A program made the translations under genes and the position numbers. Below, one piece after another: positions 1-64,000 of a stretch of DNA of 64,000 nt (the first letter of the stretch is position 1; every line of letters begins with the position of its first letter). Below the pieces are notes generated by a model. It saw nothing but the letters and a program-made list of their open reading frames with translations. It ran no database searches and had not been told where the DNA came from. Origin of the DNA: a virus; IMG/VR virus record IMGVR_UViG_3300023184_009676, positions 1 to 64,000 of that record; one strand, written 5' to 3'.

Positions 1-771
1 AAAGAAGAAAAAGTAGAAATTATTTCCGAAAGTAAAGAAATCATTTCACAAATGCAAGAAAATAATGTAAAAAAGGAAAGAGAATATAATATGAAAATTA
101 CGTCTATACAAGATATTACCGACGAGAATTTGAAACAATGCAGTGCTTCTGTTATTACAGATTTCATTGCTTTTGAAATCAAAAAGGCCAGCGAATCTTT
201 CTCAGCCGAAAAAGCTGAAAAAGAAAACATGCTTCAAAAATTGCAAGCTCAACATGACGATTTAAACAAAAATGTTTCCGACATGAAAGCTACCATGGAA
301 GCTCTTTCAAAAGAAAAGAAAGACCGCGAAGACATGGATACATTTAATGCTCGCATGGGCGATGCTTGTGCCAAATACGATTTCCCACAGGACGTTGCAA
401 AAATTGTTGCTGATGATTTAAAGTCTTGTGCCGATGACGATATGTATGCCGCCTTTAAAGCCAAAGCTGAAACCCTTTTCCGTCCTTATTTGAAGAAAGC
501 CAAAGCTGAAGATATGGTTGAGGCTTCTGCCGCCAAAATTGAAGAAGTTAAAGAAGAGAAAGTAGACTCTAAGCAAGAAGAGACCAAGGCTTCGGAACAA
601 GTTAAAGAAGTTGCCAAGGAAGAGACAATTGCTTCTATCGTTGAAGAAGCCTTGGACAATTCCAAGCAAGAAAAAGCCAGTATGCCCAATTCTTCAAGTG
701 CTAGTGCACCTGGATTAAAGGAAAAATTCAAGCAAGCTTTTGCTGAAGAAAATTTTATTGTTAGATTATAA
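1..771 (+). CDS. Prohead protease/scaffold C-terminal part (5' end outside window)
   Basis: The reading frame is open from the first base, so the gene begins upstream. The visible part is highly charged. It has a Lys/Glu-rich linker, a probable coiled coil (about bases 190-330), a segment of the type FNARM...KYDF that is common in phage head scaffolds, and a Lys/Glu-rich tail ending in VRL. It sits directly before a decoration-type gene and the major capsid gene, the usual place for a scaffold or a protease-scaffold fusion. An internal ATG at 91 has AAGGAAAG at 73-80 upstream and could start a separate scaffold protein (residues MKITSIQ onward). No protease catalytic residues are visible in this fragment, so the protease part is inferred from gene order only. 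I am fairly sure of the scaffold role and unsure of the full-length architecture. Confidence 0.6.
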   Translation, partial: KEEKVEIISESKEIISQMQENNVKKEREYNMKITSIQDITDENLKQCSASVITDFIAFEIKKASESFSAEKAEKENMLQKLQAQHDDLNKNVSDMKATMEALSKEKKDREDMDTFNARMGDACAKYDFPQDVAKIVADDLKSCADDDMYAAFKAKAETLFRPYLKKAKAEDMVEASAAKIEEVKEEKVDSKQEETKASEQVKEVAKEETIASIVEEALDNSKQEKASMPNSSSASAPGLKEKFKQAFAEENFIVRL

Positions 772-790
772 ACAAAAAAAAGGATAAATT

Positions 791-1396
791 ATGCCACTAT
801 TAAGACCATTCAGAGATTATAGCGAGAAAGATGTATTGAACATCTATACATTCTCGGGACAGACCAGCACCTCCCAAATCATCAACAGGGGTACCCTTGT
901 TCAGGTTGTTGGGCAGGGCTTTAGAAATGATAATGATCCCGTTAACATTATCGGAACTTACGGCGATTTCTCCGTAAATAACGTGCAAGCGTTGCGTTAC
1001 GGAACACCAGCCCAAGTGACCTATTATGGCACTGGAACTGGCACTGCTGGGACCAGCGGCGGTTTCCCTGGAGAATATCCACTCGGACTCACTTTGTTTG
1101 ATGTTCGTGAGCTCGATGAAAACTTGATTCCTCTCAAGTATAATCCTCGCAAAGCTGCTGAATTGGAAGCCTGTATTTCAGGTCAATCTGTTCCAGTTGT
1201 TGTGAGAGGTACATTCCTCTACAGCGGTTTAACTGGTACATTCAACGGTGGCGCTCCTATTTACGCGGGTTCTGGTGGTGTTATCACTGCTCAACCTCTG
1301 TCTTCTGGAACCACAATCGTTTCTACAAAAGTTGGCATCGCCCTTGGTTCTACTGGGGTAGATGGATCTGCGCTCATTCGCTTGACGTTGAACTGA
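791..1396 (+). CDS. Capsid decoration / head-stabilising protein (putative)
   Basis: A 201-aa protein rich in Gly, Thr and Ser with predicted beta structure. It starts MPLLRPFRDYSEKDV and has no signal peptide or membrane segment. It is 20 bases after the scaffold gene and 36 bases before the major capsid gene, the position of small decoration or head-fibre-base proteins in many phages. AAAAGGA ending at 783, 7 bases before the ATG, is a good ribosome binding site and suggests strong expression, as expected for a protein present in hundreds of copies. Codon choice is less AT-rich than in most of the window and resembles the major capsid gene. The function is inferred from position and composition; I see no catalytic motif. 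Confidence 0.6.
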   Translation: MPLLRPFRDYSEKDVLNIYTFSGQTSTSQIINRGTLVQVVGQGFRNDNDPVNIIGTYGDFSVNNVQALRYGTPAQVTYYGTGTGTAGTSGGFPGEYPLGLTLFDVRELDENLIPLKYNPRKAAELEACISGQSVPVVVRGTFLYSGLTGTFNGGAPIYAGSGGVITAQPLSSGTTIVSTKVGIALGSTGVDGSALIRLTLN

Positions 1397-1431
1397 TTAT
1401 AGGATTATAAAGACAAAGGAGAAAATTATTT

Positions 1432-2664
1432 ATGGAAATCAAATTAAAAAATACACCAGAACAGGTTGAGCTTATCAAGGCGATGGGTTCAAAAAATTCA
1501 CAAGTTGCTCGTGAAGCAACTGAAGCCATTGCGGCATTTTTGGCCCCAGTCATCAAGAAAGTTCTTTTGACTGCTGGCACAGCGTCAACAGTTTATCGTG
1601 ACGTTGAATTCGACGAAGATTCGGATCCTTCGATCCCCTTGGATCTCTTCTACAATGAAGGCGCTGGATATGTCACCGTTTGGAGTCAATCCCAAGCTGG
1701 TGGTCTTCCAACCTCTCAAGTTGAAGGCATGAAGGAAGTTAAGTTTGGTACTTACCGCCTTGACTCTGCCGTTTCTTTCAACAAGAAATATGCCCGTAAG
1801 AGCCGCTTGGACGTTGTTTCCAAGGCTATTGAGCGTATGGTTAACGAAGTTTTGACCAAGCAGGAAAAGAATGCTTGGGCGGTTATTCTCAAAGCTCTCG
1901 CTGAAGCCTATACCCCAGTTTATGCTGGTGGTCAGGTTGCTCAGGCTACCTATGGTCACACAATTAACAGTGCTGCGAAGGGCACATTTACTCTCGCCGA
2001 CTTGAACAATCTTGTTGTTCGTATCAAGAGAATCAATGAGTCATACAGCGGAAACACCCCAATTCAGCCATACTCACATGGTATCACTGATTTGTATGTT
2101 TCTCCTGAAGTGAAAGCCAACATTCGTGCGTTTGCTTATAACCCAATTGCTACAAACCAAGTGGTTTCTGCTAGTGCCACAGTTGCTTCTGTTGACGCTG
2201 GTTGGGCTGGTACTCAGTATCTCAGCGATAACCTCCGTGACGAGGTTTTCAGACAGGCTGGTTTACAGAGCATCTATGGTGTAAACGTTGTTGAATTAGT
2301 CGAACTTGGTAACAGTCAGAAGTATAACACCTTGTTCACTGCTTTTGCTAACTCAACTCAGGGCAATCCTGCTGGATACCTTACAAATGGTTCTTCCACT
2401 CAGTATGCCTCTACTCAAACAACTGCTACATGGGTTAGCTCCGCTAATTCGCAGATCTGCGTAGGTATCGACAATACTCGTGGTGCTTATGTTCGCCCTG
2501 TGTCTGTGCAGGCTGAATCCGGTGGCACATTCTCTGTGCTCCCAGACGGTCAGTTTGATATGTATGGTTCACGCGTTCAGAAGGTCGGATTCTACGGGTT
2601 CCTCGAAGAAGGCCGCGTCTGTTTGGATGCTCGTTCTACAGTTGGTATCGTTATCAGCAACTAA
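1432..2664 (+). CDS. Major capsid protein (HK97 fold)
   Basis: A 410-aa protein that forms the icosahedral shell. The N-terminus is a short helical, charged region (MEIKLKNTPEQVELIKAMG) and is followed by mixed alpha/beta sequence. A helix around residues 120-165 (KKYARKSRLDVV to about AEA) looks like the HK97 spine helix, and a long Gly/Ser/Thr-rich C-terminal half resembles the axial domain. The 10-base-spaced site AAAGGAG (1415-1421) is the strongest ribosome binding site in this part of the window, and the gene is followed by a GC-rich terminator, both typical of the most abundant virion protein. There is no long N-terminal delta domain, so the separate upstream scaffold fits. I identify it from gene order, size and overall pattern; no database comparison was possible. 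Confidence 0.82.
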   Translation: MEIKLKNTPEQVELIKAMGSKNSQVAREATEAIAAFLAPVIKKVLLTAGTASTVYRDVEFDEDSDPSIPLDLFYNEGAGYVTVWSQSQAGGLPTSQVEGMKEVKFGTYRLDSAVSFNKKYARKSRLDVVSKAIERMVNEVLTKQEKNAWAVILKALAEAYTPVYAGGQVAQATYGHTINSAAKGTFTLADLNNLVVRIKRINESYSGNTPIQPYSHGITDLYVSPEVKANIRAFAYNPIATNQVVSASATVASVDAGWAGTQYLSDNLRDEVFRQAGLQSIYGVNVVELVELGNSQKYNTLFTAFANSTQGNPAGYLTNGSSTQYASTQTTATWVSSANSQICVGIDNTRGAYVRPVSVQAESGGTFSVLPDGQFDMYGSRVQKVGFYGFLEEGRVCLDARSTVGIVISN

Positions 2665-2683
2665 TTGCTGTAATCTAATAAAT

Positions 2684-2715
2684 AAAACGGAAGGCCAAAA
2701 GCCTTCCGTTTTTTT
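2684..2715 (+). terminator. Rho-independent terminator after the capsid gene
   Basis: The stem ACGGAAGGC (2687-2695) pairs perfectly with GCCTTCCGT (2701-2709) around the loop CAAAA, is extended by AAA/TTT, and runs into a T tract. It lies 20 bases after the major capsid stop codon and separates the capsid block from the fibre block. Confidence 0.93.
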
Positions 2716-2749
2716 GTTTTTATATATTAGATATTTTTTATTTTAAAAG

Positions 2750-2757
2750 ATATAATA
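2750..2757 (+). promoter_or_regulatory. ATATAATA -10-like element after the capsid terminator
   Basis: ATATAATA lies between the capsid terminator and the next start codon (2782). It is a relative of the GTGTAATA/GTATAATA elements found before other structural genes, but its distance to the start (24 bases) is longer. It probably restarts transcription after the terminator. Confidence 0.4.
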
Positions 2758-2781
2758 CACTATATAGATCAATTAATATTT

Positions 2782-3132
2782 ATGCCCAAAAAATTAAAAA
2801 AATTAGAAACACTCAAGCAGACTCATGCAAAAGAAGAAACGCAACAGATTACTTCTCTTGACGAAGTATGGGGGTACAATAGAAATTCTCGCTATCAAAC
2901 CATTGATGAAGCAACTTACGAAAGTTCTTTAAAAGAAATGACCCGTTCTGATTTGGAAAATCATGCTCGCGCATTGGGCAGCATCATTGTAGAAGATTCC
3001 GCAAGAATCAGAAATGAATTGATGAAATTATTTCGTGCTTATGTTTTGTCTTTAAAGAAACCCGCGCCCTCTACTGCTTCTAAAATAAAAGTGACTGCAG
3101 AAGTTCAAAAGATTTTGAATGAAGCTCGTTAA
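2782..3132 (+). CDS. Small phage protein of unknown function
   Basis: A 116-aa basic protein (starts MPKKLKKLETLKQ). Residues about 52-95 contain an alpha-helical block, EMTRSDLENHARALGSI followed by RIRNELMKLFRAY. It loosely resembles the short SAP-like helical modules seen in phage proteins of this genomic position. The Lys-rich N- and C-termini suggest nucleic acid or capsid contact. It stands between the capsid terminator and the first long fibre gene. A head-completion or connector role is possible but I cannot support one. Confidence 0.6.
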   Translation: MPKKLKKLETLKQTHAKEETQQITSLDEVWGYNRNSRYQTIDEATYESSLKEMTRSDLENHARALGSIIVEDSARIRNELMKLFRAYVLSLKKPAPSTASKIKVTAEVQKILNEAR

Positions 3133-3157
3133 TTGTATAATTATTTTTTGCTGATAT

Positions 3158-3165
3158 GTGTAATA
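3158..3165 (+). promoter_or_regulatory. GTGTAATA late-promoter-like motif before the large fibre gene
   Basis: GTGTAATA ends 7 bases before the ATG at 3173. The same octamer with almost the same spacing precedes the genes at 15102, 15406 and 19908, and close variants precede several others. A second TATAAT-like stretch lies at about 3135-3141. Confidence 0.5.
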
Positions 3166-3172
3166 ATACTAT

Positions 3173-6100
3173 ATGTCAGCATTTGATTCGACGATAAGGC
3201 TAAGGCAAGCAAACCAACCTGAATTTTCTGGATATACTGTCCAAGTTATCCAGAATTATCTTTCTGGAAATCCTCCACTTCCATCTACAGGAGTTCTTTC
3301 TGGTGTATTTTATCCATTAGTTACTAACCCAAGTGGTTTTGTAACTAGCTCACAGACGGGAGTATTTAAAACTCAAACAGATTTAAATAGCCTCTATACT
3401 CAAACTCTTTATTATGTTGGGCAAAATTATTACCCCAATACAAATCCAAGTGGTTATATAACTGGAGTTGATTTTAGCGGTGGTAATTTTAGCGGTAATT
3501 TAAGTGGAGTAGTTTATACAACTGGTGATCAAACAATCTCTGGAATTAAAACTTTTATAAATCAAAGTAATTTTTCTGGAGCTGTAAATGTTAAAAATCT
3601 TACTCAAATTACTGACATATTAGGACTTGCTGGATCTATATCTGTAGGAAATGCCTCTAATAATAGCAAATTACTTTTAACTTTTGATGGTACTTATGAT
3701 CCAAGTATTTATGCTATTGATGATTCTTATAATTATTATCCCTTAAATCTAAAAGGATCTGAAATTTTCCTTAATCAATTTGACGGCGGAAATGTTGGAA
3801 TAAATACTCCTTCATTATTTTATGCTTTAGATGTAAATGGTACAATTGGAAATTCTAATGGAAATTTAATAATTGGCTCAACAAATAATCCTAGCCCCAA
3901 TGGTAATGGAATACAAATAATTGCTGGTCAAGCTCAATCCTATCCAGCCACTCAAGAAGGTGGCGGCATTTTAATTAATGCTGGTAACGATTTAAATGCC
4001 GGTAATGGACCAGGGTCAATTACATTAAACGCTGGAGACGCGAATGCCTTCAACGGAGGAGACGTAAATTTAAATGCAGGAGATAGTTCTGATGATTATT
4101 TTGAAGCCCGCATTGGAGGAAACGTAATTTTAACTGCTGGTTCTGCTCCATCTGGAAATGGATCAATTCAATTGTTAAATGGTAATGTTGGAATAAAAAC
4201 TTCTTCCCCAAATTATACCCTTGATGTCAATGGCTCAGGAAATTTTAGGAGTGGATTGTATGTAAGTGGAATTGCAGTTTTAACAGGCGTCCCTACAGTA
4301 ACAGTTACAAACGCAGTTTATACAACTGGAAACCAAAGTATTTCTGGAATCAAAACTTTTTTAACTGGCATAGTTGTGAATGGGTCTTTGATCCAAGGAA
4401 ATGGCAATATTGCAAGTGGTCTTTATTCCCATGCAGAAGGATCTGCTACAATTGCAAGTGGACAATATTCTCACGCAGAAGGCGCGCAAACAATTACTAA
4501 GGGACCATACAGTCACGCAGAAGGAGTATATTCAATTGCTTCTGGATATGGTTCTCATGCCGAAGGACTTACTACCATATCATCTGGCGGTTATTCACAT
4601 GCAGAGGGTTGGTTAGCAATATCAAGTGGAGATTATTCCCACGCTGAAGGATATGGCACATTTTCAGTTGGTCTTGCTTCCCATGCAGAAGGTTCAAGTA
4701 ATTATGCAAGGGGCGCAACATCTCATGCTGAAGGTGGAGGAACAACGGCATTTGGGCAAAGTTCTCATTCAGAAGGTACATATACATATGCAAGTGGGAT
4801 TTCTTCTCACGCAGAAGGAAATAATACATTTTCTATTGGCCAAAATTCACACTCAGAAGGAATTTCTACAAATGCAAATGGACAAGCTTCTCATGCAGAG
4901 GGTGATAGCACAATTGCAGATGGATACGTTTCTCATGCAGAAGGTGTTTCAACAATTGCAAATGGAACTTCTTCTCATGCCGAAGGAGGATATAGTATTG
5001 CGTATGGAGAAGAGTCTCATGCAGAAGGAGACGCCAATCAAGCAATTGGATTTGCTTCTCACGCAGAAGGAACTTTAACTTATGCAAACGGAGAAAATTC
5101 TCATGCAGAAGGAAATAGTACATATGCAAATGGACTTAATTCTCATTCGGAAGGATATCTTACTTACGCTTACAAAGATGATTCTCACTCAGAAGGATTT
5201 GTAACAATTGCCTCTGGACTTTATTCTCATTCAGAGGGTCTTTATACTGTAACTGTTGGAGCAGGGTCTCATGCAGAAGGAGCTTGGACAATTGCATCAG
5301 GAGATTACCAACATGTTGGTGGAAAATACAATCTGCCAAATCTTACTTCATTATTGATAATAGGAAATGGTACTTCAACTGGTGCTCGCTCAAATATCCT
5401 AACAATAGAATCCGGCGGATTAAATGTTTATGGCTCTGGTAATTTTACGGGCGGCCTTTATATAAATGGAGTGGCAGTTTCTACTGGCGCATCATCTTCT
5501 TCTGCTGCCGGAGTTTCTCAATTAAATACATTAACTGGAAATTTATCAATCGTAGGAGTGAGTGGAGTATCTGTTTATACAAGTGGAGCATCAGGGATAA
5601 TAATTTCTGGAAATTTTAATACTGGATCATTTGTTACAACCGGTCAGACTGGCAATTTCGTTACCACTTCCCAGACTGGTAACGCAAACACTCTCGGTGG
5701 TCAATCGGGATCGTATTACCTTAATTTGGCGAACCAAACTGGTTCCCTTGCGGGGACTGGCGCTTTTATAACTTCGGGTCAAACGGGAGTATTTGTGACC
5801 ACTGGTCAAACTGGAAGCTTTATAACCTCTGGTCAAACTGGAGTTTTCGTTACAACAGGTCAAACTGGCGTTTTTGCAACATCTACGAATTTAATTTCTA
5901 CAGGTTCTAATTTGCAAGGACAAATTACTAATCTCAGTGGAACGTTAACAGGAAATTACGCAACCAGTGGTTTCGGTGCATCGACCTATGCGACCATTAC
6001 CAATTTGGCCTCGACTGGCTCAACTTTACAGGGCCAAATTACTTCGTTAAGCGGAACTCTTACGGGTAATTATGCGACCAGTGGCTTTGGGGCATCGACC

Positions 6101-7690
6101 TATGCGACCATTACCAATTTAGGTTTAACTGGGGCACAGATTACGAGTCTTAGCGGAACATTAACAGGGAACTATGTTTTAACAACGACTGCAACGGGTA
6201 TTAGTGGGGCATTGACTACATCCATTGCCTCTACGGGATCAAACTTACAGGGGCAGATCAATGGTTTAAGCGGTAAAGTAATATTTACTACTGGTACTCA
6301 AACGATAAGCGGAGTTGGCATCAACAGCATTTTATCTGTTCTTGCTCCTTCTGGATTAACTGGCGATTATTATAACGCACTTGATTCTGGAAGAAACTCC
6401 GTATTTAGAGTTGGCCCAATTACCAATGGAACAAGATTAGCCCTATTCCCTTCTGGAAATCCAACAGCCTGGGGCAAACTTTCAATTGAACCGGACCCTG
6501 CATATGCAGCAGGTTGGGCAACATTTTTGGGAGTATCTACCAATGGAAATGGTGGAAGAATATATCTTTGCGGTCTTGATACAGCGGGTGCTCCAATACA
6601 AGGTTTTACAGCCTTAAATCTTTCTTACGTTAAAACTGTTGAAAGTTTTCCTTCTAAATTATCCATGCAAGCCAATGACAATGGTTTGGGATATAATTCA
6701 GCAAGTGTAAGTGCAATTGCTGGTGGAATTGGTGATCTTGTTCTTGCTGTTGGTAGTGCTGGTGGATTTATTACAAACGCGCAGATTAATACAAACAATA
6801 CCGCCTCTTTATCTTTTAAATCTTATAACAATACTGGTCAGCAATATGTCGCTCAACATCCAGAAGCTTATACTTTTGATACAGCATATAATGTGCCTAG
6901 TTTGGGCGGTCTTCAACATACCCGTTGGAAAGTTAGTGGATCAAATATCATGTCGCTCAATCCTTCGGGAAGACTTGGTATCAGAACAGATTCACCAAAT
7001 TATCAATTGGAAGTAATTGGTTCAGGAAACTTCTCAAGTGGTCTTTATGTAAGTGGTTTTTCTGTTTTAACTGGGGAGCCTTTCGCAATTAGTTTGAGTG
7101 GATTATTTTCTACTGGCAATCAAACTGGAACATTAGCAATAAGCGGCACAAAAACATTTACCGGAGTTGTTAACTTTAATAGTGCTACATTTGTTAATCG
7201 CCCAACTGTTAATGGAACAGGAGTTTTATTAAGTGGCGAAGCCTCTTCCGCTACGGTATCAAACGTTGTTTATACAACCGGAAATAGCACTCAAACAATT
7301 AGTGGCAGTTTAACTGTTACTGGTCACTTCTCTGCCAATACAAAGTCTTTCTTAATTAATCATCCAACACAAGTTGGGAGAAAATTACAATATGGAAGTT
7401 TAGAATCACCTTATCATGGAGTGAGATTAACTGGCAAAGGTAAAATAAAAAATGGTATATGTCAGGTGGAATTACCAGAATATATCAAAGGATTAGTTCA
7501 TCAAGAAGAAGTTAATATTCAAATTACCAATATTAATCATGATAAAATTCTATATGTAAAGTGGATAGATATAAATAATAATAATTTTATTATTGGTTGT
7601 AATAATGATTTTAATAATAATGAATATGAATTTTATTGGAGTTTCACAGCTGTGAGAAAAGACGTGGAATATTTAAAGGTCGAATATTAA
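3173..7690 (+). CDS. Giant tail fibre with YadA-head-like beta-roll repeats
   Basis: A 1,505-aa fibre. Residues 1-90 (MSAFDSTIRLRQ...SGY) match the start of the protein at 12942 and are probably the virion anchor. Next come shaft repeats around phrases such as YTTGDQTISGIKTF. Residues about 419-717 hold 21 SH(A/S)EG motifs at a strict 14-residue period plus one degenerate copy. This is the signature of the YadA/trimeric-autotransporter head, a left-handed beta roll, so the fibre is probably a trimer. Residues about 820-1043 carry TGQTG/LSGTLTGNY repeats also found in the protein at 15773. The last ~110 residues (from HPTQVGRKLQYGS) match a C-terminal domain I know from marine phage structural proteins and contain no Peptidase_S74 motif. 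Its role is almost certainly host-surface binding. The stop is followed immediately by the next ATG. Confidence 0.85.
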   Translation: MSAFDSTIRLRQANQPEFSGYTVQVIQNYLSGNPPLPSTGVLSGVFYPLVTNPSGFVTSSQTGVFKTQTDLNSLYTQTLYYVGQNYYPNTNPSGYITGVDFSGGNFSGNLSGVVYTTGDQTISGIKTFINQSNFSGAVNVKNLTQITDILGLAGSISVGNASNNSKLLLTFDGTYDPSIYAIDDSYNYYPLNLKGSEIFLNQFDGGNVGINTPSLFYALDVNGTIGNSNGNLIIGSTNNPSPNGNGIQIIAGQAQSYPATQEGGGILINAGNDLNAGNGPGSITLNAGDANAFNGGDVNLNAGDSSDDYFEARIGGNVILTAGSAPSGNGSIQLLNGNVGIKTSSPNYTLDVNGSGNFRSGLYVSGIAVLTGVPTVTVTNAVYTTGNQSISGIKTFLTGIVVNGSLIQGNGNIASGLYSHAEGSATIASGQYSHAEGAQTITKGPYSHAEGVYSIASGYGSHAEGLTTISSGGYSHAEGWLAISSGDYSHAEGYGTFSVGLASHAEGSSNYARGATSHAEGGGTTAFGQSSHSEGTYTYASGISSHAEGNNTFSIGQNSHSEGISTNANGQASHAEGDSTIADGYVSHAEGVSTIANGTSSHAEGGYSIAYGEESHAEGDANQAIGFASHAEGTLTYANGENSHAEGNSTYANGLNSHSEGYLTYAYKDDSHSEGFVTIASGLYSHSEGLYTVTVGAGSHAEGAWTIASGDYQHVGGKYNLPNLTSLLIIGNGTSTGARSNILTIESGGLNVYGSGNFTGGLYINGVAVSTGASSSSAAGVSQLNTLTGNLSIVGVSGVSVYTSGASGIIISGNFNTGSFVTTGQTGNFVTTSQTGNANTLGGQSGSYYLNLANQTGSLAGTGAFITSGQTGVFVTTGQTGSFITSGQTGVFVTTGQTGVFATSTNLISTGSNLQGQITNLSGTLTGNYATSGFGASTYATITNLASTGSTLQGQITSLSGTLTGNYATSGFGASTYATITNLGLTGAQITSLSGTLTGNYVLTTTATGISGALTTSIASTGSNLQGQINGLSGKVIFTTGTQTISGVGINSILSVLAPSGLTGDYYNALDSGRNSVFRVGPITNGTRLALFPSGNPTAWGKLSIEPDPAYAAGWATFLGVSTNGNGGRIYLCGLDTAGAPIQGFTALNLSYVKTVESFPSKLSMQANDNGLGYNSASVSAIAGGIGDLVLAVGSAGGFITNAQINTNNTASLSFKSYNNTGQQYVAQHPEAYTFDTAYNVPSLGGLQHTRWKVSGSNIMSLNPSGRLGIRTDSPNYQLEVIGSGNFSSGLYVSGFSVLTGEPFAISLSGLFSTGNQTGTLAISGTKTFTGVVNFNSATFVNRPTVNGTGVLLSGEASSATVSNVVYTTGNSTQTISGSLTVTGHFSANTKSFLINHPTQVGRKLQYGSLESPYHGVRLTGKGKIKNGICQVELPEYIKGLVHQEEVNIQITNINHDKILYVKWIDINNNNFIIGCNNDFNNNEYEFYWSFTAVRKDVEYLKVEY
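4411..5323 (+). repeat. 22-unit 42-bp coding repeat (SHAEG beta roll)
   Basis: There are twenty-two contiguous 42-base units, each encoding 14 residues around SHAEG or SHSEG. The last unit is degenerate (YQHVGG). Units differ at many silent and non-silent positions, so the array is old and under protein-level selection. It is a protein repeat, not an intergenic array. Confidence 0.95.
5935..6120 (+). repeat. 114-bp direct repeat in the fibre shaft
   Basis: Two copies of a 38-residue unit lie in tandem (GFGASTYATITNL followed by STGSxLQGQITSLSGTLTGN). A 29-base identical core starts at 5978 and again at 6092, exactly 114 bases apart. The near-identity points to a recent duplication within the shaft. 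Confidence 0.85.
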
Positions 7691-8515
7691 ATGAAAAAAT
7701 TAATCTTAACAAATTGTAAAATTTGCGGAGAAGTGAAAAGTTCCAGAGGATTTTCTTTTCATATTTCTCAATCTCATGGTATTTCTGTCGAAAATTATAT
7801 TTTAAAATATGAATTAAATAATGAACCACCAAAATGTAAATGTGGATGTGGGCAAATTGTAACTATCCGTAATTATTGTATTATGGATTATAAAAATAGA
7901 CATTGTCCTACTTCTGGTTTCCAAATTGGTGAACCAGTAAAGAGGGGTAATCCTGAAAAATATAAAATTAATTTAAAAAAAGGAATAAATAATTATCATA
8001 AAAAAATGAGAAAAGAAAATCCATTATATAATAGTGGAAAAAATAATAATTTTTATGGAAGATCTCATTCAGCTAAAACTAAAAAAATAATTAAGGAAAA
8101 AGTAATTGAACAAATAAAATCTGGAAATCACGCTTTCATAGGCAATATTAAATCTAGAAGTAAAAAAACAAGTTTAGAAATAAAATTTGAAAAACATTTA
8201 CAACAAAAGAACTTAGATTATGAATATAATTTTAAAGTTAGCTACCCATGTAAAGATGGATATTTAAAATATAAATATTATGATTTTTATCTTAAAGATT
8301 TTAATTTATTAATAGAAATTCATGGAAATTATTGGCACCCAAAAGAGAATAACAAAAATCTCTCCGAAATACAAAAGAAAAATTTTCAAAACGATATTTT
8401 TAAAAAAGAATTAGCTCAGAAAAATGGTTATAAATTAATAGCGATATTTGAAAACGAATTAGACAATTTTATAAAAAAAGAAGAACTCTCTTCTTTATTG
8501 GAGGTTGAAATCTAA
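7691..8515 (+). CDS. Free-standing homing endonuclease, PD-(D/E)XK type with NUMOD3
   Basis: A 274-aa protein. An N-terminal Cys/His cluster (CKICG, then HISQSHGIS; a second set CKCGCG...HC) looks like zinc fingers. A NUMOD3-like DNA-binding motif follows (NPLYNSGKNNNFYGRSH). The C-terminal nuclease domain resembles Vsr/EDxHD-type PD-(D/E)XK enzymes, with an acidic residue in YYDFYL and then LIEIHGNYWHP. It would cut DNA at specific sites and spread its own gene. Its ATG directly abuts the fibre stop and its end comes just before a lectin gene. It is even richer in A and T and in Asn/Lys codons than its neighbours, which suggests transfer. No intron is visible around it. Confidence 0.85.
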   Translation: MKKLILTNCKICGEVKSSRGFSFHISQSHGISVENYILKYELNNEPPKCKCGCGQIVTIRNYCIMDYKNRHCPTSGFQIGEPVKRGNPEKYKINLKKGINNYHKKMRKENPLYNSGKNNNFYGRSHSAKTKKIIKEKVIEQIKSGNHAFIGNIKSRSKKTSLEIKFEKHLQQKNLDYEYNFKVSYPCKDGYLKYKYYDFYLKDFNLLIEIHGNYWHPKENNKNLSEIQKKNFQNDIFKKELAQKNGYKLIAIFENELDNFIKKEELSSLLEVEI

Positions 8516-8516
8516 T

Positions 8517-9197
8517 ATGTCAGTTAATCGTGGGCCAAAAATTGTTAGAGATGGGTTGGTATTGTGCTTGGATGCCGCCGATAAAAATTCTTATTCTGGC
8601 GCAGGAACAGTTTGGAAAGATTTAAGCAGTTTAAATAATAACGGAACTCTTACAAATGGCCCTACTTATAGTAGCATTAATAATGGTTCTGTAGTATTTG
8701 ATGGAGTTGATGATTATGTTCCTTTTGTTTCTAACCCTTCATTAACAAATCAAATAACTGTCGAAGCATGGATCAATTTAAGTGCCCCATCACCTAATGC
8801 AAATGGATGCGTGCTTGGCAGAGAGGGCTCATATAGATTAATATACAATACAACTAGTTTCACTTGGGTTTGTGCTACTATTAATAATGCATGGTATACT
8901 GCGGGAACTAATATTCAGCCATCTTTTTCAACAACAAATGGCATATGTAATGTAGTTGGAACATATGATGGTTCAAAAAATAGTGTTTATATAAATGGGG
9001 CTTTAGCAACTACTGGAAGCGCCATATCTGGAAATATATTAACTGCTGGAACTTATTATTTATTTAGAAACGATTCAGCAAATATATCTTATGGAAAAGG
9101 AAATTTATATTCACATAGAATATATAATAGGGGATTATCTTCTTCTGAAGTTTTACAAAACTATAATGCCACAAAAGGGAGGTTTAATTTAGTATGA
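8517..9197 (+). CDS. LamG/concanavalin-A-like lectin protein, copy 1
   Basis: A 226-aa protein with the Laminin_G_3 type jelly roll: an opening GLVLCLDAADKNSYSGAGT, a central VVFDGVDDYV strand, an AWI...S segment and the closing SHRIYNRGLSSSEVLQNYN. Such domains bind carbohydrates; in phages they serve as receptor-binding or decorating proteins. I chose the ATG at 8517 because GGAGG (8500-8504) is 12 bases upstream, whereas the in-frame TTG at 8505 would touch that site. It is the first of three tandem paralogues, and its stop overlaps the next start as ATGA. Confidence 0.85.
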   Translation: MSVNRGPKIVRDGLVLCLDAADKNSYSGAGTVWKDLSSLNNNGTLTNGPTYSSINNGSVVFDGVDDYVPFVSNPSLTNQITVEAWINLSAPSPNANGCVLGREGSYRLIYNTTSFTWVCATINNAWYTAGTNIQPSFSTTNGICNVVGTYDGSKNSVYINGALATTGSAISGNILTAGTYYLFRNDSANISYGKGNLYSHRIYNRGLSSSEVLQNYNATKGRFNLV

Positions 9198-9874
9198 GAT
9201 ATGGGCCCTCAATAGTTAAAAATGGATTGGTATTATGTTTGGATGCTGCCGATAGGAATTCTTATTCTGGCACTGGAACAGTTTGGAAAGATATTAGCGC
9301 CAATAATAATAGTGCAACATTAGCTGCTGGTCCAGGTTATAGTTTTTCTAATGGTGGATATTTTACTTTTAATGGAAGCACTCAATATGCATTGGTTAAT
9401 AATTCAATAATATCTTCTGTAACAAATAGTTCTATATTTATATGGTTTTATCCAACTGCAGCAGGTCAAATTATTAGTGAATTAGGGCAATCTGCCATTA
9501 ACACCAGCTATCATGATTCTAATATAGAGATATCATCAGGCGGGGTCATTTCATTTTCTTGTTGGCATGGATCTTTAACTAATAAAGTTACTTCAGCGCA
9601 ATCTTTTAATTCTTGGTATTATTTAGGGTTTAGTTATTCTGGTACTTTATTGACTGCATATATAAATGGGATAAGTGTAGGTACAACCACATTTACTAGG
9701 AGTGGTCCAGGTTCTTTATATTATGGATTATGCGCTACTGACACTACAAATATGGGAACATTAGGATATGGTGCGGGAAGCATGGGAAATTTTAAAGTTT
9801 ACAATAGAGGTTTATCTGCATCAGAAGTTTTGCAAAACTATAACGCCTTAAAAGGGAGATTTAAATCGTTATGA
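9194..9874 (+). CDS. LamG/concanavalin-A-like lectin protein, copy 2
   Basis: A 226-aa paralogue of the previous gene with the same opening (GLVLCLDAADRNSYSGTGT) and closing (VYNRGLSASEVLQNYN) and a diverged middle, as expected if the binding face is under diversifying selection. It starts inside the stop of copy 1 (ATGA overlap) and its own stop overlaps the start of copy 3 in the same way, so the three are translationally coupled. No signal peptide is present, so it is presumably a virion component. Confidence 0.85.
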   Translation: MRYGPSIVKNGLVLCLDAADRNSYSGTGTVWKDISANNNSATLAAGPGYSFSNGGYFTFNGSTQYALVNNSIISSVTNSSIFIWFYPTAAGQIISELGQSAINTSYHDSNIEISSGGVISFSCWHGSLTNKVTSAQSFNSWYYLGFSYSGTLLTAYINGISVGTTTFTRSGPGSLYYGLCATDTTNMGTLGYGAGSMGNFKVYNRGLSASEVLQNYNALKGRFKSL

Positions 9875-10536
9875 GCGGCAGAACTGGACCTAACATTGTT
9901 CGCAATGGTTTAATTTTTGAACTTGATGCTGCTGATAAAAACAGCTATCCTGGCGCCGGAACACTGTGGAAAAATTTAGCCTCAAACACTTACAATGGCA
10001 CCTTAACAAATGGTCCAACATATAGTAGTGCCAATAATGGATCAATTGTTTTTGATGGAGTTGATGATAGAGTAATAATTTCTCCAAGTATTTCCATGCC
10101 AAGCAGCTATACAATACAAGCTTGGTTTCAAAAAAATGCACTTAATGTATATGATCCAATATTAGCTGAAGCAAATTCTGCTGATGGATTTTGGATAGAT
10201 TCAAATTTATTAGCATGTTATTTTAATAGCGCTACGTATGTTATTTATGGAAATTCAAGTTTATCATTAAATAAATGGTATAATGTTTGCGTGTCTATGA
10301 ATAATTTAGGATCTTCTTATATTATAAATATGTATATAAATGGAATTTTAGATAAAACATATACAGGTGTGGGTTCTGTTACTACTTTTTTCCCAGCAGA
10401 TTCTATTGGTAGTGATGGATTTGGTGATACAATGAATGGAAAAATAGCTTGTGATCTTGCTTATAACCGCGTATTGACAGATTCAGAAATTTTACAAAAT
10501 TATAATGCAACCAAAGGCAGATTTAATTTACAATAA
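9871..10536 (+). CDS. LamG/concanavalin-A-like lectin protein, copy 3
   Basis: A 221-aa third tandem copy: GLIFELDAADKNSYPGAGT at the start, SIVFDGVDDRV in the middle and AYNRVLTDSEILQNYN at the end. The Ca2+/sugar-binding side cannot be judged from sequence alone. The start lies in the ATGA overlap with copy 2. The constant ends and variable centres of the three copies fit a lectin family that was duplicated and then diversified for different glycans. Confidence 0.85.
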   Translation: MSGRTGPNIVRNGLIFELDAADKNSYPGAGTLWKNLASNTYNGTLTNGPTYSSANNGSIVFDGVDDRVIISPSISMPSSYTIQAWFQKNALNVYDPILAEANSADGFWIDSNLLACYFNSATYVIYGNSSLSLNKWYNVCVSMNNLGSSYIINMYINGILDKTYTGVGSVTTFFPADSIGSDGFGDTMNGKIACDLAYNRVLTDSEILQNYNATKGRFNLQ

Positions 10537-10540
10537 ATAT

Positions 10541-10798
10541 ATGTACCAAAAAAGACAATTTATGATCTTTAATGTTTCTGAACTAGAAACAATTGATTTT
10601 AGCGAGGTATTAGAGTCTTCTGCTGAAACAGTAAGAAAAAGCGTTGATGGGACCAAAACATTTGTTAAATGGGAGTCAGAAGATGACTCTATACCCCCTT
10701 CAGTAGATATTTTGTTAACAAAAGAAGGTCCTTATACTTATGATGAGATAGTTAGTATTTTGGATACCAGTGAATGGTCGCTCCGTATTATAGTGTAA
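10541..10798 (+). CDS. Small conserved phage protein, function unknown
   Basis: An 85-aa protein from the ATG at 10541 (MYQKRQFMIFNVSELETI...). I have seen this pattern in tailed phages of aquatic origin: a Y-x-R-x-F-x-IFNVSE start, then ESSAETVRKSVDGTKTFVKW and KEGPYTYDEI. Its function is not known to me. The in-frame ATGs at 10505 and 10562 are alternatives; I prefer 10541 because the family start includes the aromatic/basic residues before IFNV. It lies after the lectin genes and ends 10 bases before the next start. Confidence 0.7.
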   Translation: MYQKRQFMIFNVSELETIDFSEVLESSAETVRKSVDGTKTFVKWESEDDSIPPSVDILLTKEGPYTYDEIVSILDTSEWSLRIIV

Positions 10799-10800
10799 TT
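10793..10800 (+). promoter_or_regulatory. GTGTAATT motif before the gene at 10809
   Basis: GTGTAATT ends 8 bases before the ATG at 10809. It overlaps the stop codon of the previous gene, so the motif is kept even where there is almost no intergenic space. Confidence 0.4.
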
Positions 10801-10808
10801 AAATTTAT

Positions 10809-11870
10809 ATGTCAAATATTGTCTTATATCCAGGTTCAGGGATTTTGGAGTTCAATACAGGTGTTGCAGGGCAGTCTGTATTAGATAACTCTTTAACTGG
10901 AGCATCCCGCTTTTTTTTTAACAGCGGGGAGATTAATTTGACAAATTATGCAACTGGCAATTTAAATAGATTTACTATAGATGGTTCCCAAGGCAGACTT
11001 TTTCTTATTGATGACCAATTGTCAGGTAGTTTATTTAGCGTCAATACAATTGCTGGTTTACCAGTGGTTGAGGCTTTTAGTGACAATACAGTAACTTTGG
11101 GTCAATATGGTAAATATGATTTAGTTGTTACTGGAAATGCAGTTGGAATTGGAGCACTCCCAGATACAGGGTCGCAAAAGTTATGCGTATCTTTAAGTGG
11201 CATAACTCCTTATGTTTTGCCATCTAATCCATTGTGTGTGGTTGGTAGTGGAAATACTTATGTTCAGATAAATATTCAAAACCGCGCAACTGGTAATAAT
11301 GCTTCAACAGATTTAATTATTACTGCAAATGATGGAACAGATAGCTCTTACTATCTTGATCTTGGATTAAATAACGTAGGATACAATCAAGCTGCATATG
11401 GGAATGTTTCTGGGCATGACGGATATTTATATGTTAATGGGGGTAATTTAACAGTTGGTACTCAAACTGTTGGAACGGCAGTTGAAATTCATGCAGGTGG
11501 TACAGCAGACGCAGACCAAGTTGCTAATTTAAATGCTACTGGAATTTGGTTCAAGCCAGTTACAACATTTATAAGTGGTTTAAATTTAAGTGGTTGTTTA
11601 GGTTTCTCATCCCAAACTTCTGCTTCTAGTTTTACTCTTGGTAACAATCCATTTTATGTCCATACTGGCGCCGCCGCAACATGGACGCTACCAACAATTG
11701 CAAGTACAAGTGGCCGCACTTATTTAATTAAAAACAAAGGGTCAGGATTAACCCTTTCTGGGAATGGTTCTGATACTCTTTATTCCTATAAAGCAACAGG
11801 AGTTTTTGTGTTAAATTCTGGAGATGCTAGTATAATTGTTAATGATGGCACAAATTGGTCAATTTTCTAA
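10809..11870 (+). CDS. Tail fibre / structural protein
   Basis: A 353-aa beta-rich protein (starts MSNIVLYPGSGILEFNTG) with repeated short strands rich in Gly, Thr and Asn. The C-terminal third, around TWTLPTIASTSGRTYLIKNKGSGLTLSGNGSDT to the end at SIIVNDGTNWSIF, resembles the capping domain found at the end of many phage fibre proteins (roughly residues 290-353). It has no signal peptide. Its neighbours on both sides are fibre, lectin or secreted proteins. Assigned as a virion-surface protein from composition and context. Confidence 0.65.
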   Translation: MSNIVLYPGSGILEFNTGVAGQSVLDNSLTGASRFFFNSGEINLTNYATGNLNRFTIDGSQGRLFLIDDQLSGSLFSVNTIAGLPVVEAFSDNTVTLGQYGKYDLVVTGNAVGIGALPDTGSQKLCVSLSGITPYVLPSNPLCVVGSGNTYVQINIQNRATGNNASTDLIITANDGTDSSYYLDLGLNNVGYNQAAYGNVSGHDGYLYVNGGNLTVGTQTVGTAVEIHAGGTADADQVANLNATGIWFKPVTTFISGLNLSGCLGFSSQTSASSFTLGNNPFYVHTGAAATWTLPTIASTSGRTYLIKNKGSGLTLSGNGSDTLYSYKATGVFVLNSGDASIIVNDGTNWSIF

Positions 11871-11876
11871 TATTTT

Positions 11877-12398
11877 ATGAATAAATTAAAAGTGTTTTTA
11901 GTAGTGCTGTTCTTGGGGGTATTTTCTTTAATTGGAGCTCAGTACTTAATGGACTTTGACTATGGTAATATTAGTAGCGACGGGAGTGGAAATATTAATG
12001 CATCAACAATAAATATAAATAGTGCCTTTATCATCAGAAACAATGCCACAGTCCCAACATTAGTTCAAAATGTTAGCAGCTCACTTGTTTCATCATCTTC
12101 ATTAACTGGAAACGACGGTTTGATGCAATTGACTTATACTTGTACAATATCGGGTCAAGCCAGTACTTCCAACTATTTTACAATTACTCTGGGAGGGGCC
12201 GCAACTTCCACAAATTCATTAATTGTGATTCCTTGCCCTAATACTACAACAAATGGCGCAAGTTTAGCGACTGGCAATGCGACAATAAATCGTTTACTTG
12301 TCACGGCTAGTTCAAATTCTTTTCTATTAAGTACTGGCCCATCTCTCCCCGCAATTTCAGCCACTCACGGTTTAGCGATTCGAGTATTTCGACAATAA
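11877..12398 (+). CDS. Secreted beta-rich protein, tandem copy 1
   Basis: A 173-aa protein with a clear signal peptide: a short basic start (MNKLK), a hydrophobic stretch to about residue 20, and a predicted cleavage GA|QY leaving Gln at +1. The mature part has low charge and is rich in Thr, Asn and Ser, with two Cys (in YTC and IPC) that could pair. It ends LAIRVFRQ. It lies 6 bases after a fibre gene and 17 bases before a paralogue that is about 70% identical by eye. The export signal argues against an ordinary cytoplasmically assembled virion part. I do not recognise the family. Confidence 0.75.
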   Translation: MNKLKVFLVVLFLGVFSLIGAQYLMDFDYGNISSDGSGNINASTININSAFIIRNNATVPTLVQNVSSSLVSSSSLTGNDGLMQLTYTCTISGQASTSNYFTITLGGAATSTNSLIVIPCPNTTTNGASLATGNATINRLLVTASSNSFLLSTGPSLPAISATHGLAIRVFRQ

Positions 12399-12415
12399 AT
12401 TAGAATATAAAATTT

Positions 12416-12937
12416 ATGAATAAATTAAAAGTATTTTTAGTGGTGTTATTTTTTGGAGCATTTTCCTTAATTGGTGCCCAATATTTAATGAATTTTGATT
12501 ATGGTAATATTACTAGTGATGGGACTGGAAATATTACTGCGTCAGCAATAAATTTTAATAATGCTTTTAGGATCAGAGCCAATACTACAGCCCCAACGCT
12601 AGTTCAAAATGTCAATAATACGGCGGTTACATCGTCTTCTTTAACTGGAAATGATGCTGTAATGCAGCTAACTTATACTTGTGCGGCGTTAACTCAACCT
12701 ACTGTATCCAATTATTTTACAATTACTTTAGCGGGAGCAGCAACTTCAACAAATTCATTAATTATAATTCCATGCTCTAATAGTACAACAAATGGCGCAA
12801 ATTTAGCAACTGCCAATGCAACACTAAACCGCTTGCTCGTTACAGCTAGTTCAAATTCTTTTATATTAACCGTTGGCGCATCTGCCCCAACTGCATCAGT
12901 CACTCATGGTTTAGCAATTCAAGTATTCCGACAATAA
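12416..12937 (+). CDS. Secreted beta-rich protein, tandem copy 2
   Basis: A 173-aa paralogue of the gene before it, equal in length and aligning without gaps by eye. It has the same signal peptide type (MNKLKVFLVVLFFGAFSLIG, then A|Q) and the same two Cys positions. Differences are concentrated in the mature beta strands (for example NFDYGNITSDGTGN against DFDYGNISSDGSGN). The next gene begins 4 bases later. As with copy 1, the function is unknown; export to the periplasm or cell surface is inferred from the signal sequence. Confidence 0.75.
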   Translation: MNKLKVFLVVLFFGAFSLIGAQYLMNFDYGNITSDGTGNITASAINFNNAFRIRANTTAPTLVQNVNNTAVTSSSLTGNDAVMQLTYTCAALTQPTVSNYFTITLAGAATSTNSLIIIPCSNSTTNGANLATANATLNRLLVTASSNSFILTVGASAPTASVTHGLAIQVFRQ

Positions 12938-12941
12938 AATT

Positions 12942-13490
12942 ATGTCATCATTTGATAGCACAATTAGACTTAGGCAGCTCAATTCTTCTGAATTGTCTGG
13001 ATATATTTCTTTGGTTTGCCAAAGTTTATTATCGGGTGTCACAGGCATTCAAACTGGAAATTTAACTGGCGCATTTTATCCTTTAAATGGCAATCCTAGT
13101 GGATTTGTAGTTTCTGGTCAAACTGGAGTTTTTATGACCCAGTCAAATTTAAATAGCCTTTATTCTCAAACAATTTCATACGTTGCTGCAAATTATTATC
13201 CTGTTTCAAATCCAAGCGGCTATATTTCTAGTGCCACCATTCCTGCAATTTTATCTTTTGTTACAGGATGCTCAAGCGGCGTAAGCAGCGAATTTGTTCC
13301 TTTTTATTCTGGTGGCGCTCCATATACCTTTTCAAATACTCCAAGGGTAGTTTGCTCATTTCAAAATGCAATAGATTCTAATGTATACGCCACTTCATTA
13401 GGCAATATTTTACCATATGGATTTTATATAAATTATAGCCAGCCAATTGCGCAGAGTGGATATTATTTAAATGTCGTTTCAACATTATAA
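12942..13490 (+). CDS. Short fibre: shared anchor plus lectin-like tip
   Basis: A 182-aa protein. Residues 1-100 copy the anchor of the giant fibre at 3173 (MSSFDSTIRLRQLNSSELSGY, NPSGF, SQTGVF, LNSLYSQT). The last ~80 residues (TPRVVCSFQN to the end at YLNVVSTL) resemble the H-type-lectin / gp53-like beta domain that often caps phage fibres. It ends in TAA, and only one codon later an ATG in the same frame opens the next fibre gene. The shared anchor indicates that this protein and the giant fibre dock to the same place on the tail, either alternatively or together. Confidence 0.7.
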   Translation: MSSFDSTIRLRQLNSSELSGYISLVCQSLLSGVTGIQTGNLTGAFYPLNGNPSGFVVSGQTGVFMTQSNLNSLYSQTISYVAANYYPVSNPSGYISSATIPAILSFVTGCSSGVSSEFVPFYSGGAPYTFSNTPRVVCSFQNAIDSNVYATSLGNILPYGFYINYSQPIAQSGYYLNVVSTL

Positions 13491-13493
13491 CCT

Positions 13494-15056
13494 ATGATAA
13501 GTTTATTCCAAAATGCAAAAATAGGCATCATTGATACAAGTGGTCAAATTGTTAATAGTACCAGCGGCAATGTATCTTTTGCTGCCAGACCATTTGTAAA
13601 TGGAACTGGACTTTTATTAAGCGGCGAAGCTGCGCCTTCTGGAATTTATGGTTCTCAATGGACCACAACTGGATCAAAAATTTATTATAATTCAGGTAAT
13701 ATTGGCGTAAATAATTCTAATCCACTTTATAAATTAGACATCTCTGGAACAATTGGAAACAGTAATGGCGGTCTTAATTTTGCAACTTCTGGAATTCAAT
13801 TATTAGTTACTGGGGGCACAAATAGCGGAGTAAATACTGGCATAATTGGCATTTGGATTTCTGGGGTTTCGCCTAGTATACCAAATCCCTATACTGGCGT
13901 ACCTCAAATAGGTTGGATTGCTCAATTCCCAAATGATTTAACATTGCCAAATAGAATAGCCAGAGTAACTGGTAGCGAATTTGCAAATACATCATATTGG
14001 AGAATATACTTTGATTCTTCTTTTGTAATTAGCTATCCACACACATATTACTCTAATCCAAATGTTAATATTATTCCTTATGGCGGTGGAAATGTTGGCA
14101 TAGCAAATAATAATCCTCAATATACTCTTGATGTGAGTGGAATGGGTAATTTTTCAAGTGGATTGTATGTTAATAGAAATCCTGTATCAACTGGGGAACC
14201 AATCGCCATTTCTTTAAGCGGCAGTGTTGTATTATTAACTGGCGGGCAAAATGTGACGGGAGCTAAAACTTTTAATGATGCAGTTATTTTAAGTGGAACA
14301 GCGGGACCCAATTCAATTACTCTTTCTGGAAATGGAACTGCCGTTTTTTCTAATGGAGCTGGGGCTTATTCAAATTTTTTACCAGGAGTATTTACTGTAA
14401 ATGATAATGCGGGCAGCATTCTTTCATTTGGTAATACTGCGGGCGGAGGGAGTCTTAGTGTTCAATCTGATGCAACTTTTTCAAAACGTCCAATTGTAAA
14501 TGGAACAGGAGTATTACTAGTTGGAGAGGCAGTAAGTCAGTGGGGATCATATGGTAGCGCGATTTATTATGACGCTGGATCAGTAGGCATTGGTACAGCC
14601 ACTCCATCTTACACTCTTGATGTCAATGGTTTTGTAAACACAAATAATGGATATAAAATATATGACGCAACTAATGACTTTACATGGACATTAAGTTACG
14701 GCGATCCTTATTTATCTTTTGACGCTCCAGATTCTGCAAACTTATTAACTTTATTAAATGGTAGCCCAGGGACCGTTGGAATAAATACTTACTCTCCCTC
14801 TTCATCTTATGCTCTTGATGTTAATGGATCAATACATTGCAACGGAAAAATAACTGCAGTTGGCGGCGTTGATCCGCCCTATGTTTTATTTGACTTAAAT
14901 ACAAGACAATCTGTCAAAATAAGAGTCTTGGCAGAAGTACCCATTGATAAACAATCTGGGGCAGCACAATTTTGGAACTTAGATACAAAAAAGATGGAAG
15001 TCTATATTGCATCTGAAGACAAATTTTATGACTTGAATGGCAATTTATTACAATAG
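13494..15056 (+). CDS. Tail fibre shaft and tip protein
   Basis: A 520-aa fibre. It lacks the anchor and starts directly with shaft-type sequence (MISLFQNAKIGIIDTSGQIV). Modules of the kind RPxVNGTGxLLxGEA and LYKLDISGTIGNSNG recur and are shared with the giant fibre at 3173. The C-terminal ~70 residues form a different domain (YVLFDLNTRQSVKIRVLAEV ... DKFYDLNGNLLQ). It is in the same frame as the preceding anchor-lectin gene, separated by TAA and one codon, so readthrough could supply an anchor. It ends in TAG. Confidence 0.7.
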   Translation: MISLFQNAKIGIIDTSGQIVNSTSGNVSFAARPFVNGTGLLLSGEAAPSGIYGSQWTTTGSKIYYNSGNIGVNNSNPLYKLDISGTIGNSNGGLNFATSGIQLLVTGGTNSGVNTGIIGIWISGVSPSIPNPYTGVPQIGWIAQFPNDLTLPNRIARVTGSEFANTSYWRIYFDSSFVISYPHTYYSNPNVNIIPYGGGNVGIANNNPQYTLDVSGMGNFSSGLYVNRNPVSTGEPIAISLSGSVVLLTGGQNVTGAKTFNDAVILSGTAGPNSITLSGNGTAVFSNGAGAYSNFLPGVFTVNDNAGSILSFGNTAGGGSLSVQSDATFSKRPIVNGTGVLLVGEAVSQWGSYGSAIYYDAGSVGIGTATPSYTLDVNGFVNTNNGYKIYDATNDFTWTLSYGDPYLSFDAPDSANLLTLLNGSPGTVGINTYSPSSSYALDVNGSIHCNGKITAVGGVDPPYVLFDLNTRQSVKIRVLAEVPIDKQSGAAQFWNLDTKKMEVYIASEDKFYDLNGNLLQ

Positions 15057-15083
15057 GAATCTTATTTATTAAAAAATTAAATT

Positions 15084-15091
15084 GTGTAATA
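15084..15091 (+). promoter_or_regulatory. GTGTAATA late-promoter-like motif
   Basis: GTGTAATA ends 10 bases before the ATG at 15102, in a very A/T-rich 45-base gap. Confidence 0.5.
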
Positions 15092-15101
15092 TAATAATAT
15101 T

Positions 15102-15353
15102 ATGAACATTGAACCAAAAATAGTAACAGATACAAAAACCGTCACCTCATCATTCTCACTCTCTAAATTGAATGATTCTCATGTGACCATGGATGACCCA
15201 ATGAGAAAAACATTGAGAATTCAGTTGGTTGAGGCTATGCCACCCCAAAACGTAATCATTTCTGGTGAAGAATATGATTCTTTGGGTCAATGGACTGATG
15301 AATCATTGAGCGCCTTTCTGGTCGCTAAATATGGTCTTGTAGCTGCTTCCTAA
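15102..15353 (+). CDS. Hypothetical 83-aa protein
   Basis: A small, hydrophilic protein (starts MNIEPKIVTDTKTVTSSFSL) with a conserved-looking centre, MRKTLRIQLVEAMPPQNVIISGEEYDSL in outline, and an acidic/aromatic C-terminal part. No motif was recognised. It has its own GTGTAATA motif and is followed by another gene with the same motif, so it looks like an independently transcribed late gene within the fibre region. Confidence 0.6.
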   Translation: MNIEPKIVTDTKTVTSSFSLSKLNDSHVTMDDPMRKTLRIQLVEAMPPQNVIISGEEYDSLGQWTDESLSAFLVAKYGLVAAS

Positions 15354-15390
15354 GTCTTTTAAAATATTAGAAAAACAATATCCATTTGCC

Positions 15391-15398
15391 GTGTAATA
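15391..15398 (+). promoter_or_regulatory. GTGTAATA late-promoter-like motif
   Basis: GTGTAATA ends 7 bases before the ATG at 15406, the same spacing as before the genes at 3173 and 19908. Confidence 0.5.
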
Positions 15399-15405
15399 TA
15401 CTTAT

Positions 15406-15768
15406 ATGGCAAATGTATATGATATTTCAATAGATCAAGGCTCCAGTTTAAACTTAACCTTAACAGCGACAGACTCGGCTGGGGCTTATTTAAATCTCTC
15501 TGGATATGCTGCCAGAGGCAAGATTAAGTATGGTTATGGTTCTACCGGTTATTTGCTTGATATCAATCCCACCGTTGATTCTAGTTACGTTAGCGGATTA
15601 ATTAATATTTCTCTTAGTGCAACCAGTACTTCTCTGCTTCCCATCACAAAAGCAGTCTATGACATAGAAGTTTATACTACGGGAACAATTGGAGCAATTG
15701 CCAGTGGCTATACTTTTAAAGTACTAAAGGGATACGCCGATGTTTCCCCAGAAGTAACAACAAGTTAA
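15406..15768 (+). CDS. Phage virion protein with beta-sandwich (BppU-N-like) domain
   Basis: A 120-aa protein of a type widespread in tailed phages. The start motif xVYDISIDQGSSLNLTLTATD is followed by LNLSGYAARGKI, then AxYDIEVYTTG and a final VLKGYADVSPEVT. This layout (QG, then LTGYxAR, then YDxE, then a V.S.EVT end) is typical of baseplate/tail-associated beta-sandwich domains that help anchor fibres. It stands 4 bases before a collagen-like fibre gene, which supports a fibre-attachment role. Confidence 0.7.
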   Translation: MANVYDISIDQGSSLNLTLTATDSAGAYLNLSGYAARGKIKYGYGSTGYLLDINPTVDSSYVSGLINISLSATSTSLLPITKAVYDIEVYTTGTIGAIASGYTFKVLKGYADVSPEVTTS

Positions 15769-15772
15769 ACTT

Positions 15773-17512
15773 ATGGCTGATATTAACGTGACAGTTCAGG
15801 ATAATCCTCTTAGCATTACTGTTAATACCAATCCTAATGTTTTTATCTCTGCTGCAACTGCTGGAGTGCAAGGACCAGCAGGTTCACAAGGGGCTTCTGG
15901 AGTTGCAGGACAATTAATTAGTTTAAATAGTTTAACAGGGTATGTTGACATCACTGGACTTGGCAACATCTCTATAACAACTGGTAGCAGTTTAATTTAT
16001 GTTTCTGGAGCAACTGGAAACTTTTACCCAATCAACAATCCAAGCGGATATACTGCAACTGGATTTGTTACTGGAATAAGCGGTTATTTACAAAATCAAA
16101 TAACATCTTTAAGTGGGACACTAACTGGTAATTATGTTTTAAATTCTTCTACCGGCGTTTTTGCCACAAGTGCAAATTTGATTTCAACTGGCTCTAATCT
16201 TCAAAATCAGATTAATTCTTTGAGCGGAACCTTAAATGGAAATTACGTTTTAAAATCCGCCACAGGAGTATTTGTAACAACTGGACAAACTGGAGTTTTT
16301 GCTACTTCAGCCAATCTTATATCAACGGGTTCAAATTTACAAGGTCAAATCTCAAGCCTTAGTGGAACTTTAACTGGCAATTATATATTAACAAATACTG
16401 CAACAGGAATTAGCGGCACATTAGCCTCATCTATTGCATCAACTGGTTCAAACTTACAGGGGCAAATAAATTCGTTGAGTGGTACATTAACAGGAAATTA
16501 CGTCTTAAATTCTAGTACTGGAATATTTGTTACAACAGGTCAGACAGGCAGCTTTGTAACAACAAATCAAACTGGTAACTCAAATACTTTGGGTGGACAA
16601 TCAGGTTCATATTATTTAAATTATGCAAATATGACTGGTTCTATAAATGGGACTGGTTCATTTGTTACTGCAAGTCAAACTGGCCAATTTTATCCAAATT
16701 CAAATCCATCTGGATATATTACTGGATTTAATTCTGGCATTTACGTTCAAACTGGACAAACTGGAAACTTTATAACTACAAGTCAGACTGGACAATTTTA
16801 CGCCAATTCAAATCCTTCTGGTTATATTACGGGGGTAAATCTTTCAAGCTATATTACTACTGGACAAACTGGAGTTTTTGCCACTAGTGCTAATTTAATC
16901 CTAACGGGTTCAAATCTTCAAGGTCAAATATCTTCTTTAAGCGGAACTTTGACTGGTAATTATGTTTTAATTTCAACCTCAACAGGAATTAGTGGAATTT
17001 TATCCTCTTCTATTGCTTCAACAGGGTCGAATTTACAAGGGCAAATTAATTCATTAAGTGGAACTTTGACTGGAAATTATGTTTTAAAATCTTCTACTGG
17101 CGTATTTGTTACTACAGGTCAAACTGGGGCTTTTTATCCAAATAGTAATCCATCTGGTTTCATCTCTGGTTATCAAAATGCCCAAGGATGGATTGGTATC
17201 ACTCAATCCCCAACATATTTTAATATAGACTCGCCCAATATTGGCAACTCTTATACAACTTTTGGAATTGGAGCATCTCAAGATGTTTCAATTACTCCAA
17301 ATAGAAATTTATTATTAAGTCCTGTTGGCAAAGTGGGCATTCAAAACTCTAATCCAGTATATGATTTAGATGTAATAGGCTCGGGGAATTTTAGCAACAA
17401 TCTTTCTGTTTCTGGCAGCATTTATACTGCTAGTGGGTTCCAGTTGTATGATGCCGGATTGGGGCGCATAGTTACAATTACCTGCTTTAATGGAATTTTA
17501 AGTGTTGATTAG
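15773..17512 (+). CDS. Tail fibre with short collagen-like stretch and TGQTG repeats
   Basis: A 579-aa fibre. After a short N-terminal beta domain (MADINVTVQDNPLSITV) come about five Gly-X-Y triplets (GVQGPAGSQGASGVAG), indicating a trimer. Many repeats of the forms SSLSGTLTGNYVL, ISTGSNLQGQI and VTTGQTGVF follow; the same modules are found at residues 820-1043 of the giant fibre. The C-terminal part contains VYDLDVIGSGNFSNNLSVSG, again like other fibres here. It ends in TAG. It is probably an alternative or accessory host-binding fibre. Confidence 0.78.
   Translation: MADINVTVQDNPLSITVNTNPNVFISAATAGVQGPAGSQGASGVAGQLISLNSLTGYVDITGLGNISITTGSSLIYVSGATGNFYPINNPSGYTATGFVTGISGYLQNQITSLSGTLTGNYVLNSSTGVFATSANLISTGSNLQNQINSLSGTLNGNYVLKSATGVFVTTGQTGVFATSANLISTGSNLQGQISSLSGTLTGNYILTNTATGISGTLASSIASTGSNLQGQINSLSGTLTGNYVLNSSTGIFVTTGQTGSFVTTNQTGNSNTLGGQSGSYYLNYANMTGSINGTGSFVTASQTGQFYPNSNPSGYITGFNSGIYVQTGQTGNFITTSQTGQFYANSNPSGYITGVNLSSYITTGQTGVFATSANLILTGSNLQGQISSLSGTLTGNYVLISTSTGISGILSSSIASTGSNLQGQINSLSGTLTGNYVLKSSTGVFVTTGQTGAFYPNSNPSGFISGYQNAQGWIGITQSPTYFNIDSPNIGNSYTTFGIGASQDVSITPNRNLLLSPVGKVGIQNSNPVYDLDVIGSGNFSNNLSVSGSIYTASGFQLYDAGLGRIVTITCFNGILSVD
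16090..17130 (+). repeat. Imperfect LSGTLTGNY / TGQTG repeats
   Basis: Degenerate repeats encode LSGTLTGNYVL, STGSNLQGQI and TTGQTGVF units, related at the protein level to the block at 5630-6300. They are long enough to act as recombination targets between the two fibre genes. Confidence 0.8.
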
Positions 17513-17524
17513 TTATAATAGATT

Positions 17525-18721
17525 ATGAAAAAATGGTTTTTAACAGTTTTTTTGGTGATGACGGCATTTTTATTAAATGCGCAATATAGCCCCATTACAA
17601 TCAATCGAAGTGGTACAGTAGTAAACACTAATGAAAGTATCATATTTTCAAATAATATTATTTTATCATCTGGCAATCTTTATATTACCAATCATGCTTA
17701 TGATGTATCCACAAGCCAGCTTGACCCGATTGCTAACGAATATGTCACGGCTCAATATGTCCAGTCTATAATGGCTGCTAACTTTGACCTATATTTCTCG
17801 ACTAATTCTTCAGGGATTACAGTAACAAATGGTACGGGAGCCTTGTTTATTCCCTCGACAATGGTGCTAGCAAATCCAATAACTGCCCAGACCAACACAA
17901 TCTCATCATTCACAAACGGGACGTATTTTACAGCTCGTCTCCAGACCAACTCCATCTCTTACATCCAGTCTGTTCCCATTAACCTTTATACCTACGTCCA
18001 AATCACTGGCGGTGGTTCAATTACAGCTCATCCTGAAATATGGCTTTACAATACCAACGGGACAATTGTTAAGCTTGGATATTCTTCGGACAATACTTAC
18101 AGTTCGGACATTGCGGTTCCCGTGAACTTGTCAATCGCCATGACCAATACAGCTTACCTTAATGTGAATCTAACTAACAGCCCGCAGCTACTCCTGCGTT
18201 GGTATGTCACCTCATCTCAAGGCAATCCAACGTGGAGATTCTTGATTGGTGCTGGCAATGCTTCGCACATTACTGTTGGAACTATTCCGTCAGCAAATCA
18301 AAATTATGTGGGCACGTTCACTGGCACTCATATTGGCGATGGAGCTGGTTTAACAAACATATACTCGACAAATATCGTGACACAGGCTGGAACATTGGCG
18401 GTGGCCAGTGCCGCAACGAACTATACGGTCAACCTGCTTCCTGGTGGAATGGCCAATCTGCAGCAGATCTATCTAGCCAATACCAACTGTTATATCACAT
18501 TTACGGGAACGAATGTTATTGACTCTCAGCGTGCAGTATTATTCAGAGGGTGGACGAATATAGTAGTTAGCACATTAACCTTTGCTCTTCCTACGTGGCG
18601 CACAAACTATACGACGGCAAACTACTTTGTGACTAATGGTCAATCTGCTGTATTCAACTTCTATAATACAGATACAACTGGATCTAACGTGATGGTGTCT
18701 GATGGAGGACGATGGAAATGA
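17525..18721 (+). CDS. Secreted fibre-like protein
   Basis: A 398-aa protein with a signal peptide (MKKWFLTVFLVMTAFLLNA, cleavage before QYSPI, Gln at +1). The mature protein is almost all beta-type sequence, rich in Thr and Asn. It includes a module THIGDGAGLTNIYS of the kind common in phage-fibre and surface repeat proteins. Codon use is clearly richer in G and C (for example ACG, GGG, CTC) than its neighbours, which suggests recent acquisition. It is preceded by TTATAATA 4 bases before the ATG. Its stop is shared with the start of the next gene (ATGA). The function is unknown; it is probably exported. Confidence 0.7.
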   Translation: MKKWFLTVFLVMTAFLLNAQYSPITINRSGTVVNTNESIIFSNNIILSSGNLYITNHAYDVSTSQLDPIANEYVTAQYVQSIMAANFDLYFSTNSSGITVTNGTGALFIPSTMVLANPITAQTNTISSFTNGTYFTARLQTNSISYIQSVPINLYTYVQITGGGSITAHPEIWLYNTNGTIVKLGYSSDNTYSSDIAVPVNLSIAMTNTAYLNVNLTNSPQLLLRWYVTSSQGNPTWRFLIGAGNASHITVGTIPSANQNYVGTFTGTHIGDGAGLTNIYSTNIVTQAGTLAVASAATNYTVNLLPGGMANLQQIYLANTNCYITFTGTNVIDSQRAVLFRGWTNIVVSTLTFALPTWRTNYTTANYFVTNGQSAVFNFYNTDTTGSNVMVSDGGRWK

Positions 18722-19545
18722 AGTGGGCTATTTCTATATTATTATTTATCTGTCTGACGGCGCGTTCACAGTTTGATTTTAGTGGACCAATGGTTGGTGC
18801 ATTTGGGGGCTCTGCTCCTGTTAGTCAGTATAATTTTAAACAGAACTTAGTAATGTATTTTGCATGGGAAGAAACAAATGCTGCTACTCTAAGAACGAAT
18901 TACAATTCTCCACCACTATATTCAATAACAAACTCTGCGGCAGCTACACCATGGGTACAAACTAATGGTATTGTATTGCAAGGCGGTTTTAATAAAAGTT
19001 CTACGGGGGGCTATAGAGGAAATGGGCCAGCTATAAACTGGACTAGCAATGATTTTACCATGACCGCATGGGTAAAATTAGTCACAGGTACATATACATC
19101 ACAAGGTATATTTGCCTATGGCGATAATACTGGCGGTGGAAACGGTGTAAGCATTGCATATCGCGCTTCAACTGATGCGTCTCCCAGAACTAAAAGTATC
19201 ATGGCTACAGCATACATGACAAATGCTTCTACATATGTTCAAATCTTGTCTGGATTAAATTCAATGACCGAAAATACGTGGACACATGTTGCATTTATTA
19301 GAAGAAACTTGACGAATTATCAGATATGGTTAAATGGTGTTGTAAAATTTTCGTCCAATTATAACGCTGTTATTGGTAATGGCTATACGGCTGGTGCAAC
19401 TAATGTGGAAATAGGTATGATCAATGCGGGTTATCCGATTCAAGGAGCGGTTGACGAATTTGGTGCGTGGAGCAGAGCATTATCAACTAATGAAGTTCTT
19501 CAGCTATATAATTCTGGCGCAGGTTGGGGATATACAAATTTTTAA
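18718..19545 (+). CDS. Secreted LamG-domain lectin-like protein
   Basis: A 275-aa protein from the ATG at 18718, which forms an ATGA overlap with the previous stop; an in-frame ATG at 18712 is an alternative. A signal peptide (MKWAISILLFICLTARS) precedes QFDFSG, again with Gln at +1. The mature part is a Laminin_G_3-type lectin: LVMYFAWEE, a central WTSNDFTMTAWVKL, NTWTHVAFIRR, IWLNGV and the end VDEFGAWSRALSTNEVLQLYN. The three LamG genes at 8517-10536 lack a signal, so this is an exported variant of the same fold. It probably binds glycans at the cell surface or periplasm. Confidence 0.78.
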   Translation: MKWAISILLFICLTARSQFDFSGPMVGAFGGSAPVSQYNFKQNLVMYFAWEETNAATLRTNYNSPPLYSITNSAAATPWVQTNGIVLQGGFNKSSTGGYRGNGPAINWTSNDFTMTAWVKLVTGTYTSQGIFAYGDNTGGGNGVSIAYRASTDASPRTKSIMATAYMTNASTYVQILSGLNSMTENTWTHVAFIRRNLTNYQIWLNGVVKFSSNYNAVIGNGYTAGATNVEIGMINAGYPIQGAVDEFGAWSRALSTNEVLQLYNSGAGWGYTNF

Positions 19546-19548
19546 TTT

Positions 19549-19851
19549 ATGAAAAAACTAATATTAAGTTTATTACTATTGTCTTATTGTTTAATTTATT
19601 CACAGGAAACTACAAATCTTCCTGCGTTTACAAATCCAATTATTTTAAGACCAGGCCAAATGGGAGACATCATCAATTATGTTCAAAGTCTTGGGGCAGG
19701 CACAAATTCAATTTATGCCATTACTTCTACCAATTTGCAATGGGTAAATGTTATCAGAAATGTGGATGGAACAAATGATTACTTTCAGGTGTCTGCTATT
19801 GTAAATGTACCAATTACTAATGTTGTAAACTCTTCAACCAATAACCCATAA
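19549..19851 (+). CDS. Small secreted protein
   Basis: A 100-aa protein with a signal peptide (MKKLILSLLLLSYCLIYS, cleavage before QETTN, Gln at +1). The mature ~80 residues include PGQMGDIINYVQSLGAGTNS and many Asn/Thr. The start is 3 bases after the stop of the LamG gene, so it is probably in the same transcript as the two exported proteins before it. It has no recognised family, Cys residues or membrane anchor in the mature part. Confidence 0.65.
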   Translation: MKKLILSLLLLSYCLIYSQETTNLPAFTNPIILRPGQMGDIINYVQSLGAGTNSIYAITSTNLQWVNVIRNVDGTNDYFQVSAIVNVPITNVVNSSTNNP

Positions 19852-19892
19852 TAAATAAAACAACCACGTCCTAATACATGGGTCTTATAAAA

Positions 19893-19900
19893 GTGTAATA
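19893..19900 (+). promoter_or_regulatory. GTGTAATA late-promoter-like motif before the neck genes
   Basis: GTGTAATA ends 7 bases before the ATG at 19908, at the boundary between the fibre/secreted block and the neck/tail block. Confidence 0.5.
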
Positions 19901-19907
19901 CATATAT

Positions 19908-20417
19908 ATGAAAGTTGTTGACATTGCCAATGAAATTTACCTAGAAAATGCTTCCCCAAGCGATACAAGCATTTCTGCCATTGCTTTTTGGATTCGCTCC
20001 AGCGTAGGCAAGTTAAATAACTTGGTTTATGAGAGTTTTGTTGTAGATTCTACCTCTTTGGAAGTTGTAGATGGTTCTGGAAAAGAAATTTCTACCCTTG
20101 CCGCCGCCATTATAAAAATGATGTATAAAGTCTATAGAATAGACTTAGACATTCGCAGCAACATGACTTCTCTTACAAATGATACTGTTTTAGAAGCAGT
20201 GGATGAAAATTTTAAAATTAAAAGAATCAATCGCAGCGAAGTATTAAAAACTCTTGCAACATTAAAAAAAGATTCATTAAAAGAATTAACTGATATTGTT
20301 CATTACTACCGCAGTTACAATGGCTCCCCAGATTCAATTAGTGGTGATGATACTCAATGGGGTTATTATCAGGGCACTTCAACTCAATACGTCAGAAGCG
20401 TGGTTGGTCCAGTATAA
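19908..20417 (+). CDS. Putative head-tail connector / neck protein
   Basis: A 169-aa mostly helical protein (starts MKVVDIANEIYLENASPSDTS, then IAFWIRSSVGKLNNL). I recognise this pattern from connector-region proteins of aquatic tailed phages: AxEIYxE, SISAIxFWxRxxxGxLNNL, a later RINRSEVxKTLxxLKK, and a C-terminal DDTQWGYY. It stands first in a set of genes in the order connector, stopper, tail completion, tail tube, chaperone, tape measure. The adaptor function is inferred from that order and from its size and helical content. Confidence 0.55.
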   Translation: MKVVDIANEIYLENASPSDTSISAIAFWIRSSVGKLNNLVYESFVVDSTSLEVVDGSGKEISTLAAAIIKMMYKVYRIDLDIRSNMTSLTNDTVLEAVDENFKIKRINRSEVLKTLATLKKDSLKELTDIVHYYRSYNGSPDSISGDDTQWGYYQGTSTQYVRSVVGPV

Positions 20418-20419
20418 TT
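20412..20419 (+). promoter_or_regulatory. GTATAATT motif before the gene at 20426
   Basis: GTATAATT ends 6 bases before the ATG at 20426 and overlaps the stop of the previous gene. Confidence 0.35.
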
Positions 20420-20425
20420 AAATTT

Positions 20426-20887
20426 ATGGCAGGATTAATATCTAGCTCCGAAATGCAGATTGTTAGTGGATTGTATGATGATACTTTTAATACATTCCAA
20501 AGGAATATTGTTGTTTACAAAGAGCCAATTAAAAACGCCATAATTAGCAAGACAGATCCCAATAACCCAAATCTTTTTGGTTTTGGCGATGCTCAAGTTG
20601 AAACACAATATACTTATACGCCAATAAGCGGCGTTTTCCCTGCAATTGTTAGATACGTTTCCAAAGGAAACATTGGTAAATCCGAAACAATGATGGATAC
20701 CAATGCATTTATTCCCGTTGGAGAAGTAAAAATAAAAGTCAAACCAGATTGCTATAACTTTATAGAAAGTGGCACCACAGATAAAATTACTTTTGATAAT
20801 AGAGATTTTTATTTTGTTGGAAAAGCTCAAGCAATGCCGTTTCTTGGAAATCTCTTTTATACCTATCAATTAAAGCCCAAGCCTTAA
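20426..20887 (+). CDS. Putative head-tail stopper / neck protein
   Basis: A 153-aa protein from the ATG at 20426 (MAGLISSSEMQIVSGLYDDTFNTF). An upstream in-frame ATG exists at 20357 but it lies inside the previous gene. A helical start is followed by a beta-rich body with FGFGDAQVET, a GVFPAIVRY strand and a final VGKAQAMPFLGNLFYTYQLK. Size and position fit a stopper or head-closure ring protein; a similar family occurs in this place in marine phages. It has no catalytic motif. Confidence 0.55.
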   Translation: MAGLISSSEMQIVSGLYDDTFNTFQRNIVVYKEPIKNAIISKTDPNNPNLFGFGDAQVETQYTYTPISGVFPAIVRYVSKGNIGKSETMMDTNAFIPVGEVKIKVKPDCYNFIESGTTDKITFDNRDFYFVGKAQAMPFLGNLFYTYQLKPKP

Positions 20888-20903
20888 CATCTAATAAATT
20901 ATT

Positions 20904-21545
20904 ATGTCAAGGGTATCTCTTAATATTGATTACAAAGTTATTGAGAAAAAATTTTATAGAGAAGCTGGTAAATTGCAATTAGTAATGGCAAAAGCCAAAA
21001 CAATTGCTGATAGAAACTTCAGAAGAATTCACCAAGCTCTATTAGATGAGTTTGATCAACATGATATTACTCAAGAATTAAAAGCCGGTCCAAATCCTGA
21101 CGAAAATCCAAGCGGAACTCTAGGTTCAATGAGTGGCAATCTATTTTCTTTTTTAGGATTTAGTGCTGGAACAGACCCAACAAAAGAATTACGTACCCTA
21201 TTAATGAATATAAATTTAGGCAGGGGATACTATTCAAATGGAATTATTTCTTTTTCTGTTCGAAATATCCCAACCAAAAATAAAATTATTGATGCTACAA
21301 GAATGGTTTGGGGCAACCAAACTAGCTGGGCTTTTGCTGTTGAAACAGGACAATTTAGTGGGGATGCAGAATTGAGTCATTTTATCTTTAAAACTTGGGC
21401 GGGCTCCCGTTCAGGCACGGGATTTCAGCTTAAAGGCGTTAAATATACTGAGGAGGAATTTGTTCCAAAACAATATATATCTGAGATACTTGGAAAATTT
21501 AAAGAAAGAGTGGGTAATTATCAATATAGATCCAGGAGAGTGTAA
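20904..21545 (+). CDS. Putative tail-completion / HK97 gp10-position protein
   Basis: A 213-aa protein (starts MSRVSLNIDYKVIEKKFYRE). It has a long N-terminal helix (RIHQALLDEFDQHDIT), then a Gly-rich GTLGSMSGNLFSFLGF and a C-terminal alpha/beta part ending RSRRV. The EFDQHxxTxEL...SGTLG...GNLFSFLGF layout is shared with a family in the neck region of other tailed phages, in the place of gp10-like tail completion proteins. The assignment rests on gene order and recalled pattern. Confidence 0.5.
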   Translation: MSRVSLNIDYKVIEKKFYREAGKLQLVMAKAKTIADRNFRRIHQALLDEFDQHDITQELKAGPNPDENPSGTLGSMSGNLFSFLGFSAGTDPTKELRTLLMNINLGRGYYSNGIISFSVRNIPTKNKIIDATRMVWGNQTSWAFAVETGQFSGDAELSHFIFKTWAGSRSGTGFQLKGVKYTEEEFVPKQYISEILGKFKERVGNYQYRSRRV

Positions 21546-21547
21546 TA
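21540..21547 (+). promoter_or_regulatory. GTGTAATA motif before the TTG-start gene
   Basis: GTGTAATA overlaps the stop codon of the previous gene. Fifty bases later comes the TTG start at 21597. A 25-codon ATG reading frame (21554-21631) starts only 6 bases after the motif. Confidence 0.4.
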
Positions 21548-21596
21548 AATGATATGGATACGGTAATTTTTACAATAAAATACAAGGGGGTTTCAA

Positions 21597-22430
21597 TTGA
21601 TTCCGCAGCTAGACAATCAAATATTAAGTAATTTATTATTATTTATAGATTATCAGGTTCAAAGACAGGGCTCTAGTTTTACCAACAAAACAGGGCTATT
21701 CTACCCTGCCAATCGCACTATAAATGGCTTAACGACCTATACTTGTGCCTACAAACAGCTTTGTAATGATACCTCCATCAGCGGGGCAACGGTAATGTCT
21801 GGAGTTTATATCAATGGAAACTACACTCCTGTTGGTACAAGTGGATTGTATGCTATAAATCACTATCAAGGGGCAATACATTTTTCATCTCCCCCCGCCT
21901 CAAACGCAGTTATAAGCGGCAGTTTTGGTGTTAAAGAGATAGCTGTATATGTTTCTGATCAACCTGATTATAAGATAATATTTGAAGGCAAATACCAATC
22001 TAATCCCAAATATGGTGATGTACCTTCTGGTATGCCATTGGATGTAAGGGTTGCCCCTGGAATATTCCTTGTTCCCAAAAACCAAGAAAATAGACCCTTT
22101 TCCTTTGCTGGTATTGATGATAACTATAATCGCGTCAGGGCAGTTGTTGTAACAGATAGTCTCTACCAAAGAATGGCATTATCTAATATTTTAAAGAATT
22201 TGAGATTAAAACCATTGCCATTGGCAACATCTACGCCGTTTGATTATCTTGGAAATATTACTGGTCAAAATGCCTATAACTATACTGGATTATCATTTGC
22301 CACGAATATTTCTCCAATAATTATGACTGCAAAAGCAATCGAAATACCTCAAAAAGCAGAATACGTGGATATTTACAAGCAATTTTGCATGGTAGATTTT
22401 GAAATATCTACTTGGGCGGGACACATGTAA
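21597..22430 (+). CDS. Putative neck/tail structural protein with TTG start
   Basis: A 277-aa protein. No ATG exists upstream before an in-frame stop. AAGGGGG (21584-21590) is 6 bases before TTG at 21597, so TTG is the likely start and gives (M)IPQLDNQILSNLLLFIDYQ. The body is beta-rich with ATVMSGVYINGNYTPVGTSG and INHYQGAIHFSSP, and later VRAVVVTDSLYQRMALSNIL. I recall related proteins between the neck and tail-tube genes of aquatic phages. A tail terminator or neck-fibre base is possible; the role is not shown. Confidence 0.55.
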   Translation: MIPQLDNQILSNLLLFIDYQVQRQGSSFTNKTGLFYPANRTINGLTTYTCAYKQLCNDTSISGATVMSGVYINGNYTPVGTSGLYAINHYQGAIHFSSPPASNAVISGSFGVKEIAVYVSDQPDYKIIFEGKYQSNPKYGDVPSGMPLDVRVAPGIFLVPKNQENRPFSFAGIDDNYNRVRAVVVTDSLYQRMALSNILKNLRLKPLPLATSTPFDYLGNITGQNAYNYTGLSFATNISPIIMTAKAIEIPQKAEYVDIYKQFCMVDFEISTWAGHM

Positions 22431-22516
22431 GATTCATTTTTTTTTCACGAAACAACTAAAAAAATGTATTAATATTCAGAAGTTAAAATCATTTTTAAAC
22501 AAAGGAAAAAATTTAT

Positions 22517-23416
22517 ATGGCAATACCAAGAATAGTATATTTTGCACAGACGGTGTCAATCAGTTCTGCAACTGCTGGAACAGGCGTGTTTCCAATTAGT
22601 TCGGCGAACGTTGAAGTAACAAGACCAATTGAGGCTATCACTACTTTCGGAAAGTTTTCTTCCTTAAATACTGCTCAGACCAATTTGACTACTTGCAAGA
22701 GCACTTTAAAGGGATATTTGGGCGCTGGGACAGGTATATCTGGATTCACATCCACATTCCTAAATGCTTTGATTACGGATACAAAAGCCAGTAACCCCGC
22801 CTCTATTACTGTGTCTCCTGGTGGATTTGCTATGACTGGTATTCTTACAAGTCTTGGTATTGATATTTCCATGGGTGGTTTTGGTATGATTGATTTGGGA
22901 TTTGCCGGTATTGGTAACCCATCAATTGTTGCTCCTACAACCACTTATGCTACTGATCCTAATAGTTCATATGCAATTTCTCCAATTACCACAATGAGTA
23001 TCGGAACTGGTGGTGGATTGGCCGGCGCATCCGCGACCTCAATCAAATTCTCTTATGACTTGCCAAGTGATACGCTCTCCGCTCTTGGAGATAATCCTAA
23101 TGCAAATCAAGGAAATTTAAACAGCCAAATTGCTACGAAACCTCCTTATAAAGCAACAATCAATGTTGAAGGATATGGTGTTGATCCAACAAAACTTGAT
23201 AGTGCTTTTGCTGCGGCTGTTTATGGTATCGGTGACATTGGAGTTGCCCTTCCTAATGCTAAAGTTAGTGCTCGTTCAGTGAATAACGCTGCCGGACAAG
23301 TCAGCGAATCATTTGCTTATACAATTGAAGACACAACTGCAACACTTACAACAGTTAGCATTGCAGCTTATAGCCAACTTGGTACCGCTCAAACAAGCCC
23401 AGCTTACGGAGCTTAA
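22517..23416 (+). CDS. Major tail tube protein
   Basis: A 299-aa protein with low charge, rich in Gly, Ala, Ser and Thr (starts MAIPRIVYFAQTVSISS). ANVEVTRPIEAITTFGKFSS near the N-terminus is of the type seen in tail tube subunits, and the C-terminal VSESFAYTIEDTTATLT is a tube-like strand pair. The gene has AAAGGA 10 bases before the ATG and a strong terminator after it. This expression pattern matches the capsid gene and fits the most abundant tail protein. The following genes are chaperone-like and the tape measure. No sheath gene lies nearby, so a non-contractile tail is likely. Confidence 0.72.
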   Translation: MAIPRIVYFAQTVSISSATAGTGVFPISSANVEVTRPIEAITTFGKFSSLNTAQTNLTTCKSTLKGYLGAGTGISGFTSTFLNALITDTKASNPASITVSPGGFAMTGILTSLGIDISMGGFGMIDLGFAGIGNPSIVAPTTTYATDPNSSYAISPITTMSIGTGGGLAGASATSIKFSYDLPSDTLSALGDNPNANQGNLNSQIATKPPYKATINVEGYGVDPTKLDSAFAAAVYGIGDIGVALPNAKVSARSVNNAAGQVSESFAYTIEDTTATLTTVSIAAYSQLGTAQTSPAYGA

Positions 23417-23433
23417 TTCTAATTACAGATCAC

Positions 23434-23462
23434 AAACCCTGGCTTCGGCCAGGGTTTTTTTG
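23434..23462 (+). terminator. Rho-independent terminator with UUCG loop after tail tube gene
   Basis: The stem AAACCCTGGC (23434-23443) pairs with GCCAGGGTTT (23448-23457) around a TTCG tetraloop and is followed by a T run. It lies 18 bases after the tail tube stop and probably limits read-through so that the tube is made in excess. Confidence 0.95.
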
Positions 23463-23482
23463 TTTCTATATCTCTTTTTCTT

Positions 23483-23490
23483 GTGTAACT
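23483..23490 (+). promoter_or_regulatory. GTGTAACT motif after tail tube terminator
   Basis: GTGTAACT, one base off the common motif, lies 22 bases before the ATG at 23513. A ribosome binding site (GGGAAAGGA) lies between them. It would restart transcription for the chaperone and tape measure genes. Confidence 0.4.
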
Positions 23491-23512
23491 ATATTTAAGG
23501 GAAAGGAATATT

Positions 23513-23860
23513 ATGAACACACCAGAGAGTAAGCTTATTGCTATAACTTGCGATAAAGAAATAACAAATCTTTATAAAGACTTCTTAGAAATCATTGAAG
23601 ACCTTCAAAAAGACCATTCTATAATGGTCGAAAAAATAAAAGAAAAACACGGCGAAGAATACGCTGAAAATATCAATTATTTTAAACCCATCAAATACGA
23701 TCAAATTAGAAAAAGAGTCCTTGACCATGGAAATGAATGCAATAGAAGTTTATTAAATTTTCTTGGATTTTTTGATTCAACAATCAATATAGAAAAATTA
23801 AATAAAGAAAAAGTAGTTTATAAAAAAACCATTGTTTCTCCCCCTTTCTACATAGAATAA
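23513..23860 (+). CDS. Putative small tail-assembly protein
   Basis: A 115-aa charged, helical protein (starts MNTPESKLIAITCDKEITNL) with a Lys/Glu-rich centre and the end KTIVSPPFYIE. It stands directly after the tail tube and before a larger chaperone-like gene. It has a good ribosome binding site. No domain was recognised; the tail-assembly role is inferred only from position. Confidence 0.5.
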   Translation: MNTPESKLIAITCDKEITNLYKDFLEIIEDLQKDHSIMVEKIKEKHGEEYAENINYFKPIKYDQIRKRVLDHGNECNRSLLNFLGFFDSTINIEKLNKEKVVYKKTIVSPPFYIE

Positions 23861-23876
23861 TAATAAGAATAAAATT

Positions 23877-24779
23877 ATGGAAAAAGTAAAATATCTTTAT
23901 GAATCAACCGTTGAAAAGATTGTTGAAGAAAAAGTGACTGAAAAAAGACAGGAAAATGGTCAAGAAATCGAGGTCTCGAAGACTGTTAAAACTAAAAAGC
24001 CTTTTAAAATTGCGGTACTAAAGCCCGATAGAAAAAAGTTTAAAGAGGCAGAAATTTTCTACGCCAAGACGCTTTCTCATTACTTAAAAGAAGGTCTTCT
24101 TCCATATTCACTTGTGTCAAAAAGATACATGAATGATGGCGGTCCATTGAGCGATGATGAAAAGAAATTTATCAATACCCTCCGAGAAAAGTATGCCGAA
24201 ATTCAAGAAGAGTATTTTTCTATGCCTTCAGAATTAACCGAAGCACAAGGCAAAAGAAGAGCAGAGATTCTTTTGGAAATGACTGATATCAATAAGATTC
24301 TTAATGAAATCCAAAATAATTATGCCGAATTGTTTGACAATACCGCAGAATCCAAGAGTAAAAATGATACCATCGAATGGTGGATTTTAAATTTAAGCTG
24401 CGCTGATGAAGATGGAAAAGGTGTCAAACTTTTTTATGGAGAAGAAGATTTCTCTTCTAAAATGAAAAAACTAGAAGATAATGAAGCCAAAGATGACCCC
24501 TTCCTTAACGAAGTTATAAAAAAACTTTCTTATTTTATTAGCTTTTGGTATGCCAGTAAATCGCAATTAAAAGAAGAAGATTTTAAATCGGCAGAAGAGC
24601 ATTACAAACAAAATGTTACAACTTATCTTCAAGATGAAGATATTGCTCCTGCTACCACAGAAGCAAAGCCCGACGAAACAAAACCAGTAGAACCCGTTGC
24701 TCCCACCGCACCAGCTGTTGAACCCCCTGCTGTAGCTGTCGTTGAAACTCCTATTCAAGTTGCCTCAACGCAACCCTGA
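23877..24779 (+). CDS. Putative tail assembly chaperone, first part
   Basis: A 300-aa hydrophilic, helical protein. An early basic/beta part (TVKTKKPFKIAVLKPDRKKF) is followed by helices and then a Pro/Ala/Val-rich tail (residues about 255-300, EAKPDETKPVEPVAPTAPAV). It lies between the tail tube and tape measure genes, the usual site of tail assembly chaperones. In many siphophages this gene frameshifts into the next. Here the following gene is in the same frame but separated by TGA-TAA, and I saw no slippery heptamer near the end, so classic frameshifting is not supported. Confidence 0.55.
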   Translation: MEKVKYLYESTVEKIVEEKVTEKRQENGQEIEVSKTVKTKKPFKIAVLKPDRKKFKEAEIFYAKTLSHYLKEGLLPYSLVSKRYMNDGGPLSDDEKKFINTLREKYAEIQEEYFSMPSELTEAQGKRRAEILLEMTDINKILNEIQNNYAELFDNTAESKSKNDTIEWWILNLSCADEDGKGVKLFYGEEDFSSKMKKLEDNEAKDDPFLNEVIKKLSYFISFWYASKSQLKEEDFKSAEEHYKQNVTTYLQDEDIAPATTEAKPDETKPVEPVAPTAPAVEPPAVAVVETPIQVASTQP

Positions 24780-24785
24780 TAAAAT

Positions 24786-25649
24786 GTGGAATCGTTTAGA
24801 GAATATAAAGTTTCAGAAATAGATGAATTAAAACTCATCTATTATGAAATTATTCGCGGTAGTAGTTTTGAGCCAGATATTAATCTGTATGTAAAACATT
24901 TTTCAGAATTAGAATCATTTTTTATTTTGAAAAAAAGAACAGAATTGTTTCATTTTTATTCTAAAGAAGGTGTCCCACACGAATTAGAATTGCTAAAAAA
25001 TGCCCTAGCTACAGAAGAATGGTCGGAGGAAAAAGAAAATAAAATTCTTGAATTCAAATATTTAATTTCTGATAACGAAAAAAATATCCATAATATTATT
25101 CCCGAGCAACGCGCCCCCATTCAAAAAATCATTGAAAATACAAAAAAACAGCTCAGTGAGATACTTTTTGATAGAAAAGGCATATTAGGCAGAAGCATAG
25201 AAGATCTTATTGATGATGATATAGAAGATTATCTATCATATCTTTCTTTTTTTAAAGATGAGCCTTGTACAATTCCCTGCGTATCTGATTATGAAGAGTT
25301 TCAAAAGTTAGAAATGTCTGAAATTAATAAATTTAATACCAGTTTGAGTAAGACGTATAAAAAGTTTTCAGAAGAAAATATTAAAAAAATAGCCTGTTTA
25401 CCCTTCTTTTTAAATAAATTTTCCTATTCAAAAGAAAGAATTGATGGATTTTTAGGTAAACCAATTAATTCATTGACCAATAACCAAACCTCTTTATTTT
25501 CACTAGGAGTAAGGAATTTAAACGTTTTATCCCACGCAAAGGGTAGTCCCCCCGATATATCTCTTGAAGCAAAACCCTTGGATGTTTTAAAATGGTATGA
25601 TATACAGCATTCCATTATGATTGCCAAGCAAAATCAATCTGATTCTTAA
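24786..25649 (+). CDS. Putative tail assembly chaperone, second part
   Basis: A 287-aa acidic, helical protein that starts with GTG (MESFREYKVSEIDELKLIYYE); no upstream ATG is available before the TGA-TAA that closes the previous gene. The helical body contains DLIDDDIEDYLSYLSFF and, near the C-terminus, PLDVLKWYDIQHSIMI. This end looks like a tail-chaperone C-terminal region that contacts the tape measure. It lies directly before the tape measure promoter-like motif. Function inferred from context. Confidence 0.5.
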   Translation: MESFREYKVSEIDELKLIYYEIIRGSSFEPDINLYVKHFSELESFFILKKRTELFHFYSKEGVPHELELLKNALATEEWSEEKENKILEFKYLISDNEKNIHNIIPEQRAPIQKIIENTKKQLSEILFDRKGILGRSIEDLIDDDIEDYLSYLSFFKDEPCTIPCVSDYEEFQKLEMSEINKFNTSLSKTYKKFSEENIKKIACLPFFLNKFSYSKERIDGFLGKPINSLTNNQTSLFSLGVRNLNVLSHAKGSPPDISLEAKPLDVLKWYDIQHSIMIAKQNQSDS

Positions 25650-25668
25650 TTGTTAAATCTAAAAAATA

Positions 25669-25676
25669 GTGTAATT
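25669..25676 (+). promoter_or_regulatory. GTGTAATT motif before tape measure gene
   Basis: GTGTAATT lies 29 bases before the ATG at 25706; the gap contains TTAATTAAC and a weak AAAGAA. Confidence 0.35.
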
Positions 25677-25705
25677 ACTATTGTTAATTAACAAAGAATA
25701 AGATT

Positions 25706-28700
25706 ATGGAAGATAATTTAGGCCAGGTAAAGGTATTAATAACTCCAGTAATTGATCAATCAAGACTTGATTCTGGTATAACGGATGCTGCTGAAAAAAT
25801 GGCAGCACGTTTTGACAAAGCCTTTACTGGTAGAGGTCAACCACTTGGAAGAATAACTGGCAAAGTTACAGAGTTTGAAAAGTCAATGGAAGCGGCAAAT
25901 GCCCGCGTTATTGCTTTCGGTGCTTCTGCTGGTGGTATTTATCTTGTTAAATCTGCATTTGATAAACTTGTTTCTTCAACAATTGATGTAGAAAAAAATA
26001 TCACAAATATTAACATGATTTTGGGCTTAGGAAGTTCCAGCCTAAAAACTTTTTCCGCAGAAATGTTCAAAGCTGCCTCTGCTTCTGGACAAACATTTGA
26101 GACTGCTAGTAAAGTTGCTCTTGAATTTGCTCGTCACGGTGTAAGCGCGGCAGAAACCTCAAAAAGAATGAGTTCTGCAATGCAGTTAATGAGAATTTCT
26201 GGTTTAGACGCCGGAGAATCAGTTGATGTATTGACTGCTTCAATTAACTCTTTTAATAAAGAGGCGTTGACTTCTGCTGATGTTGTAAACAGACTCACTG
26301 CTGTTGATACAAAATTCGCTGTTAGTGCTCAGGACTTAGCAAAAGCAATTGAACGCGTGGGCTCCACCGCTGCTGAAGCTGGGATACAGTTTAATCAATT
26401 ATTAGGCTTCGTTACTGCCGCCCAGACACAAACTTCTCGTGGTGGTGCAGTTATTGGTAACGCTTTTAAATCAATCTTTACAAGATTAGCTCGTCCAGAA
26501 GTGCTTTCTGATTTGCAAGCAGTTGGAGTAACGACAAAAGATGCTGCTGGGCAAATTCTACCGATGGTCCAAATCATGAAAAATTTGGCCTCCCAATATA
26601 GTCATCTTGGTGCAGCGCAAAAATCATTCATATCTGAAACCGTTGGCGGTGTTTATCAAGTTAACATTCTTAAGGCGTCTTTGGCAGATTTAGGAAATGG
26701 AATTACTATTTTTGATAAAGTTGCCGCAACCGCCGCAAATTCTACAGGAGTTGTTGATAAAAGAATGGCTCAATTAAATGAGACAATTTCTTCTAAATTA
26801 AATGTTTCTGCAAATCAATTGACTGAATTATTTTCTAACTTGGGTAATGTTTCTTTTGGCGGAAACATGAAAAAGGGTCTTGATAGCGTAAATGGTCAAT
26901 TAGACTTTGTAAAACGTCAATTGGCTGATTTTTCAGAAGATGATACTTTTGGACAATCATTTGGAAAAACAATTGGCAGAGGATTGGCTGATGCATTTGG
27001 TAATATTTTATCTGGACCAGGACTTCAAATTGGCGCGATGTTATTGACCAAGGTTGTTCTTGGTCTTGGTAAATTTGCTATTGACGCAGGCAAAAACATG
27101 ATGGGGATAACTGATGCTTTAAAAGGTCAACAAGGTCTTTTGTCCAGCGTGGGTAATTTTTTACAAAATCATAAAACTTTATTGGCGGAGCTTGAGTCTG
27201 GTCAAATAAGCATAAATAAAGTGACTGAACTTTATTTAGCAGACCTCGGAAAAGAAGAAGCGCATTTCGCTGCAATGGCCAGATACCAAAGAGAAATCGC
27301 TAGTTTGGCTCGTCCGTCTTTAAGTGCGGACGCATTTGCACATTCTAAAGGAGCTGGTGCTTCGGCGGGGTATGTTCCCGCTTTTGCACAAGAAGAAAGG
27401 GACGCCAGAGCAAAGGGGGCTTCTCCTAATGTTAAGGCTATGTTTGGTCCAAATATCCCTGGAGTCGGACCCACAATTATTAATAGTGAAGAAGTTGTAA
27501 GACAAAATTATGGTGGATCTGGAAAACCAGCAATCCTTCGTACTTATGGACCTCCTGGACCAACAAAACTTTCAGGAGGACTTGTTCCAAATTTTGCAAA
27601 TATTTTAGGAACAATATCTGTCGAAGGAACAAGATACCAAAAGCCTGATGGAGAAATTCAAAATTTAGATTACCCATTTATAGATTTATTATCAATGATT
27701 CAGGGGCAATATGGCAGACAAATTCTTCCAATCTCTGCTAAATCTGGATACGAAGCTGTAGAAAAAGTTGGCAGTCCAGCAAAGTGGAATAAGAAAGGAT
27801 ATAACAAGCCTGGGGCAATTGCAAATTATGTTCACGAATTATCTCGCCCAGAAATGTTTATACAAGAAAGTCCTGAGCGTTTAAGGCACATAAGATCAAG
27901 TAAAGAAGTTTTTGAAAATCGTTTTATAAAACAAATTGGTGCATATAACACCCAAGGTTTTGAAAATTTAGAATTTTTAAATCCAGTTGTATTTGCGGCA
28001 AAAGAGGAGGGCCAAGAAATATATCACCAGATGCAAAAACAACCATTGTTGTCGTCTGCCGACGCATCTCCCGCAATAAAATCAGCAAGAAATTTGCCTT
28101 GGTATAGAGGAGGAAAATCTTTTTCTCCTACAACTATGGTTAAAGGCGAAAATATTATCGGCGGCCCCAAAACATATGGTCCATGGTATGAAGATTATCT
28201 TCAAAAATTTTTAGGAGCGCATCCAGATATTCTTTCGTTAATTGGCCCAGGAATGACCACGGAAAGCCAAGGTCAATTAAATCAATTATTAAGAAATTTT
28301 TCCAAAGACTATCAAGGAGAAGAAAGATATTTTGAAGAAAAATACATAAAGAAATCTGGTGGAGTTGTTCCAAATTTTGCTTTAACGAATTTAGGGAAAA
28401 ATCAAAAAATTACAATAAGTCAATCGCAAATTCAATCTAAAATTAACGAAGCAAAAAAAACGGGAGATTTTACAAAAGCCGAATCGTATCTTTATGAGAG
28501 CCTAACAGATAAAGACCCAAACATTTCCTCTTCTGATGTATTCGGTAAATTAACAAAAGAAGAAAGAGAAGCGTATAGAGCCGGTACTTCTTCAAGCGAT
28601 AAATCAAATCCCGCCTGGGCGCAATGGGATGTTATAAAAACGGGGCAAAAAGCCGCCGATCCAGCAGTTGGAAATTATAAGTCTTATTTTTCAACAGATT

Positions 28701-31700
28701 TAAATTCTTTATCAAAAATAAATGAAAATTCTTTGGAATTAAAAGCGGCTTTAAAACCTATTTCGGAAAAATACGGGATGGATTTAAGTTTTAAAACTCC
28801 TGGGACATTAACTGCCGCGACGAAACACAATGATTCTTTAGTGGTTCATTACACAAACCCAAAAGCGGCCTCAGAAGTTGAATCTACAATACAAAAATTT
28901 GCTTCATCTAAGGGAATTTCATTTGGGTCAAGGGCTTATACTAGAGGCGTTGATCTTCGTGATCCTAAAGGAAAGGAACAGATTAGCTATGGAAATGTAT
29001 TAGCGAAGCAAATGACTTATGATTTAGCCACTGGAAAATCATTAAATGAGACTTTATCAAGTAGAGTTAAAAATGCGTTTGCAAGTGGATATGCTCCAAA
29101 TTTTGGAAAAATAATTAGTAAAGGCGGTTCTGACCTTGATCTTTCTGAAGATGGAACATTAAAAATACATTATCTTTCTTCGTCTATTTCCAATAACGTT
29201 TTTCACGAACTTCTTGAATCATTAAACGCTGGAGAAATAACAAAAATAGATGGAGGAACAATTGTCGGCCCCAAAGTTCCAAATTTAATTCATCATTTAT
29301 CAAAGCTTTTACCAAAGTTAAGAAAAAATAATCCAAAAATTCCAAGCTCTATTCCAATAACTGGTTATTTTACCCCTAACGATTTATATCGTAACGCTTT
29401 CAAAAATAGGGGTGGAATGGTGCCTCACAGAATATTGGATTCAGTGCATCAAAAAAAATTAGAGGAGCTTGCGTCTAGCCAAGGATTGAGAATTGTAAAA
29501 GCTGGAAGATTTACTCGTTTCGTAAAAAAAGAAGAAAAAGATAATTATAAAACCGTTGACGAAGTTAATATTCCTGGACAAAAATATCCAAGCAGTGGTC
29601 TTTTTACGGAAGAGGATATACAAGGCATATTCCCTCAAGCGACATTTACTACAAAAATACAAAGAGATTTATCTTATAGTAGCGCAACTAGTAGAAAAGA
29701 CCTTACGCAATTAAGAGCCGCTGTAAAAGTAATGGCTGGCCCAAATAAACAAAACATAGAACAAAGATTTAATAGGGAATACATTGAATTATCAAAAGTT
29801 TATGCTCGTGGATTGGCTTCGGGATATAATCCTATTGCCGATGCATTTAGCAGGGAGAATTCTCCAACTGCAAAACTTGGTTTTTCTTCAAGAGTAAAAA
29901 GTCCTGGAAATCCTGGGGGAGCACTAGTTTATGATTCTTCTTATCAGAATGGTCCAGCAGATGCAATTAGACAACATCTTATGTCTGGAAGACCAGATAT
30001 AGTAAATGCTGGAACGCCTAATGAAAAAATTCCAAACTTTGCAATGGATATGTCTGCCGTAGGAAGTATTGCTCTTGGAGCCATGCAAGGTATAGGATTA
30101 TCAGATTGGACAGCTAAAAAGATGCCTGCAGTTTCTTATGGTTTTGATAAAATGCAGCATGCAGTTGGTACTGCTACAGAACAGTTGTTGTCAATGCAAA
30201 AAAGGTTGGAAGCAGGTCAAAATGTAAAATATGGTGGTCAATCATATGCACCGGACGAAGGGCTAAAATTGGCCGCAGAATTTAAAAAAGTTTTTGATCA
30301 AAAATTTAAAGGACAAGGTTTTCAATTTGGTACATCTCAAGAAGAATTAAAATCTCAACACGAATCATACATTCCGTATGCCCAAAAAATGCAAGAAAGA
30401 GAGCAGTCAATTCGCTCTAAAGGATTTGCCGCAAGCATGATTGCTCCCGCAGTTGGTGGGGTTGTTTCTCAAGGGCTTCAAGCCGGTGGATATCTTAATG
30501 CTTCAAAAGCTGTATCAGCATTAACAGATAGCGCCACTATGGCAGCGCAATTCATGATAGCTTTTCCAAATAAAATTGGGACAGCCCTTTCTGGCGCAGT
30601 AATGGCTTCTGGAGTTTCTAATGCTCTTAATGAAATGGTTTATAAAACTGGAACCCTAGAGAGATCATTTGATTTAATAAGTACAAAATTGGAAAAAACT
30701 GCTTCAGCAGTTAATACAGTTAATCAAAGTTATGATGCTCTTGATTCTGCATTAAGATCTGGATCGGTAAGCACTGGTCAGTTAGCGGCTCTCCAAAGAA
30801 ATTTAGCAAAATCTTATGCGGAATTAGGCGGAGTAAAAGGTGGTGGAGCAATTGTCGCCGCAATGAAAGGCGCAGGCACAGCCGAAGCAAGAGCAACGGC
30901 TGGGGCAGAAGCAGTTGATACATTACAAAATGAAAAAAATAGAAGCGGATTTGAATTACAATTTGCAAAACAACAACAAGCTCGTTCTGAATTTGGAGTC
31001 AATCTTGGAAATGGTGCCCAGGGAAATTTTACCCCAAGAAATAAGCAAGAACAACTTGAAAATATAGAATTAATGCGTAGTGCTGCATCAAATATTCAAG
31101 GGGAATTCATTACCGCTCAAAGTAAAAAAGGTGGAAATGCGGAGTTAGTACAAAGAATGGCTACGGGAGTAGTTTCCAGATCAGATGTTGAAACAATTAA
31201 AAAAGGAGCAACAGAAACAGAATCCTATAAAAAATTATCAGAGAAAGACGCCAAAGTAGTAATGGAGGAATTAAATAGACAACTCCAAGAAATCGCTATA
31301 CCAGATGATCAAATTGGTGCATACAAAGAAAGTCTTGCAAAATTAAAAAGCCTCCAAATACAAGAAGTCTATTTGCGCCAAAGCTACAATCAGTCTCTGC
31401 AAAATAAATTGCAAAGCGGTTCCATTGCTTCTTCAATGGCTAATACCAAAAATATATATGGTATTCAGAGCAAGGGGATGCAAGAAGGTTATGAATATTC
31501 CAAAAAAGAAAAGGGATTGGGATTAGAAGCTTTATATACTGGCGAACAGTCAATGATTTTAAAGAGAGGAAAGGAAGAGCAGTCTCATATTGCAGAACAA
31601 ACTGGTCTTAAAGCTCAAGCTGTTAAAGCTCAAGGAGGCGCAGATATTGGTTCTTTAATTAGTGGGCAAATTAGTCAATTTATATCTTCATCTTTAGGAA

Positions 31701-34003
31701 CGGCAGAAGTTTCTGGAAAAACTGGTACTGTACAGCCAAGTGAAGCATTGAGCAAAGCAACAGAATATCTTGGTACCAGACAAAAAGAATTTTCCGGAGC
31801 AGGTGGGGCAGAAAAGTTATTTGATTTGCAAAAAAACGCTGCCTCTCCAGACGAATTTGCCAAAAGTTATCTTGGAGAATTTAAAGACTTTCAAGCTGGA
31901 ACAGGAGGAAAAGGCACAGAGGCAGATTACAAAACTTTACTCAGTCAAATTTCAACAATGTCCGCAGGAGATGTAAATGAAAAAATGTACAAAACTCTCC
32001 TTGATATTCAAAAGGTCGGTGAAGAAGGCAACACTCAGCAAAAAGAAAGCTCTGATGCAATGGTTGCCGCTATTGCCGCTTCTAAATTTAAAGAGGCTGC
32101 CGGTCAATTAGGCGGAGTAGGAATTTTAGATAGAAATACTTTTCGTCAGCAACGTAGAGAAATAAGAAGAGCAGAATCTAGACTGCGCTCAAGAGATGCT
32201 GGAGTAAGAGGCGAAGGGGCCGCAAGATTATTGGCTGCAATTCCCGAAAGCCAAAGAGATTATAATGACCCATATATTAAGAAATTGTATGATACCGCCT
32301 CTGGAGGTATAGCAAATAGACAAGCTCGTACCACGCAAGGCAGCGGCATTGGTAGATTTATGGCTTCTGGTGCAGAAGCTGGCCAAGCTGCAATTTTTGA
32401 GAAATTTAAAGGCACAAATCTACCTATTCCAAAATCAGTACAAGAGGGATTGGAAAAAATGAAAAAGGGGCAAGGCGTAAACCCAGAATTCGACGCCGCT
32501 TTAAAAAAATCCGCAGAATCTCTTAAGTTATCTACGGATGCCGTTGATGCTTTTGCGACTAAAATTAACTCGTTTAATTCTGCAATTGATCTTGGTAAAA
32601 AAGCTGGAGCCATTGAGCAAAACAAAGTTGAACAAGATCAAGTTAAAGCAGAAATGGAGAAACAAAAGGGTGAACCACCCGCAGGCACTGCAAAATCTAG
32701 CGAAGCAATTCTTCCAATAACAGATAGTCTTATTACAAGATATGGTCAAGATACCGTTCGTCTTTTGACTGGTATTTTGGGCGCCATGATTGCTTTGCGC
32801 GTTCTTGGTGGCAAGGGAGCAATTGGTGAAGTTGGCGCAGGAATTGCTGCTGGTGGAAGAAAAGTCATGGGTGGTATAAAAAGCATTGGTAGAGTTTTTG
32901 GTATTGGCGCGGCGGCAGAAGGAGCTGTTGCGGCAGAGGGCGCTATTGCAACAGGGGCTGCCACAGCGGCAAAGGGGACAATTAGAGTAGATCTAGCTAC
33001 TCAACAGGCAAAAGCCTTGGAAAGACAGATGGCTCATATCCCAGAATCTTTTGGGGGTCCAAAAGCTGCAGGTCTATCTTTCGGGGAAGTTTTGCCAGGA
33101 GAATTAACTCATCTTGAACCAACTTCACAACTTAAACCACAATTTAAACCTGGGGTTCCCGTAACTGATGCAGAAATAAATTCTGCTTTAAATGCAGGAA
33201 GAGAATCTGGAAGACAAGCGGCGAGCACAAGTAGAGCCATTGCCGCCACGGAACAGGCAGCAAAGACCGCCAGCGAAGCTTCTAAAGCTGGTAAAGTATT
33301 AGGTATGGGAGCAAAAGTTGGAAAATTCGTAGGAGGTAGTCCATTTTTAGGAGATTTAGTAGATGTTGCTTCTATTGGTGCAGGAGCCCTCTCTGGAGGA
33401 GGAAACGCATCTGAAACAATGGGCGATATGATGTTAGAATCCGCGCAAGAAAGAGTAAATAAACCTGGTGCGCACATGGGCGGCGACTTTTTAGCAGGCA
33501 TGAGCGTAAGAGGAATGACAAGTTCTTTCTTAGCTAAAGATGTTAATAAAATGCAAGAGGGCGAAGGTGGCATAAATAGATTAGAAAATGCCATGAAAAT
33601 GAAAGAATTGATAAAATCTCAGGGTGGCAGCGTCAGAAACTCTGAATTATTTAGCCCAGATTTTAGAAAAAATTTAACAGATCCAGAATGGCAGAAATCT
33701 CATGGTCTTGCTCCTCATTTAGACAAATCTGGTGGCGTTGTTGCTCCAACTGGTGCGGCAATCCCAACTGGAGATGCTGCTGCAAAAGCCAATCCAAAAT
33801 CAGAAGCTTCTAAAACCGAGGCAAAGCCACAAGAACCACAAAAGGTTGATGTCAAAATGAGTGCAGAGCCATTGCATGTAAATGTTACTGTTACTGACGA
33901 AAACGGCAAAAAAATACAAGAAATGCAGCAACAAATTGTTCAGTTCAAGCAAAAATTAGAAGAAGTAACTGGAAATAAAACTCCAGCAACTGTAAAAGCA
34001 TAA
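25706..34003 (+). CDS. Tail tape measure protein with VPNFA-flanked insert domains
   Basis: A 2,765-aa tape measure protein; it sets tail length and passes into or through the cell envelope on infection. Residues about 60-400 match the PhageMin_Tail/TP901 core (MILGLGSSSLKTFSAEMF, RGGAVIGNAFKSIFTRLARP). Residues 555-1446 are unlike a coiled tape measure. Motifs of the type G(Y/L/V)(V/A)PNFA at 555, 625, 886, 1128 and 1442 (degenerate at 1237 and 1373) separate globular-looking segments of about 70-260 residues. From about 1450 on, Ala/Gly-rich hydrophobic stretches (near 1570, 2350 and 2570) and long charged helices follow. The end is a linker and a short coiled coil. At about 0.15 nm per residue the tail would be up to roughly 400 nm, less if the inserts do not contribute. 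Confidence 0.9.
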   Translation: MEDNLGQVKVLITPVIDQSRLDSGITDAAEKMAARFDKAFTGRGQPLGRITGKVTEFEKSMEAANARVIAFGASAGGIYLVKSAFDKLVSSTIDVEKNITNINMILGLGSSSLKTFSAEMFKAASASGQTFETASKVALEFARHGVSAAETSKRMSSAMQLMRISGLDAGESVDVLTASINSFNKEALTSADVVNRLTAVDTKFAVSAQDLAKAIERVGSTAAEAGIQFNQLLGFVTAAQTQTSRGGAVIGNAFKSIFTRLARPEVLSDLQAVGVTTKDAAGQILPMVQIMKNLASQYSHLGAAQKSFISETVGGVYQVNILKASLADLGNGITIFDKVAATAANSTGVVDKRMAQLNETISSKLNVSANQLTELFSNLGNVSFGGNMKKGLDSVNGQLDFVKRQLADFSEDDTFGQSFGKTIGRGLADAFGNILSGPGLQIGAMLLTKVVLGLGKFAIDAGKNMMGITDALKGQQGLLSSVGNFLQNHKTLLAELESGQISINKVTELYLADLGKEEAHFAAMARYQREIASLARPSLSADAFAHSKGAGASAGYVPAFAQEERDARAKGASPNVKAMFGPNIPGVGPTIINSEEVVRQNYGGSGKPAILRTYGPPGPTKLSGGLVPNFANILGTISVEGTRYQKPDGEIQNLDYPFIDLLSMIQGQYGRQILPISAKSGYEAVEKVGSPAKWNKKGYNKPGAIANYVHELSRPEMFIQESPERLRHIRSSKEVFENRFIKQIGAYNTQGFENLEFLNPVVFAAKEEGQEIYHQMQKQPLLSSADASPAIKSARNLPWYRGGKSFSPTTMVKGENIIGGPKTYGPWYEDYLQKFLGAHPDILSLIGPGMTTESQGQLNQLLRNFSKDYQGEERYFEEKYIKKSGGVVPNFALTNLGKNQKITISQSQIQSKINEAKKTGDFTKAESYLYESLTDKDPNISSSDVFGKLTKEEREAYRAGTSSSDKSNPAWAQWDVIKTGQKAADPAVGNYKSYFSTDLNSLSKINENSLELKAALKPISEKYGMDLSFKTPGTLTAATKHNDSLVVHYTNPKAASEVESTIQKFASSKGISFGSRAYTRGVDLRDPKGKEQISYGNVLAKQMTYDLATGKSLNETLSSRVKNAFASGYAPNFGKIISKGGSDLDLSEDGTLKIHYLSSSISNNVFHELLESLNAGEITKIDGGTIVGPKVPNLIHHLSKLLPKLRKNNPKIPSSIPITGYFTPNDLYRNAFKNRGGMVPHRILDSVHQKKLEELASSQGLRIVKAGRFTRFVKKEEKDNYKTVDEVNIPGQKYPSSGLFTEEDIQGIFPQATFTTKIQRDLSYSSATSRKDLTQLRAAVKVMAGPNKQNIEQRFNREYIELSKVYARGLASGYNPIADAFSRENSPTAKLGFSSRVKSPGNPGGALVYDSSYQNGPADAIRQHLMSGRPDIVNAGTPNEKIPNFAMDMSAVGSIALGAMQGIGLSDWTAKKMPAVSYGFDKMQHAVGTATEQLLSMQKRLEAGQNVKYGGQSYAPDEGLKLAAEFKKVFDQKFKGQGFQFGTSQEELKSQHESYIPYAQKMQEREQSIRSKGFAASMIAPAVGGVVSQGLQAGGYLNASKAVSALTDSATMAAQFMIAFPNKIGTALSGAVMASGVSNALNEMVYKTGTLERSFDLISTKLEKTASAVNTVNQSYDALDSALRSGSVSTGQLAALQRNLAKSYAELGGVKGGGAIVAAMKGAGTAEARATAGAEAVDTLQNEKNRSGFELQFAKQQQARSEFGVNLGNGAQGNFTPRNKQEQLENIELMRSAASNIQGEFITAQSKKGGNAELVQRMATGVVSRSDVETIKKGATETESYKKLSEKDAKVVMEELNRQLQEIAIPDDQIGAYKESLAKLKSLQIQEVYLRQSYNQSLQNKLQSGSIASSMANTKNIYGIQSKGMQEGYEYSKKEKGLGLEALYTGEQSMILKRGKEEQSHIAEQTGLKAQAVKAQGGADIGSLISGQISQFISSSLGTAEVSGKTGTVQPSEALSKATEYLGTRQKEFSGAGGAEKLFDLQKNAASPDEFAKSYLGEFKDFQAGTGGKGTEADYKTLLSQISTMSAGDVNEKMYKTLLDIQKVGEEGNTQQKESSDAMVAAIAASKFKEAAGQLGGVGILDRNTFRQQRREIRRAESRLRSRDAGVRGEGAARLLAAIPESQRDYNDPYIKKLYDTASGGIANRQARTTQGSGIGRFMASGAEAGQAAIFEKFKGTNLPIPKSVQEGLEKMKKGQGVNPEFDAALKKSAESLKLSTDAVDAFATKINSFNSAIDLGKKAGAIEQNKVEQDQVKAEMEKQKGEPPAGTAKSSEAILPITDSLITRYGQDTVRLLTGILGAMIALRVLGGKGAIGEVGAGIAAGGRKVMGGIKSIGRVFGIGAAAEGAVAAEGAIATGAATAAKGTIRVDLATQQAKALERQMAHIPESFGGPKAAGLSFGEVLPGELTHLEPTSQLKPQFKPGVPVTDAEINSALNAGRESGRQAASTSRAIAATEQAAKTASEASKAGKVLGMGAKVGKFVGGSPFLGDLVDVASIGAGALSGGGNASETMGDMMLESAQERVNKPGAHMGGDFLAGMSVRGMTSSFLAKDVNKMQEGEGGINRLENAMKMKELIKSQGGSVRNSELFSPDFRKNLTDPEWQKSHGLAPHLDKSGGVVAPTGAAIPTGDAAAKANPKSEASKTEAKPQEPQKVDVKMSAEPLHVNVTVTDENGKKIQEMQQQIVQFKQKLEEVTGNKTPATVKA
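28685..29033 (+). other. Insert domain in tape measure, faintly HopA1/lyase-like
   Basis: Residues about 994-1110 of the tape measure protein. The order of elements is YFSTDLNSLSK, then MDLSFKTPGTL, then KHNDSLVVHYTNP, then a helix, then ISYGNVLAKQMTYDLATG. It resembles what I remember of the HopA1 effector / lanthipeptide-lyase family (a lysine in a strand, an xDSxVxY strand, a late SFGxxR element). The match is by memory and weak. The segment lies between VPNFA-type motifs at 886 and 1128. Confidence 0.3.
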
Positions 34004-34011
34004 GTATAATA
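34004..34011 (+). promoter_or_regulatory. GTATAATA motif before distal tail gene
   Basis: GTATAATA begins directly after the tape measure stop codon and ends 10 bases before the ATG at 34022. Confidence 0.4.
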
Positions 34012-34021
34012 TTATAACTAT

Positions 34022-35854
34022 ATGGCAAATTTTGTAGGTTTAATAACTGGCACACTAGGGTACGAAAAAAAGAAAGAATTTTTCGGCAACGCCCTTATGC
34101 TCAGGGAGGTTGATACATACAACTATGAAATTTATAGTACTGATTTTGCTACTCAAAGCGCAGATGTAATTCAAAACAAAATTCAACAGCAATTTTCAAG
34201 TGTTTACTCTGGAGATGTTAATGTCAAAGTATTTAATACCCAAAATACTTATCAATTTCCCAGCGATAGTTTAAGGGCTTCAAGATTTTCAGTAACAGTT
34301 GAAATTAAATTGCCATATGCCAATTTATCTAGCGACTTTACTGAATTAGCGGGAAATTATTATAAAGGTTTAGATTCAACATTTTTTACTAACTATGGTA
34401 AATATTTATTGGATTTTAAAGAAGATTTCACCTTTGCAACCAATGCAAATGGAAACAGAGAATTTGGACACAGTGTTTCTTTTGGATTGCAAACTGGTTG
34501 GGCAGGAAGCAATTCTCAAACAGGAAGAAAATCTTATGCACAGCAATTAGTTAGCGGTATTTTTAGTCAAGACAAAAATACCACATTTGGCATAGATACA
34601 ATGGTGGGTAATGTTCTTTATGTTGGGGACAGCGCGGTATTTAGAAATTATTATTCAGAGTCTTATGACTTAATGAAAAACTCTTATACTTTTTCAAGAA
34701 AAAGAGAGCAGTTACCAATTGATTCAACGAATTCAATTTATAACTTGAATTATTCAATTAACTTAAATACAGATGGAACCGTTGATGTTTCAGAAAAAGC
34801 TTCCACAATGGCAAAGATTAGCTTTGTTTCTGCAAAGACTGATTTTGAAAATTTTTATACTGGATCATATGGTCGTTGTAATATTATGTTTAATAAATTT
34901 TATAATTCAAACATTATGTTGCAAGATACGCAATATTCCACTTATGGAATAAATGCTATTTCTGGATTAATAAATTCTCCATTAAAATTAACAAGATTTT
35001 ATGATACAAACAGCTTGCAGTTAAATTATGATGTTACTTATACCAATAATCCAAACTATTCTGGCCCAGGAACAATACAGTCAGAAACACTTGAATTTAA
35101 TATTGATAAATATAATAGAGTTGAAGCGTCTCATGCTTTTGACTTTGTATCTAATAGGATTACGGGTAATGCCTCTACTTTTTCTAGTTTGATAAATTCT
35201 GCTATTTCTTCAACTGGGCCAACAGTAAGTGGGTATTATAGTTCAAATTTTTCTAATATCAACTCTATTTATCCAAAAATTAATTTGATTAAAAGCGCTG
35301 CAAGTTATCCTAATATTAAAACGAAAGCAATGGCAAAGTTTGAATATAGCAACAATCCAACTTATTTTGTCGCATATAATGGGGTAGTATTTAAGGTTTT
35401 AGATTATGATATCGAAAAGAAATCTCCCCCAGACATTATTAAAGAATACAAAATTGTTAATCGCCCTACAAAAAAGTCAATAATGACTTATGAATATCAA
35501 TCGGAAAGGGGCATGATATCAGTAAATGTAAAAGCTTCAATTGGCAAACAAAATAATCAATTTTATCCAAATAATGTTGGCAGTTTTTCACCATTAAATG
35601 ATGATTCGAATGGTAATAGTTTACCGCTATATCAATATTTAAATGCGGTTTATCAATACGCTGGGCAATTATTCATGACTCAATTTGGCGATCCAACCGT
35701 GGCTTTTAATTGGTTCATTGCTGATTCTAGTTATTCTTTTAGCTCCGAAGGAGAGCTGAATGTAAAAATAGATTATAATTATACATTAAAGAAAAGATCC
35801 GACGTTATACAAGCAAATCAAAGACCGACGACAGTGGCGCTCGGTGGTTATTAA
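34022..35854 (+). CDS. Tail structural protein (distal-tail position), 610 aa
   Basis: A beta-rich protein (starts MANFVGLITGTLGYEKKKEFFG) without signal peptide or enzyme motif. It includes the repeat-like elements SDFTELAGNYYKGLD, EFGHSVSFGLQTG and LNYSINLNTDGTVDVSE. The last type recurs in the next gene (SFTQNDDGTVNVNHKIS), so the two proteins share a domain and may form neighbouring rings at the tail end. It is the first gene after the tape measure, where siphophages encode the distal tail protein. It is longer than the usual 250-500 aa, so extra domains are likely. Confidence 0.55.
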   Translation: MANFVGLITGTLGYEKKKEFFGNALMLREVDTYNYEIYSTDFATQSADVIQNKIQQQFSSVYSGDVNVKVFNTQNTYQFPSDSLRASRFSVTVEIKLPYANLSSDFTELAGNYYKGLDSTFFTNYGKYLLDFKEDFTFATNANGNREFGHSVSFGLQTGWAGSNSQTGRKSYAQQLVSGIFSQDKNTTFGIDTMVGNVLYVGDSAVFRNYYSESYDLMKNSYTFSRKREQLPIDSTNSIYNLNYSINLNTDGTVDVSEKASTMAKISFVSAKTDFENFYTGSYGRCNIMFNKFYNSNIMLQDTQYSTYGINAISGLINSPLKLTRFYDTNSLQLNYDVTYTNNPNYSGPGTIQSETLEFNIDKYNRVEASHAFDFVSNRITGNASTFSSLINSAISSTGPTVSGYYSSNFSNINSIYPKINLIKSAASYPNIKTKAMAKFEYSNNPTYFVAYNGVVFKVLDYDIEKKSPPDIIKEYKIVNRPTKKSIMTYEYQSERGMISVNVKASIGKQNNQFYPNNVGSFSPLNDDSNGNSLPLYQYLNAVYQYAGQLFMTQFGDPTVAFNWFIADSSYSFSSEGELNVKIDYNYTLKKRSDVIQANQRPTTVALGGY

Positions 35855-35857
35855 TTT

Positions 35858-37522
35858 ATGACAAATAGCATAACAGTATCATATAATGGCACAGCACTAA
35901 GTCCCACGCCATTAATTAATTATTCAAAATCGCCAATTAATTTTGGTTATATCTATGGATACAATACAGATATAACTTTGGATGGTCTTTATTCTGGTAT
36001 ATCAACTACTGGGGCAGCAATATCTGCTTTGACAACCATATTCGCAAATCAATTTAAAACATTAAGCGTTGACACAGATACAACAGCAAATCTTTATAAA
36101 TGGGATAATGTAACCGTTGATTCTATATCAATTGAACCAAATCCTTATTACTCGGGTAGCTTTGTTAAATATTCTATTAAATTAAAATCTTATGATTTTC
36201 CCAGTGGAGTTATAGATCCTTCGAATGAATATTCTTTCACTCAAAATGATGATGGAACAGTAAATGTTAATCATAAAATTAGCGCTAGGGGCGTAAGAAA
36301 CAATGTTGGAGCGTTTGCAAATGCAATCGCTTTCGTAGGTCAGTTTACTGGAAAAGACCCTTATTCAAATTGCGCACCTTATTTTATTCCAAATGGAAGC
36401 GGGGTATTATTGAGTTCTTCAGAAAGTATAAATCGCGCAGAGGGCATATATAGCGTTAATGAAGTTTATAAATATATAACAGGAGATATAACAAGTCCTT
36501 ATTTTCATACCACCAATTTAAGTATTGATGATAGCATTGAGGCAGACTTTAGAAAAATAAATTACGAATTAAAAATACAAGGGTCGCCAATATCAAAAAA
36601 TTTAGAAAATGTTATTTCTACTTTGAATTATAATCTCCAATCAGACATTGGAGACGAATTTGGATTTGATGTTTCCAACTGGGTAAAGGATACTTATTCT
36701 GCCACAATTGACTCTGGATCCGCATCAATTGATATTAAAGTCGGTTATATCTCTGGCGCATCAATAAAAACTGGATTTTTTGATTATGATGTATCTTGGG
36801 ATAATGATAGGTTAACAAATACAGAAAATTGGAGAATAAATGGGGATTTTAGATGTTTTGGTCCATTAGAATATAAAAGAAATCAATTAGATAAATTTAA
36901 GACCGCCAATAATATAAATTTCTCGGGAAACGATGCTTACCGTCCTTATTTGTCGGGACTGATAACTTCTTCTCCAATTTTTTCAAGTTTGCATGATTCT
37001 TTTAAGAGGTTGTCTTATAATTCAAAAATTGTTGTGAATGAGAATCAGAAATTAGCTACATTAAGGCTATCTTTGGAATTAAATGCTTCTTATGAGCCCG
37101 CTGGAGTTTCTGAATTAAGATATTCTTTGGATGGCTCTCCTTCTAAATGGATATATGAATTACTTCCTTCCGCAAATATTGAAGGATCTTTTGTTGTTCA
37201 AGACTTGCAATTACAGACACAGCCAAAGCAAAAATTTACAATTTCGGCAAAAACATATGATAAAGCAGCCGCAGCATCTGCCATTTATGGATATATGAAT
37301 GGATTAACTTCAACATATGTAAATTCTGGCACGGACACCGATGTGGGGGCATTTTTAATTGATGAAAATTTACGCACGGGTGTTTATGATATTTCTTTGT
37401 CCAAAGAATTTTTAGGAAATGATAATGCCTCAATTTCTTCTACTTTGTTAAAATTGCAGGCAATTGGTACATATTCTGGAACTGTTGCAGTTCGTCCTGG
37501 AGGATATAATTTTGGTTATTAA
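35858..37522 (+). CDS. Tail structural protein related to its upstream neighbour, 554 aa
   Basis: A beta-rich protein (starts MTNSITVSYNGTALSPTPL) 3 bases after the previous stop. A QNDDGTVNVNHKISARG segment corresponds to NLNTDGTVDVSEKAS in the upstream protein, and both have further strands of the form VxVKxxYISG. It ends TVAVRPGGYNFGY. It probably forms part of the tail tip, perhaps a distal tail or adaptor ring. No catalytic residues, transmembrane segment or repeat array are seen. Confidence 0.5.
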   Translation: MTNSITVSYNGTALSPTPLINYSKSPINFGYIYGYNTDITLDGLYSGISTTGAAISALTTIFANQFKTLSVDTDTTANLYKWDNVTVDSISIEPNPYYSGSFVKYSIKLKSYDFPSGVIDPSNEYSFTQNDDGTVNVNHKISARGVRNNVGAFANAIAFVGQFTGKDPYSNCAPYFIPNGSGVLLSSSESINRAEGIYSVNEVYKYITGDITSPYFHTTNLSIDDSIEADFRKINYELKIQGSPISKNLENVISTLNYNLQSDIGDEFGFDVSNWVKDTYSATIDSGSASIDIKVGYISGASIKTGFFDYDVSWDNDRLTNTENWRINGDFRCFGPLEYKRNQLDKFKTANNINFSGNDAYRPYLSGLITSSPIFSSLHDSFKRLSYNSKIVVNENQKLATLRLSLELNASYEPAGVSELRYSLDGSPSKWIYELLPSANIEGSFVVQDLQLQTQPKQKFTISAKTYDKAAAASAIYGYMNGLTSTYVNSGTDTDVGAFLIDENLRTGVYDISLSKEFLGNDNASISSTLLKLQAIGTYSGTVAVRPGGYNFGY

Positions 37523-37530
37523 GTGTAATT
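37523..37530 (+). promoter_or_regulatory. GTGTAATT motif before the gene at 37553
   Basis: GTGTAATT begins directly after the previous stop codon, 22 bases before the ATG; AAAGGA lies between as ribosome binding site. Confidence 0.4.
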
Positions 37531-37552
37531 AATCATATTAGGACAAAGGAAA

Positions 37553-39346
37553 ATGAATACTAACTCTTTTTTAACTTGCTTAAATGCAGCAGGAGTAAAC
37601 ACAGGAATTTCTATTCTTGGTCTATATTCATTTTCTAGCGGCGTTCCTTCTTTGGTTTATAACCAAGTATATACAACCGGCGCTAATCTATTTAGTGGCT
37701 CTCCTTACGCCCCTTCTTTGCCATTAATTTTTGTCGGTACAGGTAATCAAACTAGTGGTATTTTTTCAAAAACACAACCTTATCAAATAGGTACAGGTAT
37801 ACCTAGTATTTTTTCCACAATTTTTTCCTTGAATTATAGCGGATGCTTAAATAATCAGAGTAATAATTATTTGCTTGCTTCAACGGTTTTCGATTATAAT
37901 AGTTCTACTTCTGGGGTATCATTAGGCATAACTCCTTCTAATAGACTTTTTTTTAACACTAAAAATTATTCATATACTTTATCACAAGAAATTGGTAGTG
38001 GTGATTTTGCTTATTTTAGTGTTCAAGACAATAGATTTGTAAATATTGGATTAATGAATTTGAGAGACAATTCATTTACTCAGAAATTTTATGATGCGGG
38101 GAGTGGGGCGCTAGATTCTTCTCAATTGTTTATTGGAGGAATGAAAAATTATCCACCTAATTTCACCGGATATTCTGGAGTTATAAAAGATATATATTTA
38201 TTTAGCGGCAATTTGTCAAATCAATTCATAAGTAATTGTGTTGATTGCTCTTTTGCTACTGGTTCATCTTATTCTTCCTCAACATCTGGATATAGCTCCG
38301 CAAAAATAACTGGATCTTATTGGACGGGTATTTATGAAACTGGCATAACAGGTTATAAAACCGTTTCTACTTCATATGTAAAACAAGATGGAACTTCTGG
38401 AAGCCTTTATGTTAGTTCTGGGCTAACGGGAAATATTTTATCTTATTATGGTCTTACTCCTCAAATTCAAAACGTCCAGTATACCCTTACTGGTACTGGA
38501 ATTTCAATTCAATATGATACAGGTACAAGAGCAAGCTACTCCGCCTTTGATTTATATATTCAGCAAGGGCTTGTTTCTGGGGACGTCGTAGAAGTTTATA
38601 CTTATCCCGTAAATAACTCTAATATTGAATTATCTATCTTTAATAATTTTTATCCAATTGTGAGTGGGGAAGCACAGATATATGGCAATGGTCTTGCGGA
38701 AACTTCTGGAGTAGATTATACCGTTGCCTTTAACAATTTAATTAGTGGTTTTGATAACAATGATATTCTTCTGTATGACATTTATCCTGTAACTTTCACA
38801 ATGCCTTATCAAAGCGGGTATGTTTCTACTGGCGCTTCTGGCGCTGGATATATTTCAATTACTGGTATAAGTGGTATAAATTTGGCTTCGGGATTTAACT
38901 ATGATTTTTACCTAAATGGTCAAAAAATGATTAGTGGCTTAAATTATACTTCTAGTGGGTCTACATTAAGGGTTTCTGGCAATGATTTATCCGACATTAA
39001 TGACCCATATCAAGACTATCTTGAGGCTAAATTTATACCTATTTATTCTGGTTTTTTAAGAAATCTTTATCAAATATCTGGAAATCAATACTATATTAGC
39101 GGAATTTTAGGTTTTAATCAACAAATTTGGGTTAATGGCCTTAGACAAAGCCTTAATATTGATTATTATAAAAATAGTAGATGTAGATTTTGTTCTGGTG
39201 ATTTTAATGACCCTAATTATTCATTTAATTTATATAATAGTATAACTAATTTAGTTAATCTTTCACCAATTTATCCAGGTAGTGTGGTCCTAGGATTTGA
39301 TGGATTACCTATATTAGACATTAACGGGGAAATAATTTATTTTTAA
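37553..39346 (+). CDS. Tail-tip protein with possible N-terminal LamG-like domain, 597 aa
   Basis: The first ~230 residues have lectin-like order (FVGTGNQTSGIFSK, STVFDYNSSTSGVSLG, then LFIGGMKNYPPNFTGYSGVIKDIYLFSG). The last phrase is typical of the closing strands of LamG domains. The rest is beta-rich, with NGQKMISGLNYTSSGSTLRVSG and IWVNGLRQSLNIDYYKNSR, which look like repeated small domains of the type found in carbohydrate-binding tail proteins. A good ribosome binding site and its own promoter-like motif precede it. It probably lies at the tail tip. Confidence 0.5.
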   Translation: MNTNSFLTCLNAAGVNTGISILGLYSFSSGVPSLVYNQVYTTGANLFSGSPYAPSLPLIFVGTGNQTSGIFSKTQPYQIGTGIPSIFSTIFSLNYSGCLNNQSNNYLLASTVFDYNSSTSGVSLGITPSNRLFFNTKNYSYTLSQEIGSGDFAYFSVQDNRFVNIGLMNLRDNSFTQKFYDAGSGALDSSQLFIGGMKNYPPNFTGYSGVIKDIYLFSGNLSNQFISNCVDCSFATGSSYSSSTSGYSSAKITGSYWTGIYETGITGYKTVSTSYVKQDGTSGSLYVSSGLTGNILSYYGLTPQIQNVQYTLTGTGISIQYDTGTRASYSAFDLYIQQGLVSGDVVEVYTYPVNNSNIELSIFNNFYPIVSGEAQIYGNGLAETSGVDYTVAFNNLISGFDNNDILLYDIYPVTFTMPYQSGYVSTGASGAGYISITGISGINLASGFNYDFYLNGQKMISGLNYTSSGSTLRVSGNDLSDINDPYQDYLEAKFIPIYSGFLRNLYQISGNQYYISGILGFNQQIWVNGLRQSLNIDYYKNSRCRFCSGDFNDPNYSFNLYNSITNLVNLSPIYPGSVVLGFDGLPILDINGEIIYF

Positions 39347-39352
39347 TAATAT

Positions 39353-42300
39353 ATGATTCAAGTTTTACAAGGAGTAAAGGTTACGCCAAAAGGTGCAAAA
39401 AATCGTTTTTTGAGTGACGCCAAATGGAAGCAGCAATCATATGCTTTCGGGGGATGGATTTATGATGTATCTACTGAATTAAATTTCAGCACAAGTCCCA
39501 CGGAAATTCAAATGCATGTTGCTTTGGAAACGTCTTCATTTTCTCAGTCCGTTGCCCTTTTTGATATTAATCAGGGGGATTTAAATTGTAGCGCTGATAT
39601 AGGTGGGGCATCAAACGAAAGGACTTTTGATATAGATTTAGATGGGCTTGTTTTCTCTGACTTTCTTTTGTATTCTTATGATATTTCAATAGAAGCCGGC
39701 CAGAAAATTCTTCATATTGTTTTCAAAGACCATTCTCTTGTTCTTGATAAAATTTACGTGGGATTATTTAGAAAAGAAGGTTTTACTTTTCCTCATTTTG
39801 CCAGCTCACTTATTCAAATGCCAATGAGATGTCAGACTTGTCAATATGACGGCAGCGTCGTAAGTGGTACAGGCGTGGTTTCCAGAGATATTGGTTATGC
39901 GTCTTACGCTGGTATGAATGGAAAAGTTTACGATGGATTTTCAAATGTTTATTATGGAGATGGAAACGTTTATGATTCTTGGGATAAATTGATTAAATTT
40001 TCAAATAACAAAGGCGCATCTCCTGGAACTTTTGGTACGTTTGATTTAAATGGCGGATATTTAATTCTTGGCTCTGAAAGCGCAACAACAGAAAGATGCA
40101 ATAGTTCTCCTGATGTTACTTATAGTTTCATTGAATTACTTTCATCTCTAAGAAGCAACGGCTTATCTTTTAAAGGAGCTTTTCCAATTGGTTATATAGA
40201 TTCAGATTCATTATATAGAAAAAATTACAATGGTCCACTAAGAAATGTTTTGGAAAATTGGTGCTCTGATTTGGGTTATACATTTTATTGTAGTGGTAAA
40301 ACATTTATTGGCGTCAATTTAAAGAATCCTATTGATATCAGTAAATTAACTGGAATAGCTGATCCCACAAGTGAACTTGGTCAAGGATTCCAGATTAATT
40401 ATGGTGGTAATACAAATGGTACAGCTATTCTTTCTATGAATAGCAAGGTTTCTCTTGATGGAACATTTAAGCAGTCTGTGGTTGTAGAAAATGACTATCC
40501 TATTCAAGAAAAACAAACGAGCAAAAATGTTAAAAAATATATTGGCATAACTCCGATGCATCCCATTTCTTTAAACGAAATAAATCAGGCCCAGATCAGT
40601 GATATCAATGTATATGGCACGCCTTTCTATAGAAGTGCTTATGATACAGATTGTTTTGATAAAGTATTCACTGCTGGTGGCCCTGCTACTGTAGAAAATT
40701 CTGCTTGGTATCTTAATTTTGCCAGATTAGATGGTAGAAGCTATGGTGATGTTGACGCGGCAATTGCGCTAACAAATTATAATTCTTCTTTAAGGGATAT
40801 GTTTGTTGCTCAAAGAGCTTTGCGTAATGTAAGCTATGGCGCAAACACCATATTAAGATATCAAAATGGGCAGCCTGTTACTGATGCAAATGGCGTCACA
40901 TTGTATGATTCTTTAGCTAATCCATATTGCGTTGCAAATTTTAATGCCCTTGGAATGTTCCCAGTTTTAGAAATAACTGATCAACAATTCAAAACAGATA
41001 TTTTATCAGATAACATTACTAATGCAGAAAAAGATGGTTTATCTAATTTGAATATTGATCAACAATATTACAGAGTTTTCTTGGGTTATTATTTTTCTGA
41101 TTATAAAGAAGATATAATAAACTGGGAAAAAGCCGCCGCAGACTCAATGTATAAATATGGCGCAGTCACACGCGGAACACTAACAACTTTTCCATTTGTG
41201 TCTGGAAATCTTTTGGAAGATATTTCTCCAACGGCTGGATTTTATGGTCAAAATGGCCTAGTTTATACAAGACTAGAAAACTCTTTTGATCCATCAACAG
41301 ACAGATATCAAGACGTTAAGACTTTTCCAAATCCAGATGTTTTTGTTGGTTCTGGATATGTAAAATCCCTTTCTCAAGGAACTTATTACAGAAATAATTC
41401 TACTTATACTTCATTTATTCCTCCTGGTTATAGCGATTATCCTGGAAGAGTTCCGACGGGCCTATGGATTGCATCATTAGATAATCCCTGGGGAACAACT
41501 CAGGAAGATTTCAATAGACAGTTAACGATGCAATTAACTGATGTCTGCGCGCAAAATTATAGTATCAGTCAAAGCGCACAAGAGCAACTAACTCAAACAG
41601 ACAGACAAAATCAAGATTGGAGATTAGAAGATTTTCTTCCTATCGCTAATCCAGATTTAGAAAAGGTGGATGATTTAATTAGAACACTTGTTTATGATGG
41701 ATATAATATAGATACCTTTCCAGACGAAGTTGTAACAACTTATGTTGATATTCACCGCATCCAAAAGAAGCATTGTAAAAAACTTCACATCTTAATCATT
41801 CCAGATACCATTACTCATCCGAATATCTATGCACAATTTAATTCAAGGCCAATTAATAAAATTAATCAAGCCGCATTAAAGGCTTACAAACAGAGACTCT
41901 ACGAGACTGACTTGAAAAAATTCACGACAGAGACTCCGAGTATTTGCAGCTTAAGTCTCCTTGACGAGATGTGTAGAAATTTATTAACTGGCGCGCAGGG
42001 ATCAAATTATACCCTTCAAGGATTTAATTTTCCATCTACCCAGGCAAATGGTTGCATTTTGTTAGAAGATAAAAATAAACCATTCTTTTATGGATTTCAA
42101 AATGATACACTATATCGTCCAAATTCAAGGAGCCTAGATATTTATATTCAGAAAAATCCAAATAAAAATTATTCTATGCCAACTGATGTTAATGGAGATA
42201 TTTATTTCTCTGATTTAGATGGGACTGTCGTTTTGCAAGATGGGTCATTAAACACATCAATTGTTTATCCCGTGCAACCAAATTCACAACAAAATGTCTC

Positions 42301-42832
42301 ATATGGATATGGTTCTCAGGCAAATTATTCTGGAGTACTATCTACTAATATATTAGAAGAATATCGCATTCCAAAGATAACAAACATCTATGGTTCTCCA
42401 GTAAATACCACTGGAAATAATACAATTAAACAAAAAATGATCCATACTCCAGTTGATGATACATTACAGCCTCAATTGGATCCAAATTCAAATAAAGCTA
42501 CTACATATATTACCGTCATTTCTGGCGGAGGATACTCTAACATAGTTACTACTCCGCAACAATATTATAATTTAATTTCAGGTATTAATAATTACAATCT
42601 TGATGTTCCAACAAAAACAATTGATTTGAGCTTGGCTGGTTCTCCAAGATTTTTCCCATCTGGATTTTTGCCTTATTTAACTCCTTCCAATGGTTTAATA
42701 AGTATAAAATTAAGTGTGGGAGAAAATGGTGTAAAAACTGATATGACTTTTTCTGATAGGCCAAAACAGTTGCCAACCGAGGAAGCAATATTGAACAAGA
42801 TTGGACCAAGGATAAAAGGAATCTATAACTAA
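39353..42832 (+). CDS. Tail-tip / baseplate-hub-like protein, 1,159 aa
   Basis: The largest protein of the tail-tip block (starts MIQVLQGVKVTPKGAKN). A Cys pair lies in PMRCQTCQYDGSVVSG, and the segment LRNVLENWCSDLGYTFYCSGK is of the type seen in tail-hub proteins (gp27/tail-tip attachment). A long mixed body follows, with a basic helix-rich part near residues 795-880 (VDIHRIQKKHCKKLHILII). The position and size match the tail-tip protein to which the fibres attach. It shares the TAATG stop/start with the next gene. The hub assignment is by pattern and context only. Confidence 0.5.
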   Translation: MIQVLQGVKVTPKGAKNRFLSDAKWKQQSYAFGGWIYDVSTELNFSTSPTEIQMHVALETSSFSQSVALFDINQGDLNCSADIGGASNERTFDIDLDGLVFSDFLLYSYDISIEAGQKILHIVFKDHSLVLDKIYVGLFRKEGFTFPHFASSLIQMPMRCQTCQYDGSVVSGTGVVSRDIGYASYAGMNGKVYDGFSNVYYGDGNVYDSWDKLIKFSNNKGASPGTFGTFDLNGGYLILGSESATTERCNSSPDVTYSFIELLSSLRSNGLSFKGAFPIGYIDSDSLYRKNYNGPLRNVLENWCSDLGYTFYCSGKTFIGVNLKNPIDISKLTGIADPTSELGQGFQINYGGNTNGTAILSMNSKVSLDGTFKQSVVVENDYPIQEKQTSKNVKKYIGITPMHPISLNEINQAQISDINVYGTPFYRSAYDTDCFDKVFTAGGPATVENSAWYLNFARLDGRSYGDVDAAIALTNYNSSLRDMFVAQRALRNVSYGANTILRYQNGQPVTDANGVTLYDSLANPYCVANFNALGMFPVLEITDQQFKTDILSDNITNAEKDGLSNLNIDQQYYRVFLGYYFSDYKEDIINWEKAAADSMYKYGAVTRGTLTTFPFVSGNLLEDISPTAGFYGQNGLVYTRLENSFDPSTDRYQDVKTFPNPDVFVGSGYVKSLSQGTYYRNNSTYTSFIPPGYSDYPGRVPTGLWIASLDNPWGTTQEDFNRQLTMQLTDVCAQNYSISQSAQEQLTQTDRQNQDWRLEDFLPIANPDLEKVDDLIRTLVYDGYNIDTFPDEVVTTYVDIHRIQKKHCKKLHILIIPDTITHPNIYAQFNSRPINKINQAALKAYKQRLYETDLKKFTTETPSICSLSLLDEMCRNLLTGAQGSNYTLQGFNFPSTQANGCILLEDKNKPFFYGFQNDTLYRPNSRSLDIYIQKNPNKNYSMPTDVNGDIYFSDLDGTVVLQDGSLNTSIVYPVQPNSQQNVSYGYGSQANYSGVLSTNILEEYRIPKITNIYGSPVNTTGNNTIKQKMIHTPVDDTLQPQLDPNSNKATTYITVISGGGYSNIVTTPQQYYNLISGINNYNLDVPTKTIDLSLAGSPRFFPSGFLPYLTPSNGLISIKLSVGENGVKTDMTFSDRPKQLPTEEAILNKIGPRIKGIYN

Positions 42833-44709
42833 TGACACTCACTGGTATAAATTATCTTTATTTGCCACAAGTTAGCGGATTTTATTTTGACTTGTCTAAT
42901 ATAACTTTGTCGGATTTTAATAATCCTGTAACATTCTCTTTTATTGATAAGAGCTCGAACTCCTTTTCTTTTCAATTTCTGAGCGGATATGTCTACGATA
43001 ATTCTGGAAAAATTATTTCCTCTTGTAATTTATCGGATTATCAAGCTATAAATGGTTATATTGGTAATAATATCTTGAATTATCAGATAAATGGTATTTT
43101 TAATAAAATTCCCCTTCCTTTTAATAATTTAAATATATTGTATATATCATCTAGTTCAACTACAGTAAATTGTGATGTTTCTATAAACTCAAATCCTATA
43201 AATTATTCTGTATCTTTCCCAAATACATATAATGTTAGTGGGCAATTAGTTGGCATCATAAATTCTGATACAAATTTTACCGTTTATAATCCGAATTTGT
43301 TATTCTACAATAACTCTTTTCAATTATTGACTCCTCCATCGAGTGTTTTTACAATTAATTCTGGCTCTAATAGTTTTCCGCTTCAAGACGTTGATCCTGT
43401 TAGCGTGAGCTATTTAAATACATTTTCATTGGGTCTAACCTCTTCTTTTGGAGATATTGGTGGAAAATTTTCCTCTAATCGACAAGTTTATGCAACGAAT
43501 TTATTAACATTGTCTGATTATGATTCAAATGTTTATTATCAAGATTCTTTATTTAATGGAAGTTGGAGTGGAAATTCATTTTCTTATAGCGATAATCCTT
43601 TGAACTATAATCTTTCTTTTAATACTATTTATGGGGATATTTTTGGAGATAGCTTGCCATCAATTGTTTCTATTAAATATGAATCGTTGTATCCAATTGA
43701 TAATTCTGGATACGCTTCTTCTTATGTGACTGGTTTTAATTTAACAAATAGCGGATTATATTCTGGCTCTGCCCCAAGTGCATCATTCACTAATTATTAT
43801 TATGTTACTGGGTTAGAAAAGGCTAACGAGAGCTTTTTATTTAGCTCTGGATGCTCGAATCAAATTTTAACCACTTTTTCTGGAGGGTCGCCAAGTGGCA
43901 ACGCTAGTGGGTATTTGAATCTCGTAAATGTTTACTTGAGTGGCATATATGGCTCTGGTGTTAAAAATTATAAAGCTGTCACCAATTATTCTGCTTTAAA
44001 TAGCGGATCTGGTTATAAATTTTCTCCAAGTATTATCTTGGCAACAGGAGGTTCTTGCTACAGTTTACCAGATTATTCTGGGATAGAACTTGGTCAATTT
44101 AAAAAAATTAGTGGATCTGGCTCTTTGCTTTCTCAAGCTGGGGGCCTCTATGGAGAAGTTTTAACAAGTCAAATAACTGGTTCTGGAGGAGTAGTAACAG
44201 GATATAGAGTTACAGGATTAAACCTCACAAACATAGGATATGGATATGGGTCCAGCTATCCACCCACTGTATCCTTTATAAGGAGTACTGGGGATCCTTT
44301 GACTAGTAACGCTTCTGGAACTTTATCCTATAAATCCACTGGATTATATAATTTTACTGGATTTTGGACCACAACCGTTGGATCTTCTACTTTGCCAATT
44401 TATTCCGCAGGGGGGAAAAATTATTATTCCGGAAATTTTCAATTGGGTCAATTTCAAAATTATATAAATTTAGGCGTGGCAGTTTCTGGATTAGATAATA
44501 CTTCTCCTGTGACTGGTCTTTTGACTGTATATTTATCTGATGGCTTTACTGGAGTATCCGCCCAAAGATTAATATTTCAATCTAGATCTTTTAATTCTTA
44601 TACTGGTGCGCTTTTACCAAATCCATCTTTAATAAGTTATACTCCTCCGCCTGATTTAAGTGGGGTCTTCCAACAAAATCAACTCCAGTCTCAGACAATT
44701 TATTTTTAA
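42832..44709 (+). CDS. Beta-rich tail-tip structural protein, 625 aa
   Basis: Very rich in Ser, Asn, Tyr and Gly, with almost no charged residues in long stretches (for example ITLSDFNNPVTFSFIDK and SYVTGFNLTNSGLYSGSAPS). Repeated YxxGSGxxxxP-type strands, such as GYKFSPSIILATGG and GYGYGSSYPPTVSFI, suggest tandem beta domains of the kind annotated as fibre or adhesin repeats. It overlaps the stop of the previous gene by one base and ends 5 bases before the next, in a tightly packed operon. Confidence 0.5.
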   Translation: MTLTGINYLYLPQVSGFYFDLSNITLSDFNNPVTFSFIDKSSNSFSFQFLSGYVYDNSGKIISSCNLSDYQAINGYIGNNILNYQINGIFNKIPLPFNNLNILYISSSSTTVNCDVSINSNPINYSVSFPNTYNVSGQLVGIINSDTNFTVYNPNLLFYNNSFQLLTPPSSVFTINSGSNSFPLQDVDPVSVSYLNTFSLGLTSSFGDIGGKFSSNRQVYATNLLTLSDYDSNVYYQDSLFNGSWSGNSFSYSDNPLNYNLSFNTIYGDIFGDSLPSIVSIKYESLYPIDNSGYASSYVTGFNLTNSGLYSGSAPSASFTNYYYVTGLEKANESFLFSSGCSNQILTTFSGGSPSGNASGYLNLVNVYLSGIYGSGVKNYKAVTNYSALNSGSGYKFSPSIILATGGSCYSLPDYSGIELGQFKKISGSGSLLSQAGGLYGEVLTSQITGSGGVVTGYRVTGLNLTNIGYGYGSSYPPTVSFIRSTGDPLTSNASGTLSYKSTGLYNFTGFWTTTVGSSTLPIYSAGGKNYYSGNFQLGQFQNYINLGVAVSGLDNTSPVTGLLTVYLSDGFTGVSAQRLIFQSRSFNSYTGALLPNPSLISYTPPPDLSGVFQQNQLQSQTIYF

Positions 44710-44714
44710 AACCT

Positions 44715-45671
44715 ATGGCAGACACAAAAAGCTTGGCTTACGCAAAACAAACGAAGAAAAATGTAGATAGTCTAAATACTAACTCTCTCATTACTGCCAC
44801 TGTCATTGCCAATTACGGCGATCCAGGGCTCGATGAAGATTATTATTTTGATGTGTTGAGTAGATATGTTGTATGCGTTATAGAATCTTCCAATAGATTA
44901 ATTACTTCAAACGGGTGGGCAAATGGAAAAAGTCTAATAGTCGTAAAAAGACCAGAGAGTTTATGGATAAATTATCAAGGTGGCTTTACTAACGATGTAG
45001 CCACTCAGCAAAGAATAGATTATAATTTAAATACAAATGTCGGTCCAGCGGGTAATTACGCCACGAATGTTATACCAAGAATCAATTATCCTTATCAAAT
45101 GGGGGAAACTATTCAGGTTAGAAGACTGACCGAAACAGTATCTTCTTTAGTTCAAAATAATTATCAAAAGTTCTTTTATTCACAATGCACAAACAGTTTG
45201 ACCGACACAAGATATAAAAACTATGGAATCTGGCATGAACAAGGGATGGGTACACTATCTTACTACGGCAGTACTCAACAAGCACAAATAACAGAAAAAA
45301 CTTTGGCAAATATCGCGGGTTATCCAAATTATTTTAATATTCGCCTTAATAAATATCAATATGAGGCGTTTATGCTTACAAAGTATCCTGAATTGACAAA
45401 AGCCTTAACTCCATTTTTTTTAAGTAAAACGACTCCAAATCAAGCATACAAGAGTTATCAAGGAGGGTATCTTTTCTTTCAAAATGAATTTATTGCAATA
45501 AATAGAGTTCTATATGAAGATGTAAATGCTGGTCCCTTAACAAAACAAAGATTAAGCATTGATAGCTGTATACCGCTTATCGTTACCACGCCAAATTCAT
45601 TTTCTGTGCCAAGCACAAGGGCAACAGCAACGATAAGTTATACGCCTACATATATAACAAAAAGTAATTAA
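44715..45671 (+). CDS. Structural protein at the end of the tail-tip operon, 318 aa
   Basis: A mixed alpha/beta protein (starts MADTKSLAYAKQTKKNVDSL) with few repeats. It contains VIESSNRLITSNGWANGKSL, YGIWHEQGMGTLSYYG and the end TATISYTPTYITKSN. I do not recognise a family. It closes the plus-strand tail block; its stop codon touches the stop of the minus-strand gene at 45672 without any base in between. Confidence 0.5.
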   Translation: MADTKSLAYAKQTKKNVDSLNTNSLITATVIANYGDPGLDEDYYFDVLSRYVVCVIESSNRLITSNGWANGKSLIVVKRPESLWINYQGGFTNDVATQQRIDYNLNTNVGPAGNYATNVIPRINYPYQMGETIQVRRLTETVSSLVQNNYQKFFYSQCTNSLTDTRYKNYGIWHEQGMGTLSYYGSTQQAQITEKTLANIAGYPNYFNIRLNKYQYEAFMLTKYPELTKALTPFFLSKTTPNQAYKSYQGGYLFFQNEFIAINRVLYEDVNAGPLTKQRLSIDSCIPLIVTTPNSFSVPSTRATATISYTPTYITKSN

Positions 45672-45677
45672 TTACTT
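45664..45677. terminator. AT-rich palindrome between convergent stops (possible weak bidirectional terminator)
   Basis: AGTAATTAATTACT is a perfect 14-base palindrome flanked by A-rich sequence on the left and T-rich on the right. It spans both stop codons. The stem lacks GC pairs, so intrinsic termination would be weak. Confidence 0.3.
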
Positions 45678-46409
45678 CTTTTTGGAAGCGGCTTTCTTTT
45701 TAATTCTTTCGATCAATTCAAATTGCTTGAATTTAGGAATATCAGAGACTGATTTCAATTCTTGTGCTCCATCAAACTTTTCTTCAATGAGCTTTTCTTT
45801 TATCTTTTCAAAAGTCACGGAGTTTGCCGCCATAATCTCTTTTAAGAGAGAACTTGAAGAGTCTTGAGCTTCAGCGTCTTGCGAAGGAGTGCCGCCAATC
45901 TCTTCTTGGGAGACAATATTAATGCGAAGAAAATTTCTAACGCAGCGAACAAATGCTCTATTTTCAGCGATTGGACCCAAATAATTCTTTGCAAAGCTAG
46001 TTGTATTATATGGACTTGCATCCCCAATGCTAGTAAATTTGATGACTCTTCCCTCTGTTTCAAAATTTGGAATCCAACTCATGGCGCAAGTAGCAATAAC
46101 ATAATCAGAAGCGGGAGAACTGGTTGTATATTCTACCGAATTATAACCCCTGATTTGGGCTAATTCTTTAATTCCCGCAAGGAGAATCATTAAATCTTTG
46201 TCTTCTAGTCCCTCAATGGTCTTCGGCACGGGTTTATTGTATCTTTCAAAATTAAGCTTATTGGGGACAAGATGCTTGGGGTTAATCATCTTTCTCCAGT
46301 CAATTAAATTATCCGCCCCATAGATATAATTAATTGCAGGACTACAAATCAACCCATATTCGTTTCTTGAAATGACTTTACTTGGAATGCATGTATTTTT
46401 TTCGCTCAT
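45672..46409 (-). CDS. Rad52-family single-strand annealing protein (putative)
   Basis: A 245-aa protein. Residues about 100-161 contain the pattern of Rad52/Sak-type annealing proteins: a beta strand YVIATCAMSWIPNFE, then FTSIGDASPYNTTSF, then a helix AENRAFVRCVRNFLRI. The later half is charged and helical and ends KKKAASKKK, which could bind DNA or partners. It would coat single strands and anneal them during phage recombination. The promoter upstream (minus strand) has a TTGACA box. It lies on the minus strand between tail operons, with glycosyltransferase genes upstream of it in the same direction. Confidence 0.65.
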   Translation of the reverse strand: MSEKNTCIPSKVISRNEYGLICSPAINYIYGADNLIDWRKMINPKHLVPNKLNFERYNKPVPKTIEGLEDKDLMILLAGIKELAQIRGYNSVEYTTSSPASDYVIATCAMSWIPNFETEGRVIKFTSIGDASPYNTTSFAKNYLGPIAENRAFVRCVRNFLRINIVSQEEIGGTPSQDAEAQDSSSSLLKEIMAANSVTFEKIKEKLIEEKFDGAQELKSVSDIPKFKQFELIERIKKKAASKKK

Positions 46410-46415
46410 ATTAAA

Positions 46416-46447
46416 AGATTAACCCGTATTTAAAAAATGTCAAGCTT
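46416..46447 (-). promoter_or_regulatory. TTGACA-type promoter before the Rad52-like gene
   Basis: On the minus strand, TTGACA (46438-46443) is followed after 16 bases by a poor TAATCT -10 (46416-46421) and then the ATG at 46409. The 19-base block 46429-46447 is almost identical to 63798-63816 (AAGCTTGAC, then A or T, then TTTTTTAAA). It starts around the stop codon of the upstream gene. Confidence 0.5.
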
Positions 46448-47624
46448 TTGATTTAACAATTGTAAAAAAGTCTAAATTATCCCAAAAAGAAGGTGAATCT
46501 ATAACTTTTTGATATTCAAAATTATTATTGGCAATAATATTATTTTCAACAGCGGCCAAGCTATAATAAAGCTGACCATTTGCTGCAACTGTTTTAGCAG
46601 AACGATAATAGAGGTAATCCTTGTCTTTTTTAAGCTCTTCTACTTTTTCTTTGCTTGGCTTCTCCATCGGATTGATTGTGCCAAAAGAATAATATTTTAT
46701 TTTTAATTTTTCTACTTTAGCCTGATCAAGGTCCGAGATTAAAATGAGTTTCAACCCTTCATCCCTGAGCTTCTTTAAAAAGTCTAACTGGTCTGTTTCG
46801 GTGATTTTAAAAACTAAATTTGCAATATTTTGTTTGAACTGCTTTAGCAAATTAATATTTACGGGTTTATCCATTATTAAAAAAGACTTTTTGTATTGAG
46901 CTAGTTGGTAACCAAGGCTTTCGTCGTCGCAAATTACGTCTGCGCGAATTTCGACTATTCCTTCTGGATTAAAAATGGCCTTTTTATAATTGGGGAGAGA
47001 TTCTTGTATTGAAAAATGAGAATATTTATTACCGATAAAAACAGTTTCAAATGGAATTTTAAAATTAATATTTAATTTTTCTAAAATAGAGTTTGCTATT
47101 TCTTCTGGATTAATTAAATTTATAGTTTTTGGATTTTCTTGCTCATTAAAAGATGGTTTTTTATTATCAGTCCTTAAAAAACTTTCAAAAACGAATTGAT
47201 TATCTTTTTCTCCGAAATATGGTCCATTATTATTCGCGTAAGATACAGTGCTAATACTAACAATAGGTTTATTCTCTGAGCCAGCTATTTGGGATTCAAT
47301 TCCATTGACGCCAAAAAACAACAATGACTTTTCCATTAGATAAGCCATCTGATTTATGGAAGTTTTTCCGCATAAATTAACCACTCCGCCATAATTAATT
47401 GAGTCTGGATTGCCAAGTTGCAAAATTTTTATATTATTCTCTTCTAACTTCGGAGACAAGCAATTTATTACATCCTGCCAATAAAAATAGTCTTTTGCTG
47501 GAATTTTATTGTCTGGACGAAAAAGAATATATTTTTCGATAGGCAAAGGAAAATAGGCTTTATAAACAAAGGGTTTATCTATTTTTGCACCGCAGGATAA
47601 TGCGTAAGATTCTAAAGTATGCAT
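46440..47624 (-). CDS. GT9-like glycosyltransferase C-terminal half plus unknown domain
   Basis: A 394-aa protein. Residues 1-135 look like the second Rossmann half of a GT9/heptosyltransferase: MHTLESYALSCGAKID, KYILFRPDNK, NNIKILQLGNPDSINYGGVV, then AYLMEKSLLFFGVNGIES and KPIVSIST. This is the donor-binding half; no first half is present. The end of the upstream gene carries a matching first half, two bases before this start. The rest (from about residue 170) is alpha/beta with ISDLDQAKVEKLKIKYYS and is unrecognised. It may complete a GT9 enzyme in trans. Likely targets are virion or tail proteins, or DNA. Confidence 0.6.
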   Translation of the reverse strand: MHTLESYALSCGAKIDKPFVYKAYFPLPIEKYILFRPDNKIPAKDYFYWQDVINCLSPKLEENNIKILQLGNPDSINYGGVVNLCGKTSINQMAYLMEKSLLFFGVNGIESQIAGSENKPIVSISTVSYANNNGPYFGEKDNQFVFESFLRTDNKKPSFNEQENPKTINLINPEEIANSILEKLNINFKIPFETVFIGNKYSHFSIQESLPNYKKAIFNPEGIVEIRADVICDDESLGYQLAQYKKSFLIMDKPVNINLLKQFKQNIANLVFKITETDQLDFLKKLRDEGLKLILISDLDQAKVEKLKIKYYSFGTINPMEKPSKEKVEELKKDKDYLYYRSAKTVAANGQLYYSLAAVENNIIANNNFEYQKVIDSPSFWDNLDFFTIVKSKA

Positions 47625-47626
47625 AT

Positions 47627-49564
47627 TTAATTATATTTTAAAGAAAAATCAATTTTATCACTTCCGTTATGCATGAATGCTGGAAGCTTTTGGGTCGTTA
47701 GATACGGCATATAAGCGACGTTAAAATAACCTTTATGAGAATTGTTACCTTCCAAAAAGACAATGTTTTCCATTGCTGGATTAAATTCTATCCATTTATC
47801 TACAAGAGAATTGCCATCAACGATTTCTTTATATTCTCTTTTTGTAGAAACATACAAAGCCCATTCGGGATACTTTTCTTTGATTGACCTAAAGAGAGAA
47901 GAGAGGAGAAATATATCTTCTGCGTTTCCAGGTTGAACAACAATTACCCTACCTTTGTCATTTGAATTTAAAAGGTCTTCAAATTTTATTCCTTGGGTAT
48001 TTTTTTCTTGACCATTTTTAAATGCAACTTGACGAAAATAATCTTCTATTTGTTGGCGGTTCAGGTCTTTGTCTATTCTGGCAATCCAATGTTTAAATCC
48101 ATCATCATTCCTGTCTATTGACTTCTCATCAAGAATATTATGATACAGATGCAAAATCCATTCTGCGTTATCTTTAATTTCTGGGACTTTGTAATTAGGG
48201 CTTGGGTTATTTTTGGTTGGTTCAAAAGCAGAATCATCATTAACTTTAGGAGCGGAGTCAATAAAGTTTTCCAAAAATTTACCAATAACTTCCACAGAAA
48301 AATTATCAATGACCCATTGCCTGCCAGTTTTTCCAAGCTGTCTTTTTACTTCTGGCTTCATATTCAATACCTTAGTTAATTGCTTTGATATTGAATTCGG
48401 ATAAGTGCTTGCTTTGATAAACATTGTGTCTGGCTCTCTATACTCTGCCCAATCAAGGGGCAGGGAGCCTGCTCCATCTTCGCAAGAGTCTTCTCCACAA
48501 CTATAATTGGTAACAAGCGTGACGAGTTCGGTCAATTTTGCTTCTTGAATTGGTATTTCTTGACCACCAGAAGTGAATGGGTGACAATAGACATCCATTA
48601 AATTATAAATTTCATTTAATTGAACTTCATCTACGCCAAATCCAGGTCCAGTTGTTGTTTGACTTTTTTCAGCCCTACAAAATCTACAATTTTCATCATT
48701 AGTAGAGAATGACTTTATTTCATACTTGCCGCAATTTCTACAGACATAAGTAGTCAATACATCAGAGAGTTTTAATCCGTGCTCTTCTAGGAGCTTTTGG
48801 ATATTCCATCCTTCTACCCAGGAAGTATGAAGCAATAGCTTTGTCTTCAAAGATGGATTCGCCTGTTTAAACATTTTGAATCCTTGAATCAAATTTGGGA
48901 CACTCTTTCTAAGCTGATTCCTAAACACAAATCCGACGATAAATGTTTCTGGGTCAATGTTGTTTGCTTTTCTGATGGCTAATCTTTGGGCTTCTGGTAA
49001 TCTATAAAAATTATTTGTATTTAATGAACCTCTGACTGTTTTTGTATGGGTATGACCCATTTTATGTAGAGCTTTTGTGGCAAAATCTGCCCAGCTCCAA
49101 TAATTTTTTGTCTTTTTGGCTGCAACGACTGCTTTATCAAGAATTGGAAGAGAATCTAATGTAGTCCATAAAGCGCAAGTAATTTTATTAAACCAAGGCT
49201 TCTCTATTGCGAAATCAATTCCCCAAATGTCTTGGATACCAATGTAAACATCTGGCTTCTCTTGTCTCACTGCGTCATCAATAGCGAAAGCTCCATATCC
49301 AGCCATTCTGCTGATTCCGTCCCAATTCTTGGGGTCATTTTGTTGTCTAATGAGCTCTATCTTATTGGGTTGAATAGTAGCTAAGGTTTTCCAAGGGGTT
49401 CTATTTAACTCTTGAGCATTACCTTCGACTGAGCCAACCGCAAGATTAACCAGTTCATATTTATCAGTATTAAAAAGATACTCTAGAATATTTCTTGCAT
49501 TTTTACCAAAACCTGTATTTGCCAATGGGAAATCAGTGTGAATAAGAACTTTCTTTTTTGCCAT
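47627..49564 (-). CDS. GT4 glycosyltransferase fused to DUF4214-like and GT9 N-terminal half
   Basis: A 645-aa protein. Residues 1-450 form a GT4-type enzyme: VLIHTDFPLANTGFGKNARN, IVGFVFRNQLRKSVPNLIQG and the donor-site segment YCHPFTSGGQEIPIQEAKLT. A CxxC...CxxC zinc ribbon (CRNCGKYE...CRFC) is inserted at about residues 275-300. Residues about 490-535 (ILHLYHNILDEKSIDRNDDG) look like DUF4214. The last ~100 residues (GRVIVVQPGNAEDIFLLSSL, then SLVDKWIEF) are a GT9 first Rossmann half that stops in mid-fold. TATAATA-like sequence precedes the ATG in the 19-base gap to the neighbouring gene. Confidence 0.7.
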   Translation of the reverse strand: MAKKKVLIHTDFPLANTGFGKNARNILEYLFNTDKYELVNLAVGSVEGNAQELNRTPWKTLATIQPNKIELIRQQNDPKNWDGISRMAGYGAFAIDDAVRQEKPDVYIGIQDIWGIDFAIEKPWFNKITCALWTTLDSLPILDKAVVAAKKTKNYWSWADFATKALHKMGHTHTKTVRGSLNTNNFYRLPEAQRLAIRKANNIDPETFIVGFVFRNQLRKSVPNLIQGFKMFKQANPSLKTKLLLHTSWVEGWNIQKLLEEHGLKLSDVLTTYVCRNCGKYEIKSFSTNDENCRFCRAEKSQTTTGPGFGVDEVQLNEIYNLMDVYCHPFTSGGQEIPIQEAKLTELVTLVTNYSCGEDSCEDGAGSLPLDWAEYREPDTMFIKASTYPNSISKQLTKVLNMKPEVKRQLGKTGRQWVIDNFSVEVIGKFLENFIDSAPKVNDDSAFEPTKNNPSPNYKVPEIKDNAEWILHLYHNILDEKSIDRNDDGFKHWIARIDKDLNRQQIEDYFRQVAFKNGQEKNTQGIKFEDLLNSNDKGRVIVVQPGNAEDIFLLSSLFRSIKEKYPEWALYVSTKREYKEIVDGNSLVDKWIEFNPAMENIVFLEGNNSHKGYFNVAYMPYLTTQKLPAFMHNGSDKIDFSLKYN

Positions 49565-49583
49565 ATTTTAAATTATTATATAC

Positions 49584-50084
49584 TCAGAACGAGTTTTTTT
49601 CTGGAAGAGTTTCTTGTTTTTGAAAAGATTTATTTAAAGCGTGGATTAAAAATTCACGGATTAATCTTCCTTCAGCAAAAGTTAAGCCAATATAAAAACT
49701 GTTTTTTGCGCTAGAGTCTTCTTTGTCAGTAACAGCTATACTAAATGAATAACCTCTTTGAGAAGGTTTTTCTCCTTCTGCGACTTTATTCATCCATTGA
49801 TTAAACTTGATTGCCTTTAGCTGCTTATCGCTATCGTGAACGGTTAAAAACTCCCTGCCTCTATCTAGGGCATCTAAAATAGCCGCAGCCTCAACTTGTC
49901 CAAGCTTAACATTAACTTGTTTAAATGGGTCATTTCTACTGGCTGAGAACGTTCCAATTTGACTATTTGGATCCCAAGTTGATTGTTTTATTAAAGTTGC
50001 AAAAATAGCATTATCTTTTGAAGATTGGGAAAAAGAGCAGGCAAACCCAGTATTGTTTTTATTCGGATGATATATGGCCAACAT
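49584..50084 (-). CDS. Possible whirly-like nucleic-acid-binding protein
   Basis: A 166-aa protein (starts MLAIYHPNKNNTGFACSF). The pattern is a strand-rich first half, then VNVKLGQVEAAAILDALDRG, then EFLTVHDSDKQLKAIKF, a second sheet (GYSFSIAVTDKE, NSFYIGLTFAEG) and a final helix REFLIHALNKS. It resembles the sheet-helix layout of whirly/PC4-type single-strand-binding proteins known from phages and mitochondria (KVxLxxxEAxxILxxL...FxxxH). It could serve DNA replication or recombination together with the Rad52-like gene. The fold is inferred from pattern and is not certain. Confidence 0.45.
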   Translation of the reverse strand: MLAIYHPNKNNTGFACSFSQSSKDNAIFATLIKQSTWDPNSQIGTFSASRNDPFKQVNVKLGQVEAAAILDALDRGREFLTVHDSDKQLKAIKFNQWMNKVAEGEKPSQRGYSFSIAVTDKEDSSAKNSFYIGLTFAEGRLIREFLIHALNKSFQKQETLPEKNSF

Positions 50085-50131
50085 AGTGTATTTTATTATA
50101 TAATAGAATGGACAAAGGTTCTAATAATTAG
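50085..50131. promoter_or_regulatory. Divergent 47-base promoter region
   Basis: This gap drives the minus-strand gene at 50084 and the plus-strand gene at 50132. On the minus strand TTATATAATAAAATACACT leads to the ATG, a good -10-like element. On the plus strand only GACAAAGG and a TAATAATTAG stretch are visible before the ATG. Confidence 0.45.
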
Positions 50132-53100
50132 ATGAATATTACGACAAATAATTCAATTAAAAATAATATTTTTGATGGCTCTTATCAAATTACTGTTTTG
50201 CCGATCCCTACTGGTACAGCATACTCTTTTTGGTCTAGTAAAATACTTAATCCCGCTGGGATAACTGGAAGTCTTGTATATTTATCTAATGAGCAGAGGG
50301 ATTCTGGTTATCTTTTTTCTGGATATTCCTATACTGGGGACTCTTTTCCTTTTCCAAAGGGTATATTTTTAAGTGGTGCTACTTCGGAAGCTACGCCTGT
50401 TAGTGGTTATTTATATTATTCTTTAAATACTCCATTATTGGGTGTTTGTCATGGCGTGGGAAATACGGGAGAAAACATGTGGTATAATGGTTATAATTTT
50501 TATAACGCATTTCATCCAGAGGGAACTTTTTCTCCACCATTTGGTCAAAATATTTCTGTTTATAAATCTAATTCAAATGGCACCGACGCCCTTGCTCAAA
50601 ATGGTAATTGTTCAAGTTTAACAAGTCAAGAATATAATGATTTTTTTGGTATTGTTTCTAAGGCAGATATAAATGCCGAGGCTTCTGCGGATGGTATAGC
50701 TAATGGCGGAACTTCATTTATTAATTCCCCTGCTTATGCCTGTCCTGAAGAGGTTATTACGGTCTATTATTGGCACGAATCCCAATACAATATTATTGGC
50801 GGTACGGTTGGGGCAATAACTGCAAATACTTTCTTTAATACAAATCCCATTCCTACTTCTTTGGACAATTTTGACCGAAAAACTGCTTTAAGATATTCTG
50901 TTTCTAGTGAACAAGGTGGAACTTTACCAAATGGACAAAAAGAAACCATACAACATGTTTTATATGATGGTGGAGGAAAGCCAATCCCAGCTTATCAAAC
51001 TGTTGGCGCAAATATTTTAAATACTGTTTTATGTCCATCTATTACCGCCGAAAGCTCTCTTTCCGTTGGAACACAAACAGAAAGCCAATTATTGCTTGCC
51101 GCAGATGTATTGAGTAATCCCTCTAAAGGGTTTTTTGATTATTTTAATTGGTGGAACCTTTGGCACTTTCTTTACAAAGAAAATACCGATGGGTTTCCAT
51201 TTCAAAATGATTATGGACTTTTTCAAGGAGAGGGTATCGTTATTCCAGCGGGAAAAAGCTCTAATTATGGTAGTCAACTTTTTGAGGCTCAAATTTCTAA
51301 TGAAAATAATTATTGGGATAGGAGGCAGTGCCCGATGGGAATTAATTTTCTTCCGCATACATTTGGCGGGGCGATTTATGCTTGTCCATCTTATACTTTT
51401 GAAATTCCATATTATGCTGCAACTAAAAAATTTGGATTTTATGGAGCTAGATTTCTCGATGGATGCATTAGCTTAACTTTAGATAATACGCTCAATGGCC
51501 AGCCAAACTCCTCAGATTTACCGCCTAATTTTACTTATACTATACCACAAGAAGAAGAGCCAAGCCCAGATGTTGGCACGCTCTCAAGCAACAGTCGTTA
51601 TGATAATCTTTTGGATATTGCTAATAAAGAAGAATTACATTCTGATTTTTACGCTATGAATAAGGGCTTATTCTTGTGGACAAATTCCACATTAATTAGT
51701 TCATCTAGTGATTTTATTAATTTAAGTTTAGTCCCAGGATTTCCTCAATTATATAGCAATTTATTGTCTCAGTATTCCGCTGTTTTTCCTAATGGAAAAT
51801 CTGATATATTAAAAAACGATTATTTATATATTAGCGGAGAAGAAAGTCAGTTTTATGATACTGGTATTTATTCTTTAATATTGTCTCAAAATTCTAATTA
51901 TCAAAACTTTAAAAATAATTTATACGATATTTTATCAGGATCTTTACAGATTAGTTATTGGAATAATATAGAAAAAGATTATTCATACGCCGTTCTTTCT
52001 CAGAAAAATCAAGTCGATAATAGTTTTTATACTCAATTACAAGCGGGGAAACAATCAAGATTTTTCACTAGATATTTAGAAAATTATGTAAAAGGCAATT
52101 CCGTTGATTTGTATCCAACGAATAAGATTTATTTTAGTTACGATTCTGCTAATAGTTATGTTGAAAGTTCTGGATGGGCAAAGTCTCCAAATTCTTTTGG
52201 AACAGCTAGTAATTTTGATCCAAAAATAACTAGAAGATATTTTCTTGGGGCATATAGCAATGGTCAAGATGTTACTGGAGTAGCTAATTTTTCTCAAAAT
52301 TTTGCAGGGATTAATTTAAATAATTACTCCTTTTATCCTGGATATTTTAATGGAAATATAGGATTAGAATTGCCCCCTCCTTCTTTTTTGCCAGTTATTT
52401 CTGGAGTGTATGATTCAACAAATAACCCTAGCTTTAATAACGAATCAATTCAAGGTAATAGTTTCCCAACTGTAACAAATGGTTGGAATTTGGTCGGATA
52501 CAATGGAATAGGTAGGCTAAATTTAAACTTCTCTTGCTTTACTCCCATATTCGTTCAAAATCCTCTGCCTATAACTCATTGTAAAATTGGTCAAGCTCCT
52601 ACATTTAGGGCTTACGCAGTAGATTATCATACTATCCCCGAAGATAAGATGAACAATCGCTATCCTGAAATTAGATATTGGATGGATAAATTAAAAATAA
52701 GTAATGGTAATAAATCAGTTAGCGCTAAAACTACAAATGCTTATCCGTTGTCTTATAAATGGTATAGAATTAAAAAAAGTGATTGCACTGGACCAGTTTC
52801 TGACCCAACAATTCAGGACGGCGACTTTAAGAAATTTCTATTAAATCCTGATTTTTCTAAAATTGTGCCTTCTAGTCAATCTGGTGATTGGTGCTGCTTG
52901 GAAGGAGATGACCAATATTGTACTTTGATTCACCCATCTGGATGCATCCCTCCTTTGCCTTCTCCAATATCAAGCTTAAAATATAAGTATGCCAATTATC
53001 CAATGCAGCAGACTTTAAAACAAAATAATTATAACATGACTTTCGTTAAGGGGGCGCAAAAAAATGAAGATGAAAATTATTATTATTTCTGTATGGCAAG

Positions 53101-54985
53101 GGGAAGATTTGGTATAAGAATAAGCGAGCCTTCTCAATTATTTATTGAAGATTGGATAGATTTTGATGTAAGTATGCGTAATGGAGGAAATAATGCATTT
53201 ACAGCAAGTAAAGCCCTAACAGTTTCTTTCGACGCAGGAGATGTAACAATAAATTGTAATGCTTCTTCCGTTCCATCTTATGCTGGATTTGTTCAAGACG
53301 CCGATGCCATTCCAGAAGATGTGGTAGAAGAACAAATTCCTCCGCCAAATCGTGGATATGGAGATGTTTTTTCTTATAAATTTGTTGGACCATGGGGATA
53401 TAGAGGGGCAGTGCAAAGTTATACCCCTGGGACATTAAATGATACAAGGGGACTTAGAGAAACCTGGGGTAGGCTTTTGCATTATGGTTCTCTTTTTCAT
53501 TATCATAGGGCGCTTTCCCAAACAGAAGGCGATGCATTATATGGAAGAAATCATTTGCCAGTTTGTAATAGCAGCAATCAAATGTCCGCCAAGCAACAAG
53601 GGATAAAGGTTGTTGTCAATGGAATTACTCATTGGGCTAATATGCAAAATCCTATTGCAGATACAAAGGGTTCATATGGAGTTAAATGGAGCAAGCTTGG
53701 TAACGCCGCAGAGCTTTATAATCCCGCCGCCTCTATTGTAAATGGTGGTATTGACACCAGCGCCTCGCCAGGATTGGGTCAATGGCAATATGGAAATAAT
53801 TTTGGAACAATCCATAGCTTTGGATGGAATAGTAACTTGCTAAATCCTGGGACGACCTTGACAGCGACGAACATAGAAAATGGCGATTTAACTACCACTC
53901 CTGGAACTTTATCAACCACTGAATTTCAAAAATTAAAAACAAATCTTCTCGGTGCGGGAACTCTTGCGGGAAAAAATTGTGGTTGGCACAAGGGAGGACT
54001 AGGGAGATCTACTTCTTACTGGATAGAAGGTTTTAATGCTTTTTATATTTTCTGTGACCCTTTAAAAAAGAAAAATGTCACAAATTATAATTATATGAGT
54101 CCAGGATTAAGACAGTCTAATAGCTCAATTCAATATTTCTGGTTGGGTAAACCAAATAATTCATATCTTGAAAGATATCCAATGTTTGGCCCTTACGCTT
54201 ATCAATGGAGGGTAAGAAGGCAAAATAGAGATAGAAATGGTAATGGTGTTTCAGAAGGATTTTATTCTTATGGATGGGGATCAAATTATAGTTTAATATA
54301 TGATAATCCAGCTATTTATGGCCTTTTTACTAAATATAAACAAAAAAATCAATCTACTCTTGCAGAGATTAATAGCTATAGAATTTCTGCGTTTGGGTCT
54401 GCGGATGCTGCCTTGAGTGTTTCAAGCACTCGATTTGGATTTACAAATGGTGATGGAGGGGCAAGGACGTATGGAAATGTTTGGATAGGTAATATTTCTG
54501 ACCCAACTCCAAATACCACCAGAGATTATGTAAATAAAGGATATGCCAATGCTTTAAGCCCACAGTTTTCTTTATATGGATGTTCTGATGCCGATATTAA
54601 CGCTGGAAACTGTTTTGATCCATGTATCAGTATGAGATATCAAAATGGGTTCTTGCCAGGCGGCAAAAGACAAGACCTTTTTACGGCAAATAATTCATAT
54701 CGCATTATTGCAAATAATCCAGTAGTAAATAATGTCACTGGCTCTTCAACAATCGTTTTATCAGAAAATACTTCTTTTCGTGGTCCTTTTGGCTCTCCAC
54801 ATATAAAATATTTGTCATCTTTAGGTACAAAAGTGAATGGATTTTCTCCCTGTTTTGATGGTGGCGCAGACCATTGTAATTATATTACCCCCACTATTAA
54901 TATTGGAGATTCAACTTATTATGAAGGCAGGGGTCCAGCTATAATAAATACCGCAATAAGCGTATCACAGGTCACGAATTTTTAA
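50132..54985 (+). CDS. Giant structural protein, 1,617 aa
   Basis: A beta-rich protein (starts MNITTNNSIKNNIFDGSYQIT), rich in Asn, Gly, Ser and Tyr, with scattered Cys. It has no signal peptide, coiled coil or obvious repeat array. Recognisable elements are Ig-like strand pairs around residues 815-900 (NPLPITHCKIGQAPTFRAYA, then YPLSYKWYRIKKSDC). The second half contains YGDVFSYKFVGPWGYRGAV and CGWHKGGLGRSTSYWIEGFN, which look like a globular enzyme-like or fibre-tip domain. Gene size and context suggest a large tail-surface or whisker protein. The Cys content is unusual for fibre proteins. Function unknown. Confidence 0.55.
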   Translation: MNITTNNSIKNNIFDGSYQITVLPIPTGTAYSFWSSKILNPAGITGSLVYLSNEQRDSGYLFSGYSYTGDSFPFPKGIFLSGATSEATPVSGYLYYSLNTPLLGVCHGVGNTGENMWYNGYNFYNAFHPEGTFSPPFGQNISVYKSNSNGTDALAQNGNCSSLTSQEYNDFFGIVSKADINAEASADGIANGGTSFINSPAYACPEEVITVYYWHESQYNIIGGTVGAITANTFFNTNPIPTSLDNFDRKTALRYSVSSEQGGTLPNGQKETIQHVLYDGGGKPIPAYQTVGANILNTVLCPSITAESSLSVGTQTESQLLLAADVLSNPSKGFFDYFNWWNLWHFLYKENTDGFPFQNDYGLFQGEGIVIPAGKSSNYGSQLFEAQISNENNYWDRRQCPMGINFLPHTFGGAIYACPSYTFEIPYYAATKKFGFYGARFLDGCISLTLDNTLNGQPNSSDLPPNFTYTIPQEEEPSPDVGTLSSNSRYDNLLDIANKEELHSDFYAMNKGLFLWTNSTLISSSSDFINLSLVPGFPQLYSNLLSQYSAVFPNGKSDILKNDYLYISGEESQFYDTGIYSLILSQNSNYQNFKNNLYDILSGSLQISYWNNIEKDYSYAVLSQKNQVDNSFYTQLQAGKQSRFFTRYLENYVKGNSVDLYPTNKIYFSYDSANSYVESSGWAKSPNSFGTASNFDPKITRRYFLGAYSNGQDVTGVANFSQNFAGINLNNYSFYPGYFNGNIGLELPPPSFLPVISGVYDSTNNPSFNNESIQGNSFPTVTNGWNLVGYNGIGRLNLNFSCFTPIFVQNPLPITHCKIGQAPTFRAYAVDYHTIPEDKMNNRYPEIRYWMDKLKISNGNKSVSAKTTNAYPLSYKWYRIKKSDCTGPVSDPTIQDGDFKKFLLNPDFSKIVPSSQSGDWCCLEGDDQYCTLIHPSGCIPPLPSPISSLKYKYANYPMQQTLKQNNYNMTFVKGAQKNEDENYYYFCMARGRFGIRISEPSQLFIEDWIDFDVSMRNGGNNAFTASKALTVSFDAGDVTINCNASSVPSYAGFVQDADAIPEDVVEEQIPPPNRGYGDVFSYKFVGPWGYRGAVQSYTPGTLNDTRGLRETWGRLLHYGSLFHYHRALSQTEGDALYGRNHLPVCNSSNQMSAKQQGIKVVVNGITHWANMQNPIADTKGSYGVKWSKLGNAAELYNPAASIVNGGIDTSASPGLGQWQYGNNFGTIHSFGWNSNLLNPGTTLTATNIENGDLTTTPGTLSTTEFQKLKTNLLGAGTLAGKNCGWHKGGLGRSTSYWIEGFNAFYIFCDPLKKKNVTNYNYMSPGLRQSNSSIQYFWLGKPNNSYLERYPMFGPYAYQWRVRRQNRDRNGNGVSEGFYSYGWGSNYSLIYDNPAIYGLFTKYKQKNQSTLAEINSYRISAFGSADAALSVSSTRFGFTNGDGGARTYGNVWIGNISDPTPNTTRDYVNKGYANALSPQFSLYGCSDADINAGNCFDPCISMRYQNGFLPGGKRQDLFTANNSYRIIANNPVVNNVTGSSTIVLSENTSFRGPFGSPHIKYLSSLGTKVNGFSPCFDGGADHCNYITPTINIGDSTYYEGRGPAIINTAISVSQVTNF

Positions 54986-54993
54986 ATATATTA

Positions 54994-55001
54994 GTATAAT
55001 A
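54994..55001 (+). promoter_or_regulatory. GTATAATA motif before the second giant gene
   Basis: GTATAATA ends 5 bases before the ATG at 55007, in a 21-base gap. Confidence 0.4.
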
Positions 55002-55006
55002 ATAAA

Positions 55007-58000
55007 ATGAGTATCAATAGTCAATTATTTGGTTTGGCATCTTCCGTCGTTTATATAAGAGAGGGAGGCAGTGCCACGGCTAAAAATATTATACAAGCCA
55101 TGAGTAATGCCTTTGGCGGAACTAATGACGATGGGACATATGCGTATAATTTGTTTCAAGCTGATACGGGTATACTTTACACAAATGGCTTTGATTTGTC
55201 ATATGCAAGTTATGCTAATCTTGAAAATACCGTTTCTCCATTTGTCGGTAACGTTCCAGTTTTAAGTGTGGGGGTGTCTGCTCTGACTTATGGATATGGA
55301 AACTATTATTCTATTGGCGAATCTAAAATAGTAAATTATATAAATAAATTTAATGCAGCAATGGGGTATTCTAATATTTCCATTACAGAATCAAATTTTG
55401 ATAGTATTTTTTCAAGTTTGTCTTTGCATGGAATTAATAATGATGTAATAAATTCTCCAGACGCCGCAAATCCTCTTGGTAAAAATGTTAATTATAATTG
55501 GTATGATTCTTCTGTTTTATTTGGTTTAGATAAATCTACAACGCACACTAATGTCATCAAAGACATAGAAAATCAATATTATTATCTTACGGGAAAACTA
55601 ATTTATGATCCTATTCCTGGAGATTTGGTAAAATGTATCTCTTCTGGAGCTTTGATAAATACTTCAAGTGGGGTAATTTCTATTAATTATATCTTGAATC
55701 AACCCTGCTACGATGCAGATTCTTATGTTGGTCCAGTTTCTGGAATTAATTTTTATAGAACATTTAATGATGGGCCAGGAACCTCTGGTTATTTTGATGA
55801 TGCTGTTGCACAAGAATACGCGAATTTTGACAAAGCTATTTTAGCAAAAGAAGATTATTCTTCAAATAATAGAGCCTTGTATTCTTATCAAACCGACCAA
55901 AGCGGCAACTATTTATTTTTAAAATCTGGAGTAAACATTGATGTTCCTGGCGTATTTAATCAATCGGAGGAATATGGCGCAGGACACACCAACAAGATAT
56001 CGGTTGGACAATATTGTTCTTTTACTGGCTACTATGCGGAAGGCGTGCCATTAATGAGAATGCATCAGGGAGATAATCAATTAAAATGGAACGTCCAAAA
56101 GAGTTACGTTGGAGACTATCCTAATGGTATTTGTGTCATTACTAGTTCTTTAAAGAATTGGACTGGTTGGAAATTAGTTGATTTTGAATTAGACGAAAGT
56201 CAATCTGTATATTTTGAAAATGTTTTAACTAATCCAGACGCCAATTTAAAAAGATTTTTAAAAAGATGCTTAAGTTTAACTAATTCAAAAGATTCTCATG
56301 GTGACCCCATAACTCCTTATAGTTTGGTATATGAATATGATACTGGGGTATTGGCTTGCTATGGGCCTTATAATGCTCCCACTGACGAATTGGGTCACCT
56401 TATCCCAACCTACGTTGGTCCTCCTCAATTAAATGGATCTGCTGATTTACCTGGGCTTGCCTTTTATCAGACTTTTGATAATTCAAATTTTCCAGATTCG
56501 GGCGGAGAATATATTACAATTAATATTCGCCCAGTAATATCTAGTTCGTCTGCGGGGTCAATAAATGGAGATTCTACAAGGACTTTTTCTTCTAGCGTAT
56601 CGACCTCCACTCTTTTTTCTTTGTCTGGTTCTTCTCACGCAGGTTTAAATGCTGCGAAATTAAATTTTAGTAAAAAAATTGATTCTTCGGGCCTCTCTGG
56701 TTACGACGATATATTTAAAAAATGTTTATCTATTGGTGATAATTTTCAAAATTCTATTTCTGGCACCTTATATCCACAATCAAACGCTGGATTTAATTAC
56801 TCTGGAGGAGTGTATTTTTCTGGAAATGAAGCCATATATCCTCAAGATTTGTTGCATTTATCCAAGCTTATTGGGTCAGAATATTCTGGCGTAATGTTTT
56901 TGACTGGCTTCCAAAATATAAATGATAATTCTGTATCATTAGTAAATAGATATGATTCCCAATTCTATACTGGTAATGTTTCTAATGGGGTCAAAACCAC
57001 TGGAGAAAATATAGGGTATTATTATTTTCAAGACACAATCTTGGGGGCATCAAACGCGGGATGGGAAAATTTTGCTCCAATTCCTCCTGATGTTCAAAAT
57101 GATGCTGATTATTTACCTTATTTCTCGGGAATCTATTCTGGAATTTCTTTAACTAGTAAAGTGGAGAACTATCTACCAAGATATTATTCTGGACCATATA
57201 GAAGCTATTCCATAAAATTTTTATATCCAAATGCTTCTGGCGCAACAGCGGCGTATAATTCTAAATTAAATGGTTTTCCATATAAAATTACGTATTCCAT
57301 GACGATTAAGGAGGAGTCTGCGAGAGAACTATATTGCTTGTCTGGGCTTTATAGCAGCACTCAAAATTTATACCCAATTAGAGCTAATTCTTTTGGAGGA
57401 ATATCCGCATTAAATGAATTAATGCCAACCATGTTTTTAAGTCCTTATACATATAATTTTGAAGCAAATAAAACTATTTATCCAGACTCTGGTCAATTCA
57501 GTAATTCTGCTTATTTTAATGGATTTGTTAATGGTTTTTACGTACCCAATTTTAGAAATAATCTTAGTGACCCTTATTATGCACCAAATTATTGCACTCA
57601 ATCTTTTTTAAATAGCAATACGTATCAAGACTCTTGCTCTTTTGTAAATGGAATTAAAACTACTGGAAAAGTTAATTATAAAGTCATTTATACAGGCGGA
57701 GGATTAACTAATAAAGTTGGTTTCATTGAGCCTGCGCTAGATTCTACCTTGTTTTGGAATTATTCATCTAATAAAATAACTGGCGAAGCTTTTTATACTC
57801 CTCCAGTTTTTGATTTATCAACTTATAAAATCAATCCCCCTCAAAGTTTTTTGGATGCGACTGTGAATAAATTGTTTGGTAAAAAAACTGATCCAACTTT
57901 TTCAAATAATGGCCTTGTAAGAACTGGTATTTTGGTTGATGGTTTTGACCCAATTTTTTATGAATACGTCGGGGGAAGAATAGGCTCTGGAGCAAATAAT

Positions 58001-59806
58001 GAAGGCGGATATCATAGTAAAAATATTATCGGTGATCAATGGCTGGACTTTTATGTAAAAAATTGGGGAGTTTACGCTGCTCCAAATTGTCCCAATTATG
58101 GAACTCACGAAGAACGTCTTGCTAAGAATGATAATTATTTGATACTTTCATCATTTACAAGCGGCGCGCTTAATATTTATGCCCGAGGATTAAACTATTA
58201 TCCTTATTTTAGTAATTGGACTTATAGCAAAATGAATGGTCTGGGAAATATAGGAGTTGCAACCAAGCAAATTAATTTAGTTAGTGAATCTTATTATAAT
58301 TTTGATTTAAAAAATATATTTCCTACTAAGACTGTCCCTTTAAGTGGCGATTTCTATTTTTCTGGGGGTTTTAATATTGGCCCCTTCCCTCAAGACGTTG
58401 AGCTTTGCGTTTCTGGAACAGACTCTATAATTCCTAGTGGCTATCTTTTTGTAGATGGGGAACAAATGACTTTTGATTATCTTGGCAACTGTCCAATAAA
58501 TAATATGGAAAACTTTGTTCCTAATTCTGGAATTATCCTAGGCCAAGCAGGAAGGGGCTCTCTTTTAACTACTTTTAAATTGATTCCTTCTGGTTCATAT
58601 GTAAATTTAAATGTCAAAAGTTTTACTTCTATTGGATCTGGATTAGTTGGATTTACTGGAGCTTCAACTGTAACTATTCGCCCAAGGACTTTATTGGGGG
58701 CGGTTAACGTTGATAATTATGATGATTATGGATATCCATTCATTTCTGGAGACTATAGGGCCAATATGGATTCTTCTAATTATATAAATAATGGCTCAGA
58801 AAGTCTTTTTTCAATAAGTCTTAATCAATTTACGGATTTGATTGGTCAAACTATATCAAAGCAGACCCCCGTACTCTCAGAAATCATTTTCCCTATTCCT
58901 GGTTCTGATTTCATTCCTTATTTGAGTGGATTGGGTCTAGTTAGATCTGATGCAAATGGCAACTATGTATTTACTACTACAAACGGACCCACTTATGATT
59001 ATTGGATAAATAAAAATCCTTATGCTCTTTTTACTGGCGTTAGAGAATCTACAAGGCTTTCAGTTAAGATTGAAGATATCTCCATGGATTATTCTGCTAT
59101 ACCATATCAAAATTATAAAAATATCGTTGTATCTGGTGGATGTACAATAAGTGGAGAATTTTCTTATACTGGACAAGCAGAGAGCGCAATAATTTCCCAA
59201 GGTATAGTTTTGTCTGGATGGACTGGAAGCGGATATTCTGCCGCCGTATTAAAAGATCTTTCCGCCCCAATCTATGTGTCTGATATATTGAGTCGTCTTC
59301 CTGGAAATTCAATTCCTTCTGGACAAGGTATAAATTATCTTTTGGAGGCCCCTTCTTTGATGAAAAAGAGAAAGAACTTTTTTAGAATTACTGGAGGCGA
59401 TACTTATATTGATGCCGCACCACCAGACGTAACTAATTATAATAAATTTGCTTGGCCAGCCTTGAGCGATTTAGCGACATTAAATCCAAAAATAGTTTAC
59501 GAAGAACTTCCTCCAGAAGATGGATTTATATTTCCCACGGACAATTTGATATTTAGCGCCTCTCAAGGTCAAACTATTTTGACGGGTGCGACATCTGGGA
59601 CGAAATTTAATCCAATAGAAAATGTCACTTATCAAGCGATTTTGAACTACGCTTTCCTAGATAGTACCGCAACCAATTCATTATATAATTCTGGTAAATG
59701 TATTTTCCCATTTGCAGAAGGGTCTAATATAATAAACAGCGGTAATTTGACTGGAGTCCTTGTTAACGAAGGTACTCCATTGGCAGTCTATGTGAATTTT
59801 GTATAA
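55007..59806 (+). CDS. Giant structural protein, 1,599 aa
   Basis: A long beta-rich protein (starts MSINSQLFGLASSVVYIREGG) of almost the same length and composition as its neighbour. The first ~210 residues include a helical, lysozyme-like-looking segment (AKNIIQAMSNAFGGTNDDGT, NYINKFNAAMGYSNISITES), but I see no definite catalytic Glu/Asp pair. Later domains alternate strands with Gly/Tyr-rich loops. LFVDGEQMTFDYLGNCPINN and IILGQAGRGSLLTTFKLIPSGSYV, near residues 1145-1205, look like a domain typical of phage tail-tip proteins. It ends one base before the convergent polymerase gene. Probably a tail-tip or fibre-linked protein. Confidence 0.55.
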   Translation: MSINSQLFGLASSVVYIREGGSATAKNIIQAMSNAFGGTNDDGTYAYNLFQADTGILYTNGFDLSYASYANLENTVSPFVGNVPVLSVGVSALTYGYGNYYSIGESKIVNYINKFNAAMGYSNISITESNFDSIFSSLSLHGINNDVINSPDAANPLGKNVNYNWYDSSVLFGLDKSTTHTNVIKDIENQYYYLTGKLIYDPIPGDLVKCISSGALINTSSGVISINYILNQPCYDADSYVGPVSGINFYRTFNDGPGTSGYFDDAVAQEYANFDKAILAKEDYSSNNRALYSYQTDQSGNYLFLKSGVNIDVPGVFNQSEEYGAGHTNKISVGQYCSFTGYYAEGVPLMRMHQGDNQLKWNVQKSYVGDYPNGICVITSSLKNWTGWKLVDFELDESQSVYFENVLTNPDANLKRFLKRCLSLTNSKDSHGDPITPYSLVYEYDTGVLACYGPYNAPTDELGHLIPTYVGPPQLNGSADLPGLAFYQTFDNSNFPDSGGEYITINIRPVISSSSAGSINGDSTRTFSSSVSTSTLFSLSGSSHAGLNAAKLNFSKKIDSSGLSGYDDIFKKCLSIGDNFQNSISGTLYPQSNAGFNYSGGVYFSGNEAIYPQDLLHLSKLIGSEYSGVMFLTGFQNINDNSVSLVNRYDSQFYTGNVSNGVKTTGENIGYYYFQDTILGASNAGWENFAPIPPDVQNDADYLPYFSGIYSGISLTSKVENYLPRYYSGPYRSYSIKFLYPNASGATAAYNSKLNGFPYKITYSMTIKEESARELYCLSGLYSSTQNLYPIRANSFGGISALNELMPTMFLSPYTYNFEANKTIYPDSGQFSNSAYFNGFVNGFYVPNFRNNLSDPYYAPNYCTQSFLNSNTYQDSCSFVNGIKTTGKVNYKVIYTGGGLTNKVGFIEPALDSTLFWNYSSNKITGEAFYTPPVFDLSTYKINPPQSFLDATVNKLFGKKTDPTFSNNGLVRTGILVDGFDPIFYEYVGGRIGSGANNEGGYHSKNIIGDQWLDFYVKNWGVYAAPNCPNYGTHEERLAKNDNYLILSSFTSGALNIYARGLNYYPYFSNWTYSKMNGLGNIGVATKQINLVSESYYNFDLKNIFPTKTVPLSGDFYFSGGFNIGPFPQDVELCVSGTDSIIPSGYLFVDGEQMTFDYLGNCPINNMENFVPNSGIILGQAGRGSLLTTFKLIPSGSYVNLNVKSFTSIGSGLVGFTGASTVTIRPRTLLGAVNVDNYDDYGYPFISGDYRANMDSSNYINNGSESLFSISLNQFTDLIGQTISKQTPVLSEIIFPIPGSDFIPYLSGLGLVRSDANGNYVFTTTNGPTYDYWINKNPYALFTGVRESTRLSVKIEDISMDYSAIPYQNYKNIVVSGGCTISGEFSYTGQAESAIISQGIVLSGWTGSGYSAAVLKDLSAPIYVSDILSRLPGNSIPSGQGINYLLEAPSLMKKRKNFFRITGGDTYIDAAPPDVTNYNKFAWPALSDLATLNPKIVYEELPPEDGFIFPTDNLIFSASQGQTILTGATSGTKFNPIENVTYQAILNYAFLDSTATNSLYNSGKCIFPFAEGSNIINSGNLTGVLVNEGTPLAVYVNFV

Positions 59807-59807
59807 C

Positions 59808-62369
59808 TCAGGATTCTTTCAGTTCCGCGAGCTTACTATAAATTTTATTTTGCTGTGTGGCTATGATGTCTGCGAATACGCAATCATCTTCCATTTTTGT
59901 GCCGCATACAATAACAATGTCCCCTTCTTTTGGCATACCATTATTTAAAGACTTGCATTGCTCAAGTTTATCTTTAAAAATCATCACCTTCAAGCTTCCT
60001 GTTTCGTCGCTAATTTGAAATCTGCCATAAGCATTTCCATTTTTCGTTTTTCCCGTCTTTGGCGACTCTTCTAATATTCCAATAAAATCGCACTTTGTTT
60101 TTTCTCCATATCCTTGAATATCCGCAATAGATTCAAGTGTCTCTTTTTTTGAAATGAATATATCAATCAATTTTTTACCATGAGTATATCCAATCAACTT
60201 GTTCTCATACCACCAATTTGCAAAATCCATACATCCTTTATTCTGCAAATAAATTAATTTATATTTTTCAGAATGCTTTTTTATGGTTTCAAATCTGGAA
60301 GCCTTGATAAGGTTTTTGCCTTTTTCGTCTTTAATCGTTTCTACAAGAGCTTTAACTGTTTTAGATACGCTATCTTCATAATTTCTGGCATAATTAATAA
60401 CATGCCTCTTCTCTTTATCGGTCAAAATATTCCAAAGTTGAGCTTCATAAACCAGTAATGGGCGATTATTAGATAAACTATCAAGTGTCCCCGCCTGAAT
60501 GAGCGCAGAAAGAACTCCTATTCCAAGACCAGCCTCCTTAGAAGATTCAAAAAGTTCGAATTTATTAGAGTGACGTCTTTTAAAGTTGTTAAACTTTTCA
60601 ATTGTTTTTTCACTTACTCCTCTAATAGAAGACAAGCCAAATCGAATATTCTTATCTTCAATAGAAAAGTCAACTTCAGAAAGGGTTAAGCTAGGAGGCA
60701 GCAACTCTACTTTTAAGGCATTCATTTCTTTGTGAATTTTGGATATCTCGCCAATGGGGTCGGGTTCATGCCTAGTCATTTTCAATAATGACAAATAGAA
60801 CTGAGTGGGATGATTAAACTTCAAATAGACTGTCTGCGCGCATAGGACAGAATAAGAAAAGCTATGAGATTTATTAAATTGATAGCCGCCAGAGTCTTCA
60901 ACGATTTTCCAGAAGACTTCTCCCACTTCTTTTGGAAGGTTATTTTCTTTAACTTTTTCTTCAATCTTGGCTTTCCAAGTCTTGATTTCTTCGATTTTCT
61001 TTTTACCAATGCATCGACGAATCTGTTCTGATTCATCCAGAGTAAATCCAATTTTATTAGCCATTTTCATAGCCTGCTCTTGATAAAGACACAATCCACC
61101 AGTTTCACGCAATACATCGTCAAAAAATGGGTGAATTGAATCTACCGTTCCAGTATTGGAATAATTAGCAAAATTATCGGCAAACTGCAAAGCTCCTGGT
61201 CGAGCAATTGCCAATACAGCACTAATTTCAGACAAACTCTTTGGTTTAACCTTTTTTGCAACCTTAAAGTTAGTCTCCGCTTCAATTTGGAATAGTCCAT
61301 GAGGATGTTTTAAATCCTGCAAATGCAAATAAATAGATTCATCATTGACATTGATATCTTGAGGTTTAATACCCAAAGATTTACAGCAATCATCAATTAC
61401 AGATACGCTTCTTAAACCAAGTGCGTCCAGCTTTACTGCAAATTCTGCGACCCAGCCCATGTCATAGCTAGAAACCTCTTCTTTGTCAGAAGAAAGTTCT
61501 GTTGGACAACAATCCTCCAATTTATCAAAAGAAATAAGAATTCCAGAAGGATGCACTCCCTTGTTTTTAATTAAATCTTTTAATTTTAAGGCGGTATCAT
61601 AAATCAAAGAGTTGCTCCTGCACCATTCCTGAAATTCTGGCGAAGTCTCATACGCCTCTTTCATATCCATGATGACTCCATGATTCTTTGGAATAAAACC
61701 TGTGACCATAGTCATTTCTTCTTCTGGTTTCATGCCCAAGACTTTGCCAACTTCTTTAATGCAAAGCTTTGCAGAAAGAGTATTCAAAGTAAGAATTTTT
61801 GAAGTTTTACCTTTGTATTTTTGATTGATATAATCAATAACCTTTGAACGCTGATAATAATCAAAATCAATGTCCACATCCATCAGAAGAGAACCTGCAA
61901 GATAAATAATTCCATCAATGACTGTCTTTTTTGAGCGAGTCTTTGAAATGAAGCGTTCAAAATATAATTCGTTTTTTAATGAATCAATTTTTGTTACACC
62001 AATGAGAAAAAGAACAAGGCTTCCTGCCGCAGAGCCTCGACCTGGACCAGTTGGAATATTTTGCTCTCTACAAAAGTTTACAACATCCCATACCAATAGA
62101 ATATAATCAACAAGGCCAAGGTCATTAATTGTATCTAATTCGTATTTGACTCTTGTAGAATAGTCTTTGTATTCCTTTGAGCCTTTAGGATGCCCCAAAG
62201 CAAGAAAACCTTTTTTACAAAGAGAACGCAAAAAATCAAAATTAGAACAATCTTCGCCTAAACCTAAATCTTTTCTATGTCTTTCTTCAATCTTGATTTC
62301 TGGAAGACGAACTCCCTTGATTGGGCTTTCAATAGCGGAGAATTGACTGACAAAATCCAAAGTATTCAT
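59808..62369 (-). CDS. dnaE: DNA polymerase III alpha catalytic core (family C, DnaE type)
   Basis: An 853-aa polymerase that lacks the N-terminal PHP part. Visible motifs are GPGRGSAAGS (residues 108-117), the catalytic-Asp strand MDVDIDFD (D166 and D168 correspond to the E. coli 401/403 pair), GVHPSGI (about 271), VKLDALGL with the third catalytic Asp (D315), and FNKSHSFSYS in the fingers. The C-terminal ~110 residues form an OB fold (GRFQISDETGSLKVMIF). About 18 residues are inserted between ERF and the DVDIDFD strand compared with E. coli. It starts in an ATGA overlap with the exonuclease gene. It replicates the phage genome; PHP and proofreading parts are encoded just upstream. Confidence 0.9.
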   Translation of the reverse strand: MNTLDFVSQFSAIESPIKGVRLPEIKIEERHRKDLGLGEDCSNFDFLRSLCKKGFLALGHPKGSKEYKDYSTRVKYELDTINDLGLVDYILLVWDVVNFCREQNIPTGPGRGSAAGSLVLFLIGVTKIDSLKNELYFERFISKTRSKKTVIDGIIYLAGSLLMDVDIDFDYYQRSKVIDYINQKYKGKTSKILTLNTLSAKLCIKEVGKVLGMKPEEEMTMVTGFIPKNHGVIMDMKEAYETSPEFQEWCRSNSLIYDTALKLKDLIKNKGVHPSGILISFDKLEDCCPTELSSDKEEVSSYDMGWVAEFAVKLDALGLRSVSVIDDCCKSLGIKPQDINVNDESIYLHLQDLKHPHGLFQIEAETNFKVAKKVKPKSLSEISAVLAIARPGALQFADNFANYSNTGTVDSIHPFFDDVLRETGGLCLYQEQAMKMANKIGFTLDESEQIRRCIGKKKIEEIKTWKAKIEEKVKENNLPKEVGEVFWKIVEDSGGYQFNKSHSFSYSVLCAQTVYLKFNHPTQFYLSLLKMTRHEPDPIGEISKIHKEMNALKVELLPPSLTLSEVDFSIEDKNIRFGLSSIRGVSEKTIEKFNNFKRRHSNKFELFESSKEAGLGIGVLSALIQAGTLDSLSNNRPLLVYEAQLWNILTDKEKRHVINYARNYEDSVSKTVKALVETIKDEKGKNLIKASRFETIKKHSEKYKLIYLQNKGCMDFANWWYENKLIGYTHGKKLIDIFISKKETLESIADIQGYGEKTKCDFIGILEESPKTGKTKNGNAYGRFQISDETGSLKVMIFKDKLEQCKSLNNGMPKEGDIVIVCGTKMEDDCVFADIIATQQNKIYSKLAELKES

Positions 62370-63010
62370 ATTTCTATTTGATATTTTAGCTTATTCCAGA
62401 CTTTGAGATTTAATTGCAAATCAACCAGTGCATTATGCAAGTTGTCATAGTCATGATCTATATTATACTCCTTACCAAGAGAAGTCAAGTTTGTTTTGAT
62501 GCCTTTTATATGTGCGTTCGCCATTGTATACTGATAATCCATCCAAACATCATCATTTGGTCGATAAGGGCGATTCATCTTGACTCCTTGTGCCACGGAC
62601 TTTGTGTCAATTACTTTATTAAGGATAAACGACCAATCTTCACCCATGTATTCAAAATATCCTTTTAATAAATAAATATCAAATCGCAGGCCATTATGCA
62701 TAATGATTTTATCTGCCCATTTTAATGCTTCAAGAATTTTGGGAAACGCTTCGTCGGGCGTGACGCTATTCTTATCAAAATGAGCTTGATTGAATTTCGT
62801 GACCATTGCTGCCCCCGCTCCTATTTTAAATTTACAATCATCCCATTTAATCAATGAATCTATTTCTTCAATGATTTCTTCTCCCTCTACCTTTAGCACA
62901 GCAATTTGCCAAGGTCTATTTACCTGAAAATTTAAATTTAAATTAAATGTTTCGCAGTCAATAAGAGCAATCTTTGCTTTTTTATTAAATCTGATAAGAT
63001 GTTCGTCCAT
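62366..63010 (-). CDS. DnaQ-like 3'-5' proofreading exonuclease (DEDDh)
   Basis: A 214-aa protein with all three Exo motifs: ALIDCETF (D18, E20), HNGLRFDIYLLK (D111) and LHNALVDLQLN (H192, D197), so the DEDDh active site is intact. It should remove mismatched 3' ends made by the polymerase encoded directly downstream. The genes overlap by ATGA, which points to coupled translation and probably a complex. Upstream, 4 bases separate it from the PHP-like gene. Phage proofreading exonucleases of this size are common; the unusual part is the placement between PHP and polymerase genes. Confidence 0.9.
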   Translation of the reverse strand: MDEHLIRFNKKAKIALIDCETFNLNLNFQVNRPWQIAVLKVEGEEIIEEIDSLIKWDDCKFKIGAGAAMVTKFNQAHFDKNSVTPDEAFPKILEALKWADKIIMHNGLRFDIYLLKGYFEYMGEDWSFILNKVIDTKSVAQGVKMNRPYRPNDDVWMDYQYTMANAHIKGIKTNLTSLGKEYNIDHDYDNLHNALVDLQLNLKVWNKLKYQIEI

Positions 63011-63014
63011 AATA

Positions 63015-63776
63015 TTATTTGTTGTTTTCGATTAACCAGCGGTCATAATTAAATGAATCGCTACAAAGATGATTAAACTCTGGCTTTTCTATATTTGTTC
63101 TTTCTGAAATGCATCTAAAAGTGTTATAGGCAATAAAATCAAGTTTTGATTTATAATAAATGCTTTGCGCCTCAAGAGTTTCTAATTTATTATTTTTGCT
63201 ATAGTCAATAGCTTTTTTCCTGAGCAGCCCATCAAATGGGATACCATTGTCTTCTAGAAGCATTATTGGCTTAATTGCGCCAAACTCGGGAACATGAAAA
63301 TGACCTTCGAAAGAATTTAAATGGAGAAAAGAATCGTAGAATGGGATAGCAAGACTCAAATCCTCAGACCACAATCTATGAAGATTTTCAAAGTCTAGAC
63401 AAGCATTATAGTAAAATCCTTCTTTTGCCGCAACACTCCATAGTTTAATTAAAGCTTGATAACCTTTATTGCTCTTGGCAAAGATAATGTATTTGGCTCG
63501 GTTCTTTAACGAGTCGCCGTTCTGATTTTTAATGTCTTTGGTGATCGAAATCCTTAAACCAAATATTAATTTAAGTTTATTCTCTGTGCATCGGGCAATC
63601 GCTTCTAAAAAAGAAGAGACATTATCCTCGACAAGACAAAGATGGTCTTGCTTGGAATGAAGAACTAAATCAATTATAGAAACAGGATAATTTTCAATTG
63701 AACCCGATGATTTATCTAAAGTATTAATTGACTTTCCCAAAGAAAAGTGGCTTTTGTAACAAGCAAGTTTTTGCAT
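63015..63776 (-). CDS. PHP-domain-like N-terminal part of DNA polymerase III alpha
   Basis: A 253-aa protein that corresponds to the PHP domain of DnaE. The early segment CYKSHFSLGKS matches HxHSEYSLLDG, DHLCLVEDN matches ALTDHGNM, and KLKLIFGLRISI matches the IIGxE strand. It ends with helices where DnaE continues into the polymerase core (TNIEKPEFNHLCSDSFNYDR). Key metal ligands of active PHP domains (the first His of HxH, the His in TDH) are missing, so it is probably a structural scaffold, not a nuclease. It is the first gene of the PHP-exonuclease-polymerase set and has a TTGACT promoter upstream. Confidence 0.75.
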   Translation of the reverse strand: MQKLACYKSHFSLGKSINTLDKSSGSIENYPVSIIDLVLHSKQDHLCLVEDNVSSFLEAIARCTENKLKLIFGLRISITKDIKNQNGDSLKNRAKYIIFAKSNKGYQALIKLWSVAAKEGFYYNACLDFENLHRLWSEDLSLAIPFYDSFLHLNSFEGHFHVPEFGAIKPIMLLEDNGIPFDGLLRKKAIDYSKNNKLETLEAQSIYYKSKLDFIAYNTFRCISERTNIEKPEFNHLCSDSFNYDRWLIENNK

Positions 63777-63781
63777 ATGTT

Positions 63782-63816
63782 ATCATAGTGCCATTGGTTT
63801 AAAAAAAGTCAAGCTT
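63782..63816 (-). promoter_or_regulatory. TTGACT-type promoter before the replication genes
   Basis: On the minus strand TTGACT (63807-63812) and TATGAT (63782-63787) are 19 bases apart, a little long, and precede the ATG at 63776. The block 63798-63816 nearly repeats 46429-46447, and it too starts at the stop codon of the upstream gene. Confidence 0.55.
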
Positions 63817-64000
63817 AAAAATCATCCAGTGCGTCTTTATATTTTTTTTCTACCTTTGTCTCTGGCAATTCGCCTATTGCATTACAATATCTTGGACAAC
63901 CTTTATAAACTGCTTCTTCTATGATTTGCCCTTCTTTGAGAATAATATCTTCTTTCTTTTTGTAAGACTTGATTTCTTTTCCATCTTTTTTAACAATATA
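63815..64000 (-). CDS. Partial gene of unknown function (C-terminal 61 residues)
   Basis: The frame is open from the right edge to TAA at 63815-63817. The fragment is Lys/Glu-rich: GKEIKSYKKKEDIILKEGQ, a CPRYC pair (YKGCPRYCNAIGELPE), then KVEKKYKDALDDF at the end. The two Cys three residues apart could belong to a metal site. The start lies outside the window. It lies upstream of the PHP-like gene in the same direction, so it may also be a replication gene, but no family was recognised. Confidence 0.6.
   Translation of the reverse strand, partial: YIVKKDGKEIKSYKKKEDIILKEGQIIEEAVYKGCPRYCNAIGELPETKVEKKYKDALDDF

Follow-up and report, generated by a model that had tools for sequence, protein, structure and literature searches.

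The window examined here comprises bases 1-64000 of a viral contig of 97,275 bp, and on its plus strand lie five genes predicted to encode secreted proteins, arranged in two units that are separated by five genes without signal peptides. Unit A consists of A1 (11877-12398; 173 aa; signal peptide 11877-11939, Gln at 11940) and its paralogue A2 (12416-12937; signal peptide 12416-12478), the two proteins being 75% identical. Unit B consists of B1 (17525-18721; 398 aa; signal peptide 17525-17581, Gln at 17582), a fibre-like protein with a GDGAGLTNI-type fibre motif; B2 (18712-19545; signal peptide 18718-18768, Gln at 18769), a lectin-type protein with a LamG (Laminin_G_3) domain; and B3 (19549-19851; 100 aa; signal peptide 19549-19602, Gln at 19603), a small protein that we call QM. 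B2 has an ATG at 18712 and another at 18718, of which we prefer the latter, as it is backed by homologues.

Signal peptides were predicted by a crude rule for Sec/signal peptidase substrates based on n-region charge, the h-region and the -3/-1 residues, and A1, A2 and B1-B3 have the properties expected of Sec/SPI substrates in all three respects. The first-pass annotation had placed five signal-peptide genes at these positions, and this was borne out: the open reading frames are present and their N-terminal hydrophobicity maxima (12-residue windows; 2.62-3.06) stand apart from those of the other 40 genes of the window (1.78 or less). Applied to all 86 genes of the 97,275-bp contig, the rule returned these five as the only SPI-type genes, together with two lipoprotein genes, with a background of 1.2% of shuffled and 0.7% of random N-termini passing. 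All five fall in a run of ten genes (P about 2.5e-4), so that the earlier description of exported genes embedded in the fibre block holds for their clustering, although they form two separate units rather than one set. Cleavage is predicted (slash) at LIGA/Q in A1 and A2, LLNA/Q in B1, ARS/Q in B2 and IYS/Q in B3; for A1 and A2 automatic placement gave VFS/LIGAQ, and we preferred LIGA/Q, with alanine at -1. Glutamine therefore comes first after each predicted cleavage, in five of five genes, as had been claimed. Counting A1 and A2 once because they are 75% identical paralogues, four independent occurrences against a proteome glutamine content of 3.7% give P of about 2e-6. Sec export with glutamine at +1 is thus a well-supported prediction for the five proteins.

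Such a glutamine rule is known from host proteins of the Bacteroidetes (PMC5837995, PMC10653852), where on average 71% of signal peptides leave Gln at +1, against less than 9% in most Chlorobi and a continuum elsewhere (PMC5837995). Across the phages that carry relatives of unit B (see below), 22 of 31 signal peptides with hand-placed cleavage sites leave glutamine (13 of 22 when QM proteins are left out), which is close to the Bacteroidetes mean. This agreement favours a host among the Bacteroidota, and we consider such a host likely from the sequence pattern. The first-pass attribution to the Bacteroidetes rule is in this way supported by the glutamine counts and is qualified on two sides: two scans of genome contigs by homology returned no host genome for B1, and Shine-Dalgarno sites, which are few throughout the cassette phages (7-33%, but 50% in the eight genes of one of them, L018), are scarce in Bacteroidota and also in some Verrucomicrobiota (PMC10783764). 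The signal-peptide rule found no signal-peptide genes in the Verrucomicrobia phage P8625, and one Gln+1 gene each in Cellulophaga phi38:1, Flavobacterium FCL-2 and Croceibacter P2559S, three phages being too few to settle the host. The literature searched contained no link between glutaminyl cyclase and Verrucomicrobia. A host among the Selenomonadaceae, suggested by terminases only 35-37% identical to that of L009, was not accepted. As a separate observation, 74% of the window phage genes have T at -1 of the start codon, a feature that is not diagnostic of the host by itself; together with the few Shine-Dalgarno sites this start-codon context may help host assignment.

The exported proteins carry fibre-type sequence, including fibre-type repeats, or LamG/PKD lectin domains, the features by which virion tail fibres are recognised. 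All five are of SPI and not SPII type, without the lipobox of lipoproteins such as Llp of phage T5, and the scanned proteins showed neither a lipobox, a C-terminal sorting domain of type IX secretion (T9SS) cargo (NCBIfam/Pfam) nor any other outer-membrane anchor. As no anchor or outer-membrane secretion signal was found, the sequence offers no support for delivery beyond the periplasm, and the earlier suggestion that the proteins coat the infected cell was an overreach. No window protein matched the PADLOC models of anti-phage defence; for the QM protein of phage L012 a weak match to 2TM (E 0.003, residues 8-46) was dismissed. An AlphaFold model of the B1 fibre (pLDDT 36) was discarded, and that of QM (pLDDT 76) had no PDB or BFVD match at E < 0.1.

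Comparison of the paralogues indicates that the export signal itself is constrained. In the signal peptides of A1 and A2 we counted nine synonymous and two non-synonymous differences (dN/dS about 0.03), against a dN/dS of about 0.24 in the mature part, and from this stronger purifying selection on the signal peptide we conclude that export is a selected function. Within the QM family, all 11 proteins, each from a different contig, have glutamine at the predicted +1 position, while the signal peptides upstream of it vary. In the sister phage L008, the counterpart of B1 shares its signal peptide exactly and has the mature start QYSPITIN, followed by another payload; this payload matches the beginning of the fibre of a second sister, L018.

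Both units have been subject to exchange. Identity between L008 and the window is about 85% as far as 11549 and 95% from 12935 on; between these borders (11550-12934, plus strand), where the window has the end of the 10809 fibre gene that encodes its C-terminal tip, followed by A1 and A2, L008 has another fibre tip and no signal-peptide genes. Judging from these borders, A1/A2 and the adjoining fibre tip were replaced together as one unit. The C-terminus of B1 showed no significant similarity to the tip of the neighbouring virion-type 10809 fibre (BLASTP, E = 0.16). L018 shares 90% DNA identity with the window phage from 19877 on, and at the place of the B cassette (17525-19876, plus strand) it has a different cassette resembling that of L012, with a QM protein 89% identical to the L012 one. 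From the presence of an L012-like cassette beside downstream DNA of 90% identity we conclude that the B unit was exchanged, the border lying at 19852-19877.

Ten viral contigs beyond the window phage carry genes for signal-peptide fibres, LamG proteins and/or QM. Counterparts of B1, B2 and B3 are adjacent in L012, and all three are present in L018, whose contig begins part-way through the fibre; L019, L034 and L035 combine a small signal-peptide protein with LamG and QM, L009, L010 and L011 have fibre and QM, L022, with a T4-like neck protein, has QM plus a fibre, and in L036 QM is the sole cassette gene recognised. In an all-against-all comparison the window phage had only cassette proteins in common with L009, L010, L011, L013 and L019, the fibre and one distant DnaB-like pair (24%) in common with L012, and outside the cassette only two lipoproteins and a small protein, encoded as one block, in common with L022. 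L009, L010 and L012 have some tail genes in common, and L019, L034 and L035 have head genes in common, so that the carriers represent several lineages, not all of them independent. The central 230-240 residues of B1 are about 80% identical to the fibres of L009-L011 while the flanks differ, and by this pattern B1 is a mosaic of the kind seen in receptor-binding proteins. The cassette separates capsid from tail genes in L010 and follows the tail-tip gene in L009 and L012, and hence it is not bound to one structural position. From these alignments we conclude that the genes at 17525, 18712 and 19549 form a mobile cassette that passes between phages with otherwise unrelated genes, which the first-pass annotation had not recognised. 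The export of fibre- and lectin-like proteins is thus a tradeable function common to otherwise unrelated tailed phages rather than an oddity of one genome, and the QM family offers a short marker for locating further cassettes and their hosts.

The cassette had no match in 50,697 phage records, and hence no cultured relative among them. INPHARED returned no match to B1, A1, QM or the L012 fibre, nor to the probable capsid and the 1159-aa structural protein of the window phage, and a search for further homologues of A1/A2 or B2 found none. Signal-peptide proteins also occur downstream of capsid or head genes at L025:6275-6814, L010:6506-6940 and L034:8616-9197, a third position for exported proteins in the late blocks of cassette phages.

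As to expression, the heptamer GTGTAAT occurs nine times in the window against 7.8 expected, that is at about chance frequency; eight of the nine lie on the plus strand close upstream of late structural gene starts (at 3158, 10793, 15084, 15391, 19893, 21540, 25669 and 37523), and the motif is found in L018 too. This placement makes it a likely late-promoter motif of the phage. The copy at 10793-10799 would serve the unit including A1 and A2, that at 15391-15397 the unit including B1-B3, and that at 19893-19899 lies just past the cassette border. None stands directly before A1, A2, B1, B2 or B3, and we infer that both units are read together with late genes. The Bacteroidota promoter TTTG/TAnnTTTG was not enriched (one found, four expected).

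We propose, with a probability of roughly 0.42 for the explanation as a whole, that these genes encode adhesin- or lectin-type proteins which the phage exports through Sec/SPI, partly from a mobile cassette, and which mask receptors. Made together with the late structural proteins, A1, A2 and B1-B3 would be exported by the host Sec machinery and cleaved by signal peptidase I to leave glutamine first; the mature proteins would reach at least the periplasm, where they would probably gain a pyroglutamate N-terminus, and would be released at lysis. Either from the periplasm or after this release, the fibre and lectin domains would bind phage receptors or surface glycans, so blocking superinfection and keeping progeny from being wasted on receptor-bearing debris, while the B unit (fibre, LamG and QM) would move among otherwise unrelated phages with its payload swapped and its signal peptide kept. 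The binding and masking step taken separately we put forward tentatively, as somewhat less probable than the explanation as a whole. Mosaic payloads under a constant signal peptide, together with A1/A2 travelling with a fibre tip, suggest receptor dependence, and the joint replacement with the fibre tip strengthens the earlier guess of a superinfection block, which is our best guess for the function. Against the proposal stand the missing anchor or outer-membrane secretion signal, the failure to match any of the phage records and the lack of real similarity between the B1 C-terminus and the neighbouring fibre tip; moreover, A1 and A2 may be mere hitch-hikers with the fibre tip, lectin repertoires fit other adhesive roles too, and many exclusion proteins are made early (PMC9586334), unlike the late position of these genes. 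If true, receptor masking would define a family of exclusion proteins open to testing and perhaps relevant to the little-known field of Bacteroidota phages.

Other readings of the same genes must be weighed against receptor masking. The exported proteins could be lectin-type morons that alter the surface of infected or lysogenic cells (adhesion, biofilm, glycan capture) to the benefit of host or phage, a reading which we regard as unlikely. The LamG and PKD domains and the integrase of L009 speak for it, as does the location in L009 and L012 behind the tail tip and ahead of lysis-like genes; the genome position is comparable to that of lambda Lom, an outer-membrane barrel of the Ail family whose gene, as here, lies among tail-tip and fibre genes. 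The Lom barrel domain was, unlike in lambda, not found in the exported proteins, and neither the lack of a recognisable outer-membrane anchor or secretion domain, nor the late structural units in which the genes are placed, nor the regions read of the window phage, which showed no sign of lysogeny, suit a moron. We would give distinctly less credence to an accessory role in lysis, exerted in the periplasm or at the outer membrane, for genes that neighbour holin- and spanin-like ones. Small transmembrane and/or lipoprotein genes do follow QM in L009, L019, L034 and L035, and the lipoprotein block that the window phage has in common with the T4-like L022 lies beside the L022 cassette, but the QM signal peptide is cleavable with an invariant glutamine and lacks an anchor of the i-spanin type, fibre and LamG payloads are no known lysis proteins, and no transmembrane gene follows B3 in the window.

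An equally improbable reading is that the proteins are exported first and are added to the virion, as fibres or decorations, in the periplasm or the medium at lysis. It draws on the fibre-type motifs, on signal-peptide genes directly behind capsid genes in L010 and L034 and on a signal-peptide fibre in the usual receptor-binding-protein slot of L009 and L012, and it is opposed by the different position of the cassette relative to the tail genes in L009/L012 and L010 and by the many fibre genes without signal peptide in the window phage. The fuller version, in which Sec-exported receptor-binding or decoration proteins join particles only there and the cassette is an exchangeable kit for host range or decoration, is slightly less credible again; to our knowledge such loading at lysis has not been described for tailed phages, and if true it would change the picture of tailed-phage assembly. 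Very doubtful, finally, is the idea that the N-termini merely mimic signal peptides, and that these hydrophobic stretches serve assembly or trimerisation, being removed or buried in the virion. A study of Porphyromonas gingivalis phages reports predicted signal peptides on some capsid proteins, probably cut by the prohead protease (PMC10367356); here charge, h-region, -3/-1 residues and +1 glutamine are all as expected, the glutamine is invariant in the 11 QM proteins and the A1/A2 signal peptide is under purifying selection. On balance the B cassette probably acts on the envelope of the infected cell rather than as ordinary virion parts.

Phage genes for export under the glutamine rule are already published: Nixviridae phages of P. 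gingivalis have five such genes with unassigned function, which like those described here combine Sec/SPI signal peptides with Gln at +1 (PMC10367356). Compared by description, the passage on those genes mentions, unlike here, no fibre or lectin content, cassette, exchange among unrelated phages or payload swap (PMC10367356). T5 Llp is likewise a phage-made exported envelope protein for which the benefit is the one proposed here, superinfection block and sparing of progeny from debris (PMC9586334). It is an early-made lipoprotein that jams FhuA (PMC9586334), whereas the present proteins are soluble SPI substrates with fibre or lectin domains in late units, and no homology is claimed. The cultured Flavobacterium phage FCL-2 has a gene (45363-45806) in which a TYS/Q signal peptide is followed by the fibre motif VGIATTTPTETLDVNG, and the protein is at least 99% identical in 78 Flavobacterium phage records; unlike the cassette genes, it is a single gene outside any fibre block and without cassette partners. 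A limited literature search found no mobile multi-gene cassette of exported fibre or lectin proteins in unrelated phages.

Three further features were noted in passing. Within the fibre block of the window, 7691-8515 holds an HNH/homing-endonuclease-type gene. At L004:16964-18017 (about 94964-96017 of the contig), two lipoprotein genes (16964 and 17634) flank one for a 64-aa protein; this block is 45-51% identical to that next to the cassette in L022, and it is possibly a lysis unit of spanin/holin-like type. L004:9226-12126 contains a ribonucleotide reductase-like gene with what was judged by eye to be an intein-like insertion.
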